Assembly (NCBI GenBank): GCA_947460575.1
Contig: CANHIJ010000002.1
Location: 1-64,000 of the forward strand
Direction of reading: 5' to 3'
Length of the DNA: 64,000 nucleotides
DNA from: Verrucomicrobiales bacterium
GTDB taxonomy: Bacteria; Verrucomicrobiota; Verrucomicrobiia; Verrucomicrobiales; V1-33
In this document: positions 1-64,000 of the stretch, one piece after another
Numbering within the stretch: the stretch's first letter is position 1
How the letters are laid out: the number at the start of each line of letters is the position of its first letter
Made by a program: the position numbers and the translations under genes
Notes under the pieces: generated by a model
Databases searched by the model: none
Seen by the model: the letters and a program-made list of their open reading frames with translations, nothing else
Told to the model about the DNA's origin: nothing

Positions 1-447
1 GAGCAGAATATCAGGCGTTTTGCGGGAGGAGGTTGGGGACCCTCGGCAATTACCTGTTAGATTGCGCGCCTGAAAATGGCGCACCTTTCGCGGCAGGCGC
101 AGAAATTGCCTGGCGGACTGGGGCGGCTGCCTGGCGGACTGGGGCGGCTGGGAGCGGGGCCGACTTGCCCAAGTGAGACAGATTGCCTGGCGGGGCAGAT
201 GGTCGGGCGGTTTGCGGGAAGAGCGTGAAAGCGCGCGGAAATCGCCTGGTAGGTTGCGCGGTAGGTTGCGCGCGGCGCAGGAAGGCTCGGACATCACAAA
301 AAATGGCGCGCCGCCCTGCCCGCCCTGCCCGCCCTGCCCGCTCTGCCCGCTCTGCCCGCTCTGCCCGCTCTGCCTGCTCTGCTGGGCTGCTCGGCTGCAC
401 CTTGCGGTGCGCGGATGGCGGAGTTCAGATTCTCCCGGGAAGAAAAC
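1..447. other. Gene-free, repeat-rich segment at the left edge
   Basis: I see no credible gene here. The open frames on both strands encode only low-complexity Arg/Ala/Pro or Cys/Pro strings created by the repeats. The segment holds a 9-bp tandem array, several copies of a short motif of the form ATTGCCTGG or ATCGCCTGG followed by G-rich DNA, and the directly repeated 20-mer-like block TGCCTGGCGGACTGGGGCGG near 105-150. The stretch starting near 49 resembles the reverse complement of the palindromic repeats at the right edge of the window. The left boundary of the segment lies outside the window. Confidence 0.7.
316..378. repeat. Tandem 9-bp repeat, seven units
   Basis: Seven head-to-tail units of CTGCCCGCC or CTGCCCGCT run through this stretch. 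The last unit is degenerate (CTGCCTGCT), and a partial unit precedes the first. The array is not in a supported gene. In the spurious frames it reads as Arg-Pro-Ala or Ala-Glu-Arg repeats, which explains the apparent open frames nearby. Confidence 0.9.
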
Positions 448-1437
448 TCAGGGCTTGGGGCGGCATTTGGCTTGGTCGCCGAGGAGGTCGAGGAAGTAGT
501 CGAGGGTGGAGCGGATGCCTAAATGGAAGGGGACTTGGGGTTCCCAGCCGAGGACGGCGCGGGCTTTGTCGGCGTTGGGTTGGCGGACTTTGGGGTCGTC
601 GACGGGGAGGGGGTGGTATTGGAGGCGGGAGGGGGTGTCGACGAGGGCGAGGATGGCTTGGCCGAACTGGGTGATGGACATTTCGTGGGGGTTGCCGATG
701 TTGACGGGGAGGTGTTCGTCGCTGTGGGCGAGGCGGTAGATGCCATCGATGAGGTCGGAGACGAAGCAGAAGCTGCGGGTTTGGGAGCCGTCGCCGTGGA
801 CGGTGAGGGGTTCGCCGCGGAGGGCTTGGCCGATGAAGGCGGGGACGACGCGGCCGTCGTCGAGGCGCATGCGGGGGCCGTAGGTATTGAAGATGCGGAC
901 GATTTTGGTGTCGAGGCGGTGGTAGCGGTGATAGGCCATGGTGAGGGCCTCGGCGTAGCGCTTGGCCTCGTCGTAGACGCCGCGGGGGCCGATGGGATTG
1001 ACGTTGCCCCAATAGTCCTCGGGCTGAGGGTGGACGAGGGGGTCGCCGTAGACTTCGGAGGTGGAGGCGAGGAGGCAAGTGGCGCCCTTGGCTTTGGCGA
1101 GGCCGAGGGCGTTGTGGGTGCCGAGGGCCCCGACCTTGAGGGTGGGGATGGGCCACTTGAGGTAGTCGATGGGGCTGGCGGGGGAGGCGAAGTGGTAGAC
1201 GAAATCGACGGGGCCTTCGATGTAGAGGTAGTCGGTGACGTCCTGTTTGATGAAGCGGTAGTCGTCGCGGCCGGAGAGGTGGGCGATGTTGCGGGTGGAG
1301 CCGGTGAGGAGGTTGTCGATGCCGATGACCTGATAGCCCTCGCGGAGGAGGCGGTCGGTGAGGTGGGATCCGAGGAAGCCAGCACCGCCGGTGACGACGC
1401 AGACTTTTTTATCGCGGTAGCGGGTGGAGGAGAGCAT
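448..1437 (-). CDS. UDP-glucuronate decarboxylase (UDP-xylose synthase), SDR family
   Basis: Predicted to convert UDP-glucuronate to UDP-xylose with bound NAD, supplying a sugar nucleotide for extracellular polysaccharide. The 329-residue product begins with the nucleotide-binding signature [10 protein letters not shown] (residues 16-25). It carries the active-site stretch STSEVYGDP (about 125-132) and the catalytic Tyr155-x3-Lys159 pair in GVYDEAKR. The segment [17 protein letters not shown] is characteristic of the decarboxylase branch rather than plain 4-epimerases. I chose the ATG at 1437 because the 21 codons upstream do not resemble the family and begin within the preceding gene. It lies 43 bp after the sugar transferase gene on the same strand, so the two probably form one exopolysaccharide unit. 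Length is normal for the family. Confidence 0.9.
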
Positions 1438-1480
1438 AGTCGGAGGACGCCGTAGGCGCCACGCAACGTAAGCCCAGGCA

Positions 1481-2869
1481 TCACTTGGCGCCAGAGCCAA
1501 AAAAGACCGCGGGGATGGTGCGGAAGAGGATGGTGATATCGAGCCAGAGGGACCAGTTGTCGATGTATTTGAGATCGAGTTCGACCCATTGGTCGAAGCT
1601 GGTGATGGCGTTGCGGCCGCTGATTTGCCAGAGGCAGGTGAGGCCGGGTTTGACGCTGAGGCGGCGGCGGTGGGAGACGTCGGCGATTTTTTCGATTTCG
1701 TAGACGGGGAGGGGGCGGGGGCCGACGAGGCTCATTTCGCCGCGGAGGATGTTGATGAACTGGGGGAGTTCGTCGATGGAGAGTTTGCGGAGCCACTGGC
1801 CGAAGGGGAAAATGCGGGGGTCGCGGTCAATTTTGAAGACTGGCCCGCTCATTTGGTTGAGGTCGTCGAGTTCGGCGCGGCGGGCTTCGGCGTCGAGGCT
1901 CATGGTGCGGAACTTGTACATGCGGAAGGGTTTGCCGAAGCGGCCGCTGCGCATTTGGGAAAAGAGGACGGGGCCTGGGGAGCTGAGTTTGATGCCGAGG
2001 AAGGCGAGGAGCCAGAAGGGGGAGGAAAGGAGGATTCCGAGGAGGGCGCCGAAGCGGTCGATGAGGCCTTTGGTCATGATTTCCCAGGACATTTCTGGGG
2101 TGCAGCGGAAAACCAGCATGGGGCGGTTGCCGAGGGCGTCGAAGGTGGGGCGGGCGATCGAAGTTTGGATGAAATCGGCCCACAGCCAGGCTTCGACGCC
2201 TTCCAGTTCGCAGGCCTTGACGGCTTCTTCGATGCGGCTGAAGTGCACGTGGGAGGCGGCGAAGATGACCCGCTCGACGGCTTGTGCGTGAAGGGCTTCG
2301 ACGAGGCGGCTGACCGGCTGGACCGCAATATCGATCCGCGCGATGATGTCCATTTGCTGGAGGTGGTCGGGGGGGAGGGATTGGAGGAGTCGATCGACGT
2401 CGACCTGGGGGCCGGCGAGGAGGACGCGCTCGCGGAAGCGGCCTTGTTGGATTTGGCCGCGCATCCAATTGCGCACCAGGGATTCGCGGACCAGGAGCAG
2501 GGGAATGGCTACAGCGGGGAAGAGGCCGAGGACGGCGCGGCTTTCGGTGGATTGCTTAGCAAAGGTGGCGATGACCAGGAGCAGGACCACGACGATGGCC
2601 AGGCCCTGGCACAATTGGCTGAGGGACTTGGCGACCGATTTTTGGAGGGGATTGACGTAGTAGCGGAGGCGCTCGAGGACGAGGGGGGTGAAGGGAACCA
2701 CGAGGACGAACTGCCAATAAAAGCGATCGAACTCGGGAAGCGGCAGCCAGCCAAACCAGGCGCTTCCCAAGTGGCGCAACAGATAGCCGAGCCAGAAAGA
2801 CAGGCCGACAGTTAGGCAGTCAAAGAACTGATTGAGCTTGAGGTTGAATTCCTGCTGTCGGCCGATCAT
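1481..2869 (-). CDS. Polyprenyl-phosphate sugar-1-phosphate transferase (exopolysaccharide initiating enzyme)
   Basis: Member of the bacterial sugar transferase family (WcaJ/WbaP/PssY type), which transfers a sugar-1-phosphate to undecaprenyl phosphate at the inner membrane. The 462-residue protein has hydrophobic segments in its first 130 residues, a nucleotide-fold middle domain, a re-entrant hydrophobic segment near 275-295 and a C-terminal catalytic domain. The catalytic domain shows [22 protein letters not shown] and [13 protein letters not shown], the usual signatures. It is the promoter-proximal gene of the pair with the decarboxylase and diverges from aroD across 58 bp that contain the inverted repeat GACCTG/CAGGTC (2888-2912). 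The sugar transferred cannot be read from the sequence. Confidence 0.9.
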
Positions 2870-2927
2870 AAGTTTAAAATAGTCACTGACCTGACTGTGG
2901 CTTGTCCAGGTCGGCCGTTAATAGCAA

Positions 2928-3632
2928 ATGAATAGATCTAAAACCGACCAAGAATCAAGCATTCTCCGCGCGGGGCAAGTGGTGGGCAGCTTAGTGGATG
3001 CCGTCAAGTGGGGTCGGGCGGGGGCGGCCGCGGTGGGGGAACAGTGCGACATTGTGGAATTTAGGGTAGAGGCCTTAGGCGGCCAGATGGGTGCGGTGGC
3101 GGAGGCGATGGCGGCCTGTCCGCTGCCCGTGCTGCTCACGGTGCGGGCGGAGGAGGAGGGCGGCCTGGCAGCGCTGGACGGGGCGGCGCGGCGCGCCATT
3201 TTTGCGGCGCTATTGCCGCAGGCGGCGCTGGTGGACGTGGAATTGGCGCATTTTGGGACCCTATCCAGCGTGGTGGCGGAGGCGCGGGAGCGGGGGATTC
3301 CGGTGGTGGCATCGTTCCATGATTTTGCGGGGACGGCGTCGCTCGCGGCGCTGGAGTCGCTGGTGGGGCGGGCCCAAGAGGCGGGGGCCGCGGCGGTGAA
3401 ATTCGCTACTTTCTTGCGGGGAAGTGGCGACTTGGCGGTGCTGGCAGCGCTGCAGGAATCGGCCCCCCTGCCCCTGGCGACCATGGGGATGGGGCCACTG
3501 GGGCGGGTTTCCCGGCTGCTCCTGGCCAGTTTGGGTTCGGTGTTAAACTACGGGTATTTGGACCAGCCCACGGTGGCGGGTCAATGGTCGGCGCCGCGCC
3601 TGCGGGAACTGCTCAGGGAATTGAGTCCCTGA
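2928..3632 (+). CDS. aroD: Type I 3-dehydroquinate dehydratase
   Basis: Catalyses dehydration of 3-dehydroquinate to 3-dehydroshikimate in the shikimate pathway through a Schiff base. The 234-residue product keeps the family landmarks: Glu44 and Arg46 in the substrate-binding strand (VEFRVE), the catalytic histidine His131 in ASFHDF, and the Schiff-base lysine Lys158 in AAVKFATF. A glycine-rich MGMGPLGRVSR stretch near 186-196 fits the phosphate-side loop of the barrel. Length is typical of the stand-alone enzyme. No clear ribosome binding site precedes the ATG. Its last 20 bases overlap the 3' end of the convergent menC-menE gene. No other shikimate gene is nearby. Confidence 0.88.
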   Translation: MNRSKTDQESSILRAGQVVGSLVDAVKWGRAGAAAVGEQCDIVEFRVEALGGQMGAVAEAMAACPLPVLLTVRAEEEGGLAALDGAARRAIFAALLPQAALVDVELAHFGTLSSVVAEARERGIPVVASFHDFAGTASLAALESLVGRAQEAGAAAVKFATFLRGSGDLAVLAALQESAPLPLATMGMGPLGRVSRLLLASLGSVLNYGYLDQPTVAGQWSAPRLRELLRELSP

Positions 3633-5646
3633 GGAGCGCGGCCAAAGCTGAGTATTGGATCTTGCCGAGGGGGGATCGGGGCAAGGCCGGGACTTCCTGG
3701 GCGCGATGCACGGAGGCAAACGGGGGGGCGACGGCGGCCAGGCGGGCGAGGGCTGGAGCGGCAGGTCCGGCGGCGGGCTCGGCCAGCAGGACGAGTTCGG
3801 CGCCGAGTCGGGGATGCGGGCGCGCCACCAGGGCGAAGCGGCCTGCGGCGAGGCCGAGGGCGGCGAGTTGTTGCTCCAGGGCGTCGAGATTGACCAATTC
3901 TCCGCGCACCTTCACGGCGCGGTCGGCCCGATGGGCAAAGCGCAGGGTGCGGCCTGCCAGGGTCACCTGATCGGAGCTGCGCCACCAGCCATCGGGGTCG
4001 GCGAGAGGCTGGAAGAGCCAAGTGCCGCCGGTCCAGAGGTAGCGCCCTGTGGCCAAGGCCGGGCCGCGCAGTTCGAGCAATCCCAGACCATCCGGCAGGG
4101 GGGGATCTGCGGAGTCCGGCTGCACGCGGGCTTCCCAAGGGGGGAGCAACTCCAGCGGCGCCGGGCCTTGGGAAGAGGCTAGAGCGGCGGTGGCCACTTG
4201 GGAGGCGGCCTCGCTGGACCCGTAGCTGCCGAGGATCGGCCAGCCGAGGCGCCGGGCAGCCGCGGCCGCGGCCTCGTCGAGGGCCCCGCCGCCAACCACC
4301 ACCGCGCGCAGGGATTCGGGGGCCGCCGCGCCGAGTTGCAGGAGGTCGGCCAATTGGGTCGGCACCAGGGAAAGCAGGGTTGCGCCCTCTGCCCGGGCCC
4401 GGTGCAGCAGGCGGGCGGGGTCCCACTTGCCCTCTTCCGCGGCCACCCGGCTGCCGACGCGCGCGGCGCGCCGCTCGATTTGAAAGCCGCCGACGTGAAA
4501 TTCGGGAAGGGCGCGCAGCCAGACGTCCTCGGCGCGGGCCTGGAGCCAGGCATTGACGCTGTCGGCCGAGGCGTCCAGGGAAGCGTCAGTGTGCACCACC
4601 ACCGAGGGCTTGCCGGTGGATCCGCTGGTGGCAAATCCGATCTGCCCAGGGGCTAAGGGGGGACCGCCCTCCGGCAGGGGGGCGCGCGGGTTTTGCCACA
4701 GTCGCCCCGCCGCGGCAGGGGAAGTCCCCGCGAGGGGCACCCAGGGCAAGGCCTCGAGCAGGTCGTCAAAGCCCAGGCCGGTGCCGCCCGGGCCGCGCCA
4801 CGCTGGGCCGCGCCGCGCCAGGCGCTCGGAAAAGGCATCCGGGAGAAAAAGGCGGTGGGTTAGCAATCCCCCTAACTCCTGACCATCGCCGTAGCGCGCC
4901 GCTTCCCAGGCGGCAAAGGCCTGCCCCAGCGGGTGGTCGAGGTAGCTCGTAAAAACCACCGGCCCAGGGCGGCGCCCGGCCGATTCCAGGGCGGGCTTGA
5001 GGACCCGGACGTCGAAGCCGCCGCGCTCCGGTCCCGCGAGGCGGTCCAGGGCGAGCCGCCAGCCCGTCTGCTGCCGCAGCCACTCCCAGCGCGCGGGTTC
5101 GTAGGGCAGCGGGTCCTCCACAAAATCGACCCACTCCTTGATATCTTCGGCAGCGCGCGCGAATGCCAAAAACGTCTCTTCCTGGAGCAGTCCGTTGAAG
5201 TCCACGCGCACCCGCAGTCCGGCGGCCACGGCTTGGCGCATCTGGCCCAGCGCGGCCCGCCAATCCGGCCCGCCCTTGAGCTTCGCGGCGGTGAAGCCCT
5301 CGGCGCGCAGGGCGCCAAAATCGGCGGTGCCCGTGGCGGTGGCGTGACTGAGCGGCACTGGCGCCTGGTGCAAGAGCGAGCGGCCGTCGCGCCGGGCGGC
5401 GGCATCGGCAGCGGCGCAAGCGCGGGCCCGCTCTAACAAGGGAGTGCTCCCGCCGGAGCGGAAGGCCTGCCACTGGTCCTGGAGGGGGGCGTCTCCCAGT
5501 TCCGGCCACGGCATGACCGATCCGTAGCCTCCCGCGACGCGGATCAAGAAGCCCTCGAGGACGCGCCGGGCGGAGCGCGCATTGCCGCCCTCGGGGCCGC
5601 GCAGCTTTAACCCGTAGCGAAAGTAGGCGAGAGCGGGAGGAGTCAT
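3613..5646 (-). CDS. MenC-MenE fusion: o-succinylbenzoate synthase plus o-succinylbenzoate-CoA ligase
   Basis: A single 677-residue frame joins two consecutive steps of menaquinone synthesis. Residues 1 to about 300 are an enolase-superfamily o-succinylbenzoate synthase. It has Lys122-x-Lys124 (AAKLKGG), metal ligands Asp149 (VDFNG), Glu177 (FVEDP) and Asp201 (LALDR), and the last-strand Lys217 (RVLKPA). From about 330 onward is an ANL-family acyl-CoA ligase. It has ATSGSTGKPS (339-348), GSYGSSEA (473-480), WWRSSDQ (554-560), RADRAVKVRGE (573-583) and the catalytic Lys662 in SPLGKIQY. Both halves look catalytically intact and the frame is uninterrupted. The ATG at 5646 is preferred because the longer frame upstream is a shadow of menA. 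It lies 23 bp after menA on the same strand. Confidence 0.9.
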   Translation of the reverse strand: MTPPALAYFRYGLKLRGPEGGNARSARRVLEGFLIRVAGGYGSVMPWPELGDAPLQDQWQAFRSGGSTPLLERARACAAADAAARRDGRSLLHQAPVPLSHATATGTADFGALRAEGFTAAKLKGGPDWRAALGQMRQAVAAGLRVRVDFNGLLQEETFLAFARAAEDIKEWVDFVEDPLPYEPARWEWLRQQTGWRLALDRLAGPERGGFDVRVLKPALESAGRRPGPVVFTSYLDHPLGQAFAAWEAARYGDGQELGGLLTHRLFLPDAFSERLARRGPAWRGPGGTGLGFDDLLEALPWVPLAGTSPAAAGRLWQNPRAPLPEGGPPLAPGQIGFATSGSTGKPSVVVHTDASLDASADSVNAWLQARAEDVWLRALPEFHVGGFQIERRAARVGSRVAAEEGKWDPARLLHRARAEGATLLSLVPTQLADLLQLGAAAPESLRAVVVGGGALDEAAAAAARRLGWPILGSYGSSEAASQVATAALASSQGPAPLELLPPWEARVQPDSADPPLPDGLGLLELRGPALATGRYLWTGGTWLFQPLADPDGWWRSSDQVTLAGRTLRFAHRADRAVKVRGELVNLDALEQQLAALGLAAGRFALVARPHPRLGAELVLLAEPAAGPAAPALARLAAVAPPFASVHRAQEVPALPRSPLGKIQYSALAALLRDSIP

Positions 5647-5669
5647 CCGGCAAAAGAGTTGGGCGCGGC

Positions 5670-6548
5670 TCAGGCGGCCCGCAGCATGGACCAGGTCATG
5701 AGGGCGCTCCACCCCAGCAAGTGCAGGGCCGCTAGGGCGAGATAGCGGTTGTAGATTCGCCCGGGCGGGGAGGCGGCCACCCTGGCGGCGACCAGGGCGC
5801 CGATTCCCGCCGCCGCCAGGGTCGGACCGGTGCCCCAGCCGAAGCCCCAATGGGCCCAAGCCAAACCCAAGGCATAGGGCCCCAGGCAGCAGGCGGCGAT
5901 TTCGGCCTTGGCGAAGCGCTCCCCTAAGCGCACCGCGAGGGTCCGCTTGTGGGATCCGGCGTCTTCTTGGCGATCCCGCAGGTTGTTGATGGCGATGAGC
6001 ACGGTGCTCAGCAGGCCCACTTGGGTCCCCAGGAGGAGCGCCTCAGGCCGCCATTGGCCCGTCTGCACGAAAACCGTGCCCGCCACGGCCACCCAGCCAA
6101 AAAAGAGCAGCACAAACAATTCCCCTAGCCCGCGGTAGGCCAAGGGGAAGGGCCCCCCCGTGTAGCCGTACGTAAAAAAGAGCGAGACCAACCCAATCCC
6201 CACCACCGGGAGGCCCTGAGCCGCCACCATGGGAAGCGAAAGCAGCACTGCCAGCCCGAGCATCGCCAGCCCCGCTCCCAGCATCGCCGAGAGCGGCACC
6301 AGGCCCGCTGCCGTGGCCCGCGGGGGCCCCAGGCGCGCGGCGGTATCCGCCCCTTTGCGCGCGTCCACGGCGTCGTTAAAGTAATTCGTCGCCACCTGAA
6401 TTGCTAGAGTGCTCCCCAGGGTACAAGCCGCCAGACTCCACGAAAAGCTGCCGCTGAGCCGCCAGGCCAAGGCGGAGCCTAACACCACTGGAGCAACCGC
6501 CGCGGGCAGCGTCTTGGGGCGAGCAGCGAGCAGAAAAGCGCGGGTCAT
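5670..6548 (-). CDS. menA: 1,4-dihydroxy-2-naphthoate polyprenyltransferase
   Basis: UbiA-family integral membrane prenyltransferase that attaches the isoprenoid tail to 1,4-dihydroxy-2-naphthoate, giving demethylmenaquinone. The 292-residue product begins RAFLLAARPKTLPAAVAP, the usual start of the family. It has the first Asp-rich motif NYFNDAVDARKGAD (about 50-63) and the second, NNLRDRQEDAGSHKRT, separated by several membrane segments. I used the ATG at 6548 because residues encoded upstream are Arg-rich and unlike the family. It sits directly upstream of the menC-menE fusion, which supports the assignment. The other menaquinone genes (menF, menD, menB, menH) are not in the window. Confidence 0.92.
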   Translation of the reverse strand: MTRAFLLAARPKTLPAAVAPVVLGSALAWRLSGSFSWSLAACTLGSTLAIQVATNYFNDAVDARKGADTAARLGPPRATAAGLVPLSAMLGAGLAMLGLAVLLSLPMVAAQGLPVVGIGLVSLFFTYGYTGGPFPLAYRGLGELFVLLFFGWVAVAGTVFVQTGQWRPEALLLGTQVGLLSTVLIAINNLRDRQEDAGSHKRTLAVRLGERFAKAEIAACCLGPYALGLAWAHWGFGWGTGPTLAAAGIGALVAARVAASPPGRIYNRYLALAALHLLGWSALMTWSMLRAA

Positions 6549-6609
6549 GTTGCGACCATGGCGAACCCCAGAGCGGGCACAAGGGCGGGCGCGCCGCCTC
6601 CTAGCAAAT

Positions 6610-7767
6610 TCACCCATTGCGCCGCAGCGCCTCCGCGGTGCGCAAGCGCAGGGCGTAGCCCGCCGGAAGCGCCCCCGCCACCAAGCCCAGGCCCAGCGCG
6701 GTCAGGGCCCCCAGCAGCAGGGCCTCGCGCGGCACGGTGAGCGAGGGAAGGAGTTGCGGCACTGGATTCCCCGCCGCCAAAATGCCCCAGGAAGCGGCTA
6801 GTCCAGCCAGACCTCCTAGCAATGTAATGACACAGGACTCCGCCAATACGAGCAACAAAACGAGCCCGCCGGTGAACCCCAGGGCCTTGAGGACCCCGAT
6901 TTCCTCGGTGCGCTCGCGGACCGACTGGCTCATGGTATTGCCCGCCACCAACAAAATGGTGAAGAAAACCGCGCTGAGCACCGCCATCAAAATAGACCCG
7001 ATGTCGCCGATCTGCTGCACGAAGCCGGCCGCGAAGGCACCCTCGGGCTCGGCCTTGGTTTCGTAGGGTGAATTGGCGAATTCGCGGTCGATCTGCGCCG
7101 CCACGGCGTCGGCTCCCGCGGCGGGGTCGGCGCGGACGATGTACCACCCCACCGCCCCCTTGCCGCGGGGGCGGGCTTCGTCGAAATAGTCGTAGCGAAA
7201 ATACATGCCGCTGGTATCGGCCCCCTTTTTAGTGGTGTCGAAAATGCCGCAGATTTCAAAATCCCAAGCGGGCTGGGCGGCGGGCTGACCATAAATAGGC
7301 GAAGTAAGGGGAATGCGGTCGCCTACTTTCCAATGAAATCTATCAGCGAGAGACCGACCGATCACGGCGCCGCGGCGGGTTTGCCGCCAGTGGTCCTGCT
7401 GGGCGGGCGGAAGGGTGAACTCTGGGTAGAGGGCCAGGAAGCGGTCGCCCTCGACCGCGAAGTTGGGGAACATATTTTTAGGGTCCTGGTAAATGCCTCC
7501 GAACCAGGTCATGTGGGTGACCTGGCGCACCCCCGGGAGCAGGGCCAGGCGGGAGCCGTAGCTGAGCGGCAGGCTCTCGATGAGGGAAACCTTGTGCCGG
7601 ACGATCAGGCGGTCGGCATCGGCTAGTTTGACTCCCGCGGTGAAGGCTTCGCGGATGGCGCAGAGGAAGCCGAAGAGGAGAAAGGCCACGAAAATCGAGA
7701 GCACCGTGAGCACCGAGCGCAGCTGGCGCCGCCGCAGGTTGCTCCAAATCAAACCCAGGTATTTCAT
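6610..7767 (-). CDS. ABC transporter permease, MacB/FtsX type
   Basis: A 385-residue inner membrane permease with one N-terminal transmembrane helix (about 15-40), a large extracytoplasmic domain of the MacB_PCD kind, and three C-terminal helices (about 260-370). The stretch SQSVRERTEEIGVLKALGF is typical of the FtsX permease family. The start at 7767 overlaps the stop of the ATPase gene in the order ATGA, so the 146 codons of open frame further upstream are a shadow. With the ATPase and the HlyD-like adaptor it forms a three-gene system expected to export a peptide, lipid or small molecule. The substrate cannot be read from the sequence, and no TolC-like partner is present here. Confidence 0.9.
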   Translation of the reverse strand: MKYLGLIWSNLRRRQLRSVLTVLSIFVAFLLFGFLCAIREAFTAGVKLADADRLIVRHKVSLIESLPLSYGSRLALLPGVRQVTHMTWFGGIYQDPKNMFPNFAVEGDRFLALYPEFTLPPAQQDHWRQTRRGAVIGRSLADRFHWKVGDRIPLTSPIYGQPAAQPAWDFEICGIFDTTKKGADTSGMYFRYDYFDEARPRGKGAVGWYIVRADPAAGADAVAAQIDREFANSPYETKAEPEGAFAAGFVQQIGDIGSILMAVLSAVFFTILLVAGNTMSQSVRERTEEIGVLKALGFTGGLVLLLVLAESCVITLLGGLAGLAASWGILAAGNPVPQLLPSLTVPREALLLGALTALGLGLVAGALPAGYALRLRTAEALRRNG

Positions 7768-8456
7768 GTCGGCTGGTCGGAGACGAGCTGCCCCTTCTCG
7801 AGGTGCACCGTGCGGCTGGCCCTGGCGCTGGCGTAAGGGTCGTGAGTGACCATGATGATGGTCTTGCCCTGCTCCTGGTTGAGGGTCTGCAGCAGGGTGA
7901 GAATTTCGTCGCCAGACTTGCGGTCGAGGTCGCCAGTGGGTTCGTCGCAGAGCAGCAAGGTGGGATCGGAGGCGATGGCGCGGGCAATGCCGACGCGCTG
8001 CTGCTCGCCGCCGGAGAGGGTGCGGGGGTAGTGCTGGAGGCGGTGGCTCAGCCCCACCACCGCGAGGGCGTTGCGGGCGTGCTGGCGCCGCTCGCTCTTG
8101 GAAAGCCCCGTGAGCAGCAGGGGCAACTCCACGTTGCGCTCCGCGGTGAGGACCGGCATCAAGTTGTAAAACTGAAACACAAAGCCCACGTGGCGGGCCC
8201 GCCACGCCGCTAGGGCGCGCTCCGAGAGCTGATCAATGCGCTCGCCCTCCACTTCCACCGCGCCCTGGGTGGGGCGGTCCAGCCCGCCAATCAAGTTGAG
8301 CAAGGTCGACTTCCCCGATCCCGACGGCCCCATCAGCGCGAGGAACTCGCCCGGCGCCACTGCGAGGTCCAGCCCGGACAGCACTTTGATATCTTCCGAC
8401 CCGCGGTGGAAGATTTTGCTCACATCGCTAATGCGGACCAGCGGGGCGGCACTCAT
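7764..8456 (-). CDS. ABC transporter ATP-binding protein, LolD/MacB type
   Basis: A 230-residue ATPase that energises the adjoining permease. It shows Walker A GPSGSGKST (43-51), the Q-loop FVFQFYNLMP, the signature LSGGEQQR, Walker B LLLCDEPTGDLD and the H-loop MVTHD. The protein is a single nucleotide-binding domain, unlike Escherichia coli MacB where ATPase and permease are fused. Both ends overlap neighbours by four bases (ATGA), with the adaptor gene upstream and the permease gene downstream, so translation of the three is probably coupled. Confidence 0.93.
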   Translation of the reverse strand: MSAAPLVRISDVSKIFHRGSEDIKVLSGLDLAVAPGEFLALMGPSGSGKSTLLNLIGGLDRPTQGAVEVEGERIDQLSERALAAWRARHVGFVFQFYNLMPVLTAERNVELPLLLTGLSKSERRQHARNALAVVGLSHRLQHYPRTLSGGEQQRVGIARAIASDPTLLLCDEPTGDLDRKSGDEILTLLQTLNQEQGKTIIMVTHDPYASARASRTVHLEKGQLVSDQPT

Positions 8457-9673
8457 GGCTTGGATTGGCGCACCGCGCCCCCCTCCGCGAGGGCCGCGGG
8501 GGGAGCCACGACCACCTTTTCGCCCGCGGCCAGTCCCGCGGCAATCACCGCTTCGCCCGCGGCGCGGCCGCTCAACTGGATTTCCCGGCGCTGCACCCGG
8601 CCCTCCCGCACCACCCAGGCGTAGAAGTGTCCGTCGACCGTGGCCACCGCGGACTCGGGGACGAGGACGGCGTCCCCGCGGTCAGCCGCGGGTTCGGCGG
8701 CCGGGCGGCGCAGGAAAGCCACTTTGACCCCCATTTCTGGAAGGATGCGGGGATCTAAGGCGTCGAAGCCGAGGCGGACCTTGACGGTGGCCTTTTGGCG
8801 GTCGGCGGTAGGGATGATGGCGATGACCCGGCTGGGAATGCGCCAGCCCGCATAGGCGTCCAGCATGGCCTCGGCTGGCTGATCTGCTTGCACGCGGTTG
8901 AGGTAGCTTTCGCTGACATCGACTTCAATTTCGAGCGATTCCATGTCGACCACGGTGCAGATGCCGGTGCGGGTGAAGCCCCCGGAAGACATCGGGGAGA
9001 TGATTTCCCCGGGCTGCGCGTCCTTGGTGGTGACCACGCCCGCGAAAGGCGCGCGGATCACGGTGTCGTCGACTTGCTGGCGGCCCTCGTCCACGCTGCG
9101 CTCCGCCACGGCGATATCCGCGGCCTGCCGGGCCAAGCGGGCCTCCAGGGCCGCGACCTCGGATTCGGCCCGGGACAGGTCGGACTGGCTGGCGGCGCGG
9201 CTTGCAAGGAGGGCGCGAAAGCGGGTCAACTCCAGCTGCGCAAAGGTCAGGCGGGGACGGGTTTCGTCGAGCGAGAGGCGGGCCGCGGCCAACTGGGCCT
9301 CGGAGAGGCGGAGGCCGGCTTGGGCATTGGAGTCATCCAGCCGGGCGACCACTTGCCCCTCCGCTACCTTGAGCCCTTCTTCTACCAAGACCTCCAAAAC
9401 CTTGCCGGTGACCTTGGCGGAAACGGTCGCGGCGCGCCGCGCCGTCACATAGCCAGAAGCATTTAAAAGCACCGGCGAGGCCCCCTCCGCAGACTGCAAG
9501 CGGACCACCGCCGTCTCCACCGCCACCGCGCCAGGACGCTGCCACCACCAGGCACCCGCCGCCGCCAGGGCCAACCAAAGCAGCACCCAACCCCATGGAA
9601 ACGTCCGCCGCGGCCGAGCCGCATGGCGGTCGATCTTCAACCCATCGAGCGCTTCGCGTCCGGCACTTGTCAT
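8453..9673 (-). CDS. HlyD/MacA-type periplasmic adaptor (membrane fusion protein)
   Basis: A 406-residue adaptor for the tripartite export system with the downstream ATPase and permease. One N-terminal membrane anchor (FPWGWVLLWLALAAAGAWWW, about 20-40) is followed by a beta-barrel/lipoyl half-motif (SAKVTGKVLEVLVEEGLKV), an alpha hairpin rich in Ala, Glu and Arg, the second lipoyl half (RAPFAGVVTTKDAQPGE) and C-terminal barrel domains. The ATG at 9673 was chosen over the open frame extending 85 codons upstream, because it directly precedes the anchor and the upstream residues look random. It diverges from the O-antigen-ligase-like gene across 123 bp. First gene of its operon. Confidence 0.9.
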   Translation of the reverse strand: MTSAGREALDGLKIDRHAARPRRTFPWGWVLLWLALAAAGAWWWQRPGAVAVETAVVRLQSAEGASPVLLNASGYVTARRAATVSAKVTGKVLEVLVEEGLKVAEGQVVARLDDSNAQAGLRLSEAQLAAARLSLDETRPRLTFAQLELTRFRALLASRAASQSDLSRAESEVAALEARLARQAADIAVAERSVDEGRQQVDDTVIRAPFAGVVTTKDAQPGEIISPMSSGGFTRTGICTVVDMESLEIEVDVSESYLNRVQADQPAEAMLDAYAGWRIPSRVIAIIPTADRQKATVKVRLGFDALDPRILPEMGVKVAFLRRPAAEPAADRGDAVLVPESAVATVDGHFYAWVVREGRVQRREIQLSGRAAGEAVIAAGLAAGEKVVVAPPAALAEGGAVRQSKP

Positions 9674-9796
9674 CCCACAGGGGAAGGCCAAGCCCCTCGG
9701 CGCGCAAGCTGATTTATCCCCAGGCGTGCCCCGCCGCGCCGAAGATGCCGCAAAGCGATTGAATTTCGCGGAAGATCCTCTTTGGGTGGAGCCGAC

Positions 9797-11125
9797 ATGC
9801 CCGACTCTCCTGCCCCCCTGCCGCGCCGCCCCTCTTGGTGGGTCGAGGGCTGGCGGATTGCCAAGTGGGATCCTTTTGGCTTCGGAGTCTTGACCTTTCC
9901 GCTGATGCTGTTTGTGACTCCGATGCACTGGATGCCGGAGCTGTGGGTGTTGGGCTGGGCCCTGCTAGCGCTGCTGCGCGGGGGCGAACTCTTTTATTGG
10001 CCCAGCCGCCAAGGCCGGGCCGTCCCGCTGCTGGCGATGGCTTTTTTGGGCTGGATGTGGAGTAGCGTCTTTTACGGGATGCCCTCCGGCTGGGAGGCCC
10101 CCACGTACGCCGCCCTCAATGGGCTCAGCTTGGTGCTTTTCCTGCTCGGGCTGTGGCGGGTGGCCCGTCGGCCCTCTCGGATCGATTGGATGTTGCAGGG
10201 CCTCGTCGGCGCAGGCGTCCTCACCGCCTTGATCAGCGCTCCGGTTTATTATTTGGTGCGGGGCCACACCCTCCCGGCCGACCGCCTCGGCAATGTCATC
10301 CCCTATTGCCTCAATGGCCTCTACGAGGTGAACAGCGGCATGCTTTGGGCCTTTGCCGCAGTGGCTGCCGCCGCGGCCTTCACCCAAGCCCCCGCGGCCC
10401 GCCAGCGCGCTGGACTCGCCGCCGCCCTCGCCATCCTGGTCGGGGCCGTCTTTTTGACCCAAACCCGCGGGGCCCTCCTTGGCTTGGGAGCCGCCATGCT
10501 CATTCTCATGCTTACCCGGCCCGCCGCCCGCTGGATGCCGCTCCTCGCGGTCATCGCCCTGAGCGGCTGGACCTGCCAAAATCTGCCCCGCCTCCTCCCT
10601 ACCACTTTTTCCGCCCCCGCGGCCTCCAACCAAGTGCTGCTCGCCACCCCCGGCGCCCTCATGATGTCCCGCGCCGACAGCGGCCGACGCCAACTCTACG
10701 AAGAACTCTACCGCCGCGTCGAAGGCGCCGCCGAAGTCATCATGGGCCGCGGCTTTTGGGCCCGCAGTTCCGCCGAGCCTCAGGAAATTTCCTGGCAGGC
10801 CCCCCACCCCCACGGCGCCTTCATCAGCACCGCCTATCATGGCGGCCTCATCGCCCTAGGACTGTTAGGCCTCCTGATCTGGGCTGGGGTCCAGCGCAGC
10901 CTCTGGCTCGCCCGCCGCGGCCTCGATGTCCGCTGGCTCGCCTTCCTCGCCGCAGGCGGCGCCTCCCTCTGCCTTGACGGCCACACCCTAGCGCTCTTCC
11001 AAACCGTCCCCCTCTTCGAACCCCTCCTCTTCTGGCTCCCCCTCGTGGTCGGCGCCTCCCTGGCCACCAAAATCCGCGACGACCTTCCCGCCGAGGCCCT
11101 CCCCGAGAACTCCTCCCCCGCCTAA
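9797..11125 (+). CDS. O-antigen ligase / polysaccharide polymerase family membrane protein
   Basis: A 442-residue polytopic membrane protein of the O-antigen ligase (Wzy_C/WaaL-like) kind, expected to join or polymerise lipid-linked glycans on the outer face of the inner membrane. About ten or eleven hydrophobic segments are visible. A long periplasmic loop (about 275-345) is followed by PHPHGAFIS, the usual histidine-containing signature at the end of that loop. The stretch LTQTRGALLGLG is also typical. The ATG at 9797 is preceded at the right distance by GTGGAG, so it is preferred to the in-frame TTG at 9782. The exopolysaccharide genes at 448-2869 could be partners, but they are not in the same operon. 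Confidence 0.8.
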   Translation: MPDSPAPLPRRPSWWVEGWRIAKWDPFGFGVLTFPLMLFVTPMHWMPELWVLGWALLALLRGGELFYWPSRQGRAVPLLAMAFLGWMWSSVFYGMPSGWEAPTYAALNGLSLVLFLLGLWRVARRPSRIDWMLQGLVGAGVLTALISAPVYYLVRGHTLPADRLGNVIPYCLNGLYEVNSGMLWAFAAVAAAAAFTQAPAARQRAGLAAALAILVGAVFLTQTRGALLGLGAAMLILMLTRPAARWMPLLAVIALSGWTCQNLPRLLPTTFSAPAASNQVLLATPGALMMSRADSGRRQLYEELYRRVEGAAEVIMGRGFWARSSAEPQEISWQAPHPHGAFISTAYHGGLIALGLLGLLIWAGVQRSLWLARRGLDVRWLAFLAAGGASLCLDGHTLALFQTVPLFEPLLFWLPLVVGASLATKIRDDLPAEALPENSSPA

Positions 11126-11186
11126 AGCCCCCCGCCCCACCATTGGCCATTTGCCAAGCCACCCTTTTCCCTCCACCCTCGGCATC

Positions 11187-11801
11187 ATGCGCTGGCCAGA
11201 AGAACGTGTCTTAGTCATTCCCCGCTCCCTCTTTGACGCCCTCGGCGCCTTCGAAGGCATCACCTCCGACGTGGAGCGCTATCTCGGCCCTATCCTGGAC
11301 CCCGCTAACAACTCATTCCTGGCCCGCGACCTCGCCGAAGACGACCCCTCCTTCAAGCAGATCATCGCCTACGCCATCTTCCACTGCCAGGGCCGCTTTC
11401 TCCACTACGTCCGCGGCCAAAAAAGCGGCGAACAGCGCCTCGCCTCCAAGGGATCCCTCGGCATCGGCGGCCACATCAATTCCGACGACGCCCTCCAGGC
11501 CTCCCTGGAACGCGATACCTATCTCACCGGAGTCGATCGCGAGATCAACGAGGAGCTGCTTCTCGGGACCGCCTACCGCCAAAAATTGGTCGCTCTCATC
11601 AACGACGAGTCCAGCGATGTCGGCCGCGTCCACCTCGGCGTGGTCCACCTCTTCGACCTCGACTCCGAAGCCGTGCAGGCCAACGAGGCCCCCATCACCG
11701 GCCTAGAATTCCTCGACCACTCAGCCCTCCTCGAGCGCCGCCACCAGTTGGAAACCTGGAGCCAAATCTGCCTCGATCACCTACCTAAGCTCATCAGTTA
11801 G
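11187..11801 (+). CDS. Nudix-like (COG4112-type) predicted phosphoesterase
   Basis: A 204-residue protein resembling the MutT-related group often annotated as predicted phosphoesterase. The central stretch GIGGHINSDD (about 88-97), followed about 20 residues later by DREINEELLL, matches the Nudix pattern of glycine, REx and EE. The spacing between GGH and REINEE is longer than in the standard Nudix box. An upstream stretch YVRGQKSGEQRL is typical of this group. The ATG at 11187 replaces an in-frame TTG at 11151. It lies 61 bp after the O-antigen-ligase-like gene and 57 bp before recJ. The substrate is unknown. Confidence 0.75.
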   Translation: MRWPEERVLVIPRSLFDALGAFEGITSDVERYLGPILDPANNSFLARDLAEDDPSFKQIIAYAIFHCQGRFLHYVRGQKSGEQRLASKGSLGIGGHINSDDALQASLERDTYLTGVDREINEELLLGTAYRQKLVALINDESSDVGRVHLGVVHLFDLDSEAVQANEAPITGLEFLDHSALLERRHQLETWSQICLDHLPKLIS

Positions 11802-11858
11802 GGGAACGCGCCGCCACCACCGGCAGGCCCTCGATTCGCCGACTCCTTTCTTTTTGCT

Positions 11859-13550
11859 ATGGCCACTCCCACCGCTTGGACGCTGCGCCCCCTCGAAACG
11901 GACTGCCTGGCCTCGCTCGCCGACTGCGGCCTCTCTCCCCTGGTGTGCCGCCTCCTCGCCCAGCGCGGGGTGCGCGGCGGCGACGCCGCGGGGCGCTTTC
12001 TCAGCCCGAAACTCAAAGAGTTAGGCGACCCCTTCGCCCTGCCCGATATGGAGGCCGCGGTGCTCCGCCTGCTTGAGGCGGCGGATGCCGGGGAGGCGGT
12101 CGTGCTCTTTGGCGACTACGACGTGGACGGAGTCACTAGCCTGACCTTGCTCCACGCCGTGCTGCGCGCCTACGGGCTGGAAGCCCGCTGTTTTCTGCCC
12201 CTGCGCCTGGAAGAAGGCTACGGCCTCTCCCGGGCCGGCCTGCACCGCTGCCTCGCCGAAGGCCCCGCCTCCCTGCTCGTGGCCGTGGACTGCGGTACCA
12301 CCGCCTACCAAGAAATCGCCTGGCTCAAAACCCAGGGCATCGATGTCATCGTGCTCGACCACCACGAGCCCGACCTCGCGCACCCGCCAGCCGCGGTGGC
12401 GGTGGTCAACCCCAAGCGCGGCCTCGGCTGGCACTACCTCTGCAGCGCCGGAGTCGTTTTTAAAGTGGCCCACGCCATGATGAAGCGGCGCCCCGCCCCG
12501 CACTTCGACCTCAAGGCCCAACTCGACCTCGTGGCCCTAGCCACTGTAGCTGACATCATGCCTCTGGTGGAAGAAAATCGCCTGTTAGTGCGCCAGGGAC
12601 TGCAGCGCCTCAGCAGCACCCCCCGCCTCGGCCTGCGCGCCCTCATCGAAGTCGCCGGCGTCACCGAACCCTTCACCTCCATGGACCTCGGCTTCCGCTT
12701 GGGCCCGCGCCTCAATGCCGCCGGGCGCCTCGACACCGCCAGCGCCGCCCTCGACCTCCTCCGCAGCGAGGACCTGGCCGAAGCCACCGAAATCGCCGCC
12801 GCTCTCGACCAACAAAACCGCGAGCGCCAAAGCCTCGAACAACAAATCCAAAGCGAAGCCGCCGCCCAAGCCCTAGCCTGGATGGACGGCGCGGACCCTC
12901 CCCAGGGCTTAGTGATCGCCTCCCGCGGCTGGCACCCCGGCGTGGTTGGCATCGTGGCCTCGCGCCTGATGCGCCAATTCTACCGCCCCGTCTTTGTCGT
13001 CGCGATCGACTCCGACGGCCAGGGCAAGGGCAGCGGCCGCAGCGTCGCCGGAGTTTCGCTAGTAGCCGCCCTTGACGCCTGCCGCCCCCTCCTCACCAGC
13101 GGCGGCGGCCACGACATGGCGGCCGGTTTGGGCCTGCGCGAGGAACACGTCGAGGCCTTCCGGGCCGCCTTCGCCGACCACGTCCGAGAACAAACCGGCG
13201 GAGCCGCCCTGGAACCCCGCCTCGACATCGACGCCGAAGTCCAGCTCGCCGAGTTGACCCTGGAATTTCTCGACGACTATGACCAGCTCCAGCCCTTCGG
13301 CAGCGGCAATCCCCAGCCCATTTTTATGGTGCGCGCCGTCTACCCCTCCGCCGAACCGCGCCTCTTGCGAGAGCGCCACTGGCGCCTTGAGCTGAGTCAA
13401 GGCGGCACCACCCGCACCGCTATGTGGTTCAACGCCGGCGAGCAAAAACTGCCCCCGCCCCCCTGGGATCTCGCCTTCCACGTCGACCGCAACACCTTCC
13501 GCGGCCACACCTCCGTCCAGCTGCTCGTGCAGGCCCTCCGCCCCAACTGA
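11859..13550 (+). CDS. recJ: Single-stranded-DNA-specific exonuclease RecJ
   Basis: A 5'-3' exonuclease on single-stranded DNA, acting in recombination and mismatch repair. The 563-residue product contains GDYDVDG (85-91), the metal-binding VDCGTT, the DHH signature LDHHEPD (about 165-171) and the DHHA1 stretch SGGGHDMAAGL. A C-terminal OB-fold-like region with FGSGNPQP is also present. This matches the usual RecJ domain order and length. It converges with the giant secreted protein gene, leaving 48 bp between stop codons. I saw no clear terminator there. Confidence 0.95.
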   Translation: MATPTAWTLRPLETDCLASLADCGLSPLVCRLLAQRGVRGGDAAGRFLSPKLKELGDPFALPDMEAAVLRLLEAADAGEAVVLFGDYDVDGVTSLTLLHAVLRAYGLEARCFLPLRLEEGYGLSRAGLHRCLAEGPASLLVAVDCGTTAYQEIAWLKTQGIDVIVLDHHEPDLAHPPAAVAVVNPKRGLGWHYLCSAGVVFKVAHAMMKRRPAPHFDLKAQLDLVALATVADIMPLVEENRLLVRQGLQRLSSTPRLGLRALIEVAGVTEPFTSMDLGFRLGPRLNAAGRLDTASAALDLLRSEDLAEATEIAAALDQQNRERQSLEQQIQSEAAAQALAWMDGADPPQGLVIASRGWHPGVVGIVASRLMRQFYRPVFVVAIDSDGQGKGSGRSVAGVSLVAALDACRPLLTSGGGHDMAAGLGLREEHVEAFRAAFADHVREQTGGAALEPRLDIDAEVQLAELTLEFLDDYDQLQPFGSGNPQPIFMVRAVYPSAEPRLLRERHWRLELSQGGTTRTAMWFNAGEQKLPPPPWDLAFHVDRNTFRGHTSVQLLVQALRPN

Positions 13551-13598
13551 CGCGGCGACCGCACTCAATTTCCGAGCGCAAATTTGTATTTGCCTAAC

Positions 13599-16500
13599 TC
13601 ACTCCTGCCGCACCCGCACCCGCAGCAGCCAAGCTTTCGTTCCTAGCGGAACCTCCAGGCGCTCCGCGACCCACTCCGTGGCGCCGTCCCCCGCCGGGTT
13701 AAGGCCGATGGGCGCGGAGGGCCGCGGGGTCCAGGTCGCCGCAGGATCCAGGGCGCTCTCCACGCTGTAGGCGAGGCCGCGCGCGGCGAAGTCCAAGCGG
13801 CGCCGCCACCTCAATTCCACCGCCGGAGGCTGCGACCCCGGGATCGCGCGCAGCACGGGTTGCCGACCCGCGGCGTCGTCGCCCCGAGCAGGATCTCCCC
13901 CCGCGGCGTATTCCGCAAAATTGCTCAAGCCATCGCCATCAGCATCGGCCTCCGCGCCGCGCGCCCCGCTGGGCACCGCCGGGTAGCTCTCGATCCAACT
14001 GCCAAAGTTAAGCCCGCCGCCGCCGCTCGTGACAAAAGTTCCGCTGCGGCCACCGGGGTCGCTACCCGCGGAGTTGCGCGCGAAAAAGCGGAAAAAATAG
14101 GGCGTTAGGGGGCGCAGCCCGTGAATCGGAACCGCCAGCGGGCCGGGCCCAGGCGCGCGGACCAAAAGGCTTTGCGGCCACGCGGCGAAATCGCTCCCGC
14201 CATCCAGCGGACCCCAGCAAACCGAAACCTGCGGCGCTTCCCCCCCGGTACTCCCTAACAACCCTTCGAGCACGGCCCCACTAGCACTCACCGCACTGGC
14301 CTGGACGACCTCGATTTCCGGCCGCTGCACCGTCCCCGCGGGTTGCCCTTCCAGGAGCGGCACCAAGAGGAAATCCGAACTGTCCGCGGTTTGATTGAGC
14401 CCCTGGAAACTCAAGACGTTGAGCCCCTCCACCAAGCGCGAGCGCTGCCCGCTGAGGTCGATCACCTCAAAGGCGACCGCCGCCACTTCGTCCCGCGATG
14501 CGCTCGCGGTGGAGTTCCACGGCAGATCGCCCGCCAGCGCCGGAGCCCCCCGGCGCGCCACTTCATGGCCATTGAGGTAGGCCACAAAACCGTCGTCGTA
14601 TTTCACGGAAAGGCGCAGCCCCGCGATCTGGCTGAGTTGGTCAGCGAAGAAGGGTGCCCTCACATAAACACTCGATGCTAGGTTGTACATCGCTCCCGCA
14701 ACGTCGCGGCCCGCCGCAAAATGTGCTTGGTAACCAGTGCCGCGGTCGTAGCCCAGTCCGTGGACAAATGGCGTCCAGCTGCGGTCGTCAAAATCCAACT
14801 GCTTCCAGCGGCCCCCCCATTCGTCCGAGGTCGGCGCCAGAAAGCGCATCGGATCCGCGCTGGTCAACAGCGCGATTCCCGGAGCCTCCAGGGTACTAAA
14901 GGAAGCGCTCCCAGACCAGGCCTCGCCCCCTCCGTTGCTGCCGCGCAGGCCATAAAAATACCGCGTCCCCGGCCGCAGGTTGGCGATGGGAAAACTCAGC
15001 GGCCCGACCGCCGAAACCGCCGCCAGCTCGTGCGCGTGCTCCCAGGCCGCGGGATTGCGGCCCCCATCCTGGCGGCCCCAGTACCAGGTCACCCGGGGCG
15101 CCGCCCCGCCTGTTCCTAACAACGAAGCTGCGAGCGCAGCGCTAGTCTGAGTTAGGCTCCCGGCGGCCCCCGCGGCCAGCTGAGGCGGGTTGGGCACCGC
15201 GGCACTCCCCCCCGGCGACCAGATCAACTCCGGCACCAACAACAGATCGGAGCTGGCGGCGGATTCATTGAGGACCTGAATCGCCAGCACGTTAGAACCG
15301 GCCACCAGCGAGTTCGCCAGCGGGGTGATGTCGTCGTCCCGAAAGGCCACCGCCTCGTCCTCATTGCGCGCGCTGGTGGCCGCAGAATTAAACGCCAGAG
15401 TGGTTGGCCCATCGTGTCCCGCCGCTGCGCTGCCGTTGATCCAGGCCTGGTAGCCATCCTCGTACTTCACGCGCAAGCGCAGCGTCCCCAGGGCCGCCGG
15501 ATTGGCCACGGTAAATGGAAGGCGCACGTAAAGTGAGGTCGCCACGTTGAACATCGCCGCCTGCACGTCCGTCGCCAGCAGGGCGTCATAGCCAGTCCCC
15601 GTGTCGTACCCAATCCCCGAGGTGCCCGCCGCCCAGCCGACGTCGCTGAAGCTGCGCGCCAGCCAAGTAGTCCCCAAGCTGGCCGTCGGCACCAACCAGC
15701 GGAGCGCCGCCCCCGCGCTGACCAAACTGGCCTCCAAGGTGACCCTAACAGCGCTCTCAGTAACCGCAGGCGGCACCGCGCCGTCGCTCGCCGCAATCGT
15801 TAGGGTGAACCGCGGAGTGGCCGCGATATCCAGCCCTGCAGGGTTGGCCGCGCGCAGCAAGCCCCCGGCGGCGATGCTGAAAACGCCCCCCGCATTACCC
15901 CCCACAATGGCGAAACTAACCGCTTGGCCCTCGGGGTCGCTAGCGGCCAGAGTGCCCACATCGCCGCTGCCCGCCACCCCCGCGCGGAGCACGAAATGTT
16001 GCCCCCCAAAGGCCGGGGCCTCATTGGTGTCCCCCAGCTTGACTTGGACCTGCGCCCGGCTCGCCAGGAGCGGATTCCCCACCTCGCTCACGCGCACCAC
16101 CAGATCAAAAACCGGCCGCATCTCGAAATCGAGCCCAAAGGACGAAGCCACCCGCAACTGCCCGGTGGCGGTATCAATCGCGAAGGTCTCAAAGGCATTG
16201 CCGCCCACCAACTCAAAGCGCAGCGCCGCCCCCTCGGGATCGCTCGCCGCCACCTGCCCCACCAGGGTCCCCGCCGCCGCATTCTCCCCCACCGCCATGG
16301 CCTGCGCCGCCACCACCGGGGCCTGGTTCGCCACCGCCACCCGAAAAGTCGTCTCCACAAAGGCCCCGCCGGGGTCCGTGGCCCTCACCGTTAGATCGGA
16401 AATCCCCGAGTTCGCCGAAAAGGATAGAAGCAGACCTGGCGGCGCTCCCCCCGCGATCGCCACCGCAGCAAAAATCGCTGGATTGCTATTGCCTGTGACC

Positions 16501-19500
16501 GCGAAGGCCAAGTCGGCGGCGGCGCCATCGAGGTCGCCAAAGGCTGCCCCGAGATCGACCCGGCTCGGGGCCGCCCTCGGCGAAACCGCGAGGTCGGGCA
16601 AGCCCAGGGCATATGGCGCGCCGGGAGCGTTGCCCGCAAACGTGGCCTCAATCTCGCGCCAGGTGCGCACCGCGCCGTCGTCCGCCTCCAAGCGCAAGCG
16701 GTAGCGGCCCAGCGCGCCGACGCTCAGCGCGGTCGCCAGCTCCGCGGGATTGCCAAACGCCGCCGCGCCCGGCCCCTCCGCGGACCAGGTCGTGGTAGTC
16801 ATCCCAGGGAGCGCCGGGCGGGCATCATCCCGAACGGTCGCGGCCAACAGCGCGGTGGGCGCGCTCCGACCGCCCACCGTTAGGGAGCGCACCCCGAAGG
16901 CGATGCGCGGGGCGCGGTTTTCTGAAAGCCGCGCTAAAATCCCCACTTCCTCCGCCGTTAGGGGACGAGAGTAGATGCGGACGTCGTCCACTTGCCCCCG
17001 CCAGTAATCGGAGCCCGTGCTGGTGAGGTGGCGGCCAATCGCCAGGGTATCGAGATTGAGGATGCCTCCAAAAAAGGGCCGCACCCCTTCCCGCACCGCC
17101 GCGCCGTCAAGATACAGCTTGGCCTGGCGGGCCCCATCTACGGTCACCGCCACATGGTGCCAGACGTCGTTGTTGACCGCGCTCGGCGATGCCAAGCTGG
17201 CCACCTCGGTGCCCGCATCCCCGAGCACCTTGTATTTCAAAATGCCGCCCTCCACATAGAGGCGCAGCGAGCGGTCCGGCCGGGTGCGATTACTCGCCGA
17301 AAAAAGCGTCCGCAGGCTCGAACTGTTGGTCTTGAACCAGGCACTGAGCGTGCCCTCGGCTAGTCCCTGCACAGCCGCCACCTGCGCGCTCAGGTTGACC
17401 CAATCGTCGGCGCCATCAAAGTTGCGCGCCGCCCCCAGCACCCCCGCCGTGCTAGCAACCCCGCCGGCGTAGATGCCACTTCGATTCCCCCCCGACGCGT
17501 CTAAGGCGATCGTGCCCGCCGTTTCGTCGAGTTTCCACCACGCCGCGGGAGGCTCGCCCTCCCCGCTGCTCGGAGCCTCCACCGCCACCGCCACGTCGTC
17601 GCTGCTCGCAAAGCCATTGTCGGAAAGCGTGAGCCGCAACACGTACTCCCCCGGCCGACTAAAGCTGGCGCGCGTCCGCTTCGCCGCGGCTTCGGAAAAC
17701 TCAACCGCCCCCCCTTCCGGCCCGCGCAGCAGGCTCCACTGCACGCTCACCTGGCCCGATAGCGGGGGGTCCGCCGCCGTCTGCGGCGCCGTTTCTAACA
17801 CCAACCCGTGCCCCGCCTCAATCAAGACCCGATCCGCGGCTGGCGAACTGATCTCCCCAAAGGGCAGGATGATGTACGCCGAATTCGCCTGGCGCACCCC
17901 AGCGGCGTCCTCCACCACATACTCAATCGCCGCCACCCCCCGCGCCCCCGCGGCCGGCGTAAACGTCATCTGCCCATTGTACACATCTGTACTAACATTA
18001 TCAATAGTGAACGCCCGCGCGCTCAGCGCCAGCGCACCCTTGGCTGGATTGAGTAGCTTTGCGGAGATGAGCCGCGCCGCGCCCGGAAAATAACTGGCAC
18101 CCGCGGCCGCCTGGCCCAGCCCCACAATCGGCCGCACGCTGGCGTGGTTCCGGTACCCCGCGACCTGGTCATTGACCATCGGGGCTAGGCGCAGACTAGC
18201 CTGCCCCGGCATCAAGGAAAAATAGTCTGGCCGGGTCTGCAAATAGTCCGCCACATAGGTCAGGCTCACCGTGACCGGAACCCCATTGCGCAGCATTTGA
18301 AAACTGTCCGCACCCGCGGCATCGGCCTGCACCCGGATGATGACCAGGTGGCGGTCGTTGCGCCCGGTATCCACCCGAGCCTGGCGCGGCTGACTCACGA
18401 TGGTGCTGTCCGCGCTGCTGGTGGGGCGAAAGGAAAATGCCTGCCCGGGAGCCAAGCGCAGCGCCAGCGAGTCCTCGTTCCAAGCCCCCACCTCCACCGC
18501 GATGTCGGCCCGGTGCAGCCAACCCTGGCCTCCATTCCCCTGGTTTCCCCGCAGCGAATAGCTAAACCAAGCCGGGCCTTCATAGCCGGGCGTCGGCTCG
18601 AAGCGCACCCGATCCGGCCCCGTCACCCGGGCGCTCCCCGCCTGGATGGGGTAGACGCGCCCGACTTCCTCAATAGTTAGGACAGTGTTCGCAATTCCGT
18701 TGCGCACCCCGCTGCGGTCGTTGAGCAGCGGCAGCAATTCGATCGCCTGGCCCGGCACCGTGTCCGCGGCGTCATCGACCGCCCAAGGAATTTCCTCCGC
18801 GTGGCGCATCACGTTAGAACCCGTCAGGCGGGTGGCCGCGTGGCTGTAAATTTGCATCGCCGAGGTTTCCCCCGCTGAGACGTCCGCAAAAAAATCGCGG
18901 CTGTCCACCAGCGAGGCATTCATGATGCCGCCGCTGCTGTGGTCGCTCCCCAGGTTGTGCCCTTGTTCGTGCGCCTCCAGGGCCACTCCAAATCCCTTGG
19001 CGCAAACATTGACTGGCGCAGTGGAGCCGAGCGTGCGCACCCACGCCAGCCCGATCACGCCGCCCGAAAAGGCCCCATTGCCAAATTTTGTGCTCAAATC
19101 CCAGCGGAACGTCCCGCGCGGGCGCCGCGCGCTGATCCAGGCGCCGTAGTCTCCTAGCGAATTGGGGACGTCGGGGAAGGCGGCGGCGTCGGGCGTCAGA
19201 ATCAATTCCTGAATCAAATGGCGGATTCCGAGATTGCTTTCTTGAATCGACGCCAAATCCGCGGTCTTGGCCAAGTACTCTGAAGTGATCTGGGTGAGGC
19301 GCTCCGTGGTATTGGCGCCGGTGACAGACTTGTCTAAGGTCACAATCGCGAGGAGATCCTTTAGGCTCAACTCATAGGCCTGCCCGTGGGGCACCGGCTC
19401 GACAAACTTATCCAGGCGCCCGGTTTCTGGATCAAACCCATTGGAGGGCAGCGCTAGCGGATCCAGCGCCGCGGCCGCAGCCTCCTGCCAATCCGCCTCC

Positions 19501-20147
19501 TCCACTGGGGCCGCCCCCGCGCGCGCCGCCGCCCAGCCGGTGTGCGGGTCGATGGCGCAGCTGATCTGCTCTTGCTCGGCTCGCCGCGTCAAGGCCCGCA
19601 AGTCTCCCGTGGCGGCATCGGTGCGCAGCCGGATCACGTTGCCATTCGCCTCCGTGAGGACCGCAGCCACCGCCCCACCTGCTAGAGCGACGACCAAGCG
19701 CACCGACTCTCCCCCGCGGTGTTCCCGCCCCTCGTAGACGCGCGTCCCCGCCTCCAGCCGCAAGCTTTGGTCCCCTCCCAAGGTGACCTGAAAATGGTCT
19801 GCCAAGAGGCGGCGGGGCCGCATCAAGAAGGTCCGCCGCGGCGCTCCCTCCAGAGCCAATCCAAGCGGCTGCCCGGCGTCCAAGACCGCTGCCAGCCCCC
19901 GCGTCCGCGCCGTAAAGCCATCGCTCTCCAGCGCCGCCCAGCCCTGGCCCGGCGGGGGACCCGCCACCGCGACCACCTCCCTAGCTACCTCCCCCGGCCC
20001 CGCTAGCACCGCCCCCACCGAAGCAACCCTAACTTCTATCTGCCCCCCCCGGCCCGGCCCCCCCGCCCCAAAGGGCAGCCCGCCGCAAAGCATCAGGAGG
20101 GCCAGACAAAGCAGAGCGCAGGCGATCGGAAGGCGGTTTTGTTTCAT
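13599..20147 (-). CDS. Giant secreted multidomain metalloprotease-like protein
   Basis: A 2182-residue exported protein. A signal peptide is evident (MKQNRLPIACALLCLALLML). A reprolysin-like domain (about 260-440) carries the zinc motif HEQGHNLGSDH (393-403) followed by a Met-turn-like GGIMN, so it is probably a metzincin. Then come Ig/cadherin-like repeats with ADTVPGQAIELLPLLND, a PKD-like segment (about 770-860) and a LamG-type lectin fold (about 868-1070, with HHVAVTVDG). Cadherin repeats follow, such as DPEGAALRFELVGGN. Near the C terminus a module with a KYxDGxxAxxNG signature alternates twice with a fibronectin-III-like domain (about 1500-2040). It ends after a calcium-binding DADGDGLSNFAEY stretch (about 2068-2080). 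Likely a surface or secreted protease or adhesin; the target is unknown. Confidence 0.85.
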   Translation of the reverse strand: MKQNRLPIACALLCLALLMLCGGLPFGAGGPGRGGQIEVRVASVGAVLAGPGEVAREVVAVAGPPPGQGWAALESDGFTARTRGLAAVLDAGQPLGLALEGAPRRTFLMRPRRLLADHFQVTLGGDQSLRLEAGTRVYEGREHRGGESVRLVVALAGGAVAAVLTEANGNVIRLRTDAATGDLRALTRRAEQEQISCAIDPHTGWAAARAGAAPVEEADWQEAAAAALDPLALPSNGFDPETGRLDKFVEPVPHGQAYELSLKDLLAIVTLDKSVTGANTTERLTQITSEYLAKTADLASIQESNLGIRHLIQELILTPDAAAFPDVPNSLGDYGAWISARRPRGTFRWDLSTKFGNGAFSGGVIGLAWVRTLGSTAPVNVCAKGFGVALEAHEQGHNLGSDHSSGGIMNASLVDSRDFFADVSAGETSAMQIYSHAATRLTGSNVMRHAEEIPWAVDDAADTVPGQAIELLPLLNDRSGVRNGIANTVLTIEEVGRVYPIQAGSARVTGPDRVRFEPTPGYEGPAWFSYSLRGNQGNGGQGWLHRADIAVEVGAWNEDSLALRLAPGQAFSFRPTSSADSTIVSQPRQARVDTGRNDRHLVIIRVQADAAGADSFQMLRNGVPVTVSLTYVADYLQTRPDYFSLMPGQASLRLAPMVNDQVAGYRNHASVRPIVGLGQAAAGASYFPGAARLISAKLLNPAKGALALSARAFTIDNVSTDVYNGQMTFTPAAGARGVAAIEYVVEDAAGVRQANSAYIILPFGEISSPAADRVLIEAGHGLVLETAPQTAADPPLSGQVSVQWSLLRGPEGGAVEFSEAAAKRTRASFSRPGEYVLRLTLSDNGFASSDDVAVAVEAPSSGEGEPPAAWWKLDETAGTIALDASGGNRSGIYAGGVASTAGVLGAARNFDGADDWVNLSAQVAAVQGLAEGTLSAWFKTNSSSLRTLFSASNRTRPDRSLRLYVEGGILKYKVLGDAGTEVASLASPSAVNNDVWHHVAVTVDGARQAKLYLDGAAVREGVRPFFGGILNLDTLAIGRHLTSTGSDYWRGQVDDVRIYSRPLTAEEVGILARLSENRAPRIAFGVRSLTVGGRSAPTALLAATVRDDARPALPGMTTTTWSAEGPGAAAFGNPAELATALSVGALGRYRLRLEADDGAVRTWREIEATFAGNAPGAPYALGLPDLAVSPRAAPSRVDLGAAFGDLDGAAADLAFAVTGNSNPAIFAAVAIAGGAPPGLLLSFSANSGISDLTVRATDPGGAFVETTFRVAVANQAPVVAAQAMAVGENAAAGTLVGQVAASDPEGAALRFELVGGNAFETFAIDTATGQLRVASSFGLDFEMRPVFDLVVRVSEVGNPLLASRAQVQVKLGDTNEAPAFGGQHFVLRAGVAGSGDVGTLAASDPEGQAVSFAIVGGNAGGVFSIAAGGLLRAANPAGLDIAATPRFTLTIAASDGAVPPAVTESAVRVTLEASLVSAGAALRWLVPTASLGTTWLARSFSDVGWAAGTSGIGYDTGTGYDALLATDVQAAMFNVATSLYVRLPFTVANPAALGTLRLRVKYEDGYQAWINGSAAAGHDGPTTLAFNSAATSARNEDEAVAFRDDDITPLANSLVAGSNVLAIQVLNESAASSDLLLVPELIWSPGGSAAVPNPPQLAAGAAGSLTQTSAALAASLLGTGGAAPRVTWYWGRQDGGRNPAAWEHAHELAAVSAVGPLSFPIANLRPGTRYFYGLRGSNGGGEAWSGSASFSTLEAPGIALLTSADPMRFLAPTSDEWGGRWKQLDFDDRSWTPFVHGLGYDRGTGYQAHFAAGRDVAGAMYNLASSVYVRAPFFADQLSQIAGLRLSVKYDDGFVAYLNGHEVARRGAPALAGDLPWNSTASASRDEVAAVAFEVIDLSGQRSRLVEGLNVLSFQGLNQTADSSDFLLVPLLEGQPAGTVQRPEIEVVQASAVSASGAVLEGLLGSTGGEAPQVSVCWGPLDGGSDFAAWPQSLLVRAPGPGPLAVPIHGLRPLTPYFFRFFARNSAGSDPGGRSGTFVTSGGGGLNFGSWIESYPAVPSGARGAEADADGDGLSNFAEYAAGGDPARGDDAAGRQPVLRAIPGSQPPAVELRWRRRLDFAARGLAYSVESALDPAATWTPRPSAPIGLNPAGDGATEWVAERLEVPLGTKAWLLRVRVRQE

Positions 20148-20229
20148 GGCTGAAGGAACCCCTCAGCTCTACTACCTTTTCCCGCCGGGGGCCAATCTAT
20201 TTGCCCCGCCCCCACGCGCCAACTTATCC

Positions 20230-20685
20230 CTAGCGACTAATGTCATTTTGCCGCAGGATCTTAAAACCCTCCGTCTGCATCACCGCGGCCCCAATTTCGA
20301 TGTCCTCCAAATGGAGCGCCAGGGCGGGCAGGCCATTGCCCCGGACGAGCAGGGGATAGGCAAAGTGGATATTTGTCTCGGCCTGCAGAAAAGCCGTCAG
20401 GCAGGTCCCCAGGGCTTCCGCGCCCTCCTTGAGCTGGACTACCAGCAGGTCGCAGGTGCTGAAGGGGATGCCCCGCTCAATGAAAAGGGTCTCCACCGTT
20501 TCGGGGTCGCTGACGATGAGTCGGGCCACGGTGACGTCCACCGAGTCCTGCAGGCTGAGCCCCAGCACCAGAACGTGGGCATCTCCCAGCAGGCGCACCA
20601 CGCTGAGCAGCGCCCCCGCCCGGTTGATCAGAAAAACGGAGAATTGCTTAACGTAGGGGCCGGCGGAGGCGGTATCAGTTTCCAT
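20230..20685 (-). CDS. ACT-domain protein of unknown function
   Basis: A 151-residue cytoplasmic protein with an ACT-like fold near the N terminus: KQFSVFLINRAGALLSVVRLL matches the first strand and helix of amino-acid-binding ACT domains. A second similar half begins around FAYPLLVRG. No catalytic domain is attached, so it is probably a small-molecule sensor or regulatory subunit. The ATG at 20685 is preferred over an upstream in-frame start that would add an unrelated 17-residue extension. It lies 92 bp after the secreted-protein gene and 82 bp before the giant protease gene on the same strand, so co-transcription is possible. No riboswitch or attenuator was recognised. Confidence 0.7.
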   Translation of the reverse strand: METDTASAGPYVKQFSVFLINRAGALLSVVRLLGDAHVLVLGLSLQDSVDVTVARLIVSDPETVETLFIERGIPFSTCDLLVVQLKEGAEALGTCLTAFLQAETNIHFAYPLLVRGNGLPALALHLEDIEIGAAVMQTEGFKILRQNDISR

Positions 20686-20777
20686 GCGAGGGAGTGGGGT
20701 TAGAGGGCGGATGTCGGGCCCCAGCCTCCCCCGCAAAACTCCAGGGGAGCTCCGCAGAGGCTCGGCTGGGGAAATGC

Positions 20778-21602
20778 TTAGGGTTTAGGGGCGGCGAGGA
20801 TGCCAGCCGCAGCCGACTCCTTTTCTTGAATCAATCGATCGACGGTGTCGCTGAGCAATTCCGCCGAGCGGCGCAGGCGGTCGGCGGGGTCCGGCACTGG
20901 GGAGGAATCCTCGGGCCACAGCCGCACCAAACCCGCCAGCCGCTTGTGGAGCAGGCGCAGGCAGCGGTTGGAATCCGGCTCCCCCAGAGCCTGCAGGCGG
21001 CGGGTCATTTCCACGAGCAGCGCGGGATCCCCAATCGCCAGGCGCTGGTCGCTCAACTGCCGCGCCATCACCACCGCGTGGCAGGTTTGCAGCGCGCGCA
21101 GCCACTGCCCGATATAGACCAAATCCGCGAGGGGTTCATCCTTTTGACTGCGCAGGTGGCGGCGCTGCCCCGCGCTCAACTTCTCAATGCCCGCCCCCAG
21201 CCTCTTCCAATCCCCCTGCTCCGCCGCCCCGAGAACCTCGGTGCGCAGTCCAGCCATGGGCTCAATCAGCCCTAAGGTTTTCTCTATGGTCTCCTCGTCC
21301 TGCAGCAGATTGCGAATCTGCTGCGAATCCCGCGCCTGGGCTGCCAAAAAGAGGTCTGCGCCTACCGCACCCAGCCCCATGGCCGCCTGCTGGCGACCCT
21401 CCAAACAGCGGGTCACGGTGGGACGGTAAAGCTGCCTCCACTGCGGCCGGGTGGCCTCCGAGAGCCGGGCGTAGAGCTCCGCGGGAAACTGCGGCAAGGC
21501 CGCGCCCCCCCGTCCCTCCGCGGCGCGCTCCCCGCCTGAGGCCAGGGAGACCACCGCCGCCAGCAGAGCTGGGCCACAAAACAGGAAACTGCGCGCAAAC
21601 AT
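20778..21602 (-). CDS. Secreted protein of unknown function
   Basis: I do not recognise this 274-residue protein. It starts with a hydrophobic signal-like segment (MFARSFLFCGPALLAAVVSLASG) and then appears entirely helical, rich in Leu, Ala, Arg and Gln, with no obvious catalytic motif. The ATG at 21602 was chosen because the signal peptide begins there; 27 codons of open frame precede it. It lies 106 bp downstream of a membrane-anchored protein gene and upstream of the ACT-domain gene on the same strand. The arrangement suggests an envelope role shared with the upstream gene, but this is inference from position only. Confidence 0.7.
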   Translation of the reverse strand: MFARSFLFCGPALLAAVVSLASGGERAAEGRGGAALPQFPAELYARLSEATRPQWRQLYRPTVTRCLEGRQQAAMGLGAVGADLFLAAQARDSQQIRNLLQDEETIEKTLGLIEPMAGLRTEVLGAAEQGDWKRLGAGIEKLSAGQRRHLRSQKDEPLADLVYIGQWLRALQTCHAVVMARQLSDQRLAIGDPALLVEMTRRLQALGEPDSNRCLRLLHKRLAGLVRLWPEDSSPVPDPADRLRRSAELLSDTVDRLIQEKESAAAGILAAPKP

Positions 21603-21708
21603 GGGAGAAAAAAAACTGCGCTGGGCCGCGCCGCCGGGGCCAATCCAGGGACCCCTTTCCAAATCAAAACTGCCTCCAGGCATCCCTAAGTCTAAACCCT
21701 TCTCCAGC

Positions 21709-22992
21709 TTACTGCAATTCCTGATTGGGGGTTTTGCCCGCTTCGGGGCGCGGCTCCCAAACGGCCTCGCTCTTCCCGGCAGCCCCCGATCCGAGTTCGA
21801 GCCCCTGGCTGCGGATCAACTCCGCAATCACGACGCAGCCGGGCGCGCCCGCCTCCGCCTCCCAGCGCAAGTAGAGATTGGCCGACTGCCACCCCTCCCC
21901 CGCAGCCAGCCCTGCGAGCAATTGCCCGGTGCGCGAAGCCCGCGGCGCATAGCCCAGCAGCGAGGTCTTGCCACTCCTCTGGGCAATCTCGTAGGCGCTC
22001 CACTCCTCCGCCCTGTATTTGCCTACATAGCGCGCGCTGGGGCGAATCTGCACTCGCAGCGATTGGGGCGCCGCCGGGCGGGTGGCGAGGAATGCCTCCC
22101 AACTCAACGATCCGTAGGCCACGAAATTCTCCCAGTCCACCTGGGCCCCAGCGGGAGTCTCCTTAGCCGCCGCCGTAAACCGGCTGCCGTCCGCCCCGAC
22201 ACAACTGATGGCGAACCACCATTCGCCGCCCGCCCGCAGGGGTCGGCCCACCTCGTAGCTCAGCACTGCGGGGTCCTTTTCCCCTCGAATTTCATAATAA
22301 TCCTTCAGGCGACTTTCCACCCGCTGCGGGTCCAAAACCCAGGTCAGCTTCTCCGCAGGCCCCGCCGCTTGCAAGAAGGCATCAAAAGCGCGGCGCACCG
22401 CCGCTTGCCGCAGCTCATCCGACGGGAGCGCCGCCGCCGCCACCGCCGTCGGCCCATCGCTCACCTTCTGCCGCCGCACCTCTCGGGAAAAATACAGCAC
22501 CAACACGCCCAGCACCCCCACAAACCCCACCCACATCAACAGCCGCCGCACTTTGCCCAACTGGTCCAGCCAAGTCAGCTCCGAGTGCGTCCAGACGTCG
22601 TCGATTACCGTCTGCAGCCGATTCACCGAATACACCGCCTGCTCCGCGGGATGCCGCTTTTGCAGCGCTTCCCGGGAAACGGACGTCACCCCCTCAACGG
22701 CCCGCTCCAGGGGAGCCGACGGGGCCAATTCCGGACGGCTCACCAAGCGGGTAAATTGCTTCAGCTGGTCCCCCGACTTGCGCTCCAGGGGGATGCGGTT
22801 TCCGTGCAGTCCTTTGCCCGGCGGCGGCGCCTCCCCCACCACCTCCGGGGAGGAAACCGGCCGAGGCGCGGCCGACAATACCTCGCGCGGCGCCAACTCC
22901 GCGTCCCACTCCACCTCCGCAGCCCAGGCGGGATCCCGCGGGCGGGATGCGGGCTCGCCCGGCTCAGGCGCGGATGGAGTAAAGGAAGACAT
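21709..22992 (-). CDS. Single-pass membrane protein of unknown function
   Basis: A 427-residue protein I do not recognise. Residues 1 to about 140 are hydrophilic, Pro- and Glu-rich and presumably cytoplasmic. One transmembrane segment follows (LLMWVGFVGVLGVLVLYF, about 150-168), then an extracytoplasmic domain of about 250 residues containing many aromatic residues (RLKDYYEIRGEKDP, GEWWFAISC). The topology resembles a bitopic scaffold or anti-sigma-like protein, but no known domain is evident. It is the first gene of the minus-strand group and diverges from the SGNH-like gene across about 190 bp holding the inverted repeat GTGGGCT/AGCCCAC (23026-23052). Confidence 0.72.
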   Translation of the reverse strand: MSSFTPSAPEPGEPASRPRDPAWAAEVEWDAELAPREVLSAAPRPVSSPEVVGEAPPPGKGLHGNRIPLERKSGDQLKQFTRLVSRPELAPSAPLERAVEGVTSVSREALQKRHPAEQAVYSVNRLQTVIDDVWTHSELTWLDQLGKVRRLLMWVGFVGVLGVLVLYFSREVRRQKVSDGPTAVAAAALPSDELRQAAVRRAFDAFLQAAGPAEKLTWVLDPQRVESRLKDYYEIRGEKDPAVLSYEVGRPLRAGGEWWFAISCVGADGSRFTAAAKETPAGAQVDWENFVAYGSLSWEAFLATRPAAPQSLRVQIRPSARYVGKYRAEEWSAYEIAQRSGKTSLLGYAPRASRTGQLLAGLAAGEGWQSANLYLRWEAEAGAPGCVVIAELIRSQGLELGSGAAGKSEAVWEPRPEAGKTPNQELQ

Positions 22993-23025
22993 AGGCGTTG
23001 CAGTAGCCCCCCAGGCGGCAGGGCA

Positions 23026-23052
23026 GTGGGCTCTATCCTAAGCTCAGCCCAC
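23026..23052. promoter_or_regulatory. Inverted repeat between divergent genes (candidate operator)
   Basis: Seven-base perfect arms GTGGGCT and AGCCCAC flank a 13-base centre. They lie in the intergenic space between the membrane protein gene on the minus strand and the SGNH-like gene on the plus strand. The position suits an operator that could serve either promoter. The arms are short enough to occur by chance in GC-rich DNA, and no T-run follows, so a terminator is unlikely. Confidence 0.3.
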
Positions 23053-23180
23053 CCCCAGGCAACCTGATTTCCACGCCCTGCTGCCGTGCCCGCAGGTTTC
23101 TTTGGCCGTTGCAAGACCCGCGGAAGTGCCGAACCGTTATTACCCAGATGGCCCGCTGCGCGCCCCCCTTTCCTTTTGCC

Positions 23181-25487
23181 ATGCTTTCCCACCGCTTCGC
23201 CCGACGCGCCGCTCTTGGCCTGCTGCTCCTGATCGCCCCGCTGCCAGGGCGGGCCGCAGATCTCCGCCTCTCCGCAGAGCAACAGGCCCGACTCGCCAAA
23301 CAGCTCCCCAAAACCCTCGCCAAACTCCAACAGCGCGAACTCCTCCGCGTCGTCTCCGTCGGCGACGACATCAGCACTTTCTACCAGCCCCCAGGCTTCC
23401 CCCGCTACGACTCCGCCATGGCCTGGCAGGGCCGCCTCCTCAACCGCCTGGGCGGCTACTTTTACTACCACGGCATCGTCGACCTGGTCCCTCACCGCGA
23501 AATCGCTGCCAGCCAAAAACAGGCCGGCGACGCCTGGACCCGCTACGCCGCCGACCTGGCTGCCTGGCAATCCTCCAAAAAAGGCCAGGCCCCCCTAGCC
23601 CCCGATGCCCTCCGCTTCCAGGCGGATGTCGCCGCTCCCACCCCCATGGGCGTGCCCGAACTCATCCGCCGCGGCCTGCCCCAGGCGCAGCAAATCGTTC
23701 AGGGCACCGCGATCCAAATTCTCAACCTGGCCCGCGACGGCGCCCAGGCCGCGCAAGCTTGGGAGGCCCTCGGCCCCGAGGCCTTCCCCCCTCCCCCCGC
23801 GCCGCGCCCCGACCTCGTCACCCTCTGCTACGGCCTCAACGACGCCTCCGCCAGCCTCCCCCTCGACGGCTTCCGCGCCTTCCTCCAAGAAGCCGTCAGC
23901 CGCTGCCTCCAAAACGGCGCCGAAGTGCTCGTCGCCGCCCCGCCCCTGAGCTTCGACCCCAGCGCCCCCCGCGAGTCCCTCGGCCGCTCCCGCCCCTACG
24001 CCCAAATCGCCCGCTCCGTCGCCGAAGCCGCTAAGGTCGCCTTCGTCGATCTCGGATCGGCCCTCCTAGAGGCCCCCTCGGACTTAGCTTCCCTCAATGC
24101 CAGCGACGCCTTTGCCGCCGCCACCGTCCCCCTCGCCCAGGCCTTCAGCTACCGCGCCGACTCCCCAGACACCCTCCACCCCAACGCCGCCGCCACCCTG
24201 GCCATGGGCGAGCGCGCCGCCCGCCAACTGCTCGACGGCCCCACCCCCATCCCCCTGGAAATCAGCGGCGCCGTAGAACTCACCGGCCCCGCCGAAGCCA
24301 CCGCCCAACTCCGCATCTTCAATCCCTCCTCCGCCCCCCGCAGCCTCGTCCTCAGCCCCCTCAGCTTCACCGGTTGGCGCCTCAAGCCAGGCACTCCTGA
24401 CGCCTTTTTTAACCTCCCCCCCGGCAAAGCCCGCCGCCTCAACCTCCCCCTCGAACCCGCCTCCCCCAGCCCCGCTCCCCTCGGCGGACTCATCCGCGGC
24501 TCCCTCATCGCCAGCGACGACGACCTCCAGCAACTCGTCGATCTCGCCCTCCCCCTCCGCCCCCTCTCCCTCGCCTGGCCAGAAGGCCGCCTCGACGCCG
24601 CCTCCGGCGAAGTCGTCCTCACCGCCACCCTCACCAATCAAAGCACCAACCCCGTCCAAGGCACCGCCACCCTTGATTGGTTAGGCCAACAACAGCAGTT
24701 CCCCATCCTCCTGGAGCCCGAAAAATCCCTCGCCCTCCCCCTCCGCCTCGCCCTCCCAGACCCCGCCACGGCCCCCCGCTTCTTCGGCCTCGCCGCCCTC
24801 CAAATCACCCTCCCAGACCGCACCCTCCGCTTCGAGCGCCGCCTCGAAGGCCTCCGCTACCTCGGCCTCGAACAGCGCTTCCCCCTCATCCCCCTCAGCG
24901 CCGCCTCCCCGAGCGGACCGCTCCCTAAACCCAACACCTGGGTCACCCCCTTCGCCGACCCCAGGGGCCTCTACTGCCTCATCGAGGCCCCCTCCACCAG
25001 CAGCAGCCCCGGCTCCTCCAGCCTCCCCTGGGGCACCATCGAACTCCAAATCGATGGCCGATCACCCGCCGCCAACGGCTCCCTCGGCTTCGTCGACCGC
25101 CTCAGCGCCACCATCCCCTGGAGCGACGGCCCCGTCCCCCTGCGCAAAGTCCGCCCCGCCACCTTCGGCCATTCCTACTACTTCCAATACCACCCCGACG
25201 GCTTCCGCGTCACCGCCACCACCCGCCCAGATGGCTCCCGCCGCTTGGAATTCAATGTCGCCCGCGTCAACCTCCCTCAGCACCAGTGGTCCCTCGACCC
25301 CTCCGGCCAAAACTCCCTCGGCTTCAACCTTCGCCTCACCCGCATCGACCCCGCCACCTCCCAAATCGACCCCTCTCTCACCCAAACCCTCACCGCCTCC
25401 GCCTTCGGCAGCACCGACGCCCGCAGCCTCACCGTCCTCGAACTCTCCCCCTCCCCCTCCCCGCGCTGGTCCCTGCGCATTTATTAA
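23181..25487 (+). CDS. Secreted SGNH/GDSL-like protein with altered nucleophile position
   Basis: A 768-residue exported protein with a clear signal peptide (MLSHRFARRAALGLLLLIAP). Residues about 55-365 follow the SGNH-hydrolase plan. Block I reads VSVGDDIS (59-65 region), a YGLND block is present, and the final catalytic-dyad block reads DTLHPN. The block I serine that normally acts as nucleophile (GDS) is Asp63 here, and the DNA reads GAC GAC at that point, so simple hydrolase chemistry is doubtful. The remaining 400 residues look like beta-sandwich domains with no recognised catalytic motif. The ATG at 23181 is used because the signal peptide starts there. It could be a carbohydrate-binding or inactive relative of an acetyl esterase. 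Confidence 0.78.
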   Translation: MLSHRFARRAALGLLLLIAPLPGRAADLRLSAEQQARLAKQLPKTLAKLQQRELLRVVSVGDDISTFYQPPGFPRYDSAMAWQGRLLNRLGGYFYYHGIVDLVPHREIAASQKQAGDAWTRYAADLAAWQSSKKGQAPLAPDALRFQADVAAPTPMGVPELIRRGLPQAQQIVQGTAIQILNLARDGAQAAQAWEALGPEAFPPPPAPRPDLVTLCYGLNDASASLPLDGFRAFLQEAVSRCLQNGAEVLVAAPPLSFDPSAPRESLGRSRPYAQIARSVAEAAKVAFVDLGSALLEAPSDLASLNASDAFAAATVPLAQAFSYRADSPDTLHPNAAATLAMGERAARQLLDGPTPIPLEISGAVELTGPAEATAQLRIFNPSSAPRSLVLSPLSFTGWRLKPGTPDAFFNLPPGKARRLNLPLEPASPSPAPLGGLIRGSLIASDDDLQQLVDLALPLRPLSLAWPEGRLDAASGEVVLTATLTNQSTNPVQGTATLDWLGQQQQFPILLEPEKSLALPLRLALPDPATAPRFFGLAALQITLPDRTLRFERRLEGLRYLGLEQRFPLIPLSAASPSGPLPKPNTWVTPFADPRGLYCLIEAPSTSSSPGSSSLPWGTIELQIDGRSPAANGSLGFVDRLSATIPWSDGPVPLRKVRPATFGHSYYFQYHPDGFRVTATTRPDGSRRLEFNVARVNLPQHQWSLDPSGQNSLGFNLRLTRIDPATSQIDPSLTQTLTASAFGSTDARSLTVLELSPSPSPRWSLRIY

Positions 25488-25571
25488 ATCTTCCACCCTC
25501 CCTGCCCAGGAAATCCTCTGGACGCCGCGCCGGATCTCCCCCATGGGTACCAGCCCCCGAAATTCAATTAC

Positions 25572-26429
25572 ATGGAAAAGAAATTTAATCGCCCTCGCCC
25601 TCGTCGTCCCCGTGGCCCCGTCGGCCCGCGCCCTGACGAGAGCGACGGCCCCGAACTTATGGATACTCACTCCAATGCCCCATCAGGGCAGCTTTCCCCC
25701 GAAGTCGTGCAGGACATCGCCGAAGCGGCGCTAGCCAGCCGCGAGGAAGCTGCTGCCGCCGCCGCTCCCCAACCCGAAGCGGCCCCGCCACCACCCCCCC
25801 CTCAGGAAAACGGCACCCTCCCCGGCGAGTCCCTCTCCGGCGACAGCATGCGCGCCCCTCGCGAGTCCCGCGAGTCCCGCCCGCCTCGCCAAGACCCGCG
25901 CCCCCCGCGCGACCCCCAATTCCAACAGCAGGCCGCCCTGCAGCGCCGCGAGCAAGAACAGGCCCGCCGCGACGCCGAACAACAGCGCCGCGAACAGGAG
26001 CGCCTCCGCCGCGACGAAGACCAGCGCCGCCGCCAAGCCGAACAAGCCCGCCGCGAAAGCCAAGACCGCGCCCTCCTTCCCATCGACGACCTCTGCCATA
26101 AAGCCTGGCAGATCTTCCTCGCGGAAGTCGGCGAAGAAGGCGTCGAACTCTTCCCCGACAACGAGGCCCGCGAGCTAACCCGCCGCAGCTTCCGCCTCGC
26201 CGAAATCTTCATGCAAGAGGAACTCCGCGTGCGCCGCCCCCCAGCGCCGCCCCAGCGCGAGCCCTTCCCCCCCCGCGAGTCCCGCCCCGCGCCTCAGGAA
26301 AACCACGTCCCCAGCGAGCCTTCTGCCGCTCCCGCCAGTGAGCCCGCGGCCCCGGAACCGACCACCAGCGAGGCCCCCGAGTCCGAGGCCCCCGAGGCCC
26401 CCGAGGCCCCGTCCTCCGAACCCGCCTGA
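25572..26429 (+). CDS. Largely disordered protein with a short conserved-looking core
   Basis: I do not recognise this 285-residue protein. It has three parts: an Arg/Pro-rich N-terminal tail, a long Arg/Gln/Glu-rich segment (about 115-165) that could form a charged single helix, and a compact segment beginning LLPIDDLCHKAWQIFLAE (about 168-220) that looks folded. The last 60 residues are Pro/Glu/Ala-rich. The basic start and charged helix suggest nucleic-acid or ribosome association, but no motif proves it. It follows the SGNH-like gene by 84 bp, and a strong intrinsic terminator follows it, so it probably ends a transcription unit. Confidence 0.65.
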   Translation: MEKKFNRPRPRRPRGPVGPRPDESDGPELMDTHSNAPSGQLSPEVVQDIAEAALASREEAAAAAAPQPEAAPPPPPPQENGTLPGESLSGDSMRAPRESRESRPPRQDPRPPRDPQFQQQAALQRREQEQARRDAEQQRREQERLRRDEDQRRRQAEQARRESQDRALLPIDDLCHKAWQIFLAEVGEEGVELFPDNEARELTRRSFRLAEIFMQEELRVRRPPAPPQREPFPPRESRPAPQENHVPSEPSAAPASEPAAPEPTTSEAPESEAPEAPEAPSSEPA

Positions 26430-26464
26430 CCCCGAAGCGGCCGCGGCGCCGCTTTTGCTGCTTT

Positions 26465-26501
26465 CCCCGGCGTCCGATGCCCTCGGACGCCGGGGTTTTT
26501 T
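26465..26501 (+). terminator. Strong rho-independent terminator
   Basis: A perfect 13-bp stem (CCCCGGCGTCCGA at 26465-26477 paired with 26483-26495) with a five-base loop is followed by six T residues at 26496-26501. It sits 35 bp after the stop codon of the disordered-protein gene. No T-run follows on the minus strand, so it probably does not terminate hrpB. Confidence 0.92.
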
Positions 26502-26530
26502 GCGCCCGGCGACAGCTTCCCGCCGTCCCC

Positions 26531-29080
<2,550 letters not shown>

Positions 29081-29175
29081 GAAAAGCAAGGTTGACGCCC
29101 CCTCCCTCGCACAGCGCCCGCCAAAACCAAAGGCCGCAGATCGCCTTTCCCCGCCTCCCCTGCCTCCCCCCTGCC

Positions 29176-29781
29176 CTACTCCGGCCGCTTGATTTCAAAA
29201 ACCCCCTCCGTCCGACAATACCCATCCCGCCCCCCCATCCGCCCAATCGGATGAAACTTCTCGCCCCGAATCCGCTGCCGCTTCCCATCGTAAAAGGCCC
29301 GCCGGATGTGCACCCGGTGCACAATGCCCAAAATCAACCGGTTCTCCCCAATCTGCTGTATAGAGTGCACATTGCACTCCAAGGCCGCCGGCGCCGCCTT
29401 GATGCGCGGCGGCCCCACCGCTCGGGACGGCGCCGTGGCCAACTTTTCCCGCTCGGTTTCACTGGCCCCATAGGGCAGCGCCGCCGCCGTGCGCACCATC
29501 GCCTCCGCCAATCCCTCGTCCACCAAGTTCACCACAAACTCCCCCGTCCGCCGAATGTTGCGCGCCGTGTCCTTCGGCGAGCCGTCCTCGCGGTCCCCCG
29601 CCCCAATGATCACCAAAGGCGGCTCCGCTCCAAAAACATTAAAAAACGAAAAAGGCGCCGCATTGACGCCCCCGTCCTCGTTCAGCGTCGTCACCCACGC
29701 AATCGGCCGCGGCGTCACCAAACCCGCTAAAATAGCGTAGGCAACCTCCGCATCGACATTCAATAGATCGAGTTCAATCAT
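29176..29781 (-). CDS. Flavin reductase-like FMN-binding protein
   Basis: A 201-residue split-barrel flavoprotein of the flavin-reductase-like family, which reduces FMN or FAD with NAD(P)H or uses bound FMN in other redox reactions. The N-terminal stretch TPRPIAWVTTLNEDGG, then NAAPFSFFNVFGAEPP, is the usual flavin-binding signature, and NIRRTGEFVVNLV follows as expected. The start lies nine bases after the stop of the sigma-54 activator gene on the same strand, so the two are probably co-transcribed. Its electron acceptor or partner oxygenase is not apparent from the neighbourhood. Confidence 0.88.
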   Translation of the reverse strand: MIELDLLNVDAEVAYAILAGLVTPRPIAWVTTLNEDGGVNAAPFSFFNVFGAEPPLVIIGAGDREDGSPKDTARNIRRTGEFVVNLVDEGLAEAMVRTAAALPYGASETEREKLATAPSRAVGPPRIKAAPAALECNVHSIQQIGENRLILGIVHRVHIRRAFYDGKRQRIRGEKFHPIGRMGGRDGYCRTEGVFEIKRPE

Positions 29782-29790
29782 AGCAAAAAA

Positions 29791-31152
29791 TCAATTCCCC
29801 GCCCCAGCCGCGCCCCCCTCCGCGCCGCGGCGCTTCCGGTAGATCGTGGCCGCATCAATTCCCAGCACCCGCGCCGCCGCCCTGACGCTCGAGCTCGCCT
29901 CCACCACCCGGCGAATGTGCTCCCGCTCCACCGCCGCGAGGCTGATCATCGACCCCACCTGCGCCGCCCCCGCCCCAACTCCCCCGCCCCCCTGAATTCC
30001 CACCGGAAGATCGCCCGGGAGGATCGCCGGTCCCGCCGCCAAAATCACCGCTCGCTCCACCGTGTTGCGCAGCTCGCGCAAATTTCCCGGCCAACCGTGC
30101 GCCAACAAACAGCGCTCCGCCTCCGCCGAAAACCCCAAAACCTTCCGCTTCATCTGCCCTGCAAAAAACGCCAAATACTGCCCCGCAAAAATCATCAAAT
30201 CCCCCGGCCGCTCCCGCAGCGGCGGCATCGTCACCGTGATCACGTTGAGCCGATAAAAAAGATCCTCCCGAAACCGCCCCGCCGCCACCTCCGCCGCCAA
30301 ATCCCGGTTCGTCGCCGCAATGATCCGCACCTTGGCCCGCCGCGTCTTGTTCTCCCCCAGCCGCTCATATTCGTGCTCCTGCAGCAGCCGCAACAACTTC
30401 GGCTGCAGCTCCAAGGGCAATTCCCCGATCTCGTCCAACAACAGCGTCCCCCCCTCCGCCGCCCGCACCTTCCCCCAGTGGTCCCGCAGCGCCCCCGTAA
30501 ACGCCCCCTTCACGTGCCCAAAAAGGTCGCTCTCCAACAACTCCCGCGACAAGCTCGGACAACTCACCGTCACCATCGGCTGGTCCCGCAGCCCGCTCGC
30601 CGCATGCACCGCCCCCGCCGCCACACTCTTGCCCGTCCCGCTCTGCCCCAAAATCAAAATCGAAGCCGCGGAATCCGCCGCCCGAAACAACACCTCTAAT
30701 ACCCCCTGCACCCCCGCATCCCGCGACGCGAACTGCGGCTCCATGACCTGCGCCTTCACCTCCGTCTCCAACTCCGCCACCCGCGTCTCCAAATGCCGCC
30801 GCTTCTGCACCAGCCCCACCACGTGCCCCAGCCGCTCCAACTGCACCGGCTTTTCCACAAAATCCAGCGCCCCGCGCCGCGTCGCCTCCACCGCCTCCCC
30901 AATCGTCCCCTCCGCCGTGACCATCACCACCGCCTGACCAGGATTCTGCTTCCGTATCGCACTCAACACTTCCAAGCCATCCTCCTCCCCCAGCCGCAAA
31001 TCCAATAGCACCAAATCAAACCGGTCCTCCCGCAAGCGCGTCATCCCCATCCGGCTCTCCGCCACCGCCTCCCCCTCGTGCCCCAAACTCTCCACCGCCA
31101 CCAACATCGCCTCCCTCATGTCCCGGCTGTCGTCGATGATGAGAATTTCCAT
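29791..31152 (-). CDS. Sigma-54-dependent response regulator, NtrC family
   Basis: A 453-residue transcription activator. The receiver domain (1-120) has acidic Asp7/Asp8, phospho-acceptor Asp51 (VLLDLRLG), Thr79 and Lys101 (VEKPVQ). The AAA+ domain has Walker A GQSGTGKS (169-176), the sigma-54 contact loop GAFTGA (216-221) and DEIGEL (240-245). The last 45 residues form a Fis-type helix-turn-helix (AAARVLGIDAATIYRKRR). All functional motifs look intact. No histidine kinase gene lies beside it. It is divergent from a small-membrane-protein cassette that has a -24/-12 promoter, making that cassette its likely target. The flavin reductase gene follows nine bases downstream. Confidence 0.93.
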   Translation of the reverse strand: MEILIIDDSRDMREAMLVAVESLGHEGEAVAESRMGMTRLREDRFDLVLLDLRLGEEDGLEVLSAIRKQNPGQAVVMVTAEGTIGEAVEATRRGALDFVEKPVQLERLGHVVGLVQKRRHLETRVAELETEVKAQVMEPQFASRDAGVQGVLEVLFRAADSAASILILGQSGTGKSVAAGAVHAASGLRDQPMVTVSCPSLSRELLESDLFGHVKGAFTGALRDHWGKVRAAEGGTLLLDEIGELPLELQPKLLRLLQEHEYERLGENKTRRAKVRIIAATNRDLAAEVAAGRFREDLFYRLNVITVTMPPLRERPGDLMIFAGQYLAFFAGQMKRKVLGFSAEAERCLLAHGWPGNLRELRNTVERAVILAAGPAILPGDLPVGIQGGGGVGAGAAQVGSMISLAAVEREHIRRVVEASSSVRAAARVLGIDAATIYRKRRGAEGGAAGAGN

Positions 31153-31344
31153 AGAAAAAGCGGGCTAAAAACCCAGGACCACTGAGGCCAGCTCAAGGCT
31201 CCCCTTTCTACCACTATGCCCCCGCCGCGCCCTTTTACAATTGCGAACCCCGCCACCCCCCCTCAACGCGGGCCCCGCCGCACTTTGCCTCTCGCCCTTG
31301 CCCCTCCTCCCCAAAGCAGCCCCCCGCCACCGCCCTCCGCTTGC

Positions 31345-31436
31345 GGCAATTTGCCAGCGCTCCCGGCCGCCGACTCGCAAAACGCCCCCTGCGCCCGGGC
31401 CCAGCCCCAGCCGTAAGTTTTGCAACTCACTCGCAA
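31345..31436. promoter_or_regulatory. Candidate upstream activator sites
   Basis: Two inverted repeats lie about 110 and 30-45 bp upstream of the -24 element: GGCAA-T-TTGCC at 31345-31355 and TTGC-N9-GCAA at 31420-31436. NtrC-type activators bind such symmetric sites upstream of sigma-54 promoters. The sequences also sit between the divergent regulator and its presumed target. The second is unusually close to the promoter for a looping activator. The assignment is inference from symmetry and position. Confidence 0.35.
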
Positions 31437-31463
31437 TCAACGGCGAGAAAGGCGCAGCCCCCC

Positions 31464-31480
31464 TTGGCACCCGTCCTGCA
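31464..31480 (+). promoter_or_regulatory. Sigma-54 (-24/-12) promoter for the membrane-protein cassette
   Basis: The sequence TTGGCAC-CCGTC-CTGCA matches the sigma-54 consensus TTGGCAC-N5-TTGCA except for one base. The invariant GG is at 31466-31467 and the invariant GC at 31478-31479, exactly ten bases apart. The element lies 27 bp upstream of the DUF1328 start codon and in the intergenic region divergent from a sigma-54 activator gene, which strengthens it greatly. Confidence 0.7.
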
Positions 31481-31507
31481 AAAGCCATTCTGTACCCCCC
31501 TCTCGCC

Positions 31508-31669
31508 ATGCCCTCCTGGACCCTCAGCTTTCTCGCCGCCGCCGCCACCGCCGCCCTTCTCGGGTTCGGCGCCGACGCTGGAGCCGCCGCCGGCTTCGCC
31601 AGAGCCTGCTTCTTCTTCTTCGTCGTCCTCTCCATCCTCTCTCTCTTCCGCGGCCAAAAACCCATCTAA
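31508..31669 (+). CDS. Small DUF1328-family membrane protein
   Basis: A 53-residue protein with two predicted transmembrane helices, of the DUF1328 (YtjA-like) family. The start PSWTLSFLAAAATAALLGFG, followed by AGAAAGFARACFFFFVVL, matches the family pattern of a Leu/Ala helix, GFG, AGAAAG and a second aromatic helix. Members are small inner membrane proteins of unknown function, often seen among stress-related envelope genes. The longer frame that begins upstream of the ATG at 31508 is intergenic. It is the first gene behind the -24/-12 promoter, 16 bp before the next gene. Confidence 0.85.
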   Translation: MPSWTLSFLAAAATAALLGFGADAGAAAGFARACFFFFVVLSILSLFRGQKPI

Positions 31670-31685
31670 ACCCCCACCCCACCCC

Positions 31686-32084
31686 ATGAAACTCGAGCCC
31701 TCCACCAAATTCGCCCTCGCCGTCATCGCCGGAGGCGTCGCCGCCCTCACCGCCATCGCCCTCGAAAAGCGCTACTACCGACAACTCCGCCGCCGCGAAT
31801 TCGAATCCTCCCCCCCCGCAGGCGCCAACGGCGCCAGCCGCGGCCTCCCCCACCCCACCGACCTCGCCCCCCTCCGCCATCGCCTCGAAGACCGCGCCGA
31901 CGTCCTCCGCACCAAAGCCGCAGAACTCAAGGACCGCCTCACCGATACCCTCGGACAAGCCGAAGATCGCCTCCGCGAGGGCGCCAGCAAGCTGCGCGAA
32001 ACCTTCCAGCGCCCCCCCTCCCCCGAGGCCCCCCCTCCCCCCTCCCAACACCCCCGCAGTACCTTCGAAGGCGGCCCACTCTAG
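31686..32084 (+). CDS. Small membrane-anchored coiled-coil protein (YtxH-like)
   Basis: A 132-residue protein with one N-terminal transmembrane helix (FALAVIAGGVAALTAIAL, about 8-25). A basic stretch follows, then an amphipathic helical segment with repeated DRLTDTLGQAEDRLREGAS-like heptads (about 70-110) and a Pro-rich tail. The layout resembles YtxH or apolipoprotein-like stress proteins, but sequence identity cannot be judged here. It follows the DUF1328 gene by 16 bp. The ATG at 31686 is supported by the immediate membrane helix; the frame upstream overlaps the DUF1328 gene. Confidence 0.72.
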   Translation: MKLEPSTKFALAVIAGGVAALTAIALEKRYYRQLRRREFESSPPAGANGASRGLPHPTDLAPLRHRLEDRADVLRTKAAELKDRLTDTLGQAEDRLREGASKLRETFQRPPSPEAPPPPSQHPRSTFEGGPL

Positions 32085-32167
32085 CCCATCCCGCCAGGTC
32101 CGCGCCAGGTCCGCGCCCAACCCGCCAGACTTAAATCCACTTCTCTCCAACCCCAGCCCCCCTCCCC

Positions 32168-32905
32168 ATGAACATCCGCAACCACCCCCCCGAACTCCCC
32201 CCACTGGCCGCCGCTGAATCCCAGCCCGAGCGCCCCGGGCAAACCGCGGCCGCCCCGCCCAGGGCCGGATTCGCTCCCAGCCCTCGCTTCAGCAGCGCCC
32301 TCGCCTGGGTCGACGCCACTCTCACTCCGCAGAACTTTGCCCTGGTCGGCCGCGGCCTCAGCTGGGCCGCCCGCTTTCCCCGGCGCCACCCTCTCCCCAT
32401 CGCCCTGCTCGGAGCCAGCGCCCTCTACTGGGCCTACCGGCGCTCCCAGCCCCCCACCCTGCGCGGCACCCTCCTCGACTTCACCCGCGCCAACTCTCAG
32501 GCCCTCCAAAGCTGCGCCCAGCAAACCCGCCGCTCCGCCGCCGAAGGCTTCGGCGCCGCCTCCGCCGCCAGCCGCGGCATCCGCACCAGCGCCCACGAAA
32601 TCCGCGAAAACGTGCAAGAAGCCGCCACCAAGGTCGCCGAAAACAGCCGCCTCGCCGCCTCCCGCCTAGGCCAATCCGCCGCCGCCACCGCCGAAGCCGC
32701 CCGCGAAGCCTGCGAGGCCGCCCTCCACTCCGCCAAAGAAAGCGCCGAAAAAGTCGCCGAAGCCGCCCGCCAATTCCAAGACGACGCCGAGGTCGCCTGC
32801 CAGAAGGTCGGCAGCCTCGCCCGCCAAAAGCCCGCCCTCGCCCTCGTCGGCGGCCTCGCCCTCGCCCTCGGAGCCCTCCTGCTCGCGAAAAGTTCCCGCA
32901 AATAA
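32168..32905 (+). CDS. Helical membrane-anchored protein, YqjD/ElaB-like tail
   Basis: A 245-residue protein. The first 60 residues are Pro-rich, and a short hydrophobic stretch follows (LPIALLGASALYWAY, about 76-90). A long Ala/Glu/Lys/Arg helix with 11-residue periodicity then spans about 105-225 (such as ATKVAENSRLAASRLGQS). It ends in a hydrophobic anchor, PALALVGGLALALGALLLA, typical of YqjD/ElaB/DUF883 proteins, which tether ribosomes or respond to envelope stress in Escherichia coli. Last gene of the putative sigma-54 cassette, 83 bp after the YtxH-like gene. The role is inferred from architecture only. Confidence 0.72.
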   Translation: MNIRNHPPELPPLAAAESQPERPGQTAAAPPRAGFAPSPRFSSALAWVDATLTPQNFALVGRGLSWAARFPRRHPLPIALLGASALYWAYRRSQPPTLRGTLLDFTRANSQALQSCAQQTRRSAAEGFGAASAASRGIRTSAHEIRENVQEAATKVAENSRLAASRLGQSAAATAEAAREACEAALHSAKESAEKVAEAARQFQDDAEVACQKVGSLARQKPALALVGGLALALGALLLAKSSRK

Positions 32906-33066
32906 CCCCCCCGCTGCGGGCAGGCCCGGCTCCCGGATCGGATCCCCCCGTCCGCCCTGGGAGTCGGGCCTCACTGCGCTCAGCTCCGCCCTCCAGATCT
33001 GGCGGATCTGGGAGACCTATGCGCCCCACGCCCCACGCCCCCCCAAGTGGCAGGCCGTCCCCTTAA

Positions 33067-33114
33067 AAAGGGGCCCACTCGGAAAGGGGCCCACTCGGAA
33101 AGGGGCTCACTCGG
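33067..33114. repeat. Three tandem 16-bp repeats
   Basis: The unit AAAGGGGCCCACTCGG occurs three times head to tail; the third copy has a single change (GGGGCTCAC). GGGGCCC in the first two copies is partly self-complementary. The units are adjacent with no spacers, so this is not a CRISPR array. It is intergenic, about 400 bp before sucA. Confidence 0.92.
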
Positions 33115-33447
33115 CCACCACCACTTCGCCCCAGCGGCGCGCGGCCCTTTTCCGCCGCCACCTAGCGCCCACCTCTCAGCGCCTGCGCGGCGCGTCCGCT
33201 GCACGTCAGTGCTGCGCGCTGTACTCCACGCGTCCACGCAGTGGTGCGCTTCAGCTGCGGCACTCAGTTGCGCGTCCTTGTCCGTCCTTGTCCGTCCTTG
33301 CTCGCCCCAGACTGCGCGCCGCGTCATCCGCCGCGGCGCCCCCCCCAGCCTGGCGCAAAATCCCCGTCCCAGCGGGACCCCTATGAATTGATTTCTCCCC
33401 TCATTTTCCCTCTGGCGCAACGCGGAGAGGGTGTTCATATTTCGCTT

Positions 33448-33486
33448 GGCTGCCTTCCCCTCGACGGGTCGGCAGCCCTCTTTTTT
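33448..33486 (+). terminator. Terminator-like hairpin in the sucA leader (possible attenuator)
   Basis: GGCTGCC (33448-33454) pairs with GGCAGCC (33471-33477). The inner CCC and GGG can extend the stem around a small TCGAC loop. CTC and then six T residues (33481-33486) follow. The structure lies only 32 bp before the sucA ATG. It either ends upstream transcription or attenuates sucAB; no leader peptide or ligand-binding fold was recognised. Confidence 0.6.
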
Positions 33487-33518
33487 CTCAACCCAGCACC
33501 CTTTGCGTTTTTCTTGTC

Positions 33519-36290
33519 ATGAGTTCTACGATTTCCGCCCGCCTCAATTTGGACCTGTTGGAAGAGAAATACCAACTGTGGCTGGCTAACCCCCAGTCTG
33601 TGGAGCCCACCTGGTCCGCTTTCTTCGAAGGATTCGAACTCGGCACTGCCCACCCCAAGGCCTCCCCGGCCTCCCCAGATTCCCCTCGCTCGAGCCTCAG
33701 CCAGCAGGACATTTCCTTCCGCGCCAACGTGACCCGGATGATCGAAACCTACCGCTCGATCGGCCACATCGGAGCCCACCTCGATCCCCTCAGCCCCGCC
33801 GCCCCAGACCAACCCCGCCTCTCGCTCAAAGAATTCGGCTTCAGCGAGGCCGACCTCGGCGCCGAAGTCGAGACTCTCTTCTTCAACCAAGGGCAGCGCA
33901 CCAAACTCAAGGAGATGGTCGACCGCCTCCGCCGCACCTACTGCGACCTCGTCGGCTTCGAGTTCATGCACATCCTCAACTACGAGGTGCGCGAATGGCT
34001 CCGCCAACGCATTGAAAACCGCCTCGACCAGCCCGCTCCCTCCACCGCCGAACAAGAGCAAATCCTCCGCTGGCTCTGGGAGCCCGAGGCCTTCGAGCAA
34101 TTCCTCCACACCAAATATAAGGGCCAAAAGCGCTTTTCCATCGAAGGGGGCGAGAGCGCCCTCGTGGTCCTCAACACCATCCTCCAGGCCTCCCCCCACT
34201 ACGGAGTCCAGGACATCGTCATGGGCATGGCGCACCGCGGCCGCCTCTCCGTCCTCGCCAATTTCCTGCAAAAACCCCTCAAAGTCCTCCTCCACGAGTT
34301 CAACCCCAACTACATCCCAGACCTCGTAGCTGGCGACGGCGACGTCAAATACCACCTCGGCTATCAAGTCGTCCGCGAAGTCCCCGGCGGCCAAGTTGGG
34401 GTCTACCTCGCCCCCAATCCCTCCCACCTGGAGGCCGTCAACCCCGTCGTCGAAGGCTGCGCCCGGGCCAAACAGCGCGCCATCGGCGACACCGAAGACC
34501 GCAGCCGCGTCCTTCCCATTCTTCTCCACGGAGACGCCGCCTTCGCCGGCCAGGGCATGGTGGCCGAGACCCTCAACCTCTCCCAGCTCCCCGGATACCG
34601 CACCGGCGGCACCATCCACCTCATCATCAACAACCAGATCGGCTTCACCACCTCCCCGGCCGACGCCCGCTCCAGCGCCTACGCCACGGACGTCGCCAAA
34701 ATGATCGAAGCCCCCATCTTCCACGTCAACGGCGACCACCCCCTCGAAGTCCAGTTCGTCGCTAAACTGGCCATGGAATTCCGCCAAAAATTCCACCGCG
34801 ATGTCATCATCGACATGTATTGCTACCGCAAACACGGCCACAACGAAGGCGACGAACCCAGCTTCACCCAGCCAAAAATCGCCAAACTCATCGCCGCCAA
34901 AACCACCGTCGGCGACCTCTTCAGCCAACGCCTCGTCCTCAGCGCCCAATCCACCCCTGAGCGCACCCGCGCCATCCGCGCCGAAATCGACGCCCGCCTC
35001 GAAAAGGAACTCGAGGAACTCCGCGCCCTCGAGTCCACCCTCAGCACCCCCGACCTCCGCAAGCGCGTCTTCGCGGGCTCCACCGCCGTCTTCCAACCCC
35101 CCTACGCCCACGGCCACTACCCCACCGGCCTTCCCCTCGAGCAATTCCGCTCCCTTGGCCTGAAAATCACCGAGGTCCCCGTCGGCTTCCGCCTCCACCC
35201 CACCGTGAAGCGCATCGTGGTCGACAAGCGCCGCGCCGCCACCGAAAACGGCGGCCCCTTCGACTGGGCCCACGCCGAACACCTCGCCTTCGCCTCCATC
35301 CTCTCCGATGGCAAACCCGTCCGCCTCTCCGGCCAGGACGTCCGCCGCGGCACCTTCAGCCACCGCCACGCCTGCCTCTACGACTCCGAAAACCGCGACC
35401 GCTTCTTCCCCCTGCAAAACCTCGGCGAGGGCGCCGCCTCTTTCCGAGTCTACAATTCCCTCCTCAGCGAAGCCGCGGTCCTCGGATTCGACTACGGCTA
35501 CAGCCTGATGGCCCCCGATATGCTCATCCTCTGGGAAGCGCAATTCGGCGACTTCGGCAACGGCGCCCAGGTCATCATCGACCAATTCATCGTCCCTGCC
35601 GAATCCAAATGGCAAAAACCCTCCGGCATCGTCCTCCTCCTGCCCCACGGCTATGAAGGCCAGGGCCCCGAGCACTCCAGCGCCCGCCTCGAGCGCTTCC
35701 TCCAACTCTGCGCCGAACAAAATATCCAGGTCTGCAACCTCACCACCCCAGCCCAGTACTTCCACCTCCTGCGCCGCCAAATGGCCCGCCCCTTCCGCAA
35801 GCCGCTCGTCATCATGACCCCCAAGAGCCTCCTGCGCAAAGAAGAAGCCGTCTCCCAGGAAGCCGACTTCGCCACCGGCACCTCCTTCCAGGAAATCCTC
35901 GACGACCCCGCTCCCCACGCCGACCCCTCCCGCGTCACCCGCCTCATCTTCTGCTCCGGCAAGGTCTACTACGATATCCTCAAGCGCCGCGACGAACTCC
36001 AGGACAAAACCACCGCCATCATCCGCATCGAACAACTCTACCCCTTCCACGAGGAGTTGGCCCAAAAAATCGCCGCCCGCTATCCCAAGTCCCACAAAAA
36101 ATGGGTCTGGTGCCAAGAGGAACCCAAAAATATGGGCGCCTGGGCCCACATCAATTGGCGCCTCGAGCGCCTCTCCGGCTCCCCGCTGCGCTACTCCGGA
36201 CGCAAGCGCGCCGCCAGCCCTGCCGTCGGATCCCTCACCCTCCACAACGCCGAGCAAAAACAACTCGTCGAAGCTGCCTTCGAGGTCTGA
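33519..36290 (+). CDS. sucA: 2-oxoglutarate dehydrogenase E1 component
   Basis: Thiamine-diphosphate-dependent decarboxylase of the 2-oxoglutarate dehydrogenase complex in the TCA cycle. The 923-residue protein starts with the N-terminal E1o peptide ([20 protein letters not shown]), which in the family helps bind E2. It contains [14 protein letters not shown], the thiamine-binding GDAAFAGQG...NNQIGFTT region, and [13 protein letters not shown] and [11 protein letters not shown] further on. Length is normal for the stand-alone enzyme, and the frame is intact. sucB follows after 53 bp. The E3 gene (lpd) and succinyl-CoA synthetase genes are not in the window. A long antisense open frame across it is a codon-bias shadow. 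Confidence 0.96.
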
Positions 36291-36343
36291 GTCCCCGCCC
36301 CTCCCTATCCACCTCACTCCCCCCTCTCCAAAACTCCCCGCTC

Positions 36344-37441
36344 ATGTCCTCTCCCATCACCGTCCCCTCCGTCGGAGAATCCATCACCTCCGCCGTGATT
36401 TCCGCCTGGCACGTCGCCGACGGCGCCCCCGTCAAGGTCGGCGACCTCCTGGTGACGGTTGATACCGACAAGGTCTCCACCGAAATCACCGCCGAAGCCG
36501 CCGGCATCCTCTCCATCTCCGCCCAGCCAGGCGAAGAAGTCAAAATCGGCGCCGTCATCGGCTCCATCGCCGAATCCGCCGCCGCTCCTGCCGCTCCTGC
36601 CGCTCCTGCCGCTCCTTCTGCTGCTCCTGCTGCTCCTGCTGCTGCTCCCGCGGCTCCCGCGGCTGCGGCCGCCGCTCCGGCCCCTGCTGCCGCGGCACCA
36701 TCCGTCCCATCCGTCCCATCCGTCCCATCGGCGGCACCCGCCGGCCGCACCACCCGCCAGCGCATGTCCCCCCTGCGCCGCAAAATCGCCACCCACCTCG
36801 TCAACGCCCAGCAAACCGCGGCCATCCTGACTACTTTTAACGAGGTCGACATGACCGAAGTCATGAACCTCCGCAAGCTCCTCCAGGACGGCTTCGTGGC
36901 CCGCCACGGAGTCAAATTGGGCTTCATGTCGTTCTTCATCAAAGCCGTCGTCGAAGCCCTCAAAACCGTCCCCACAGTCAACGGGCGCATCGAAGGCGAC
37001 GACCTCATCACCAACCACTTTTACGATATCGGGGTCGCCGTCGGCACCGAGCGAGGCCTCGTCGTCCCGGTGCTCCGCGACGCCGACCAAAAATCCTTCG
37101 CCGAATTGGAGCAGGCCATCGGAAAATACGCCGTGCGCGCCAAGGAAGGCAAAATCACCATCGACGAGCTCCAGGGCGGCGTCTTCACGATCTCCAACGG
37201 CGGCGTCTACGGCAGCCTCCTTAGCACCCCCATTCTCAATCCCCCCCAGAGCGCCATCCTCGGCATGCACACCATCCAGCAGCGCCCCGTCGCCGTAAAT
37301 GGCAAAGTGGAAATCCGCCCCATGATGTACCTCGCCCTCAGCTACGACCACCGCCAAATCGACGGTAAGGAAGCCGTCACCTTCCTCCTTCGCATCAAGG
37401 ACTGCATCGAACAACCCAGCCGCCTCCTTCTCGGCGCCTAG
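36344..37441 (+). CDS. sucB: Dihydrolipoamide succinyltransferase E2, apparently without an E3-binding domain
   Basis: Core E2 subunit that moves the succinyl group from E1 to CoA. The 365-residue protein has one lipoyl domain (1-75) with lipoyl Lys43 in [10 protein letters not shown] 55-residue Ala/Pro linker follows (about 78-134), then the catalytic domain from [16 protein letters not shown], with active-site His336 and Asp340 in SYDHRQIDG. The peripheral E3/E1-binding domain normally found between linker and catalytic core is not visible; the linker runs straight into the core. The linker DNA contains perfect 9-bp repeats. The true start is the ATG at 36344; the longer frame overlaps sucA. 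Confidence 0.92.
36581..36727 (+). repeat. Coding 9-bp tandem repeats in the sucB linker
   Basis: Four perfect units GCCGCTCCT (36581-36616) encode Ala-Ala-Pro repeats. They are followed by related GCTGCTCCT units and, at 36701-36727, three perfect units TCCGTCCCA encoding Ser-Val-Pro. Units of nine bases keep the frame, so slippage would lengthen or shorten the linker without inactivating the protein. Confidence 0.88.
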
Positions 37442-37525
37442 CCCTCTCCATTTCCCGGGCGGCAGCCCCTCTGGCGCCAAGCCCCGCCCACCCGCCAGGC
37501 CCCGCCGGAGTCTCTCCCCTCCCCC

Positions 37526-38617
37526 ATGCCTCCGCTCGACCTCAAACCCGACGCCCTCCGCCTCCTCCAAGCCCTCACCGAGGCCCACGGCGTCCCCGGC
37601 GCCGAGGACGCGGTGCGCCGCCTCTTCCTGCGCGAACTCGCCCCCCTCGGCGAAGTCCACACCGACCGCCTCGGCAGCGCCGCCGTGGAGCGCCCCGGCC
37701 CCGGGCCCCGCGTGCTCCTCGCCGGCCACTTCGACGAAGTCGGCTTCGCGGTGCAACACATCACCTCCCAGGGTTTTCTAAAACTCGTCCCCCTCGGCGG
37801 CTGGTGGACCCATACCCTCCTCGCCCAGCGCCTCCGCATCCTCACCCGCTCCGGCCGCGAAGTCCTCGGCGTCATCGGCTCCACCCCCCCGCACTTCCTC
37901 GGGGACGCCGCCAAGGACAAACTCCTCCCCATCGACCAGCTCTACGTGGACATCGGCGCCTCCAGCCGCGCCGAAGTTGATGCCCTCGGCGTCTCCCTCG
38001 GCGACCCCGTCGCCCCCGACAGCGCCTTCACGCCCCTCGCCAACGGCGCGCGCTTTCTCGCCAAGGCCTTTGACAACCGCTGCGGAGTCGCCGCCGCGGT
38101 GCAAACCATGCAGCTCCTCCGCGAGGAATCCCTCCCCTGCCAACTCATCGCCGCCGCCAGCGTCCAGGAGGAAGTCGGCTGCCGCGGCGCCACCACCCTG
38201 GCCGCCCTCACCCGCCCCGACGTCGCCCTCATCTTAGAGGGAACTCCCGCCGACGACACCCCGGGCCTCCCCCCAGACGATAGCCAGGGATCCCTCGGCC
38301 GCGGCGTCCAAATCCGCCTCCTCGACCCCAGCGCCCTGATGAACCGGCGCCTCGCCGACCTCGCCATCCAAACCGCCCAGGCCCACGGCATCCCCCACCA
38401 AGTCGCCGTCCGCCGCAGCGGCGGCACCGACGCCAAGTCCTTCCAACTCCACCACAACGGCGTCCCCTGCCTCGTCCTCGGCACCCCTGCCCGCTACATC
38501 CACAGCCACAATAGCCTCATCCACCTGGAAGACTACCTCAGCGCCGTCCGCCTCAGCGCCGCCCTGGTGCGCCGCCTCGACGCCCCCACCGTCGCCGCCC
38601 TCACCCACTGGTCCTGA
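37526..38617 (+). CDS. M42-family metallo-aminopeptidase
   Basis: A 363-residue cytoplasmic aminopeptidase of the M42 (glutamyl aminopeptidase/FrvX/PepA-like) family, which trims short peptides with two metal ions. Visible ligand and catalytic positions are His in AGHFDEVGF (about 68-76), Asp in AKAFDNRCG, the Glu pair in VQEEVGCRGA, and the late His in RYIHSHNS. The stretch SGGTDAKSFQLHHNGVP is typical of the family. The segment that usually carries a metal-binding aspartate reads ILEGTPADD, so the exact ligand should be checked by alignment. It lies 84 bp after sucB and may share its transcript. Confidence 0.88.
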   Translation: MPPLDLKPDALRLLQALTEAHGVPGAEDAVRRLFLRELAPLGEVHTDRLGSAAVERPGPGPRVLLAGHFDEVGFAVQHITSQGFLKLVPLGGWWTHTLLAQRLRILTRSGREVLGVIGSTPPHFLGDAAKDKLLPIDQLYVDIGASSRAEVDALGVSLGDPVAPDSAFTPLANGARFLAKAFDNRCGVAAAVQTMQLLREESLPCQLIAAASVQEEVGCRGATTLAALTRPDVALILEGTPADDTPGLPPDDSQGSLGRGVQIRLLDPSALMNRRLADLAIQTAQAHGIPHQVAVRRSGGTDAKSFQLHHNGVPCLVLGTPARYIHSHNSLIHLEDYLSAVRLSAALVRRLDAPTVAALTHWS

Positions 38618-38795
38618 GGCCCTCGCTTCCCCGCCCTCCCCTATTTTGTGGCAAAGGCATGAGGAAACCCGCAGGCAAAAAAAACCAAATTTTCCCGTTA
38701 CAAACCCCCCGCGCCCCAGCTAAACATGAGCCCGTGCCGCCTGGGATCTCCCTTGGGCCTGGCCTTCCTTTTCCCCCGATCCCTTTCGAATTCCC

Positions 38796-41267
38796 ATGCC
38801 TCACCGCTTGAGACTGCTCTCCGTGCCCCGCTTGGCAACCCGCCTGCTCCCCTTGGCCGCCCTCCTGGCCCAACCCTGCCTCGCCCTCGCGCAGCAGGAT
38901 CCTGCCCAGCGCGAAACCCAGCGCCGCCAATCCCTCGCCCAAGAAGCCGATAGCCTCGCCGCCGAAGCCCAGGCCGCCGCAGCCGACGGCCGCCTCGCCG
39001 AAGCCGTCAACCGCTACCGCGCCGCCCTCGATCGCCTCGCCCCTGGCGCCGAAGCCCTCGCCCCCACCCGCCGCGCCCTCGCCCAACAATTCGCCCAGTC
39101 CTCCGTCGCCTACGCCCAAGACCTCGCCCAGCGCGGCGAGCTCGACCGCGCCCGCCAAGTCCTCCAGGCCGCCCTCGACGAAAACGCTGCCCCAGGCTTC
39201 AAGCCCGCCCAGTCCCTCCTCCGCAAACTCGACGACCCCGACTTCTTCAACCCCGCTCAGTCCCCCAGCCACAGCGCCGCCACCAAGAAAATTCGCGATC
39301 TCTTCCGCCTCGCCGAAGGCATGCGCGACATCGCCGACTTCCGCGCCGCCCAAGAAGCCTACAATCAAATCCTCGCCGTCGACGACTCCAATGTCGCCGC
39401 CCGCCGCGGCCTCGAACAAGTCGAAAAATCCCTCAACGACCACCTCCGCGCCGCCCGCGACCACACTCGCATCGCCCAGCTCAACCAGGTCGATCGCCAG
39501 TGGGAATCCAGCGTTCCCGCCAGCGCCCGCCCCCCCGGCGGCTCCCTCGGCTCCGGACAAAGCCTCAGCGGCGGCGAAGCCCCCTCCTCGGCCCGCCGCA
39601 AAATGCAGTCCCTCGTCCTGGACCGCGTCGCCATGTCCGACAGCCCCATCCAGGAAGCCCTCGCCTACCTCGCCAAAAAAACCATCGAACTCGACACCGC
39701 CGAGTCAGACCCCAACCTCAAGGGCGTCAATATCGTTTTCAACCCAGGCGCCAAACCCGCCAGCGAGTTCAAAGCCGTCACCCTCGACCTCCGCAATTCC
39801 TCCCTCGGAGACGCCCTCCGCGCCCTCGCCGACCTCACCGCCACCCGCCTCAGCGTCGAAGGCAACACCATCACGGTCTCCCCCCTCGGCCTCGGCTCCC
39901 GCATCGTCACCCGCACCTTCCGCGTCCCCCCAGGCTTCCTCACCCGCGCCGGCTCCGCCAACGTCGACGCCGGTTCCTCCGCCGACCCCTTCGCCGGCAA
40001 CGCCGACGCCAAAGTCGACTCCGGCCTCAAAATCTCCCGCCTCTCCGCCAAAGATTGGCTCGTCCAAAACGGCGTCGCCTTCCCCGAGGGCACCTCCGCT
40101 GACTACTCCGCCGGTTCCAACCAGCTCATCGTCCGCAACTCCGAGGAAAATCTCGACCTCGTCCAAACCGTCGTCGACAGCACCACCGACAAAACCCAGC
40201 GCCAGGTCAAAGTCACCGTCGTCCTCCTCAAGGCCGAACAAAAGCGCCTCCAAGAAATCGGCTACGACTGGCTCCTCGGCACCACCCAGGTCGGCGCTAA
40301 CGGCGTCTTCGCCTCCGGCGGCACCACCGGCAATAGCCCCAACGCCGGCAACCCCGCTGACTTCGCCATCCGCAACGCCAACGGCCCCATCGGCGGCAAC
40401 CCCCTCACCGCCGGACTCCGCGGCGCCTTCGACCTCAAGTCCAACCCCACCATCGACGACCTCATCGCCAACGGCGCCGCCAACGCCCGCACCGGCGGCA
40501 ACCGCAGCCCTGGCATCCTCTCCACCGCCGGCGTCTTCACCTCCCCTCAATTCCAAGGCATCCTCCGCGGCCTCGACCAAAAATCCGGCCTCGACCTCTC
40601 CATCGGCCAAACCATCATCCTCAAAGCCGGTCAACGCGCCAGCGCCGCCTCCCTCCGCACCATCCGCTACCCCACCGAGTTCGACCCCCCCCAAATCCCC
40701 CAAACCGTCACCGGCGGCCCCATCTTCCAAGACCTCGACACCGGCGAACTCATCCAGCTCCCCAGCAACTCCACCCCGCCCGTCACCCCCACGACCCCCC
40801 AGTCCTTCGAAGACAAGGACACCGGCTCCAGCATCGAAGTCGAAGCCACCGTCGGCGACGACGGCTCCACCGTGGACCTCAACCTCTCGGTCGTTTTCCG
40901 CGAATTCGACGGCTTCATCAATTTCGGTACCCCCATCACCTCGGGCGGCCAAGTCCTCACCGACAACAATATCTTCCAACCGGTCTTCTCCGCCATCAAC
41001 GAGTCCGCCCAAGTCCAAGTCTACGACGGCGAAACCATCACCATCGGCGGACTCAGCGACAGCAAATACGAGACCCTTAACGACAAAGTCCCCTTCCTCG
41101 GCGACCTCCCCTTCATCGGCCGCCTCTTCCGCAGCGATGTCACCCAGGTCTCCCGCAAGGCGGCCATCTACTTTGTCACGGTCAAAGTCGTCGACCCCGC
41201 CGGCATCGGCATCAAGGAAGCCGCCGCCGCCGCCGAGCAAGCCGCTGCGGCCCCCCCTGGCTCCTAA
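38796..41267 (+). CDS. Type IV pilus secretin, Amuc_1098-like
   Basis: An 823-residue outer membrane secretin forming the exit pore of a type IV pilus or type II secretion machine. A signal peptide occupies about the first 30 residues (LLPLAALLAQPCLALA). A helical, TPR-like N-terminal region follows (about 35-220) and then N domains with repeated beta-alpha units. The conserved secretin domain ends in VPFLGDLPFIGRLFRS. The helical N-terminal repeats before the N domains and the Gly/Asn-rich inserts resemble the Amuc_1098 family of Verrucomicrobiota rather than classical PilQ. The lipoprotein partner (pilotin) is not evident. The AsmA-like gene follows after 33 bp. Confidence 0.88.
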   Translation: MPHRLRLLSVPRLATRLLPLAALLAQPCLALAQQDPAQRETQRRQSLAQEADSLAAEAQAAAADGRLAEAVNRYRAALDRLAPGAEALAPTRRALAQQFAQSSVAYAQDLAQRGELDRARQVLQAALDENAAPGFKPAQSLLRKLDDPDFFNPAQSPSHSAATKKIRDLFRLAEGMRDIADFRAAQEAYNQILAVDDSNVAARRGLEQVEKSLNDHLRAARDHTRIAQLNQVDRQWESSVPASARPPGGSLGSGQSLSGGEAPSSARRKMQSLVLDRVAMSDSPIQEALAYLAKKTIELDTAESDPNLKGVNIVFNPGAKPASEFKAVTLDLRNSSLGDALRALADLTATRLSVEGNTITVSPLGLGSRIVTRTFRVPPGFLTRAGSANVDAGSSADPFAGNADAKVDSGLKISRLSAKDWLVQNGVAFPEGTSADYSAGSNQLIVRNSEENLDLVQTVVDSTTDKTQRQVKVTVVLLKAEQKRLQEIGYDWLLGTTQVGANGVFASGGTTGNSPNAGNPADFAIRNANGPIGGNPLTAGLRGAFDLKSNPTIDDLIANGAANARTGGNRSPGILSTAGVFTSPQFQGILRGLDQKSGLDLSIGQTIILKAGQRASAASLRTIRYPTEFDPPQIPQTVTGGPIFQDLDTGELIQLPSNSTPPVTPTTPQSFEDKDTGSSIEVEATVGDDGSTVDLNLSVVFREFDGFINFGTPITSGGQVLTDNNIFQPVFSAINESAQVQVYDGETITIGGLSDSKYETLNDKVPFLGDLPFIGRLFRSDVTQVSRKAAIYFVTVKVVDPAGIGIKEAAAAAEQAAAAPPGS

Positions 41268-41300
41268 ACTCCCTCCGCCCGGCGCGGCGCTTCCATCGCT

Positions 41301-43085
41301 GTGAGTGATCCCCCCTTTCCCTCCTCCCCGGATGCGGACATCCCCCGCTCCGCCCCCCTGCCCACCCGCCGCAGCCCTGCCGAACCCCCCGAGGATTCCC
41401 CGGAACCCGTCTCCCTCGAGGAAATGATGGAGCGCCTCTCCCGGTCCACAGAGAGCCGCTCCACCCGCCGCCGCCGCTCCTCCACCCGCCGGACGCATCA
41501 ACCGCTCCCCGAGGCCAGCAACCCCACCGAGTCCCCCCTCCCCCGGCGCGCCGTCCTCCCTCCCCCGCGCACCCCAGGCCTTCCCGCGTCCAGCCCGCGC
41601 CCCCTCCGCCAGTCCCCGCGCGCCCCCCGCCGCCGCCTCTGGCTCTTCGCCCTCCTCGCGCTTGTCTTCCTCGCCGCCGCCGCCTGGCTCGGCCTCCGCT
41701 TCCTCAACCGTTGGCGCATCGAAGGCGAAGGCTTTCGCGTCAACGCCGCCCGCCGCCTCTCCGAACTCGTCGGCCGCCCCACCTCCCTAGCCCGCTTCCG
41801 CCAACTCGGCCCCAATCAGCTCGGCAATCCCTCCCTCTCCCTCTCCCCCCTCCCCCAAGACCTTCTCGACTCCCTCACCCTCACCGACCTCAGCGCCCAG
41901 TTCAATCCCACCTCCTGGCTCGCCGATGACTGGGCCATCCGCTCCCTCCGCATCGGCCGCGCCGACTTCGCCTTCCAGCCCAGCAAAATCCTCGACGACC
42001 AGACCCGCTGGAAGTCCACCCCCCTCCCCGTCGACCGCGGCGCCCCCGCCCCAGTCCCCTTCCGCCTCGGCATGACCTCCGACCCCGCCGCCGTCCTCCT
42101 TGACAGCGGCAGCTTCTCCCAGCTCAACCTCTCCTGGCCCGGGCCCTCCGGAAAGCCGGAATCCCTCGCCAACCTCCAAGGGAATTTCCGCAGCGCCGAC
42201 CAAGCCATCCTCCTAGAGTTGACTGGCGGCACCCTCGACACCGCCGCCTGGCCCCCCTTCCCCGTTCGCCAACTCAACGCCCGCCTCCACGGCGCCACCC
42301 TCGAAATCATCTCCGCCCGCCTCGGCTTGACCGCTGACCACGAAGTCCGCCTCTCCGGCTCCGCCGAACTCGTCCCCGAAGGCCGCCTCCAACTCACCGC
42401 CGACATCGCCCCCCTCCTCCTCAAGCACCTCCTCCCCGACGCCTGGGCCAGCTCCGTCCTCGGCACTTTCCAAGCCCAAGGCGCCCAGTGGCTCAGCCAC
42501 TTTCACCAGGGCCCCCCGGCCACCCTCAGCGGCCCCTTCACCGTCAAAGGCCTGGTCCTCCGCGGCCTCCCCTTCGTCGATAAAATCGCCGCCCTCCTCC
42601 AAAAACCCGAGCTCTCCCTCCTCGAATTCCCCAGCCTCTCTGGCCAATTCGACTGGACCCCGCAGGGCACCCGCCTCAGCAAGCTCTCCGCCACCTCCGC
42701 CGACGGCCTCCTCCGCCTCCAAGGCGAAATCGCCGCCGTCCCCGGCGCCAGCATCGCCGCCACTCTCGTCGTCACCGCCAACGAGGCCTATTTTGCCAGC
42801 CTCCCACCCGACGACCCTACCCTCTTCCAGCCCACCCCCCAAGGCGAGCGCGCCCTCACTTTCACCCTCAGCGGCAGCGAAGGCGCTCCCTCCGACAGCA
42901 TCGACATCAAACCCCCAGCCATCCTCCCCAAAATCCCCCTCCCTCAGGACGAGCCCCGCCTCACCCTCCCCCCACCAGCCGCCACCCCACCCCGCCCCGC
43001 CCCACGCCCCGCCCCCCTCAGCCCGCCCCCCAAACCCAGCGACGCCGAACTGGAACGCAGCTTTCAACAACTCCTCGGCCGCTGA
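41301..43085 (+). CDS. AsmA-like single-pass membrane protein
   Basis: A 594-residue protein with a GTG start. The first 110 residues are Ser/Pro/Arg-rich and presumably cytoplasmic. One transmembrane helix follows (LWLFALLALVFLAAAAWLGL, about 114-133), then a periplasmic beta-rich region with recurrent patterns seen in AsmA/DUF3971 proteins (LGLTADHEVRLSGSAELVPEGRL, as a pattern of inverse beta hairpins). The C terminus is Pro-rich. AsmA-type proteins act in envelope lipid or protein transport, but the exact role is unknown. It lies between the secretin and a phosphatase gene, with 33-bp gaps on both sides, suggesting one transcription unit. Assignment to AsmA is by overall pattern. Confidence 0.6.
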   Translation: MSDPPFPSSPDADIPRSAPLPTRRSPAEPPEDSPEPVSLEEMMERLSRSTESRSTRRRRSSTRRTHQPLPEASNPTESPLPRRAVLPPPRTPGLPASSPRPLRQSPRAPRRRLWLFALLALVFLAAAAWLGLRFLNRWRIEGEGFRVNAARRLSELVGRPTSLARFRQLGPNQLGNPSLSLSPLPQDLLDSLTLTDLSAQFNPTSWLADDWAIRSLRIGRADFAFQPSKILDDQTRWKSTPLPVDRGAPAPVPFRLGMTSDPAAVLLDSGSFSQLNLSWPGPSGKPESLANLQGNFRSADQAILLELTGGTLDTAAWPPFPVRQLNARLHGATLEIISARLGLTADHEVRLSGSAELVPEGRLQLTADIAPLLLKHLLPDAWASSVLGTFQAQGAQWLSHFHQGPPATLSGPFTVKGLVLRGLPFVDKIAALLQKPELSLLEFPSLSGQFDWTPQGTRLSKLSATSADGLLRLQGEIAAVPGASIAATLVVTANEAYFASLPPDDPTLFQPTPQGERALTFTLSGSEGAPSDSIDIKPPAILPKIPLPQDEPRLTLPPPAATPPRPAPRPAPLSPPPKPSDAELERSFQQLLGR

Positions 43086-43118
43086 AGCCTCCCTCCCCCC
43101 TTTTCCCCCTCCCCCCAT

Positions 43119-45119
43119 ATGCGCCGCCTGATCTCCCTCCTTTTCCTCGCCGCCGCCCTCGCCGCCGCCCCCGCCCAGTCCACCCCCCTTCCCCTCAGCC
43201 GCGGCCCCTACCTCCAATGCGCCACCCCGCACGGCATTAAAATCGTCTGGCGCTCCCAGGCCTCCGGCGCCCCAGGCCTCCGCTTCGGCTTCCTCCCCAC
43301 CGCCCTCGACCAAGCCCTCCCCCCCGAGCGCATCCTCACTCTCAAGTCCCCCCGCGACCTGCCCGCAGGCTCCGCCGAACCCGCCCTCTCCGCCGCTCCC
43401 GTCGGCACCAGGCAATTCGAAGCCGACCTCACCGGCCTCGCCCCCGATACCCTCTACTACTACGCCATCACCCTCGACGGCCAAACCCTCAGCGGCCCCC
43501 CCCAAGGCTGCTCCTTCCGCACCCTCCCCACCCCAGGCACCCCCCGCGACGGCCTCTTCTGGATCGTCGGCGACAGCGGCACCGGCAACCGCGCCCAACT
43601 CGCCGTCCACACCGCCATGCGCCAGTGGCTCGCCCAAGAAAAGCGCTCCCTCGACGGCTACCTCCACGTCGGCGACATGGCCTACGGCTCCGGCCTCGAC
43701 TCCGAATTCCAGGGCTATTTCTTCGAATCCTACGCCGAAACCCTTCGCAATACCGTCTGCTGGCCCTCCATGGGCAATCACGAAGGCGCCCACTCCAGCG
43801 GTGCCACCGCCCGCGGACCCTACTACGACGCCTACATCTGCCCCACCCAAGCCCAGTCCGGCGGCGTCGCCAGCGGCACCGAAGCCTACTACTCCTTCGA
43901 CTTCGGACAAACCCACTTCATCTGCCTCAATTCCCACGACCTCGCCCGCGACCCCGCCGGCGCCATGGCCCAATGGCTCAAGGCCGACCTCGACAAAACC
44001 AAGGCCCAGTTCCTCGTCGCCTTCTGGCACCACCCCCCCTACACCAAGGGCTCCCACGACAGCGACAAGGAACTCCAACTCGTGGAAATGCGCTCCCTCA
44101 TCCTCCCCATCCTCGAGTCCGGCGGCGTCGACCTCGTCTTCTGCGGCCACTCCCACATCTACGAGCGCTCCATGCTCATGGATGGCGCCTACGCCACCCC
44201 CACCGTGGCCGAAAACGTCATCCTCGACGACAAAGACGGCAACCCCGCCAGCCAAGGCCCCTACCGCAAAAGCCAAGGCCTCGTCCCCCACCAGGGCACC
44301 GTCCAAGTCGTCACCGGCCACGGCGGCACCACCCTCTCCCGCGAGCCCCGCCCCAGCCCGGTGATGCGCACTTCCCTCCTCGAGTTTGGCTCCGTCCTCC
44401 TCGACATCAAGACCAACACCCTCACCGCCAGCATGCTCAATTCCCAGGGCCAAATCCGCGACACCTTCCAAATCCGCAAGGAAGGCCCAGTCACCCCCCA
44501 GCGCCTCGCCACCCCCTGGCAGCCCCCCCCCTTCACCGGCCCGCGCTCGGTGCCCATGCTGCCCAAAGACCCCGCCGACGATCCCCCTCCCACCCTCGCC
44601 GCCAACGCCGTCCCCCTCATCCCGCCCAGCAGCGAATGGCAGTACCTCCTCGGTGCCACCCCCGCCCCCGGCTGGCAATCCCCCGGCTTCACCCCCACCA
44701 ACTGGCTCAGCGGCCCAGCCGGCTTCGGCTACGACGACAACGACGACGCCACCCTCCTCCCCCAAATGCGCGGCCATTCCCGCTTCCTCTGCATTCGCCG
44801 CGCCTTCGACCTCTCCTCGGTCAAAACTCCCGTTCGCCTCCTCCTCAACATCTCCTACGACGACGGCTTCATCGCCTACCTCAACGGAAAAGAGGTCCTC
44901 CGCGTTAACGCCGAATCCGGCTCCCTCGACTCCATCAAAGGCGTCAGCTCCCACGAAGCCAAAGGACAATTCCAACTCTTCCTCCTCCCCATCCCCCCAG
45001 GCCTCCTCCAAGCCGGCCCCAATGTCCTCGCCATCGAAGGCTACAACGACGACCTCAACAGCAGCGATTTTACCCTCCATCCCGCGCTCTATCTCGAGCC
45101 CCAGGCCACCGCGCCATGA
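43119..45119 (+). CDS. Secreted purple-acid-phosphatase-like metallophosphoesterase
   Basis: A 666-residue exported enzyme. A signal peptide (MRRLISLLFLAAALAAAPAQ) is followed by a fibronectin-like N-terminal domain (about 25-137) and a calcineurin-like catalytic domain. Metal ligands are seen in GDSGTG (151-156), GDMAYGS (185-191), GNHEG (219-223), FWHHPPY (302-308) and GHSHIYER (343-350), the full set of the family. The C-terminal 160 residues form a separate module with YDDGFIAYLNGKEV and NVLAIEGYN, which also occurs twice in the giant protease-like protein. It probably releases phosphate from organic phosphates in the periplasm or outside. The stop overlaps the aminotransferase start (ATGA). 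Confidence 0.9.
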   Translation: MRRLISLLFLAAALAAAPAQSTPLPLSRGPYLQCATPHGIKIVWRSQASGAPGLRFGFLPTALDQALPPERILTLKSPRDLPAGSAEPALSAAPVGTRQFEADLTGLAPDTLYYYAITLDGQTLSGPPQGCSFRTLPTPGTPRDGLFWIVGDSGTGNRAQLAVHTAMRQWLAQEKRSLDGYLHVGDMAYGSGLDSEFQGYFFESYAETLRNTVCWPSMGNHEGAHSSGATARGPYYDAYICPTQAQSGGVASGTEAYYSFDFGQTHFICLNSHDLARDPAGAMAQWLKADLDKTKAQFLVAFWHHPPYTKGSHDSDKELQLVEMRSLILPILESGGVDLVFCGHSHIYERSMLMDGAYATPTVAENVILDDKDGNPASQGPYRKSQGLVPHQGTVQVVTGHGGTTLSREPRPSPVMRTSLLEFGSVLLDIKTNTLTASMLNSQGQIRDTFQIRKEGPVTPQRLATPWQPPPFTGPRSVPMLPKDPADDPPPTLAANAVPLIPPSSEWQYLLGATPAPGWQSPGFTPTNWLSGPAGFGYDDNDDATLLPQMRGHSRFLCIRRAFDLSSVKTPVRLLLNISYDDGFIAYLNGKEVLRVNAESGSLDSIKGVSSHEAKGQFQLFLLPIPPGLLQAGPNVLAIEGYNDDLNSSDFTLHPALYLEPQATAP

Positions 45120-45958
45120 GCGCCCCTCCCCCCGTCTGGTGGGACGGCCAACTCGTCGCTGAATCCGCCGCCCTCGTCCCCGCTACCTCCCAAGGCTGGC
45201 TCTGGGGCCGCGGCGTCTTTGAAACCCTCGCCGTCCACCGCGGCCAGGCCCTCGCCCTCAGCCGCCACCTCGCCCGCCTTAGCTCCGCCGCCGCCCGCCT
45301 CCACCTCTTCCCCCCCCCCGAAGACGCCCTCCGCCACGCCGTCGCCGCCGTCTGCGCCCACGCCCCCGACGCCCCCCACCGACTCCGCCTCACCCTCGCC
45401 GCCGCCCAAGCCCCCGGCCTCTCCCTCGCCCCCGACCCCGGCCACCTCCTCATCCGACTCCTCCCCAGCCCCCCAGCCACCGGCCCCGCTATCCTCCTCA
45501 CCGTCCCTTTCCGCCAAAACGAGTTCAGCCCCCTCTCCGGCATCAAGTCCACCTCCTACGCCGAACACCCCCTCGCCCTCCACTGGGCCACCTCCCGCGG
45601 CGCCACCGAGGCCCTCCTCCTCAATACGGTCGGCGATCTCTGCGAAGGATCCCTCAGCAACCTCTTCCTCGTCCGCGACCACCGCCTTCTCACCCCCTCC
45701 CTCAGCTCCGGTTGCCTCCCCGGCATCACCCGCAGCCTCGTCCTCGACCTCTGCCCCCAACTCGGAATCCCCTGCCTCGAAAAAGCGCTCTCCCCAGCCG
45801 ACCTCGCCGCCGCCGACGCCCTCTTCCTCACCAACTCCGTCCACGGCATCCTCCCCGTCGCCTCCTGCAACCACCGCCCCCTCACCGCTCCCTGCCCCCT
45901 CACCGCCCAACTCGACGCCGCCCTCCGCGATCTCCTCGATCGACTCCCCGATCCCTAA
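45116..45958 (+). CDS. Class IV PLP-dependent aminotransferase / aminodeoxychorismate lyase-like
   Basis: A 280-residue fold-type IV PLP enzyme. The start LVPATSQGWLWGRGVFETL matches the family beginning (…GDGVFET…). The Schiff-base lysine is in GIKSTSYAEHPLA (about 142-150), followed by NTVGDLCEGSLSNLFL, where the glutamate and asparagine-rich stretch is the usual cofactor-side motif. The family includes branched-chain and D-amino acid aminotransferases and 4-amino-4-deoxychorismate lyase (PabC); spacing slightly favours PabC, but the sequence does not decide. Its start overlaps the phosphatase gene by four bases, so translation is probably coupled despite the unrelated functions. Confidence 0.82.
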   Translation: MSAPPPVWWDGQLVAESAALVPATSQGWLWGRGVFETLAVHRGQALALSRHLARLSSAAARLHLFPPPEDALRHAVAAVCAHAPDAPHRLRLTLAAAQAPGLSLAPDPGHLLIRLLPSPPATGPAILLTVPFRQNEFSPLSGIKSTSYAEHPLALHWATSRGATEALLLNTVGDLCEGSLSNLFLVRDHRLLTPSLSSGCLPGITRSLVLDLCPQLGIPCLEKALSPADLAAADALFLTNSVHGILPVASCNHRPLTAPCPLTAQLDAALRDLLDRLPDP

Positions 45959-45982
45959 TTCGCCACCCCACCCTCGCAAAAT

Positions 45983-46022
45983 GTGAATTCTACTTCACTG
46001 TCAGTTGCGCACGGTCAGCAAC
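45983..46022. promoter_or_regulatory. Two inverted repeats before the nitroreductase gene
   Basis: GTGAA-N6-TTCAC (45983-45998) and GTTGC-N9-GCAAC (46004-46022) are both perfect and lie in the 84-bp gap upstream of the nitroreductase start at 46043. This position suits operators for a redox- or ligand-sensing regulator. The regulator is not identified, and each arm is only five bases long. Confidence 0.35.
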
Positions 46023-46042
46023 CCGCTTAGGCACCCGCCGCT

Positions 46043-46702
46043 ATGCACTCGGTCCCCCAGGCTTCCATCCTCCAAGCTCTCCAATGGCGCTACGCCACCA
46101 AGGCCTTCGACCCCTCGCGCTCCATCCCCTCAGAAACCTGGGACGCCCTCGAGGCCTCCCTTGTTCTCACTCCTTCCTCTTTCGGCCTCCAACCCTGGAA
46201 ATTCATCGTCGTCACCGACCCCGACCTCAAGGCCCGCCTCCTCCCCCACTGCTGGAATCAGCGCCAAGTCGTCGACTGCTCCCACCTCGTCGTCTTCTGC
46301 GCCAAGCAAGACATGGACGCCGCCTACATCGACCAATACATCGCCCACACCGCCTCCCTCCGCGGCACCACCCCCGATGCCCTCCAGGGCTTCCGCGACC
46401 TCATGGCCGGCTGCCTCCTCAACGGCGGCTCCCTCGCCACCGACCTCCCCGAATGGGCCACCCGCCAGGCCTACATCGCCCTCGGCCAATTCATGCTCGC
46501 CGCCGCCCTCCTCAACGTCGATGCCTGCCCCATGGAGGGCTTCCTCCCTGACCCTCTCAACCAGGAACTCGGCCTCCTCAACTCCGGCTTCAGAGCCGTC
46601 GTTCTCTGCCCCGTCGGCTTCCGCTCCCCAGACGATGCCTACGCCCTCGCCCCCAAAGTCCGCTGGCCCTCCTCTCACGTCGTCGAATACCGCGCAAAAT
46701 AA
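46043..46702 (+). CDS. NfsB-like NAD(P)H nitroreductase family protein
   Basis: A 219-residue FMN enzyme of the nitroreductase superfamily, which reduces nitroaromatics, quinones or flavins with NAD(P)H. The N-terminal stretch QALQWRYATKAFDPSR and then LTPSSFGLQPWKFIVV are the hallmark FMN- and dimer-contact segments. QAYIALGQFMLAAALLNVDACPMEGF in the middle and the C-terminal KVRWPSSHVVEY also fit. Length is normal. It is separated from the aminotransferase gene by 84 bp that hold two inverted repeats, and from the first pilB gene by 124 bp, so it may be its own transcription unit. Confidence 0.88.
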   Translation: MHSVPQASILQALQWRYATKAFDPSRSIPSETWDALEASLVLTPSSFGLQPWKFIVVTDPDLKARLLPHCWNQRQVVDCSHLVVFCAKQDMDAAYIDQYIAHTASLRGTTPDALQGFRDLMAGCLLNGGSLATDLPEWATRQAYIALGQFMLAAALLNVDACPMEGFLPDPLNQELGLLNSGFRAVVLCPVGFRSPDDAYALAPKVRWPSSHVVEYRAK

Positions 46703-46812
46703 GCCCCTTTTCACGCCAGTTTAACTCGCCAGCAGCCGAAATACCGCCACATTCAAAAATAAGACAATCCAGACTTGCGCCCGATGCCAGCATCAGGCAA
46801 ACACCCATCCCG

Positions 46813-46818
46813 AAGGAG
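46813..46818 (+). promoter_or_regulatory. Strong Shine-Dalgarno site deciding a GTG start
   Basis: AAGGAG lies eight bases before the GTG at 46827. Most genes in this window have no recognisable ribosome binding site, so this perfect match marks the GTG as the start of the first PilB gene and suggests efficient translation. Confidence 0.85.
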
Positions 46819-46826
46819 AATTTACC

Positions 46827-48479
46827 GTGTATTCCAACGAAGACCACTTGCTCATCCTCTTGCAGGACGCCGGCTACATCACGCCGGACAACATCGTCCA
46901 AGCTAGCGCCGCCAAACGCGGTACCCAGACCACCATCGACTTCCTGGTCGAAAATAAACGCGTCTCCGAAGAGGTCGTGGCTCAAACCATGTCCGTCGAC
47001 GCTGGCATGGAATTCGTCGACCTCGGCGGCTTCGTCCCCGACCCCTTCGTCCTCGAACAGGTCAGCCCCGAAATCGCCGCCAAATACAACGTCATCCCCG
47101 TCGGCCTCGACAACGGCCGCCTCATCCTCGCCGTCGCCGACCCCATGGACTTCGAGGCCATGGACAGCCTCCCCCACCTCCTTTCCACCTACCCCCTCGA
47201 TTTCTACTGCGCTCAGAAATCCCAGATCGAATCCTTCATCACCGACGTCTACGGCGTCGAGAAGGAAAAGGAAATCGCCACCATGGCGGGCGAAGAGGCC
47301 AGCGACGACGACGCCCCCATCATCCGCCTGGTGATGGAAATGCTCACGGAAGCCGTCAACAATCGCGCCTCGGACATCCATGTCGAGCCCATGGAAAAAC
47401 GCCTTCGCGTCCGCTACCGCATCGACGGCGTCCTCCAGGAAGTCGCTTCCCACCCGAAGCACCTCCACGCCCCCATGCTCGCCCGCATCAAGATCATGAC
47501 CGGCGCCATGTCCATCGACGAGCGCCGCGTTCCCCAAGACGGCCGCATCCAAACCAAGGTCGGCAATAAAAACATCGACCTCCGCGTCTCCACCGTCCCC
47601 ACCAGCCATGGCGAAAGCGTCGTCATGCGTATTCTCGACCGCAGCAGCATCCTCCTCGGCCTCTCCGACCTCGGATTCTACAGCGACGACCTCAACAATT
47701 TTAACGAGCTCCTCGCCCTCCCCGACGGCATCATTCTCGTTACCGGCCCCACCGGTTCCGGGAAAACCACCACCCTCTACGCCTGTCTCAATACGGTCAA
47801 TCGCCCCGACCGCAAGATCATCACCGTCGAAGACCCCGTCGAATACACCCTCTCGGGCATCAACCAGGTCCCCGTCCGCGAAGACGTCGGCATGAGCTTC
47901 GCCTCGGCCCTCCGCTCCATGCTCCGCCAAGCCCCCAACATCATCATGATCGGGGAAATTCGCGACCCCGAGACCGCCCAAATCGCCATCAACGCCGCCC
48001 TCACCGGCCACTTGGTCCTCTCGACCCTCCACACCAACGACGCCCCCGGCGCCGTGGCTCGTATGACCAACCTCCAGGTCAAACCCTTCCTCATCGCCAC
48101 CGCCGTCCGCGCCATGATGGCCCAGCGCCTCGTCCGCAAGCTCTGCCCCGATTGCAAACAACCCGGCGAACTCACCGACAAGGAAATGCGCGCCCTCGGC
48201 CTCGACGCCAACCGCCTCTCCGAAGCCAAAATCATGGTCCCCGTCGGCTGCGGCAAATGCCGCACCACCGGCTATCGCGGCCGCATGTGTATCGTCGAGA
48301 TCTTTAAGGTCGACGACCAAGTCCGCCACATGATCAACGAGCAGATCTCCACTCCCCAACTCCGCCGCCGCGCCCGCGAGCTCGGCATGCGCACCCTCCG
48401 GGAAGACGCCATCCGCAAGGTCCTCAACGGCATGACCACCGCCGCCGAGGCCATCGAAAGCACCATGGCCGACAGCTAA
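46827..48479 (+). CDS. Type IV pilus / type II secretion assembly ATPase (first PilB/GspE)
   Basis: A 550-residue hexameric ATPase that powers pilus or pseudopilus extension. A GspE N-terminal domain (about 1-150) precedes the motor domain with Walker A GPTGSGKTT (307-315), Asp box EDPVEY (335-340), Walker B IIMIGEIRD (372-380) and His box GHLVLSTLHTNDAPGA. A zinc-binding set lies at Cys440, Cys443, Cys475 and Cys478. These are all extension-ATPase features; a PilT would lack the N-terminal domain and cysteines. The start is GTG with a strong ribosome binding site. The second PilB gene follows after 40 bp, sharing an exact 58-bp tract. Confidence 0.93.
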   Translation: MYSNEDHLLILLQDAGYITPDNIVQASAAKRGTQTTIDFLVENKRVSEEVVAQTMSVDAGMEFVDLGGFVPDPFVLEQVSPEIAAKYNVIPVGLDNGRLILAVADPMDFEAMDSLPHLLSTYPLDFYCAQKSQIESFITDVYGVEKEKEIATMAGEEASDDDAPIIRLVMEMLTEAVNNRASDIHVEPMEKRLRVRYRIDGVLQEVASHPKHLHAPMLARIKIMTGAMSIDERRVPQDGRIQTKVGNKNIDLRVSTVPTSHGESVVMRILDRSSILLGLSDLGFYSDDLNNFNELLALPDGIILVTGPTGSGKTTTLYACLNTVNRPDRKIITVEDPVEYTLSGINQVPVREDVGMSFASALRSMLRQAPNIIMIGEIRDPETAQIAINAALTGHLVLSTLHTNDAPGAVARMTNLQVKPFLIATAVRAMMAQRLVRKLCPDCKQPGELTDKEMRALGLDANRLSEAKIMVPVGCGKCRTTGYRGRMCIVEIFKVDDQVRHMINEQISTPQLRRRARELGMRTLREDAIRKVLNGMTTAAEAIESTMADS

Positions 48480-48519
48480 AAAAGCCCCCTTCCCCCACCT
48501 TCCCAACTTTCCCTCCGCC

Positions 48520-50184
48520 ATGAATCCCCAATTCGTCCTGGATCTCTTCCAGTCGCGCTCCCTGCTCGATGGCCTGCAGGCCGCCGAACTCCTCGAAGAA
48601 GTCAGCTCCTCCGGCAAGGACATTAAACGACTCCTCACCGACTACGGCTACATCGAAAGCGAAGCCGATGTCTACCGCCTCATCGCCGAAGACCTCGGCG
48701 CTGAATACGTCGACCTCCGCCGCTACGACCCCCCGCGCGCCCTCCTCGACCTCGTCCCCGCCGCCGCCGCTCGCATGCACGGCGCCATCCCCGTCAATTT
48801 TGACGAACAAGGCCTCCACGTCGCTCTCCTCGACCCCCTCAACCCCCAAAACGCCGAAGACCTTCGCTTCGCCCTCGGCAAAAATATCATCGTCGTCGTC
48901 GCCGACACCGACCGCGTCGAGGAACTCATCAACACGTCCTACGCCGCCGAAGCCGAAGGCATGGATGATATCCTCGCCGGCATCAACATCGACCCCAAAG
49001 CCGGTGCCGTCGCCGAAGCCGAAGTCAACGCCGCTCCCATCGTCCGCTACGTCGACCTCGTCCTCTTCCAGGCCGTCAAACAAAAAGCCTCCGACATCCA
49101 CTTCGAACCCTTCGAAAACGATTTCAAGATCCGCTACCGCGTCGACGGAGCCCTCCTCGAAATGGCTCCCCCCCCCGCCCACCTCGGGCCGGTCATCACC
49201 TCCCGCATCAAGGTCATGGCCAACCTCAACATCGCCGAGCGCCGCATCCCCCAAGATGGCCGCCTCATGAAAACCATCGGCGGCCGCGGCATCGACATGC
49301 GCGTCTCCACTCTCCCCACCATCCACGGCGAATCCGTGGTGCTTCGCGTGCTCGACCGCTCCAGCGTCAACCTCGACCTGGAAAACCTTGGCTTCGAACC
49401 TAAGCTTTACGACTATATCATCGATACGGTCAATAAACCGAACGGCATCTTCATCGTCACCGGGCCCACCGGTGCCGGCAAGACCACGACCCTCTACGCC
49501 GCCATCAAGAAGGTCAATCAGGTCGACTCCAAACTCCTCACCGTCGAAGACCCTGTCGAATACGAAATCGACGGCATCCAACAAGTCCCCGTCAACGACG
49601 CCATCGGCGTCACCTTCCAGCGCGTCCTTCGCGCTTTCCTCCGCCAAGACCCCGACCGCATCATGGTCGGAGAAATGCGCGACGTGGAAACCGCCACCAT
49701 CGCCATCCAAGCCTCCCTCACCGGCCACTTGGTCCTCTCGACCCTCCACACCAACGACGCCCCCGGCGCCGTCACCCGCCTCATCGACATGGGCTGCGAA
49801 CCCTTCCTCGTCGCCGCCACGCTCGAAGCCGTCCTCGCCCAGCGCCTCGTCCGCACCATCTGCAAATCCTGCCGCGTTCCCTACGAGCCCAACGAGTCCA
49901 TCCTCACCCAACTCGGCCTCTCCGCCCACGAAATCGGCGACAAACAGTTTTACACCGGCCGCGGCTGCGAAGACTGCGGCAACAGTGGCTACCGCGGCCG
50001 CCGCGGCCTCTACGAGCTCCTCGACATGAACGATACCCTCCGCGACATGGTCATCGAAAAAGCCCCTTCCATCGTCCTCAAACAAAAGGCGGTCGAACTC
50101 GGCATGACCACCCTCCGCGACTACGGCCTCAATTGCATCTACGAGGGCAGCACCACCATCGAAGAAGTCCTCAAGTACACCTAA
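48520..50184 (+). CDS. Type IV pilus / type II secretion assembly ATPase (second PilB/GspE)
   Basis: A 554-residue paralogue of the preceding ATPase with the same architecture: an N-terminal GspE domain, Walker A GPTGAGKTT (315-323), EDPVEY, Walker B RIMVGEMRD, a His-box segment and a C-x2-C pair of zinc sites (CKSC and CEDC). The overall sequence has diverged widely from the first copy, so the duplication is old. The exception is an exact 58-bp tract (49715-49772) over the His box. The two may form mixed hexamers or serve different pseudopili. The platform protein gene pilC follows after 115 bp, which includes a possible promoter region. Confidence 0.92.
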   Translation: MNPQFVLDLFQSRSLLDGLQAAELLEEVSSSGKDIKRLLTDYGYIESEADVYRLIAEDLGAEYVDLRRYDPPRALLDLVPAAAARMHGAIPVNFDEQGLHVALLDPLNPQNAEDLRFALGKNIIVVVADTDRVEELINTSYAAEAEGMDDILAGINIDPKAGAVAEAEVNAAPIVRYVDLVLFQAVKQKASDIHFEPFENDFKIRYRVDGALLEMAPPPAHLGPVITSRIKVMANLNIAERRIPQDGRLMKTIGGRGIDMRVSTLPTIHGESVVLRVLDRSSVNLDLENLGFEPKLYDYIIDTVNKPNGIFIVTGPTGAGKTTTLYAAIKKVNQVDSKLLTVEDPVEYEIDGIQQVPVNDAIGVTFQRVLRAFLRQDPDRIMVGEMRDVETATIAIQASLTGHLVLSTLHTNDAPGAVTRLIDMGCEPFLVAATLEAVLAQRLVRTICKSCRVPYEPNESILTQLGLSAHEIGDKQFYTGRGCEDCGNSGYRGRRGLYELLDMNDTLRDMVIEKAPSIVLKQKAVELGMTTLRDYGLNCIYEGSTTIEEVLKYT

Positions 50185-50299
50185 GCCCCGAGGCCTCCCT
50201 CTCACACTCTTCCCATTTCTTCCGGCAGCCGCGGTTTTCCCAATGACAAATCTCCAGGCTTCCGATATTTCCCTTCTCTAATCTTTTTTCCAAGACCAC

Positions 50300-51565
50300 A
50301 TGGCCAAGTTTGAATACATCGCATTGAACGCCAAAGGCGAGGAAACCGCCGGCACTGTCGACGCTGGCAACCGCGACGACGCCTCCGCTAAACTCAAGGG
50401 CATGGGCCTCTTCCCCACCCAGGTCGCCCCCGAGGGCCAACTCACCGCCGCCGTCAAACAAAAGGCCAAAGCCGCCAAAAAGCGCCAGGCCAAGGCCCCC
50501 AAAAAAGTCACCGGCTCGATCAAAGGTAAAAGCCTCATGATCTTTACCCGCCAGCTGGCCACCCTCATCGACTCCGGCCTCCCCCTCCTCCGCGGCCTCA
50601 CCGTGCTCGGCAATCAGGAACCCAATCCAATCCTCAAAAGCACCGTCAATAGCCTCGCCGACTCCGTCCAAACCGGCTCCACTTTCTCCGAAAGCCTCGC
50701 CCAACACCCCAAGATCTTTAACAAGCTCTACGTCAATATGGTCAAGGCCGGTGAACTCGGCGGCGTGCTCGAACTCGTCCTCAACCGCCTCGCCGAATAC
50801 CAGGAAAAAGCCCAAAAGCTCAAGAACAAGATCGTCTCCGCCATGACCTACCCGGTCATCGTGGTCCTCATCGCGGTCGGCATCGTCATTTTCCTCCTCA
50901 CCTACATCGTCCCCAAGTTCACCGCCATCTTCGAAAGCATGGTCGAAGGCGGCGCCGACTCGATGCCCGTCCTCACCAAAACCGTTATCGCCGCCAGCGA
51001 TTTCCTCCAGCACAACATCCTCATCATCTTCGGCGCCATCGCCCTCGGCATCTTCGGAGGTAAAGCCTATATCGCCACCAAGGGCGGCCGCCGCACCGTG
51101 GACAAACTCGTCCTCAAACTCCCCCTCTTCGGCCCCGTCCTCCTCAAGAGCGCCGTCGCCCGCTTCACCCGCACCCTCGGCACCCTCGTCACCTCCGGCG
51201 TCCCCATCCTCCAGGCCCTCAATATCACCCGCGATACCGCCGGTAATAATACCGTCTCCGAAGCCATCATGCGCGTCCACGACGCTGTCAAAGAAGGCGA
51301 ATCCATGGTCGCCCCCCTCAACGCTTCCAAAATCTTCCCCGCCATGGTCATCAGCATGATCGAAGTCGGCGAGGAAACCGGCCAACTCCCCGAAATGCTT
51401 CTCAAAATCGCCGACGTCTACGACGACGAAGTCGACAATTCAGTCACCGCGCTCACTTCCCTCCTGGAACCGATCATGATCGTGGTCCTCGCCGTGATCG
51501 TCGCCGTCATCGTGCTCGCTCTCTTCCAGCCCCTCATCACCGTCGTCACCAAGTTCCAAGGCTAA
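50300..51565 (+). CDS. Pilus / type II secretion inner membrane platform protein PilC/GspF
   Basis: A 421-residue polytopic platform protein that couples the ATPase to the growing pilus. Two repeated GspF domains are visible: the first opens with IFTRQLATLIDSGLPLLRGL (about 75-94), the second with RFTRTLGTLVTSGVPILQAL. Transmembrane segments lie near 190-215, 240-255 and the C terminus (IMIVVLAVIVAVIVLALF). The first 65 residues contain a short beta domain and a Lys/Ala-rich linker. The frame is intact and the length normal. The pseudopilin gene follows 18 bp later. Confidence 0.94.
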   Translation: MAKFEYIALNAKGEETAGTVDAGNRDDASAKLKGMGLFPTQVAPEGQLTAAVKQKAKAAKKRQAKAPKKVTGSIKGKSLMIFTRQLATLIDSGLPLLRGLTVLGNQEPNPILKSTVNSLADSVQTGSTFSESLAQHPKIFNKLYVNMVKAGELGGVLELVLNRLAEYQEKAQKLKNKIVSAMTYPVIVVLIAVGIVIFLLTYIVPKFTAIFESMVEGGADSMPVLTKTVIAASDFLQHNILIIFGAIALGIFGGKAYIATKGGRRTVDKLVLKLPLFGPVLLKSAVARFTRTLGTLVTSGVPILQALNITRDTAGNNTVSEAIMRVHDAVKEGESMVAPLNASKIFPAMVISMIEVGEETGQLPEMLLKIADVYDDEVDNSVTALTSLLEPIMIVVLAVIVAVIVLALFQPLITVVTKFQG

Positions 51566-51583
51566 TCCCCCCCACATCCCCCC

Positions 51584-52234
51584 ATGCAAACCCGGCCCCT
51601 CCGCGCCCATCCCAAGGGCTTCACCCTGATCGAGGTCATGACCGTGATCACGATCATCGGGATGCTCGCCGCCCTCAGCTTCGGAGGCTTCAAACTAGCC
51701 AACGATAAGTCCGCCAAGAAAAATACCATCTCCCGCATCGCGGGCCTCCAACTCGGCCTCGAAAGCTACAAAACCGACAACGGCGAGTACCCCGAAGCCC
51801 TTGGCCAAGAGGACACCACTACCGTCAAGGACGTCAGCTACAACGTCGGTGGCGCCCGCATGCTCTATCAAGTCATGACCGGCGACGGCGACACCGCCAT
51901 CAAGGGCGGCGGCACCGCCTCCAACGGCACCCTCGGGTCCTCCGGGCGCATCTATTGGGAAGAAGTCACTCCCCCCACCCAAAAAGAAATCGAAGCCAAA
52001 AAGCGCAAGCCCATGGTCGAAATGCACGAGGATGGCACCTACTTCATGATCGATGGCTGGCGCAAACCCTTCCAGTACGTCAAGGCCCTCAAGGACCGCA
52101 ACAAGCGCATCTCCAACGAAGACCTTGTCCACTCCAACGGCGACTACGAAATCTGGTCCTACGGCAAACTCGACGCCCCCTCGGAAGAACCCGAGGCCCA
52201 AAAAGAGTGGATCACCAGCTGGGGAACGGACTAA
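51584..52234 (+). CDS. Type II secretion pseudopilin, GspG-like
   Basis: A 216-residue prepilin. Residues KGFTLIEVMTVITIIGMLAA (about 11-30) form the type III signal peptide: cleavage is after Gly12, with Phe1 and Glu5 of the mature form in place, then a hydrophobic helix. The C-terminal domain has a GspG-like layout (LESYKTDNGEYP near the middle, DGWRKPFQYV and NGDYEIWSYG later), though an insert and a longer tail make it larger than standard GspG. No prepilin peptidase gene is in the window. The stop is immediately followed by the ATG of the GT39-like gene. Confidence 0.9.
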   Translation: MQTRPLRAHPKGFTLIEVMTVITIIGMLAALSFGGFKLANDKSAKKNTISRIAGLQLGLESYKTDNGEYPEALGQEDTTTVKDVSYNVGGARMLYQVMTGDGDTAIKGGGTASNGTLGSSGRIYWEEVTPPTQKEIEAKKRKPMVEMHEDGTYFMIDGWRKPFQYVKALKDRNKRISNEDLVHSNGDYEIWSYGKLDAPSEEPEAQKEWITSWGTD

Positions 52235-54169
52235 ATGCTCGCCCGCTTTCAGGCGCGCTGGATCCCCTTCCGCAATAGCCGCGACCCCGCCAGCCTCGCC
52301 GTCCTCGGCGCCCTCGCTCTCGCCTCAGGGCTCCTCGCCCTTTTCCTCGTCCTCGGCCCCAAGCCCTGGGAGCCCTCCCTCCTCAAGCGCCTCGCCGCCG
52401 GAAAACCCCTCAAGCTCGACCACTTTATCCAAATCGGCCTGTGGTGGGGCGCCCTCGCTTCCTTCGGCGCCTCGCTCCTGGCCCTGGCCACCGCCCGATG
52501 GTGGTCCCCGCCCCTCGCCCCGCTCTTCCCCGACCCCACCCCGCCCTCCTCGCGGGCCGCCCGCTGGACGCTCCTCTTCGCCTTCGCCGCCATGCTCCTC
52601 GCCGCCTGGCCCAGGCTGGCGCGCCTCGACCACAGCCTCTGGAATGACGAGGAATACCACGTCCGCACCTACGCTTGGGGTTCCTATTCCCCCGTCCCAG
52701 ACGGTTCCCTCGCCTTCCAACCCATCTCCTGGAAGGAAGCCATCTTCGAAAATGAAAAGGGCAACCATCACCTCTGGGCCTCCGTCGAATCCCGCCTCGG
52801 CCACGCCCTCAGCGGTCACGACTGGAGCCCCCAAAGCACATTCTCAGAAGTAGGCTTCCGCCTCTTCCCCTGCGCCAGCGGCATTCTCACCGTAGGGCTC
52901 CTCGTCCTCCTCGGCGCCGCCCTCGGCAGCGCCCGCGTCGGCCTCGCCGCCGGACTCATCCTCGCCCTCCACCCCTGGCATGTCCGCTGGAGCGTAGAAG
53001 CCCGCGGCTATTCCACCATGCTCCTGGCCATCACCGCCAGCCTCTTCTGCCTCGTCCGCGCCTTCCAAACCAACCGCTGGCGCTGGTGGCTCGGCTACGC
53101 CGCCGCGCAATCCCTCTTCCTCCTCTCCTTCGCCGGCAGCGTCTACCTAGCCGGCGCTCAAAACCTGGTCGCCCTGGCCCTCATCTTCACCAACCCCGCC
53201 CCGTTCGCCCTCCGCCGCGGCTCCGCCGCCCGCCTTATCGCCGCGGGCATCCTCTCCTTCATCCCGACCGCCCTCCTCCTCGGCCCCCACCTTCCGCAAA
53301 TCGCCGCCTACCTCCAGTCGGCCCACGACTACGCCCCCATCGACGCCAGTTGGTTCGCCGACCTCTGGGCCCACCTCGTCACCGGCCTCCGCCCCACCGC
53401 CGACCCCCCAGGTTCCAGCCAAGGCATCGCCCTCGCCGACCTCCTCGCCGCCGCCCCCTGGAAACGCGCCTTCGTCTTCGGCCTCATCCCCCTCCTCACC
53501 GCCCTCGGCTTGATCGCCCTCCTCCGCCAAGACTGGCGCACCCGCCTCGTCGCCGCCTCCCTCGTCCTCGCCGCCCTCCTCGCCCTCGCCCACAACGCGC
53601 TCTCCGGCACCGCCTTCCTCACCTGGTACCTCCTCTACCTCCTCCCCGCCTTCGCCCTCAGCCTCGTCTGGGGCTCCCTCGCCCTCGCCAAGGCCCTGCC
53701 CCGCTCCCCCTCGTCCCTCCCCCTCCTCGCCGCCCTCCTCTACTGCCTCCTCACCGCCCCCGCCCTGGCCCGCATCATCAACGTCCCCCGCCAGCCCATC
53801 CGCGAAGCCATCGCCGCCATGCGCGGCCGCGCCCCGGCCCTCCAGCCCGCTGACGACCCCGTCCTCACCGCCTCCTTCGGCGGCGGCGCCCGCCAAATGC
53901 TCTCCTACGACCCCCGCCTCCGCATCCTCAAAACCACCGCGGATTTAGAAAATCTCACCCAACTCGCCCTCACCTCCCACCGCCCCCTCTGCCTCTGCCT
54001 CCGCGGCCTCGAATCCCTCGCCGTAGAATGCCCCGAACTCTGCGCCGCCCTCGCCAGCGACCCCCGCTGGCAACCCCTCCCCCCCGTCCTCGGCATGGAG
54101 GCCATGCTCAGCTACCACCTCTACCGCTTCGCCCCCGACGCCATCCCCAAGATCAGCCTCCAACCCTGA
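52235..54169 (+). CDS. GT39-like membrane glycosyltransferase
   Basis: A 644-residue polytopic membrane protein related to the ArnT/PMT (GT-C) family, which transfers sugars from polyprenyl-phosphate donors to proteins or lipids outside the cytoplasm. The first periplasmic loop contains SLWNDEEYHVRTYAW, with the acidic pair expected for GT39 catalysis. At least ten hydrophobic segments follow, and the last 120 residues form a soluble domain. The start codon directly follows the pseudopilin stop (TAA-ATG), which suggests coupling and raises the possibility that it glycosylates the pilin or another surface protein. That role is inference from position only. Confidence 0.75.
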   Translation: MLARFQARWIPFRNSRDPASLAVLGALALASGLLALFLVLGPKPWEPSLLKRLAAGKPLKLDHFIQIGLWWGALASFGASLLALATARWWSPPLAPLFPDPTPPSSRAARWTLLFAFAAMLLAAWPRLARLDHSLWNDEEYHVRTYAWGSYSPVPDGSLAFQPISWKEAIFENEKGNHHLWASVESRLGHALSGHDWSPQSTFSEVGFRLFPCASGILTVGLLVLLGAALGSARVGLAAGLILALHPWHVRWSVEARGYSTMLLAITASLFCLVRAFQTNRWRWWLGYAAAQSLFLLSFAGSVYLAGAQNLVALALIFTNPAPFALRRGSAARLIAAGILSFIPTALLLGPHLPQIAAYLQSAHDYAPIDASWFADLWAHLVTGLRPTADPPGSSQGIALADLLAAAPWKRAFVFGLIPLLTALGLIALLRQDWRTRLVAASLVLAALLALAHNALSGTAFLTWYLLYLLPAFALSLVWGSLALAKALPRSPSSLPLLAALLYCLLTAPALARIINVPRQPIREAIAAMRGRAPALQPADDPVLTASFGGGARQMLSYDPRLRILKTTADLENLTQLALTSHRPLCLCLRGLESLAVECPELCAALASDPRWQPLPPVLGMEAMLSYHLYRFAPDAIPKISLQP

Positions 54170-54173
54170 TCCC

Positions 54174-54713
54174 ATGCCCGAAAAATCCGCCCTCCGCCGC
54201 CACTTCCGCCACGCCCTCGCCGCCCTCCCCCTCGACTCCAAAATCCAGGCCTCCGCCAACCTCCGCCTCCAACTCCAAGCCTGGCCCCCCTTCCAACGCG
54301 CCCGCTTCATCGCCCTCTTCCACCCCACCCCCACCGAACCCGACCTCCTCCCCCTCCTCCTCCTCCCCGGCAAATCCTTCCTCTTCCCCCGCTGCCAACC
54401 CCAGCGCGCCCTCTCCTGGCACCCCCCAGACCACCTCCCTCACTGGAAACCCAACTCCTTCGGCATCATCGAGCCCGACCCCCACCTCAGCCCCGCCCTC
54501 TCCCCAGACTCCCTCGACCTCGTCCTCGTCCCCGGCCTCGCCTTCACCCCCACCGGACACCGCCTCGGCCACGGCGCCGGCTACTACGACCGCTTTCTCG
54601 CCTCCCTGCCCCCCACTCTCCCCACCGTCGGCCTCTGCTTCCACTGCCAACTCCAGCCCCATCTCCCCACCCACCCCCACGACATCCCCGTCCACCACCT
54701 CTTCCACGCCTAA
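54174..54713 (+). CDS. 5-formyltetrahydrofolate cyclo-ligase
   Basis: A 179-residue enzyme that converts 5-formyltetrahydrofolate to 5,10-methenyltetrahydrofolate with ATP. The C-terminal signature LVLVPGLAFTPTGHRLGHG, then GYYDRFL, gives the ATP- and substrate-binding loop, and the N-terminal region starts with the usual helical KSALRRHFR. Length is typical. It starts four bases after the GT39-like gene stop, so it probably shares its transcript although the function is metabolic. A promoter of its own is not apparent. Confidence 0.92.
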   Translation: MPEKSALRRHFRHALAALPLDSKIQASANLRLQLQAWPPFQRARFIALFHPTPTEPDLLPLLLLPGKSFLFPRCQPQRALSWHPPDHLPHWKPNSFGIIEPDPHLSPALSPDSLDLVLVPGLAFTPTGHRLGHGAGYYDRFLASLPPTLPTVGLCFHCQLQPHLPTHPHDIPVHHLFHA

Positions 54714-54743
54714 TCCCCCTCCCTTTTCTTCCCAACCACACCC

Positions 54744-55586
54744 ATGAAAACCACCCGCCTCCTCCCCCTCCTCGCCCTCGCCCTCACCGCCAGCCTCCTC
54801 GCCACCCCCATCCCGGAAAACCTCCGCCAAAACGGCTGGTTCGTCGGCTCCCAAGCTTACACCTTCAAAGAATTCTCCGCCTTCGAAGCCATCGCCAAAA
54901 CCAAGGAAGCCGGCGGCAACATGATCGAATTCTACCCCGGCCAAACCCTCAAGCCAGGCTCCCCAGACAAAGTCGGCCACACCATGTCCCCCGCCGCCAT
55001 GGCCGAACTCCAAGCCGAATGCACCCGCCAAGGCGTCCGCCCCGTCAACTACGGCGTCGTCGGCGCCAACAACGCCGACGAAGTCAATGCCATCATGGCC
55101 TTCGCCAAAAAAATGGACCTCTACGCCGTCTGCACCGAATCCACCGAACAGGTCGCCGCCTGGGAAGCCGCCGCCAAACAATACGACATCAAAGTCGCCT
55201 TCCACGAACACGGCGGCTCCATGAGCAATCCCAAATACAAGGTCTGGAATCCCCTCTACATCCTCGGCGTCGTCGAAAGCCGCGACCCCCGCGTCGGCGC
55301 CTGCGCCGACCTCGGCCACTGGTGCACCTCTAACCTCAAACCCGTCGAGTGCCTCCGCATCCTCAACGGCCACATCATCAGCGTCCACCTCAAGGACAAA
55401 GCCTCCAACGGCGAAGCCCCCGTCGTCGTCGCCGGTAAGGGCGTCGTCGACGTCGCCGCCTGCCTCGACGAACTCAAAAAACAAAAGTTCGCCGGACACA
55501 TCTCTATCGAACACGAAAACGATTGGAACGACAGCGTCCCCCAAGTCCGCGCCAGCATCGACTTCGTCAAAGCCCACGGCAAATAA
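54744..55586 (+). CDS. Exported sugar phosphate isomerase/epimerase-like TIM-barrel protein
   Basis: A 280-residue protein with an N-terminal signal peptide (KTTRLLPLLALALTASLLA) and a xylose-isomerase-like TIM barrel. Candidate metal or substrate residues lie in NMIEFYPGQ, FHEHGGS, ADLGHWC and HLKDK, which match the acidic and histidine positions of the AP_endonuc_2 family. Exported members are common in Verrucomicrobiota and Planctomycetota and are thought to act on sugars or polyols. It follows the folate gene by 30 bp, and a terminator lies 25 bp after it, so it closes this long plus-strand run. Confidence 0.85.
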   Translation: MKTTRLLPLLALALTASLLATPIPENLRQNGWFVGSQAYTFKEFSAFEAIAKTKEAGGNMIEFYPGQTLKPGSPDKVGHTMSPAAMAELQAECTRQGVRPVNYGVVGANNADEVNAIMAFAKKMDLYAVCTESTEQVAAWEAAAKQYDIKVAFHEHGGSMSNPKYKVWNPLYILGVVESRDPRVGACADLGHWCTSNLKPVECLRILNGHIISVHLKDKASNGEAPVVVAGKGVVDVAACLDELKKQKFAGHISIEHENDWNDSVPQVRASIDFVKAHGK

Positions 55587-55611
55587 CCCCCCTCGCCACT
55601 CCCCCTAACTC

Positions 55612-55656
55612 ACGGCCGGACGGCCTCCCCAGCGGAGGCCTCCGGCCGTTTCCTTT
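55612..55656 (+). terminator. Rho-independent terminator
   Basis: ACGGCCGGA (55612-55620) pairs with TCCGGCCGT (55641-55649), and the inner arms GGCCTCC and GGAGGCC extend the stem around a short loop. A T-rich tail (TTTCCTTTTT) follows. It lies just after the TIM-barrel gene and before the convergent DUF1501 gene. Confidence 0.88.
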
Positions 55657-55681
55657 TTATAACATAAATTTTCAGAGCAAA

Positions 55682-57106
55682 TCACGCCAAAATTTCCCGA
55701 ATTACTCGGCTCGCGCCATCGATCTGGGTGAGCCTTTGCTCGAGCCCTTGAAAATAGAACGTCAATTTGTCGTGCTCGATTCCTAGCAAGTGGAGAATGG
55801 TCGCGTGGAGGTCGCGCACTTGCACCGGGTTTTCCACCGCCTTGAATCCAAAATCGTCGGTCGCTCCATAAACCGTGCCGCCCTTGATTCCCCCGCCCGC
55901 CATCCACACCGAATAGCCATAGGGACTGTGGTCGCGGCCGTCCGAACCCTCAGACGTCGGGGTCCGCCCAAACTCGCCGCCCCAAAGGAGCAGGGTGGAA
56001 TCGAGCAGTCCGCGCGCTTTGAGATCTTTGATCAATCCCGCGATCGGCTTGTCGATTTGTCGGCCGTTGCGCAAGTGCTTAGAATCGTTCGCGCCGTGCG
56101 TGTCCCATCCGTCGCCCCCGCCGCCGTGGTAGAGTTGTACAAAGCGCACCCCGCGCTCGACCAAGCGGCGCGCGTTGAGGCACTGGGTGCCAAACGGGCG
56201 CGTGATTTCGTTGTCCAAACCATAGAGCGCCTTAACGCTGTCCGATTCCTTGCTGAGGTCGACGGCCTCGGGAGCGGCGGACTGCATCCGATAGGCCAGC
56301 TCATAGGCCGCGATGCGCGCCCCCAGGTTACTGTCGTTATTTTGCGCCGCGAGGTACTGGCGGTTGAGCTGCTGCGAGAAGTCGAGCATGCGGCGCTGGT
56401 CCGCTCCGCTGATGGATTCGGGCCGGTCCAAGTAGAGGATCGGGGCCCCGCTGGCACGCAATTCCGCCGCCGCGTAAACCGCCGGAAGGAATCCGTGGCC
56501 GTAGGTCGTCGGCCCGCCTTTGAGCGGCCCGTCCCGCAGCACCACATAACCAGGCAAATTCTCCGAGGCCGCACCCAGCCCATACATCGCCCAGGCCCCC
56601 AGACTCGGCCGCCCCATCAAGCGCGACCCCGAATGCGCCATATAGAGCGCGGGAGCGTGGTTGAATTCCGTGTGGTGACAGCTCCGCACCACCGCGAGCT
56701 CATCGGCGACGTCCCGCAGGTGCTCGAAAATGTCTGACATCTCGATGCCAGAGTTGCCGCAGCGGCGAAAAGTCCGCTGGCTCGCCAGAACCTTGGCGGT
56801 GCTCGCCTTGGTGAATTCTAAATCCAAATGTCCAAAGCTCTCCGGCAGCGCCTGCCCCGCATATTTAGCTAGGAGCGGCTTGGGGTCAAAGGTATCCACC
56901 TGGCTCGGTCCACCGTGCATAAAAAGCGAAATCACCGCCCGGGCCCGCGGCGCCTGATGGGGTGCGCCGAGATGCCGCGCCGGGCCCGCCGCTTGGGCTT
57001 CGCGGCTCAGCAAATCCAGCAACGCTAGCGATCCTATGCCCATGCCAGCTTTGCTCAGAAAAGTGCGGCGCGACTGCGCGCGGCTGTCAGGAAAGTGCGG
57101 TTTCAT
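55682..57106 (-). CDS. Exported DUF1501-family protein
   Basis: A 474-residue protein of the DUF1501 family, remotely sulfatase-like, common in Planctomycetota and Verrucomicrobiota. A Tat-type signal (SRRTFLSKAGMGIGSLAL, residues about 11-30) implies folding before export, often with a bound cofactor or metal. Landmarks are SLFMHGGPSQVDTFDPK, LAVVRSCHHTEFNH and GDGWDTHGAND. The start codon ATG (57106) overlaps the stop of the cytochrome-domain gene by one base (TGATG), so translation is coupled and the two proteins probably form a functional pair. The function of the family is not known. Confidence 0.9.
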   Translation of the reverse strand: MKPHFPDSRAQSRRTFLSKAGMGIGSLALLDLLSREAQAAGPARHLGAPHQAPRARAVISLFMHGGPSQVDTFDPKPLLAKYAGQALPESFGHLDLEFTKASTAKVLASQRTFRRCGNSGIEMSDIFEHLRDVADELAVVRSCHHTEFNHAPALYMAHSGSRLMGRPSLGAWAMYGLGAASENLPGYVVLRDGPLKGGPTTYGHGFLPAVYAAAELRASGAPILYLDRPESISGADQRRMLDFSQQLNRQYLAAQNNDSNLGARIAAYELAYRMQSAAPEAVDLSKESDSVKALYGLDNEITRPFGTQCLNARRLVERGVRFVQLYHGGGGDGWDTHGANDSKHLRNGRQIDKPIAGLIKDLKARGLLDSTLLLWGGEFGRTPTSEGSDGRDHSPYGYSVWMAGGGIKGGTVYGATDDFGFKAVENPVQVRDLHATILHLLGIEHDKLTFYFQGLEQRLTQIDGASRVIREILA

Positions 57107-60045
57107 CAATTGGTATAAATGAATTCGGTCGTGTTAATGACGCCCAGGCAAAACTCTACTAGCGCTGCCGCGCGGGGCTCCCCAGCTCCGGACGGCGCGT
57201 GGGCCGCTTCCGCCCCCGCGATGAATTGCTCCGCCCAGGCCAACTCGCCTTCGCTCGCCTCCCGGCTGTAGGCCAGCAACCACGTCCGCTTGGCGAACGC
57301 CGCCACCTCGCTCCCGACCTCCCGGGTGATCCGCCGGGCCATGGCCCCAGCCTGCTCGGCGACACGGCGATTGTTCAAAAGCGTGAGGGCCTGGGCGGGC
57401 ACTGTGGTCGTCTGCCGGACCGCACAACTGGTCGCCGCGTGGGGCGGATCAAACGCCTCAAAAAACGGAAAGCGAAACGAGCGGCGGTTCAAAATATAAA
57501 TCGCCCGGCGGTTCTGCTCCGGCGTCACCGGCCACTTCAATTCGGGTTTGTTTTCAAGATCGTACATGCCCTGCAATTCTTCCGGCGCCAGCCGCGGCAC
57601 GAACGGCGCCCCAAACGGCTTCAAATCCAGCGTTCCCGCCGCCATGTGGAGCTGATCCCACACTGCTTCAGCTTCGAGGCGCCGCCGCGGAAAACCCGCC
57701 AACCACACATTTTGTGGATCCCTCGCTACGGCCTCGGCCGCGCGCACCGCCGACTGTTGGTAGGTGGCGGACAGCATGATGCGACGATGCAGTTTTTTCA
57801 AGCTCCAGCCGCTTTCCACCAACTCCGCCGCTAGCCAATCGAGCAATGCCGGGTGCGATGGCGCCGCCCCCTGCGTTCCAAGGTCGTTGGGCGTAGCCGC
57901 GAGGGCCTGCCCAAAGTGCCACTGCCACATTCGGTTGGCGATGACTCGCGCGGGCAAGGGGTTTTGCGGAGAAACCAGCCAGCGCGCCAACTGGGACCGC
58001 CGCTGCTTCGCTTCGTCAATCCCGCCTGGCAAGGCCCCGCCCCCCGGCAAAAAAGCTGGCAGCGCCGGACCCTGGCGCTTCGTCGGCTGGCTCAACTCGC
58101 CCCGCTTCAAGAGGTGAATCTCCCGCGGCGGCTCGGCGTGCCGCAGCACCCGAAACGCGCTCCGCTCGCCCTTCCCCCAAGCTTTAGCCCCCGTGTTTTT
58201 GTTGTAACTCTCGCTGGCCGCAAAAATCGCCTCCATCCCAAAATAATCGCGCTGCGTGATCGGATCGTATTTGTGCTGGTGGCAATTCGCACAGCCCATC
58301 GTTAACCCCAGCACCGCCTCGCTGAGCGTGCTCACTTGGTCGGTCCGCCGCACATATTCTAATTTATCCGGATAGGCATCCAGCGCATTGGGCCACTCCC
58401 CCAGCGTCCACACGGCCACCGCATCTTGCATCGCCGCCTCCTCCGGCCACAGTTCGTCGCCCGCGACCTGTTCCATCAAAAACCGATCATACGGCTTATC
58501 CTCGTTGAAGCTCCGAATCACATAGTCCCGGTAGCGCCAAGCCTGTTCGTAAAATATGTCGGTCTCATAGCCTCCCGAATCCGCATAGCGCACCACGTCG
58601 AGCCAATGCCGCGCCCAGCGCTCCCCATGCGCCGACGACGCCAAAAGCCGGTCAATCACTTTGGCAAAAGCCTCCGCGCTGGAGTCGCCGACAAAGGCCG
58701 CGATTTCCTCCCGGGTCGGCGGCAGCCCGATCAAGTCGAATGAGGCGCGCCGCAGCAGCGCGGCTTTGCTCGCCGCCGGGGCCGGGCTCAGCTTGACCTC
58801 ATCCAGCTTCTCTAGCACAAAAGCATCAATCGCCGCGACCGGCTCCGCACCCGCGCGCTCCGGCACCGGCGGGCGCTGCAGCACCTTAAACGACCAGTGC
58901 GTCGGCTCCGCCGCCACGCCAGGATCTACCTCATCGTCGCGCCTCGACCACACCGCGCCTTGATCGATCCACGCCCGCACCAACCCCACCTGCGCGGCGC
59001 TCAAACCCTTCCCCTCCGGCGGCATCGCCGCCCCTTCATCCAAGCGCGCCAGGCGCTGCACCAGCGGACTAGCCGCGCCGTTTCCCGCTAGGATCGCCAA
59101 TCCCTCGTCCCCGCCCTCCATGGCGCGCGCCTGCGTCGCCAGGGAAAACCCGCCCTTTTCCTTGGTCAGCCCATGGCACTTAAAACAGGCCTCCCGGAAA
59201 AGGGGCTTGATGTCCCGGGCAAAGTCCACCTTCCCGGTCGACGCCTGCGCCAGGCGCGGATCGACCTTGCCCGTAGCATAGTGCGCCTTGACCCGCTCCT
59301 CCCCTAGCACGCTCGCATAGATCGCTAGCTCGTCCATTTCCCCCTTAAAAAAAGCCCCCCCCGACTCCCCAGTTTCCCCTCCGACCTGAATCGGCCGATC
59401 GCTCCTAATATCCCCCCCTCCATCGCGCCGCGAACTCTGGAGGGCCCCATCCACATAAAGCCAGTTCTGCCCGTCGGCGCGGCGCGCCCAAACCACGTGG
59501 TGAAACGCCCCATCGTTGAGGCCAGCACGCGAGGCCAGCACTTCATCTTCCCCTCCCTTCGGCCCCACCCCCACCAGAATCTGCCCGTCGTTGCCACCCC
59601 CCTTTCGGCTTCCCCCCAAAAGGCACCAATCGCCCGAGGCAAAACCGCTCGTCACCTGTGATACCAGCGCCGCGCTCCCCGGCCAATAGGGCCGCGCAAA
59701 AGCCTGCGTGCTGCGAAACCACAATTCCACCGACAGATCGCCCGAACCCCCCACCGCGCCAGCCGGAATTTCTAGCAAACTAGCCCCATCGAACGAAGCC
59801 GCGCTCCCCAGCGCGCCATCCGCCACGATGCGAACGCCCGCCGCCGAAACGCCCTCCCGACTCACCTTCTCCGCGGCCGCTAACGGGCCCGCCTCCCCCG
59901 CCAAGGCCTCACCGCCCTCAAAGCGATAGTACACCGCAGGATGGTCTCGGAAAACCTCTCCCCAGTACGTCCCCGCAGGCGGCTCCGCCCCCCGTGCCGA
60001 AACAGCGCAAACCACCGCCAGCAGAGACCGCAAAACCAATTTCAT
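57106..60045 (-). CDS. Exported cytochrome-domain/DUF1549/DUF1553 protein with LamG domain
   Basis: A 979-residue exported protein. A signal peptide (about 1-20) is followed by a LamG-type lectin domain (about 30-260, with HHVVWARRADG) and a planctomycete cytochrome C domain whose heme motif is CFKCH (287-291). DUF1549 follows (about 400-620), including a second CxxCH, GCANCHQHKYDP, and then DUF1553 with NPLPARVIANRMWQWHFG. This is the usual order for the family. It is the upstream partner of the DUF1501 gene. The cytochrome motif suggests electron transfer in the periplasm and the LamG domain suggests binding of a glycan, possibly in polysaccharide or sulfated-sugar breakdown; the pathway is not known. 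Confidence 0.92.
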   Translation of the reverse strand: MKLVLRSLLAVVCAVSARGAEPPAGTYWGEVFRDHPAVYYRFEGGEALAGEAGPLAAAEKVSREGVSAAGVRIVADGALGSAASFDGASLLEIPAGAVGGSGDLSVELWFRSTQAFARPYWPGSAALVSQVTSGFASGDWCLLGGSRKGGGNDGQILVGVGPKGGEDEVLASRAGLNDGAFHHVVWARRADGQNWLYVDGALQSSRRDGGGDIRSDRPIQVGGETGESGGAFFKGEMDELAIYASVLGEERVKAHYATGKVDPRLAQASTGKVDFARDIKPLFREACFKCHGLTKEKGGFSLATQARAMEGGDEGLAILAGNGAASPLVQRLARLDEGAAMPPEGKGLSAAQVGLVRAWIDQGAVWSRRDDEVDPGVAAEPTHWSFKVLQRPPVPERAGAEPVAAIDAFVLEKLDEVKLSPAPAASKAALLRRASFDLIGLPPTREEIAAFVGDSSAEAFAKVIDRLLASSAHGERWARHWLDVVRYADSGGYETDIFYEQAWRYRDYVIRSFNEDKPYDRFLMEQVAGDELWPEEAAMQDAVAVWTLGEWPNALDAYPDKLEYVRRTDQVSTLSEAVLGLTMGCANCHQHKYDPITQRDYFGMEAIFAASESYNKNTGAKAWGKGERSAFRVLRHAEPPREIHLLKRGELSQPTKRQGPALPAFLPGGGALPGGIDEAKQRRSQLARWLVSPQNPLPARVIANRMWQWHFGQALAATPNDLGTQGAAPSHPALLDWLAAELVESGWSLKKLHRRIMLSATYQQSAVRAAEAVARDPQNVWLAGFPRRRLEAEAVWDQLHMAAGTLDLKPFGAPFVPRLAPEELQGMYDLENKPELKWPVTPEQNRRAIYILNRRSFRFPFFEAFDPPHAATSCAVRQTTTVPAQALTLLNNRRVAEQAGAMARRITREVGSEVAAFAKRTWLLAYSREASEGELAWAEQFIAGAEAAHAPSGAGEPRAAALVEFCLGVINTTEFIYTN

Positions 60046-60940
60046 TTTTCAAAACACACCCCGAAAAATTGGATCGGCAAGCCCGGAAAGTACCCGCGAC
60101 CCGCTAACCGGCCTTCCGCCAGTGCCGCCGCGCGCCCGGCCATCCCTCCCTCCCCTCCCTCCCATGGCAGACCTCCCCGTGCCAGCCGCGCTCATCCCAC
60201 CATGTCAAGGCAGAGCATCGGCGCGGCAATGGTCACCGGTGGTTGAGCGGGGCGACACCACCGGATTCTCCGTTTTCGCATCTTCCGCACCCCAACAGGG
60301 GTGCCAGCGCGGCCGCCCCCAAAAAGCCCACGCGCGAAGCGAAAACCTCCCGCGCCAGCGCTCCGCGCCCCCCGAATACGATAGTCAACTCACGACTTTA
60401 GGTTTACAGCATAAGGGCGCGAGATTCCCCTGCTGCGGTCGGCGCTATGGCCTGGAACTCAATCGTCCGCTTGCAGGCCAAACAACCACTTCAGGAAAAA
60501 GTGGGGATGACCAGTGAAGAACCCGAAACCTGTTAGAGCCAAGGCTGCGACGGCCAGAAGTAGCATGGCGCGTTGAACGCTTCTCGGCCAACGAGATGTT
60601 TCTCGGGGTGTCATATCCTAGTTCTTATGGGGTCAGATTTGTCAGCGCGACCCACGCGGAGCGCCAGCGATGTGCCGCCATTCGAGATTGGGTTGCAGGC
60701 CGGAGGGCTACGACTCATCCCCGTGCGCTCTAGAGAATAAAAAGTCACCGTGTGGAGCAAGGTGAAAAATCAGCTCAACTCCAAGCATCCGCCATGCCGC
60801 ACTCACCGCGGAGCTGACCTTGATAGCGACTCATTTGCCGCAGGAAGGTCGGGTGCAAGCAGCGCGCGGGGCAACCCCAAGACGCAAAACGGGGCGGAGA
60901 TTGCTCCCCGCCCCGCTAGCTGAAAAAACTCGACTCGCGA
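60046..60940. other. Gene-free 895-bp region
   Basis: I found no credible gene. The longest open frame (60122-60517, plus strand) has no recognisable features and an unusual composition. Base composition from about 60400 to 60850 is more mixed than elsewhere. Near 60630-60660 the motif ATGGGGTCAGATTTG appears, a phrase that often sits beside REP-associated transposase genes, but no transposase frame is intact. The 10-mer ACCTGTTAGA here (60528-60537) also occurs at the left edge of the window. This may be decayed mobile DNA. It must also hold the promoter of the minus-strand cytochrome-domain gene. Confidence 0.55.
60886..60915 (-). terminator. Rho-independent terminator of the secreted-protein gene
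   Basis: On the minus strand CGGGGCGG pairs with CCGCCCCG around a GC-poor loop, followed by TTTT (the plus strand shows AAAA at 60886-60889). It lies 26 bp past the stop of the minus-strand gene that begins at 61714. The T-run is short, so efficiency may be moderate. Confidence 0.75.
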
Positions 60941-61714
60941 TCAGCCCGCGTAAGCGGTCGGACCGGTGAAGGGAACCACCGAAGTGCGGCTGCCGTAGAC
61001 CTTGATCTTTTTGGCGGTGGTGATGTTGGGGTAGTTGTTGGTGGCGCCGGAGACGCGGATGGTGCTGCCGGTGCCGGCTGGGCTGCCGGTGCCGATCAGG
61101 TTGAGGCCGGTGTCGAGGTCGAAGCGAGGGTTTTCAAAGTCGCCCGCGCTGGCCACCCGGTTGTACTCCACGAGTTCGGTGGCATTGCCGAAGAAGGTCA
61201 TTTCGCCCTTGGCGCGGAAGCGCAGGGTCTGCTTGGACTTGGTGACCTTGCCGTTCCAGGAACTATTGGCCACCGCGGTGTCGGAGTTGAGTCCGCCGAA
61301 GTTGTTGGTGGCAGCGATGCCCGCACCGGTGCCGTTTTGCACCCCGAAGCCGCTGCCGTAAAGGTTGCGGAACTGTGGGCTGGCATTGGGGTCGTTCAGG
61401 TTGGAACCGCTGTTCGAACCGTTGGTCACACCACTCACAGTCTTGGTGTCGAAATCGACGTAGCCGTAGCACTCGCCGTAGTAGGCCATGCCCTTGTGGT
61501 AGACGATGGAGTCGCCGAAGGGGCTGACATAAGCATCGTTGCCCTGGGAAAACTTAAAGATGCCGGAGATGGCCGTGCCGCGGATGGTGCCGCCGAACAT
61601 GCCGCCATCAAAACCGTCAAAGGTGTTGTTGCTGTAAGGGCCGCCGACCCAGGCGAGGGCGGTGGCTTGGGAAAGAATGCCGAGGAGAGAGAGGTAGGCG
61701 CCGAATTTTTTCAT
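60941..61714 (-). CDS. Secreted protein of unknown function
   Basis: I do not recognise this 257-residue protein. It has a signal peptide (MKKFGAYLSLLGILSQATAL) and then a Gly-, Asn-, Thr- and Phe-rich region with recurring motifs such as GMFGGTIRGTAISG and GVTNGSNSGSNLND, typical of extracellular beta-structured or autotransporter-like passenger proteins. There is no C-terminal PEP-CTERM or other sorting signal; it ends VPFTGPTAYAG. The ATG at 61714 was chosen because the signal peptide starts there; in-frame ATGs also exist at 61726 and 61735. Codon use is less extreme than in neighbouring genes. It follows the membrane protein gene by 100 bp and has its own terminator. Confidence 0.7.
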   Translation of the reverse strand: MKKFGAYLSLLGILSQATALAWVGGPYSNNTFDGFDGGMFGGTIRGTAISGIFKFSQGNDAYVSPFGDSIVYHKGMAYYGECYGYVDFDTKTVSGVTNGSNSGSNLNDPNASPQFRNLYGSGFGVQNGTGAGIAATNNFGGLNSDTAVANSSWNGKVTKSKQTLRFRAKGEMTFFGNATELVEYNRVASAGDFENPRFDLDTGLNLIGTGSPAGTGSTIRVSGATNNYPNITTAKKIKVYGSRTSVVPFTGPTAYAG

Positions 61715-61814
61715 AGCTGGAGTCATAGTGGCCATGGCCTGGGGATCGTTCAAGACAAAAAGTTTCCAAAAGTGAAATTTCTTTATACCCCCCCTGCCGG
61801 CCTTGCATCCCCCC

Positions 61815-63650
61815 TCAGAAGCCTGGAACCAGAGCCTTCGGGGGATCCACCAGCAGAGGAATTCCCAGCCCCTCCGCTCCGCCGCGGCCCCGAAACACTA
61901 AAGCCCCCAGGAGAGCCCCACTGATCCCCAGCAAGCTCCACAAAATAAAGTGCCTCGGGTCCAGGAACGGGCGGCTCAGCGGGTCCCCCAGCGCCGCGCT
62001 CGGCACATTGAGCCAGGGCCAAAGCGGCACCTCCGGCAGCAGCAAGCCGGGGCGACACCAGGCCGCCACCGCCCCACCGCCCATCACCGCTCCCGCCAAG
62101 GCCCCTGCCGCGGCATCCCACCGGGGCTGACATGCCCGCAGCCACAGCAATCCCCCCAGCCAGAGCAGCGGCCCCCCCGCCAACAAAACCGCGTCCCCAG
62201 GATTGCGCTGCAAAAACGGCAGCGCACTGGCCACCCCCCCAAGGCTCGCCCACACCAGCCCCTCCAAAGTCGGCCCGGTTCCCACAACCCGCCCTCCCGT
62301 CCACCAGCGATGCAGGGCCATCGGCACAGCTAGGTGCAACATCCCCAAAAGCGCCGCCGCGCCGCCGCGGTCCCCCCAAACCTCCCCAGGCTGCAGCCCC
62401 ACGGCCAGCACGACTCCCGAAAGCGCCGCCAGCCCACCCAAGCGAAACGGCCACTCCAGTCCAGATCCCTCCGCTGCATCCCGGCGCAAACCCCACAGCA
62501 CCCACAGCCCACCCAACCCCAGCAGCCACCCCCCCCCGACTCCCGCCTCCCCCGCCACCCCACCAGGCAAGGCCTCCGCCACCGTCCACAAGCCCAGAAA
62601 TGCCGCCGCCCACAGCGCCTGAAGCCGCGACATCAAGCGCGCTAATTCCCGGCCCTGCCACATAAACCCCACCCCAAATACCACCACGACCAGCCCCACC
62701 CAAACGTGGGCTTCCGCCGCCAACCGCAGCGCCCGCGGCCCGGCGGCTCCCCAGCTCCCCAGGTAAGGCATCCCCCCGTGAGTTGCCAGCCATTCCACCA
62801 GTGTCGCCATCAGCCACCCGACCAGCCACCAAGCCTTCCCCCGGTCGCTCCGCCCCATCACGCGCCGCGCCATCCCTTCTGCCCCCTGCAGCAGCAGCAC
62901 CGCAAAGCCTCCTCCCAGCCAAAACCACGCCAGCGCCGCCCAGGCCCCAGACGACTCCACTACCCCCCAGGCCCAGCCCTCTACCGCCGCCAAATCCCTC
63001 CACCCTGAAGCCGCCAAACCCGCGCCCATCGCCAAAATCCCCCCCAGCGCCAGCACCCCAAAGGACGAAGCCCCGCCGCGCGGCCGCCACCAGCACCCCA
63101 GCGCAGCCAGCCCACCCCCCAGCGCCAATCGCCCCAGCGCGGCCCGCTCCGGCCCCAGGCCCCAAAATTGATTCCACCCTGAGGGCTCCGCGACCAGCCA
63201 ACCCGCCCCCAGGGCCATGCCCACCCAAACCAGTCCGCCCCCCTGCTCCGGAAAGCGCCACCGCGCCACTCCCAGCAACCAAAGCACCGGCCAGGCCACC
63301 AGCGGAGTTCCCGTCCAAGGGCCCATCAGCGCGATCCCGTGCCAGGCCAACCACAGGCTGGCGACCGCAAAACCACCCGCCGACAACCCCGCCGCCGCTG
63401 CCGCCGACAAGGCCCACCCCCCCCCCACCAGCACCAAAACACCCCCGGGCGGAAGTGGCTCCAAACCCAAATAACCCAGCTGCCAGACGGCCCCCGCTGC
63501 CAGCAACCCCAGCAACCCCAGCAACCCCAGCAACCAGCCTCCCACCCGCTCCGTCCCCCCCAGCCCCCGACCTGCCAACCACCCAAGCCCCTGCCCCACC
63601 CGGCCCGCCCACTCCCAAGCGACGGCATTCAATTCAGGAAGACGGCTCAT
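61815..63650 (-). CDS. Polytopic membrane protein of unknown function
   Basis: I do not recognise this 611-residue protein. It is almost entirely hydrophobic, with roughly fifteen membrane segments, and is very rich in Gly, Leu, Trp and Ala (for example LLGLLGLLGLLAAGAVWQLG near the N terminus). No transporter, polymerase or oxidase signature was recognised. Scattered Trp-Gly pairs are conspicuous. The ATG at 63650 gives a soluble N-terminal segment of about 45 residues before the first helix; an upstream in-frame start adds only 15 residues. It is the first gene of the minus-strand pair with the secreted protein at 60941-61714. Confidence 0.72.
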   Translation of the reverse strand: MSRLPELNAVAWEWAGRVGQGLGWLAGRGLGGTERVGGWLLGLLGLLGLLAAGAVWQLGYLGLEPLPPGGVLVLVGGGWALSAAAAAGLSAGGFAVASLWLAWHGIALMGPWTGTPLVAWPVLWLLGVARWRFPEQGGGLVWVGMALGAGWLVAEPSGWNQFWGLGPERAALGRLALGGGLAALGCWWRPRGGASSFGVLALGGILAMGAGLAASGWRDLAAVEGWAWGVVESSGAWAALAWFWLGGGFAVLLLQGAEGMARRVMGRSDRGKAWWLVGWLMATLVEWLATHGGMPYLGSWGAAGPRALRLAAEAHVWVGLVVVVFGVGFMWQGRELARLMSRLQALWAAAFLGLWTVAEALPGGVAGEAGVGGGWLLGLGGLWVLWGLRRDAAEGSGLEWPFRLGGLAALSGVVLAVGLQPGEVWGDRGGAAALLGMLHLAVPMALHRWWTGGRVVGTGPTLEGLVWASLGGVASALPFLQRNPGDAVLLAGGPLLWLGGLLWLRACQPRWDAAAGALAGAVMGGGAVAAWCRPGLLLPEVPLWPWLNVPSAALGDPLSRPFLDPRHFILWSLLGISGALLGALVFRGRGGAEGLGIPLLVDPPKALVPGF

Positions 63651-64000
63651 TTTCCCCGCACCTTTGCATTCAATAACAGCCCAGGAAAAGCGCATTCCGC
63701 AGCCTCCCTCCCGCAGTCCAAACCGCCCCCGCCCAGCAGCGCCCGCTATTTACCAGGTAATATCCGCCCCCCCATCAGCCTCTGGGCTTCTGCCCCGGCG
63801 GCTCCGTTCGGCGCCCCCTATTTACCAGGTAATATCTGCCCCCGATCAGCCTCTGGGCTCCTGCCCCGGCGGCTCCGTTCGGCATCGCCCTTTTTACCAG
63901 GCGCCCCCTATTTACCAGGTAATATGCGCCCCTCCCGCCAAATCCCCGAGTCGCGCCTGATCTTCACCAATCCCCAGCTAAAAATAGGCTGAAAATGCTT
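63651..64000. repeat. Palindromic repeat cluster at the right edge
   Basis: No gene is seen. The sequence TATTTACCAGGTAATAT occurs in three nearly exact copies (63747-63763, 63819-63835 and 63909-63925), plus a truncated one (TTTTTACCAGGCGCC, from 63891). The core TTACC-A-GGTAA is a near-perfect palindrome. The first two copies sit in a direct repeat of about 71 bp (63739-63810 and 63811-63881). Units are adjacent, so this is not CRISPR. Related sequence occurs, in reverse complement, at the left edge of the window. Confidence 0.88.

Follow-up and report, generated by a model that had tools for sequence, protein, structure and literature searches.

In algae and plants, PHYLLO joins MenF, MenD, MenC and MenH, consecutive enzymes of phylloquinone synthesis, in a single chain (accessible sections of PMC2412073 and PMC6189191). 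The enzymes of the menaquinone pathway have been proposed as drug targets (available text of PMC6257245). No fusion of MenC with MenE was found in a literature search carried out mostly outside subscription journals. We describe here a reading frame encoding both, located in a draft genome of Verrucomicrobiales type, 89.6% complete. The window is the whole stretch of DNA analysed, 64,000 nucleotides long, and its relevant features are the following:

3613..5646, minus strand, menC-menE fusion gene (677 aa, ATG at 5646, stop 3613-3615), with unbroken homologues in five other genomes
4732..5646, minus strand, MenC (o-succinylbenzoate synthase) part, residues 1-305, with six catalytic residues; best solved relative 3caw
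4642..4731, minus strand, linker, residues 306-335, occupying the site of the menC stop and menE N-terminus of unfused relatives
3616..4641, minus strand, MenE-type AMP-forming ligase part, compact form, residues 336-677, assigned from signature residues, Pfam and structure matches
4603..4629, minus strand, ligase P-loop TSGSTGKPS, residues 340-348, with Ser348 replacing the usual Lys
3661..3663, minus strand, codon of the catalytic Lys662 (A10 motif), the presumed equivalent of B. subtilis MenE Lys471 (accessible part of PMC11619455)
5670..6617, minus strand, menA (1,4-dihydroxy-2-naphthoate prenyltransferase), immediately upstream of the fusion

The uninterrupted frame of 677 residues announced at 3613-5646 by a first, sequence-only reading was recovered with the same coordinates, and its strand is minus, the plus strand of this interval being interrupted by stops. 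The fusion ATG is separated from the menA stop by 23 bases. A longer frame, starting at a TTG at 5859 (748 aa), was rejected, as it runs into menA and the alignment with relatives begins close to the ATG at 5646. Pfam detected no domains in the fused chain other than those of MenC and the AMP-binding domain.

The MenC signature includes a KxK pair, beside the Asp/Glu/Asp metal ligands and a second lysine. All of these are present in the N-terminal half, as Lys122 and Lys124, Asp149, Glu177 and Asp201, and Lys217, and the complete MenC active site claimed at first was thus correct to the residue number. The six positions are kept in all 6 fused and all 75 unfused rows of the MenC alignment (81 rows, from 85 before removal of 4 near-identical ones). 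Pfam models placed OSBS_N at residues 7-84 (71.1 bits, cut-off 27) and MR_MLE_C at residues 113-201 (43.7 bits, cut-off 29.4), and structure comparison of this half with 3caw gave a Z of 35.2, an rmsd of 1.9 and 33% identity over 288 residues. The residues described for E. coli MenC are Asp161, Glu190, Asp213 and Lys235 (PMC4511580). Counting against a bifunctional reading, the score with the NCBIfam equivalog model NF047905 was 128.5 bits, below its cut-off of 500. Judging from homology, residues and context, the N-terminal half is a MenC, if not a certified equivalog.

For the C-terminal half, AMP-binding was detected at residues 340-534 (75.5 bits, Pfam cut-off 29.9), which together with the catalytic lysine of motif A10 places it in the ANL superfamily. 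The ligase alignment comprised 75 rows (78 before removal of 3 near-identical ones); L010 (a copy of the window), L040 (a copy of L011), L097 and four fragments no longer than 250 residues (L036, L048, L069, L077) were left out of it. His384, Arg393, Glu479, Asp559, Arg573, Lys579 and Lys662 are present in the fusion, and Lys662, correctly numbered at the outset as the end of the MenE signatures, is found in 7/7 fused rows and in all 67 unfused rows that reach this position. Arg393, identified by eye, is the arginine aligned with the R/K position at which 6nj0 and 5c5h differ; it is kept in 7/7 fused and 68/68 unfused rows, and corresponds to Arg195 of E. coli MenE (mutated in 5c5h), which we take to serve in o-succinylbenzoate binding.

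The P-loop of the ligase is less orthodox. Its signature, TSG[ST]TGxPK, usually though not absolutely ends in lysine across the ANL superfamily. The fusion departs from it, with Ser348 at the lysine position in all 7 rows of the fused clade; the unfused rows have Lys (61 of 68), Gln (5) or Arg (2). The statement that all catalytic residues are kept therefore holds for the six MenC residues, Lys662 and the other MenE signatures, and fails for this lysine. Its loss counts against a bifunctional reading, as do the loss of the P-loop glycine at 345 in G012, G040, G044 and G020, and the score of the ligase half with the NCBIfam menE equivalog model (TIGR01923, 98.8 bits against a cut-off of 330). 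Homology and context nevertheless indicate that the C-terminal half is of MenE type, without certifying it as an equivalog.

Separate genes had been taken as the usual state, and this is borne out by the 88 loci compared: two separate, adjacent genes were found in 73, a fusion in 7, and one gene or none in 8. A search for proteins with both domains showed the fusion to be rare, as it was unbroken in 6 of the 288 genomes of the order, all from the family of the source genome. In G020, G055 and G059 a contig end truncates the locus. No further unbroken full-length fusion appeared among the matches listed for 387 genomes drawn from the phylum, a set without the other five fused ones. The six fused rows form one clade in the tree (support 100/99), so that a single origin is likely. 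In unfused relatives the two genes are mostly adjacent, far apart in some genomes, and in many of them menA precedes menC too. Among 69 distinct adjacent pairs, menC and menE agree in frame in 10 and lie in different frames in 59, 30 of which overlap by 19 bases, the menE ATG often falling within the last codons of menC. Three fusions (G012, G040, G044) retain an ATG at Pro-Trp codons, now out of frame, which may be due to chance, CCA making up 16-26% of the Pro codons in those genes. Purifying selection is equal on the two halves, dN/dS between G000 and G036 being 0.134 for MenC and 0.139 for MenE.

Other genes of the pathway are present in the source genome: menF-like, menD and menH-like hydrolase genes lie on contig C76, menB on contig C9, and menA adjoins the fusion. 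The futalosine route was rejected as an alternative, since PF02621 (MqnA/MqnD) had no match in the genome. OSBS_N matched once in the whole genome; this model detects one MenC type only (0 of 14 well-known genomes, including E. coli and B. subtilis). The broader MR_MLE_C model, which matched 14 of these 14 controls, found two further enolase-superfamily proteins, L007 and L008. Both carry the KxK and Asp-x-Asn superfamily motifs; neither matched the OSBS models, the racemase model alone giving 18.8 and 20.5 of 400 bits, and L007 aligned with the MenC half at an E value of only 0.14. From these comparisons it is unlikely that either acts as MenC. With the menE model, four other loci outscored the fusion gene, which again counts against a bifunctional reading. 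As a separate menE, L001 was rejected as acyl-ACP-ligase-like, L004 as an acetate-CoA ligase, L002 and L003 (one open frame) as NRPS-like, and L006, which adjoins ketosynthase-like frames, is not a good candidate. The stand-alone menC or menE that would have weakened the first claim thus has no good candidate in this 89.6% complete genome. The absence of a good rival for either enzyme and of a futalosine gene, together with the presence of menF-like, menD, menH-like, menB and menA genes, suggests that the fusion probably performs both steps.

A structure model of the fusion had a mean pLDDT of 92.5 and a pTM of 0.61, with a hinge at residues 307-311 of pLDDT below 50. Given these hinge and pTM values, the model does not fix how the two active sites lie relative to each other. 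Structure matches of the ligase begin at model residue 51-59, as if part of the MenC half replaced the absent ligase N-terminus, an observation to which a pTM of 0.61 lends no weight.

How, then, should the single frame be explained? An error of sequencing or assembly that deleted a stop could be suspected, since every one of the six fused genomes is a draft and one of the fused records is a MAG. Against it, the same unbroken fusion occurs in five other genomes at 49-79% identity to the window protein. In G024 and G032, the nearest relatives without the fusion, menC and menE are moreover in different frames, so that a lost stop alone would not have joined them. As in addition both halves match solved structures and synonymous changes dominate, we rejected both a chance frame and such an error, to which we give practically no credence. 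Two separate proteins might still be made, from an internal start or by cleavage, and in-frame TTG300 and GTG303 are indeed found near the junction of the window gene, as are in-frame starts in G036, G003 and G012. The start codons of these four fusions are however at non-matching places, and G040 and G044 have no in-frame ATG, GTG or TTG in the stretch from the last Trp of menC to the P-loop, which makes this highly unlikely.

A further proposal is that the ligase half has been weakened or lost, another acyl-CoA synthetase of the genome making o-succinylbenzoyl-CoA. It would account for the serine found throughout the fused clade at a position where the conservation of lysine among class I adenylate-forming enzymes is given as 97% (available text of PMC6122825), and for the four loci that score higher with the menE model. 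We nonetheless consider it improbable: selection is as strong on the ligase as on MenC, the residues His384, Arg393, Glu479, Asp559, Lys579 and Lys662 are kept, and the remaining ligases of the genome fit other families better, except L006. Moreover, the Lys172Ala mutant of FadD13 from M. tuberculosis is still active, with a kcat of 0.0102 against 0.0277 per second and a Km for ATP about tenfold higher; as part of the kcat is retained, the P-loop lysine is dispensable in that enzyme (accessible part of PMC2793005). Channelling of o-succinylbenzoate had also been suggested; the intermediate would then pass between the two active sites without mixing into the cell pool. That consecutive enzymes are joined in one chain, and that the fusion persisted in two genera, fits this idea, but neither a tunnel nor a fixed arrangement is seen in the model, with its hinge of low pLDDT and its pTM of 0.61, and the stretch from the last MenC Trp to the P-loop varies from 33 to 54 residues among the six fusions, unlike a fixed interface; channelling is unlikely. 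Quite unlikely too, in our view, is that the fusion and the P-loop change (Lys to Ser, accompanied in one genus by loss of the glycine) arose on the same ancestral branch because they are linked. With MenC delivering the substrate, the ligase could then tolerate or exploit a weaker grip on ATP, and the two-step enzyme would have kinetics of its own and possibly direct transfer of the intermediate.

With good confidence, we read the protein as bifunctional, serving two steps of the classical menaquinone route and probably derived once from adjacent genes. Its MenC half would dehydrate SHCHC to o-succinylbenzoate, which the MenE half would activate with ATP and CoA. The join probably arose once, in the ancestor of two genera of the source genome's family. 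It would have started from neighbouring menC and menE genes, most likely overlapping in different frames; changes in length where they met would have put them into one frame, with loss of the stop of menC and the start of menE. The main benefit of the fusion is probably that the two enzymes are made in a fixed 1:1 ratio and in the same place.

The novelty of the locus lies in the joining of two known enzymes, not in a system of a new kind. With close relatives on both sides of the event, it is a clear case of two genes lying side by side, and probably overlapping out of frame, that became one protein. It also provides a natural experiment on the working of an AMP-forming ligase that lacks the P-loop lysine.

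The nearest counterparts are the unfused menC and menE of Verrucomicrobiales type, which belong to the same families, often follow menA and have halves about 35-47% identical to those of the fusion; they differ in making two proteins, usually from different frames and mostly with the P-loop lysine, where the fusion is one chain with serine. The MenC half shares the fold of the Bdellovibrio bacteriovorus o-succinylbenzoate synthase 3caw, which, in contrast, is a stand-alone enzyme of 330 residues. The ligase half shares fold and sequence family with Bacillus subtilis MenE (5buq/5bur/5x8f), and presumably its catalytic lysine, but the latter has chains of 485-494 residues and a P-loop TSGTTGKPK starting at about residue 151-154. 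In the unfused relatives of our group a median of 40 residues precedes the ligase P-loop, and the compact ligases 4gs5 (358 residues) and NCBIfam PRK07824 (362 positions) likewise have the short form with a P-loop near the N-terminus, as in the fusion; these are listed as single short ligases without a MenC part. PHYLLO is similar in fusing consecutive pathway enzymes, MenC included. Its four enzymes are not combined in the present chain, menF-, menD- and menH-like frames lying apart on C76. According to the accessible sections on PHYLLO, that chain ends at o-succinylbenzoate and MenE is separate, whereas the present fusion joins MenC to the next enzyme, MenE.

The claim, made from the sequence alone, that one uninterrupted 677-residue frame carries both enzymes was confirmed; it lies on the minus strand, and the plus strand of the same interval contains several stops. 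The gene and its neighbour downstream are as follows.

3613-5646, minus strand: fused menC-menE open frame, a single frame of 677 codons with an ATG start
2928-3632, plus strand: aroD (type I 3-dehydroquinase), convergent with the fusion gene

The fusion ATG follows the menA stop by 23 bases, both genes being on the same strand, and the 3' ends of the fusion gene and aroD share 20 bases, tail to tail. An aroD-like gene was seen at the matching side in the fused genomes G036 and G003, and by eye also in their relative G059. Elsewhere in the window, positions 13599-20147 (minus strand) hold an open frame of 2182 residues in which a zinc-peptidase-like motif, HEQGHNLGSDH, and long stretches resembling repeats were noted by eye; the product is probably a large protein that is secreted or sits at the surface. 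Window positions 1-64000 contained no tRNA gene, and no Rfam family exceeded its gathering score there.

Pfam models OSBS_N, MR_MLE_C and AMP-binding all scored above cut-off in the fusion protein. Among solved structures, residues 13-305 came closest in sequence to 3caw, the o-succinylbenzoate synthase of Bdellovibrio, and residues 339-489 to 5x8f/5buq, the MenE of B. subtilis. In structural comparison, an AlphaFold model built from 57 sequences gave Z 35.2 against 3caw over 288 residues (rmsd 1.9) and Z 32.0 against 5x8f over 366 residues (rmsd 4.2). Its mean pLDDT was 92.5, and the hinge between the halves, residues 307-311, was the only inner segment below 50; the pTM of 0.61 makes the relative placing of the two halves uncertain.

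Separate genes are indeed the usual state, as had been supposed: among 88 loci (L010-L097), 73 had two genes, 7 were fused (counting both L011 and its copy L040) and 8 had one or none. In the order-level sample (288 genomes, 283 with some match), an unbroken match over both halves was found in 6 genomes among the matches listed, all in the window's family, and at least 8 further genomes had a both-halves match with one or more internal stops. In some genomes, for instance G015, G018, G034 and G053, the menC-like and menE-like matches were far apart. Of the 13 genomes of the family, 6 were fused, 2 had separate genes (G024, G032), 3 had the locus truncated where a contig stops (G020, G055, G059), and G028 and G051 (86% and 77% complete) gave no convincing MenC or MenE match. 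No further fusion appeared among the matches listed for a phylum sample of 387 genomes. Loci from named genomes were of Verrucomicrobia type in 57 of 58 cases (Akkermansiaceae, Verrucomicrobiaceae, Luteolibacter, Haloferula, Prosthecobacter, Roseibacillus, unplaced), the exception coming from an Alteromonadaceae MAG that matched the ligase weakly. L040 (CALQKQ020000143.1), which carries the fusion, is titled Akkermansia muciniphila, a species label that looks doubtful.

The six fused genomes fall into two sets, the window genome with G036 and G003, and G012 with G040 and G044. A tree was built from 25 rows, 19 of them unfused (halves joined for analysis) and 6 fused. The branch that parts the fused rows from the unfused had support 100/99 and was present in 100% of 200 bootstrap trees, and one change explained the fused/unfused label; in this tree 8 of 22 inner branches were drawn open, 10 rows (4 fused) had an odd residue make-up, and junction columns were kept. 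How the genes were joined can be approached from unfused pairs. In G024, menC ends with Pro-Trp-Gln-Arg-Leu-Asn-stop and the menE ATG lies within the Pro-Trp codons in another frame, an overlap also found in G054 (with Ser-Trp), G222 and G031. Among 69 distinct adjacent unfused pairs, 30 had a 19-base overlap, 50 had an out-of-frame ATG within the last 27 bases of menC, and the two frames differed in 59 and agreed in 10; in G087 menE starts directly after the menC stop in the same frame. An in-frame ancestor of this kind, whose menC stop was lost, is a less probable source of the fusion. Since both unfused family members are out of frame, length changes at the junction most likely brought menC and menE into one frame. 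The distance between the Trp codon and the P-loop was 128 bases in G024, 114 in the window genome and G036, 117 in G003, 102 in G012 and 165 (55 codons) in G040 and G044. G012, G040 and G044 retain an ATG at their Pro-Trp codons, although it no longer lies in the reading frame, and it may be a relic; chance is also possible, given the frequency of CCA (16, 19 and 26% of Pro codons in these genes) and the close kinship of G040 and G044. No in-frame ATG, GTG or TTG occurs between Trp and P-loop in G040 and G044, which makes a separately started ligase unlikely there; the other four fusions have in-frame start codons in this interval.

The sequence-only reading had all catalytic residues kept. 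For MenC this held in full: Lys122, Lys124, Asp149, Glu177, Asp201 and Lys217 were invariant in all 81 distinct rows (6 fused, 75 unfused). The ligase alignment had 75 distinct rows, 68 unfused and 7 of the fused clade, the seventh being G020, whose MenC side is cut off at a contig end. Here His384, Arg393, Glu479, Asp559, Arg573 and Lys579 were invariant in 75/75 and Lys662 in the 74/74 rows extending that far, but the claim failed at the P-loop lysine, replaced by Ser348. Unfused rows had Lys (61/68), Gln (5/68) or Arg (2/68) at this position, with Arg in G032 and Lys in G024; all 7 fused-clade rows had Ser. A P-loop glycine was also missing in G012, G040, G044 and G020, as in 3/68 unfused rows, and G040, G044 and G020 had a one-residue insertion in the loop. 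This lysine is given as 97% conserved among class I adenylate-forming enzymes (excerpt of PMC6122825). For the Lys172Ala mutant of M. tuberculosis FadD13, the excerpted PMC2793005 gives a kcat of 0.0102 versus 0.0277 per second and an ATP Km of 2.44 versus 0.24 mM in its table, with 1520 uM for the mutant in its text. By these kinetics, Ser348 should weaken ATP binding and not abolish catalysis. The A10 lysine, whose probable B. subtilis MenE counterpart Lys471 touches the ATP alpha phosphate (excerpt of PMC11619455), is retained. Near catalytic Lys662, position 642 was Gly in 57/67 unfused rows and Pro in 7/7 fused rows, and Arg645 was present in 63/67 and 1/7 respectively; these changes may go together with that of the P-loop.

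Pairwise dN/dS (Nei-Gojobori) between fused genes gave 0.134 for MenC, 0.153 for the 30-codon linker and 0.139 for the ligase in the window genome versus G036; 0.262, 0.177 and 0.268 in G040 versus G044; and 0.248 for MenC and 0.277 for the ligase in the window genome versus G003, the linker being saturated. Such equal constraint on both halves speaks for a ligase half that remains functional. Most likely, one protein would carry out the MenC and then the MenE reaction, the advantage being equal dosage and nearness of the two enzymes. Direct channelling between the halves would require a fixed arrangement, of which no sign was found: the Trp to P-loop linker has lengths between 33 and 54 residues, and confidence in the modelled hinge is low.

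We then considered rival genes in the window assembly (4.21 Mb, 216 contigs, 89.6% complete). OSBS_N matched the fusion gene alone; as it matched 0/14 control genomes, among them E. coli and B. subtilis, it detects one MenC type only. MR_MLE_C (14/14 controls) found two further proteins, L007 and L008, with KxK and Asp-x-Asn motifs, whose sole model match was a racemase (18.8 and 20.5 of 400 bits); L007 barely aligned with the MenC half (E 0.14). The two are similar to each other, each 464 residues long and each on its own contig of about 4 kb, and are possibly a duplicate or strain variants. The menE model had six matches. Four outscored the fusion gene (100.2 bits), at 172.8, 151.7, 120.7 and 112.2 bits. 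These four look like members of other families: L001 is acyl-ACP-ligase-like, L004 an acetate-CoA ligase, and L002 and L003 are NRPS-like stretches sharing one frame (domain scan on L002). The sixth match, L006, is an AMP-forming ligase of 424 residues. Read by eye, its surroundings (L102, contig C17, about 2976-9966) hold two ketosynthase-like frames and a dehydratase-like frame, besides others that look like methyltransferases, glycosyltransferases and FAD enzymes; the whole may resemble an aryl-polyene type cluster.

As for the other steps, menD was found on contig C76 (254.0 bits, cut-off 244.2), beside a menF-like frame of the chorismate-binding kind and, at the menH position, a frame for an alpha/beta hydrolase, and menB on contig C9 (460.2 bits, cut-off 342.7). 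The menF-like, menD and menH-like frames overlap consecutively on one strand (L103, 1379-4792), away from the menA and fusion gene pair. The MqnA/MqnD family PF02621 had no match in the window genome (4/14 controls). No other menaquinone route was detected, and on these results the fusion protein is the likeliest candidate to catalyse two of its steps in the classical one.

A targeted literature search with partial coverage found no paper on a MenC-MenE fusion. In menaquinone-using bacteria and cyanobacteria, men homologues are individual genes, usually in operons (one of PMC2412073 and PMC6189191, in excerpt). The fusion described in these papers, PHYLLO, is MenF-MenD-MenC-MenH, with MenE separate (excerpts of PMC2412073 and PMC6189191). 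Thus PHYLLO joins MenC to MenF, MenD and MenH and leaves MenE apart, whereas the window protein joins MenC to MenE; we judge it to be a new combination of well-known enzymes, one of which has an atypical P-loop.
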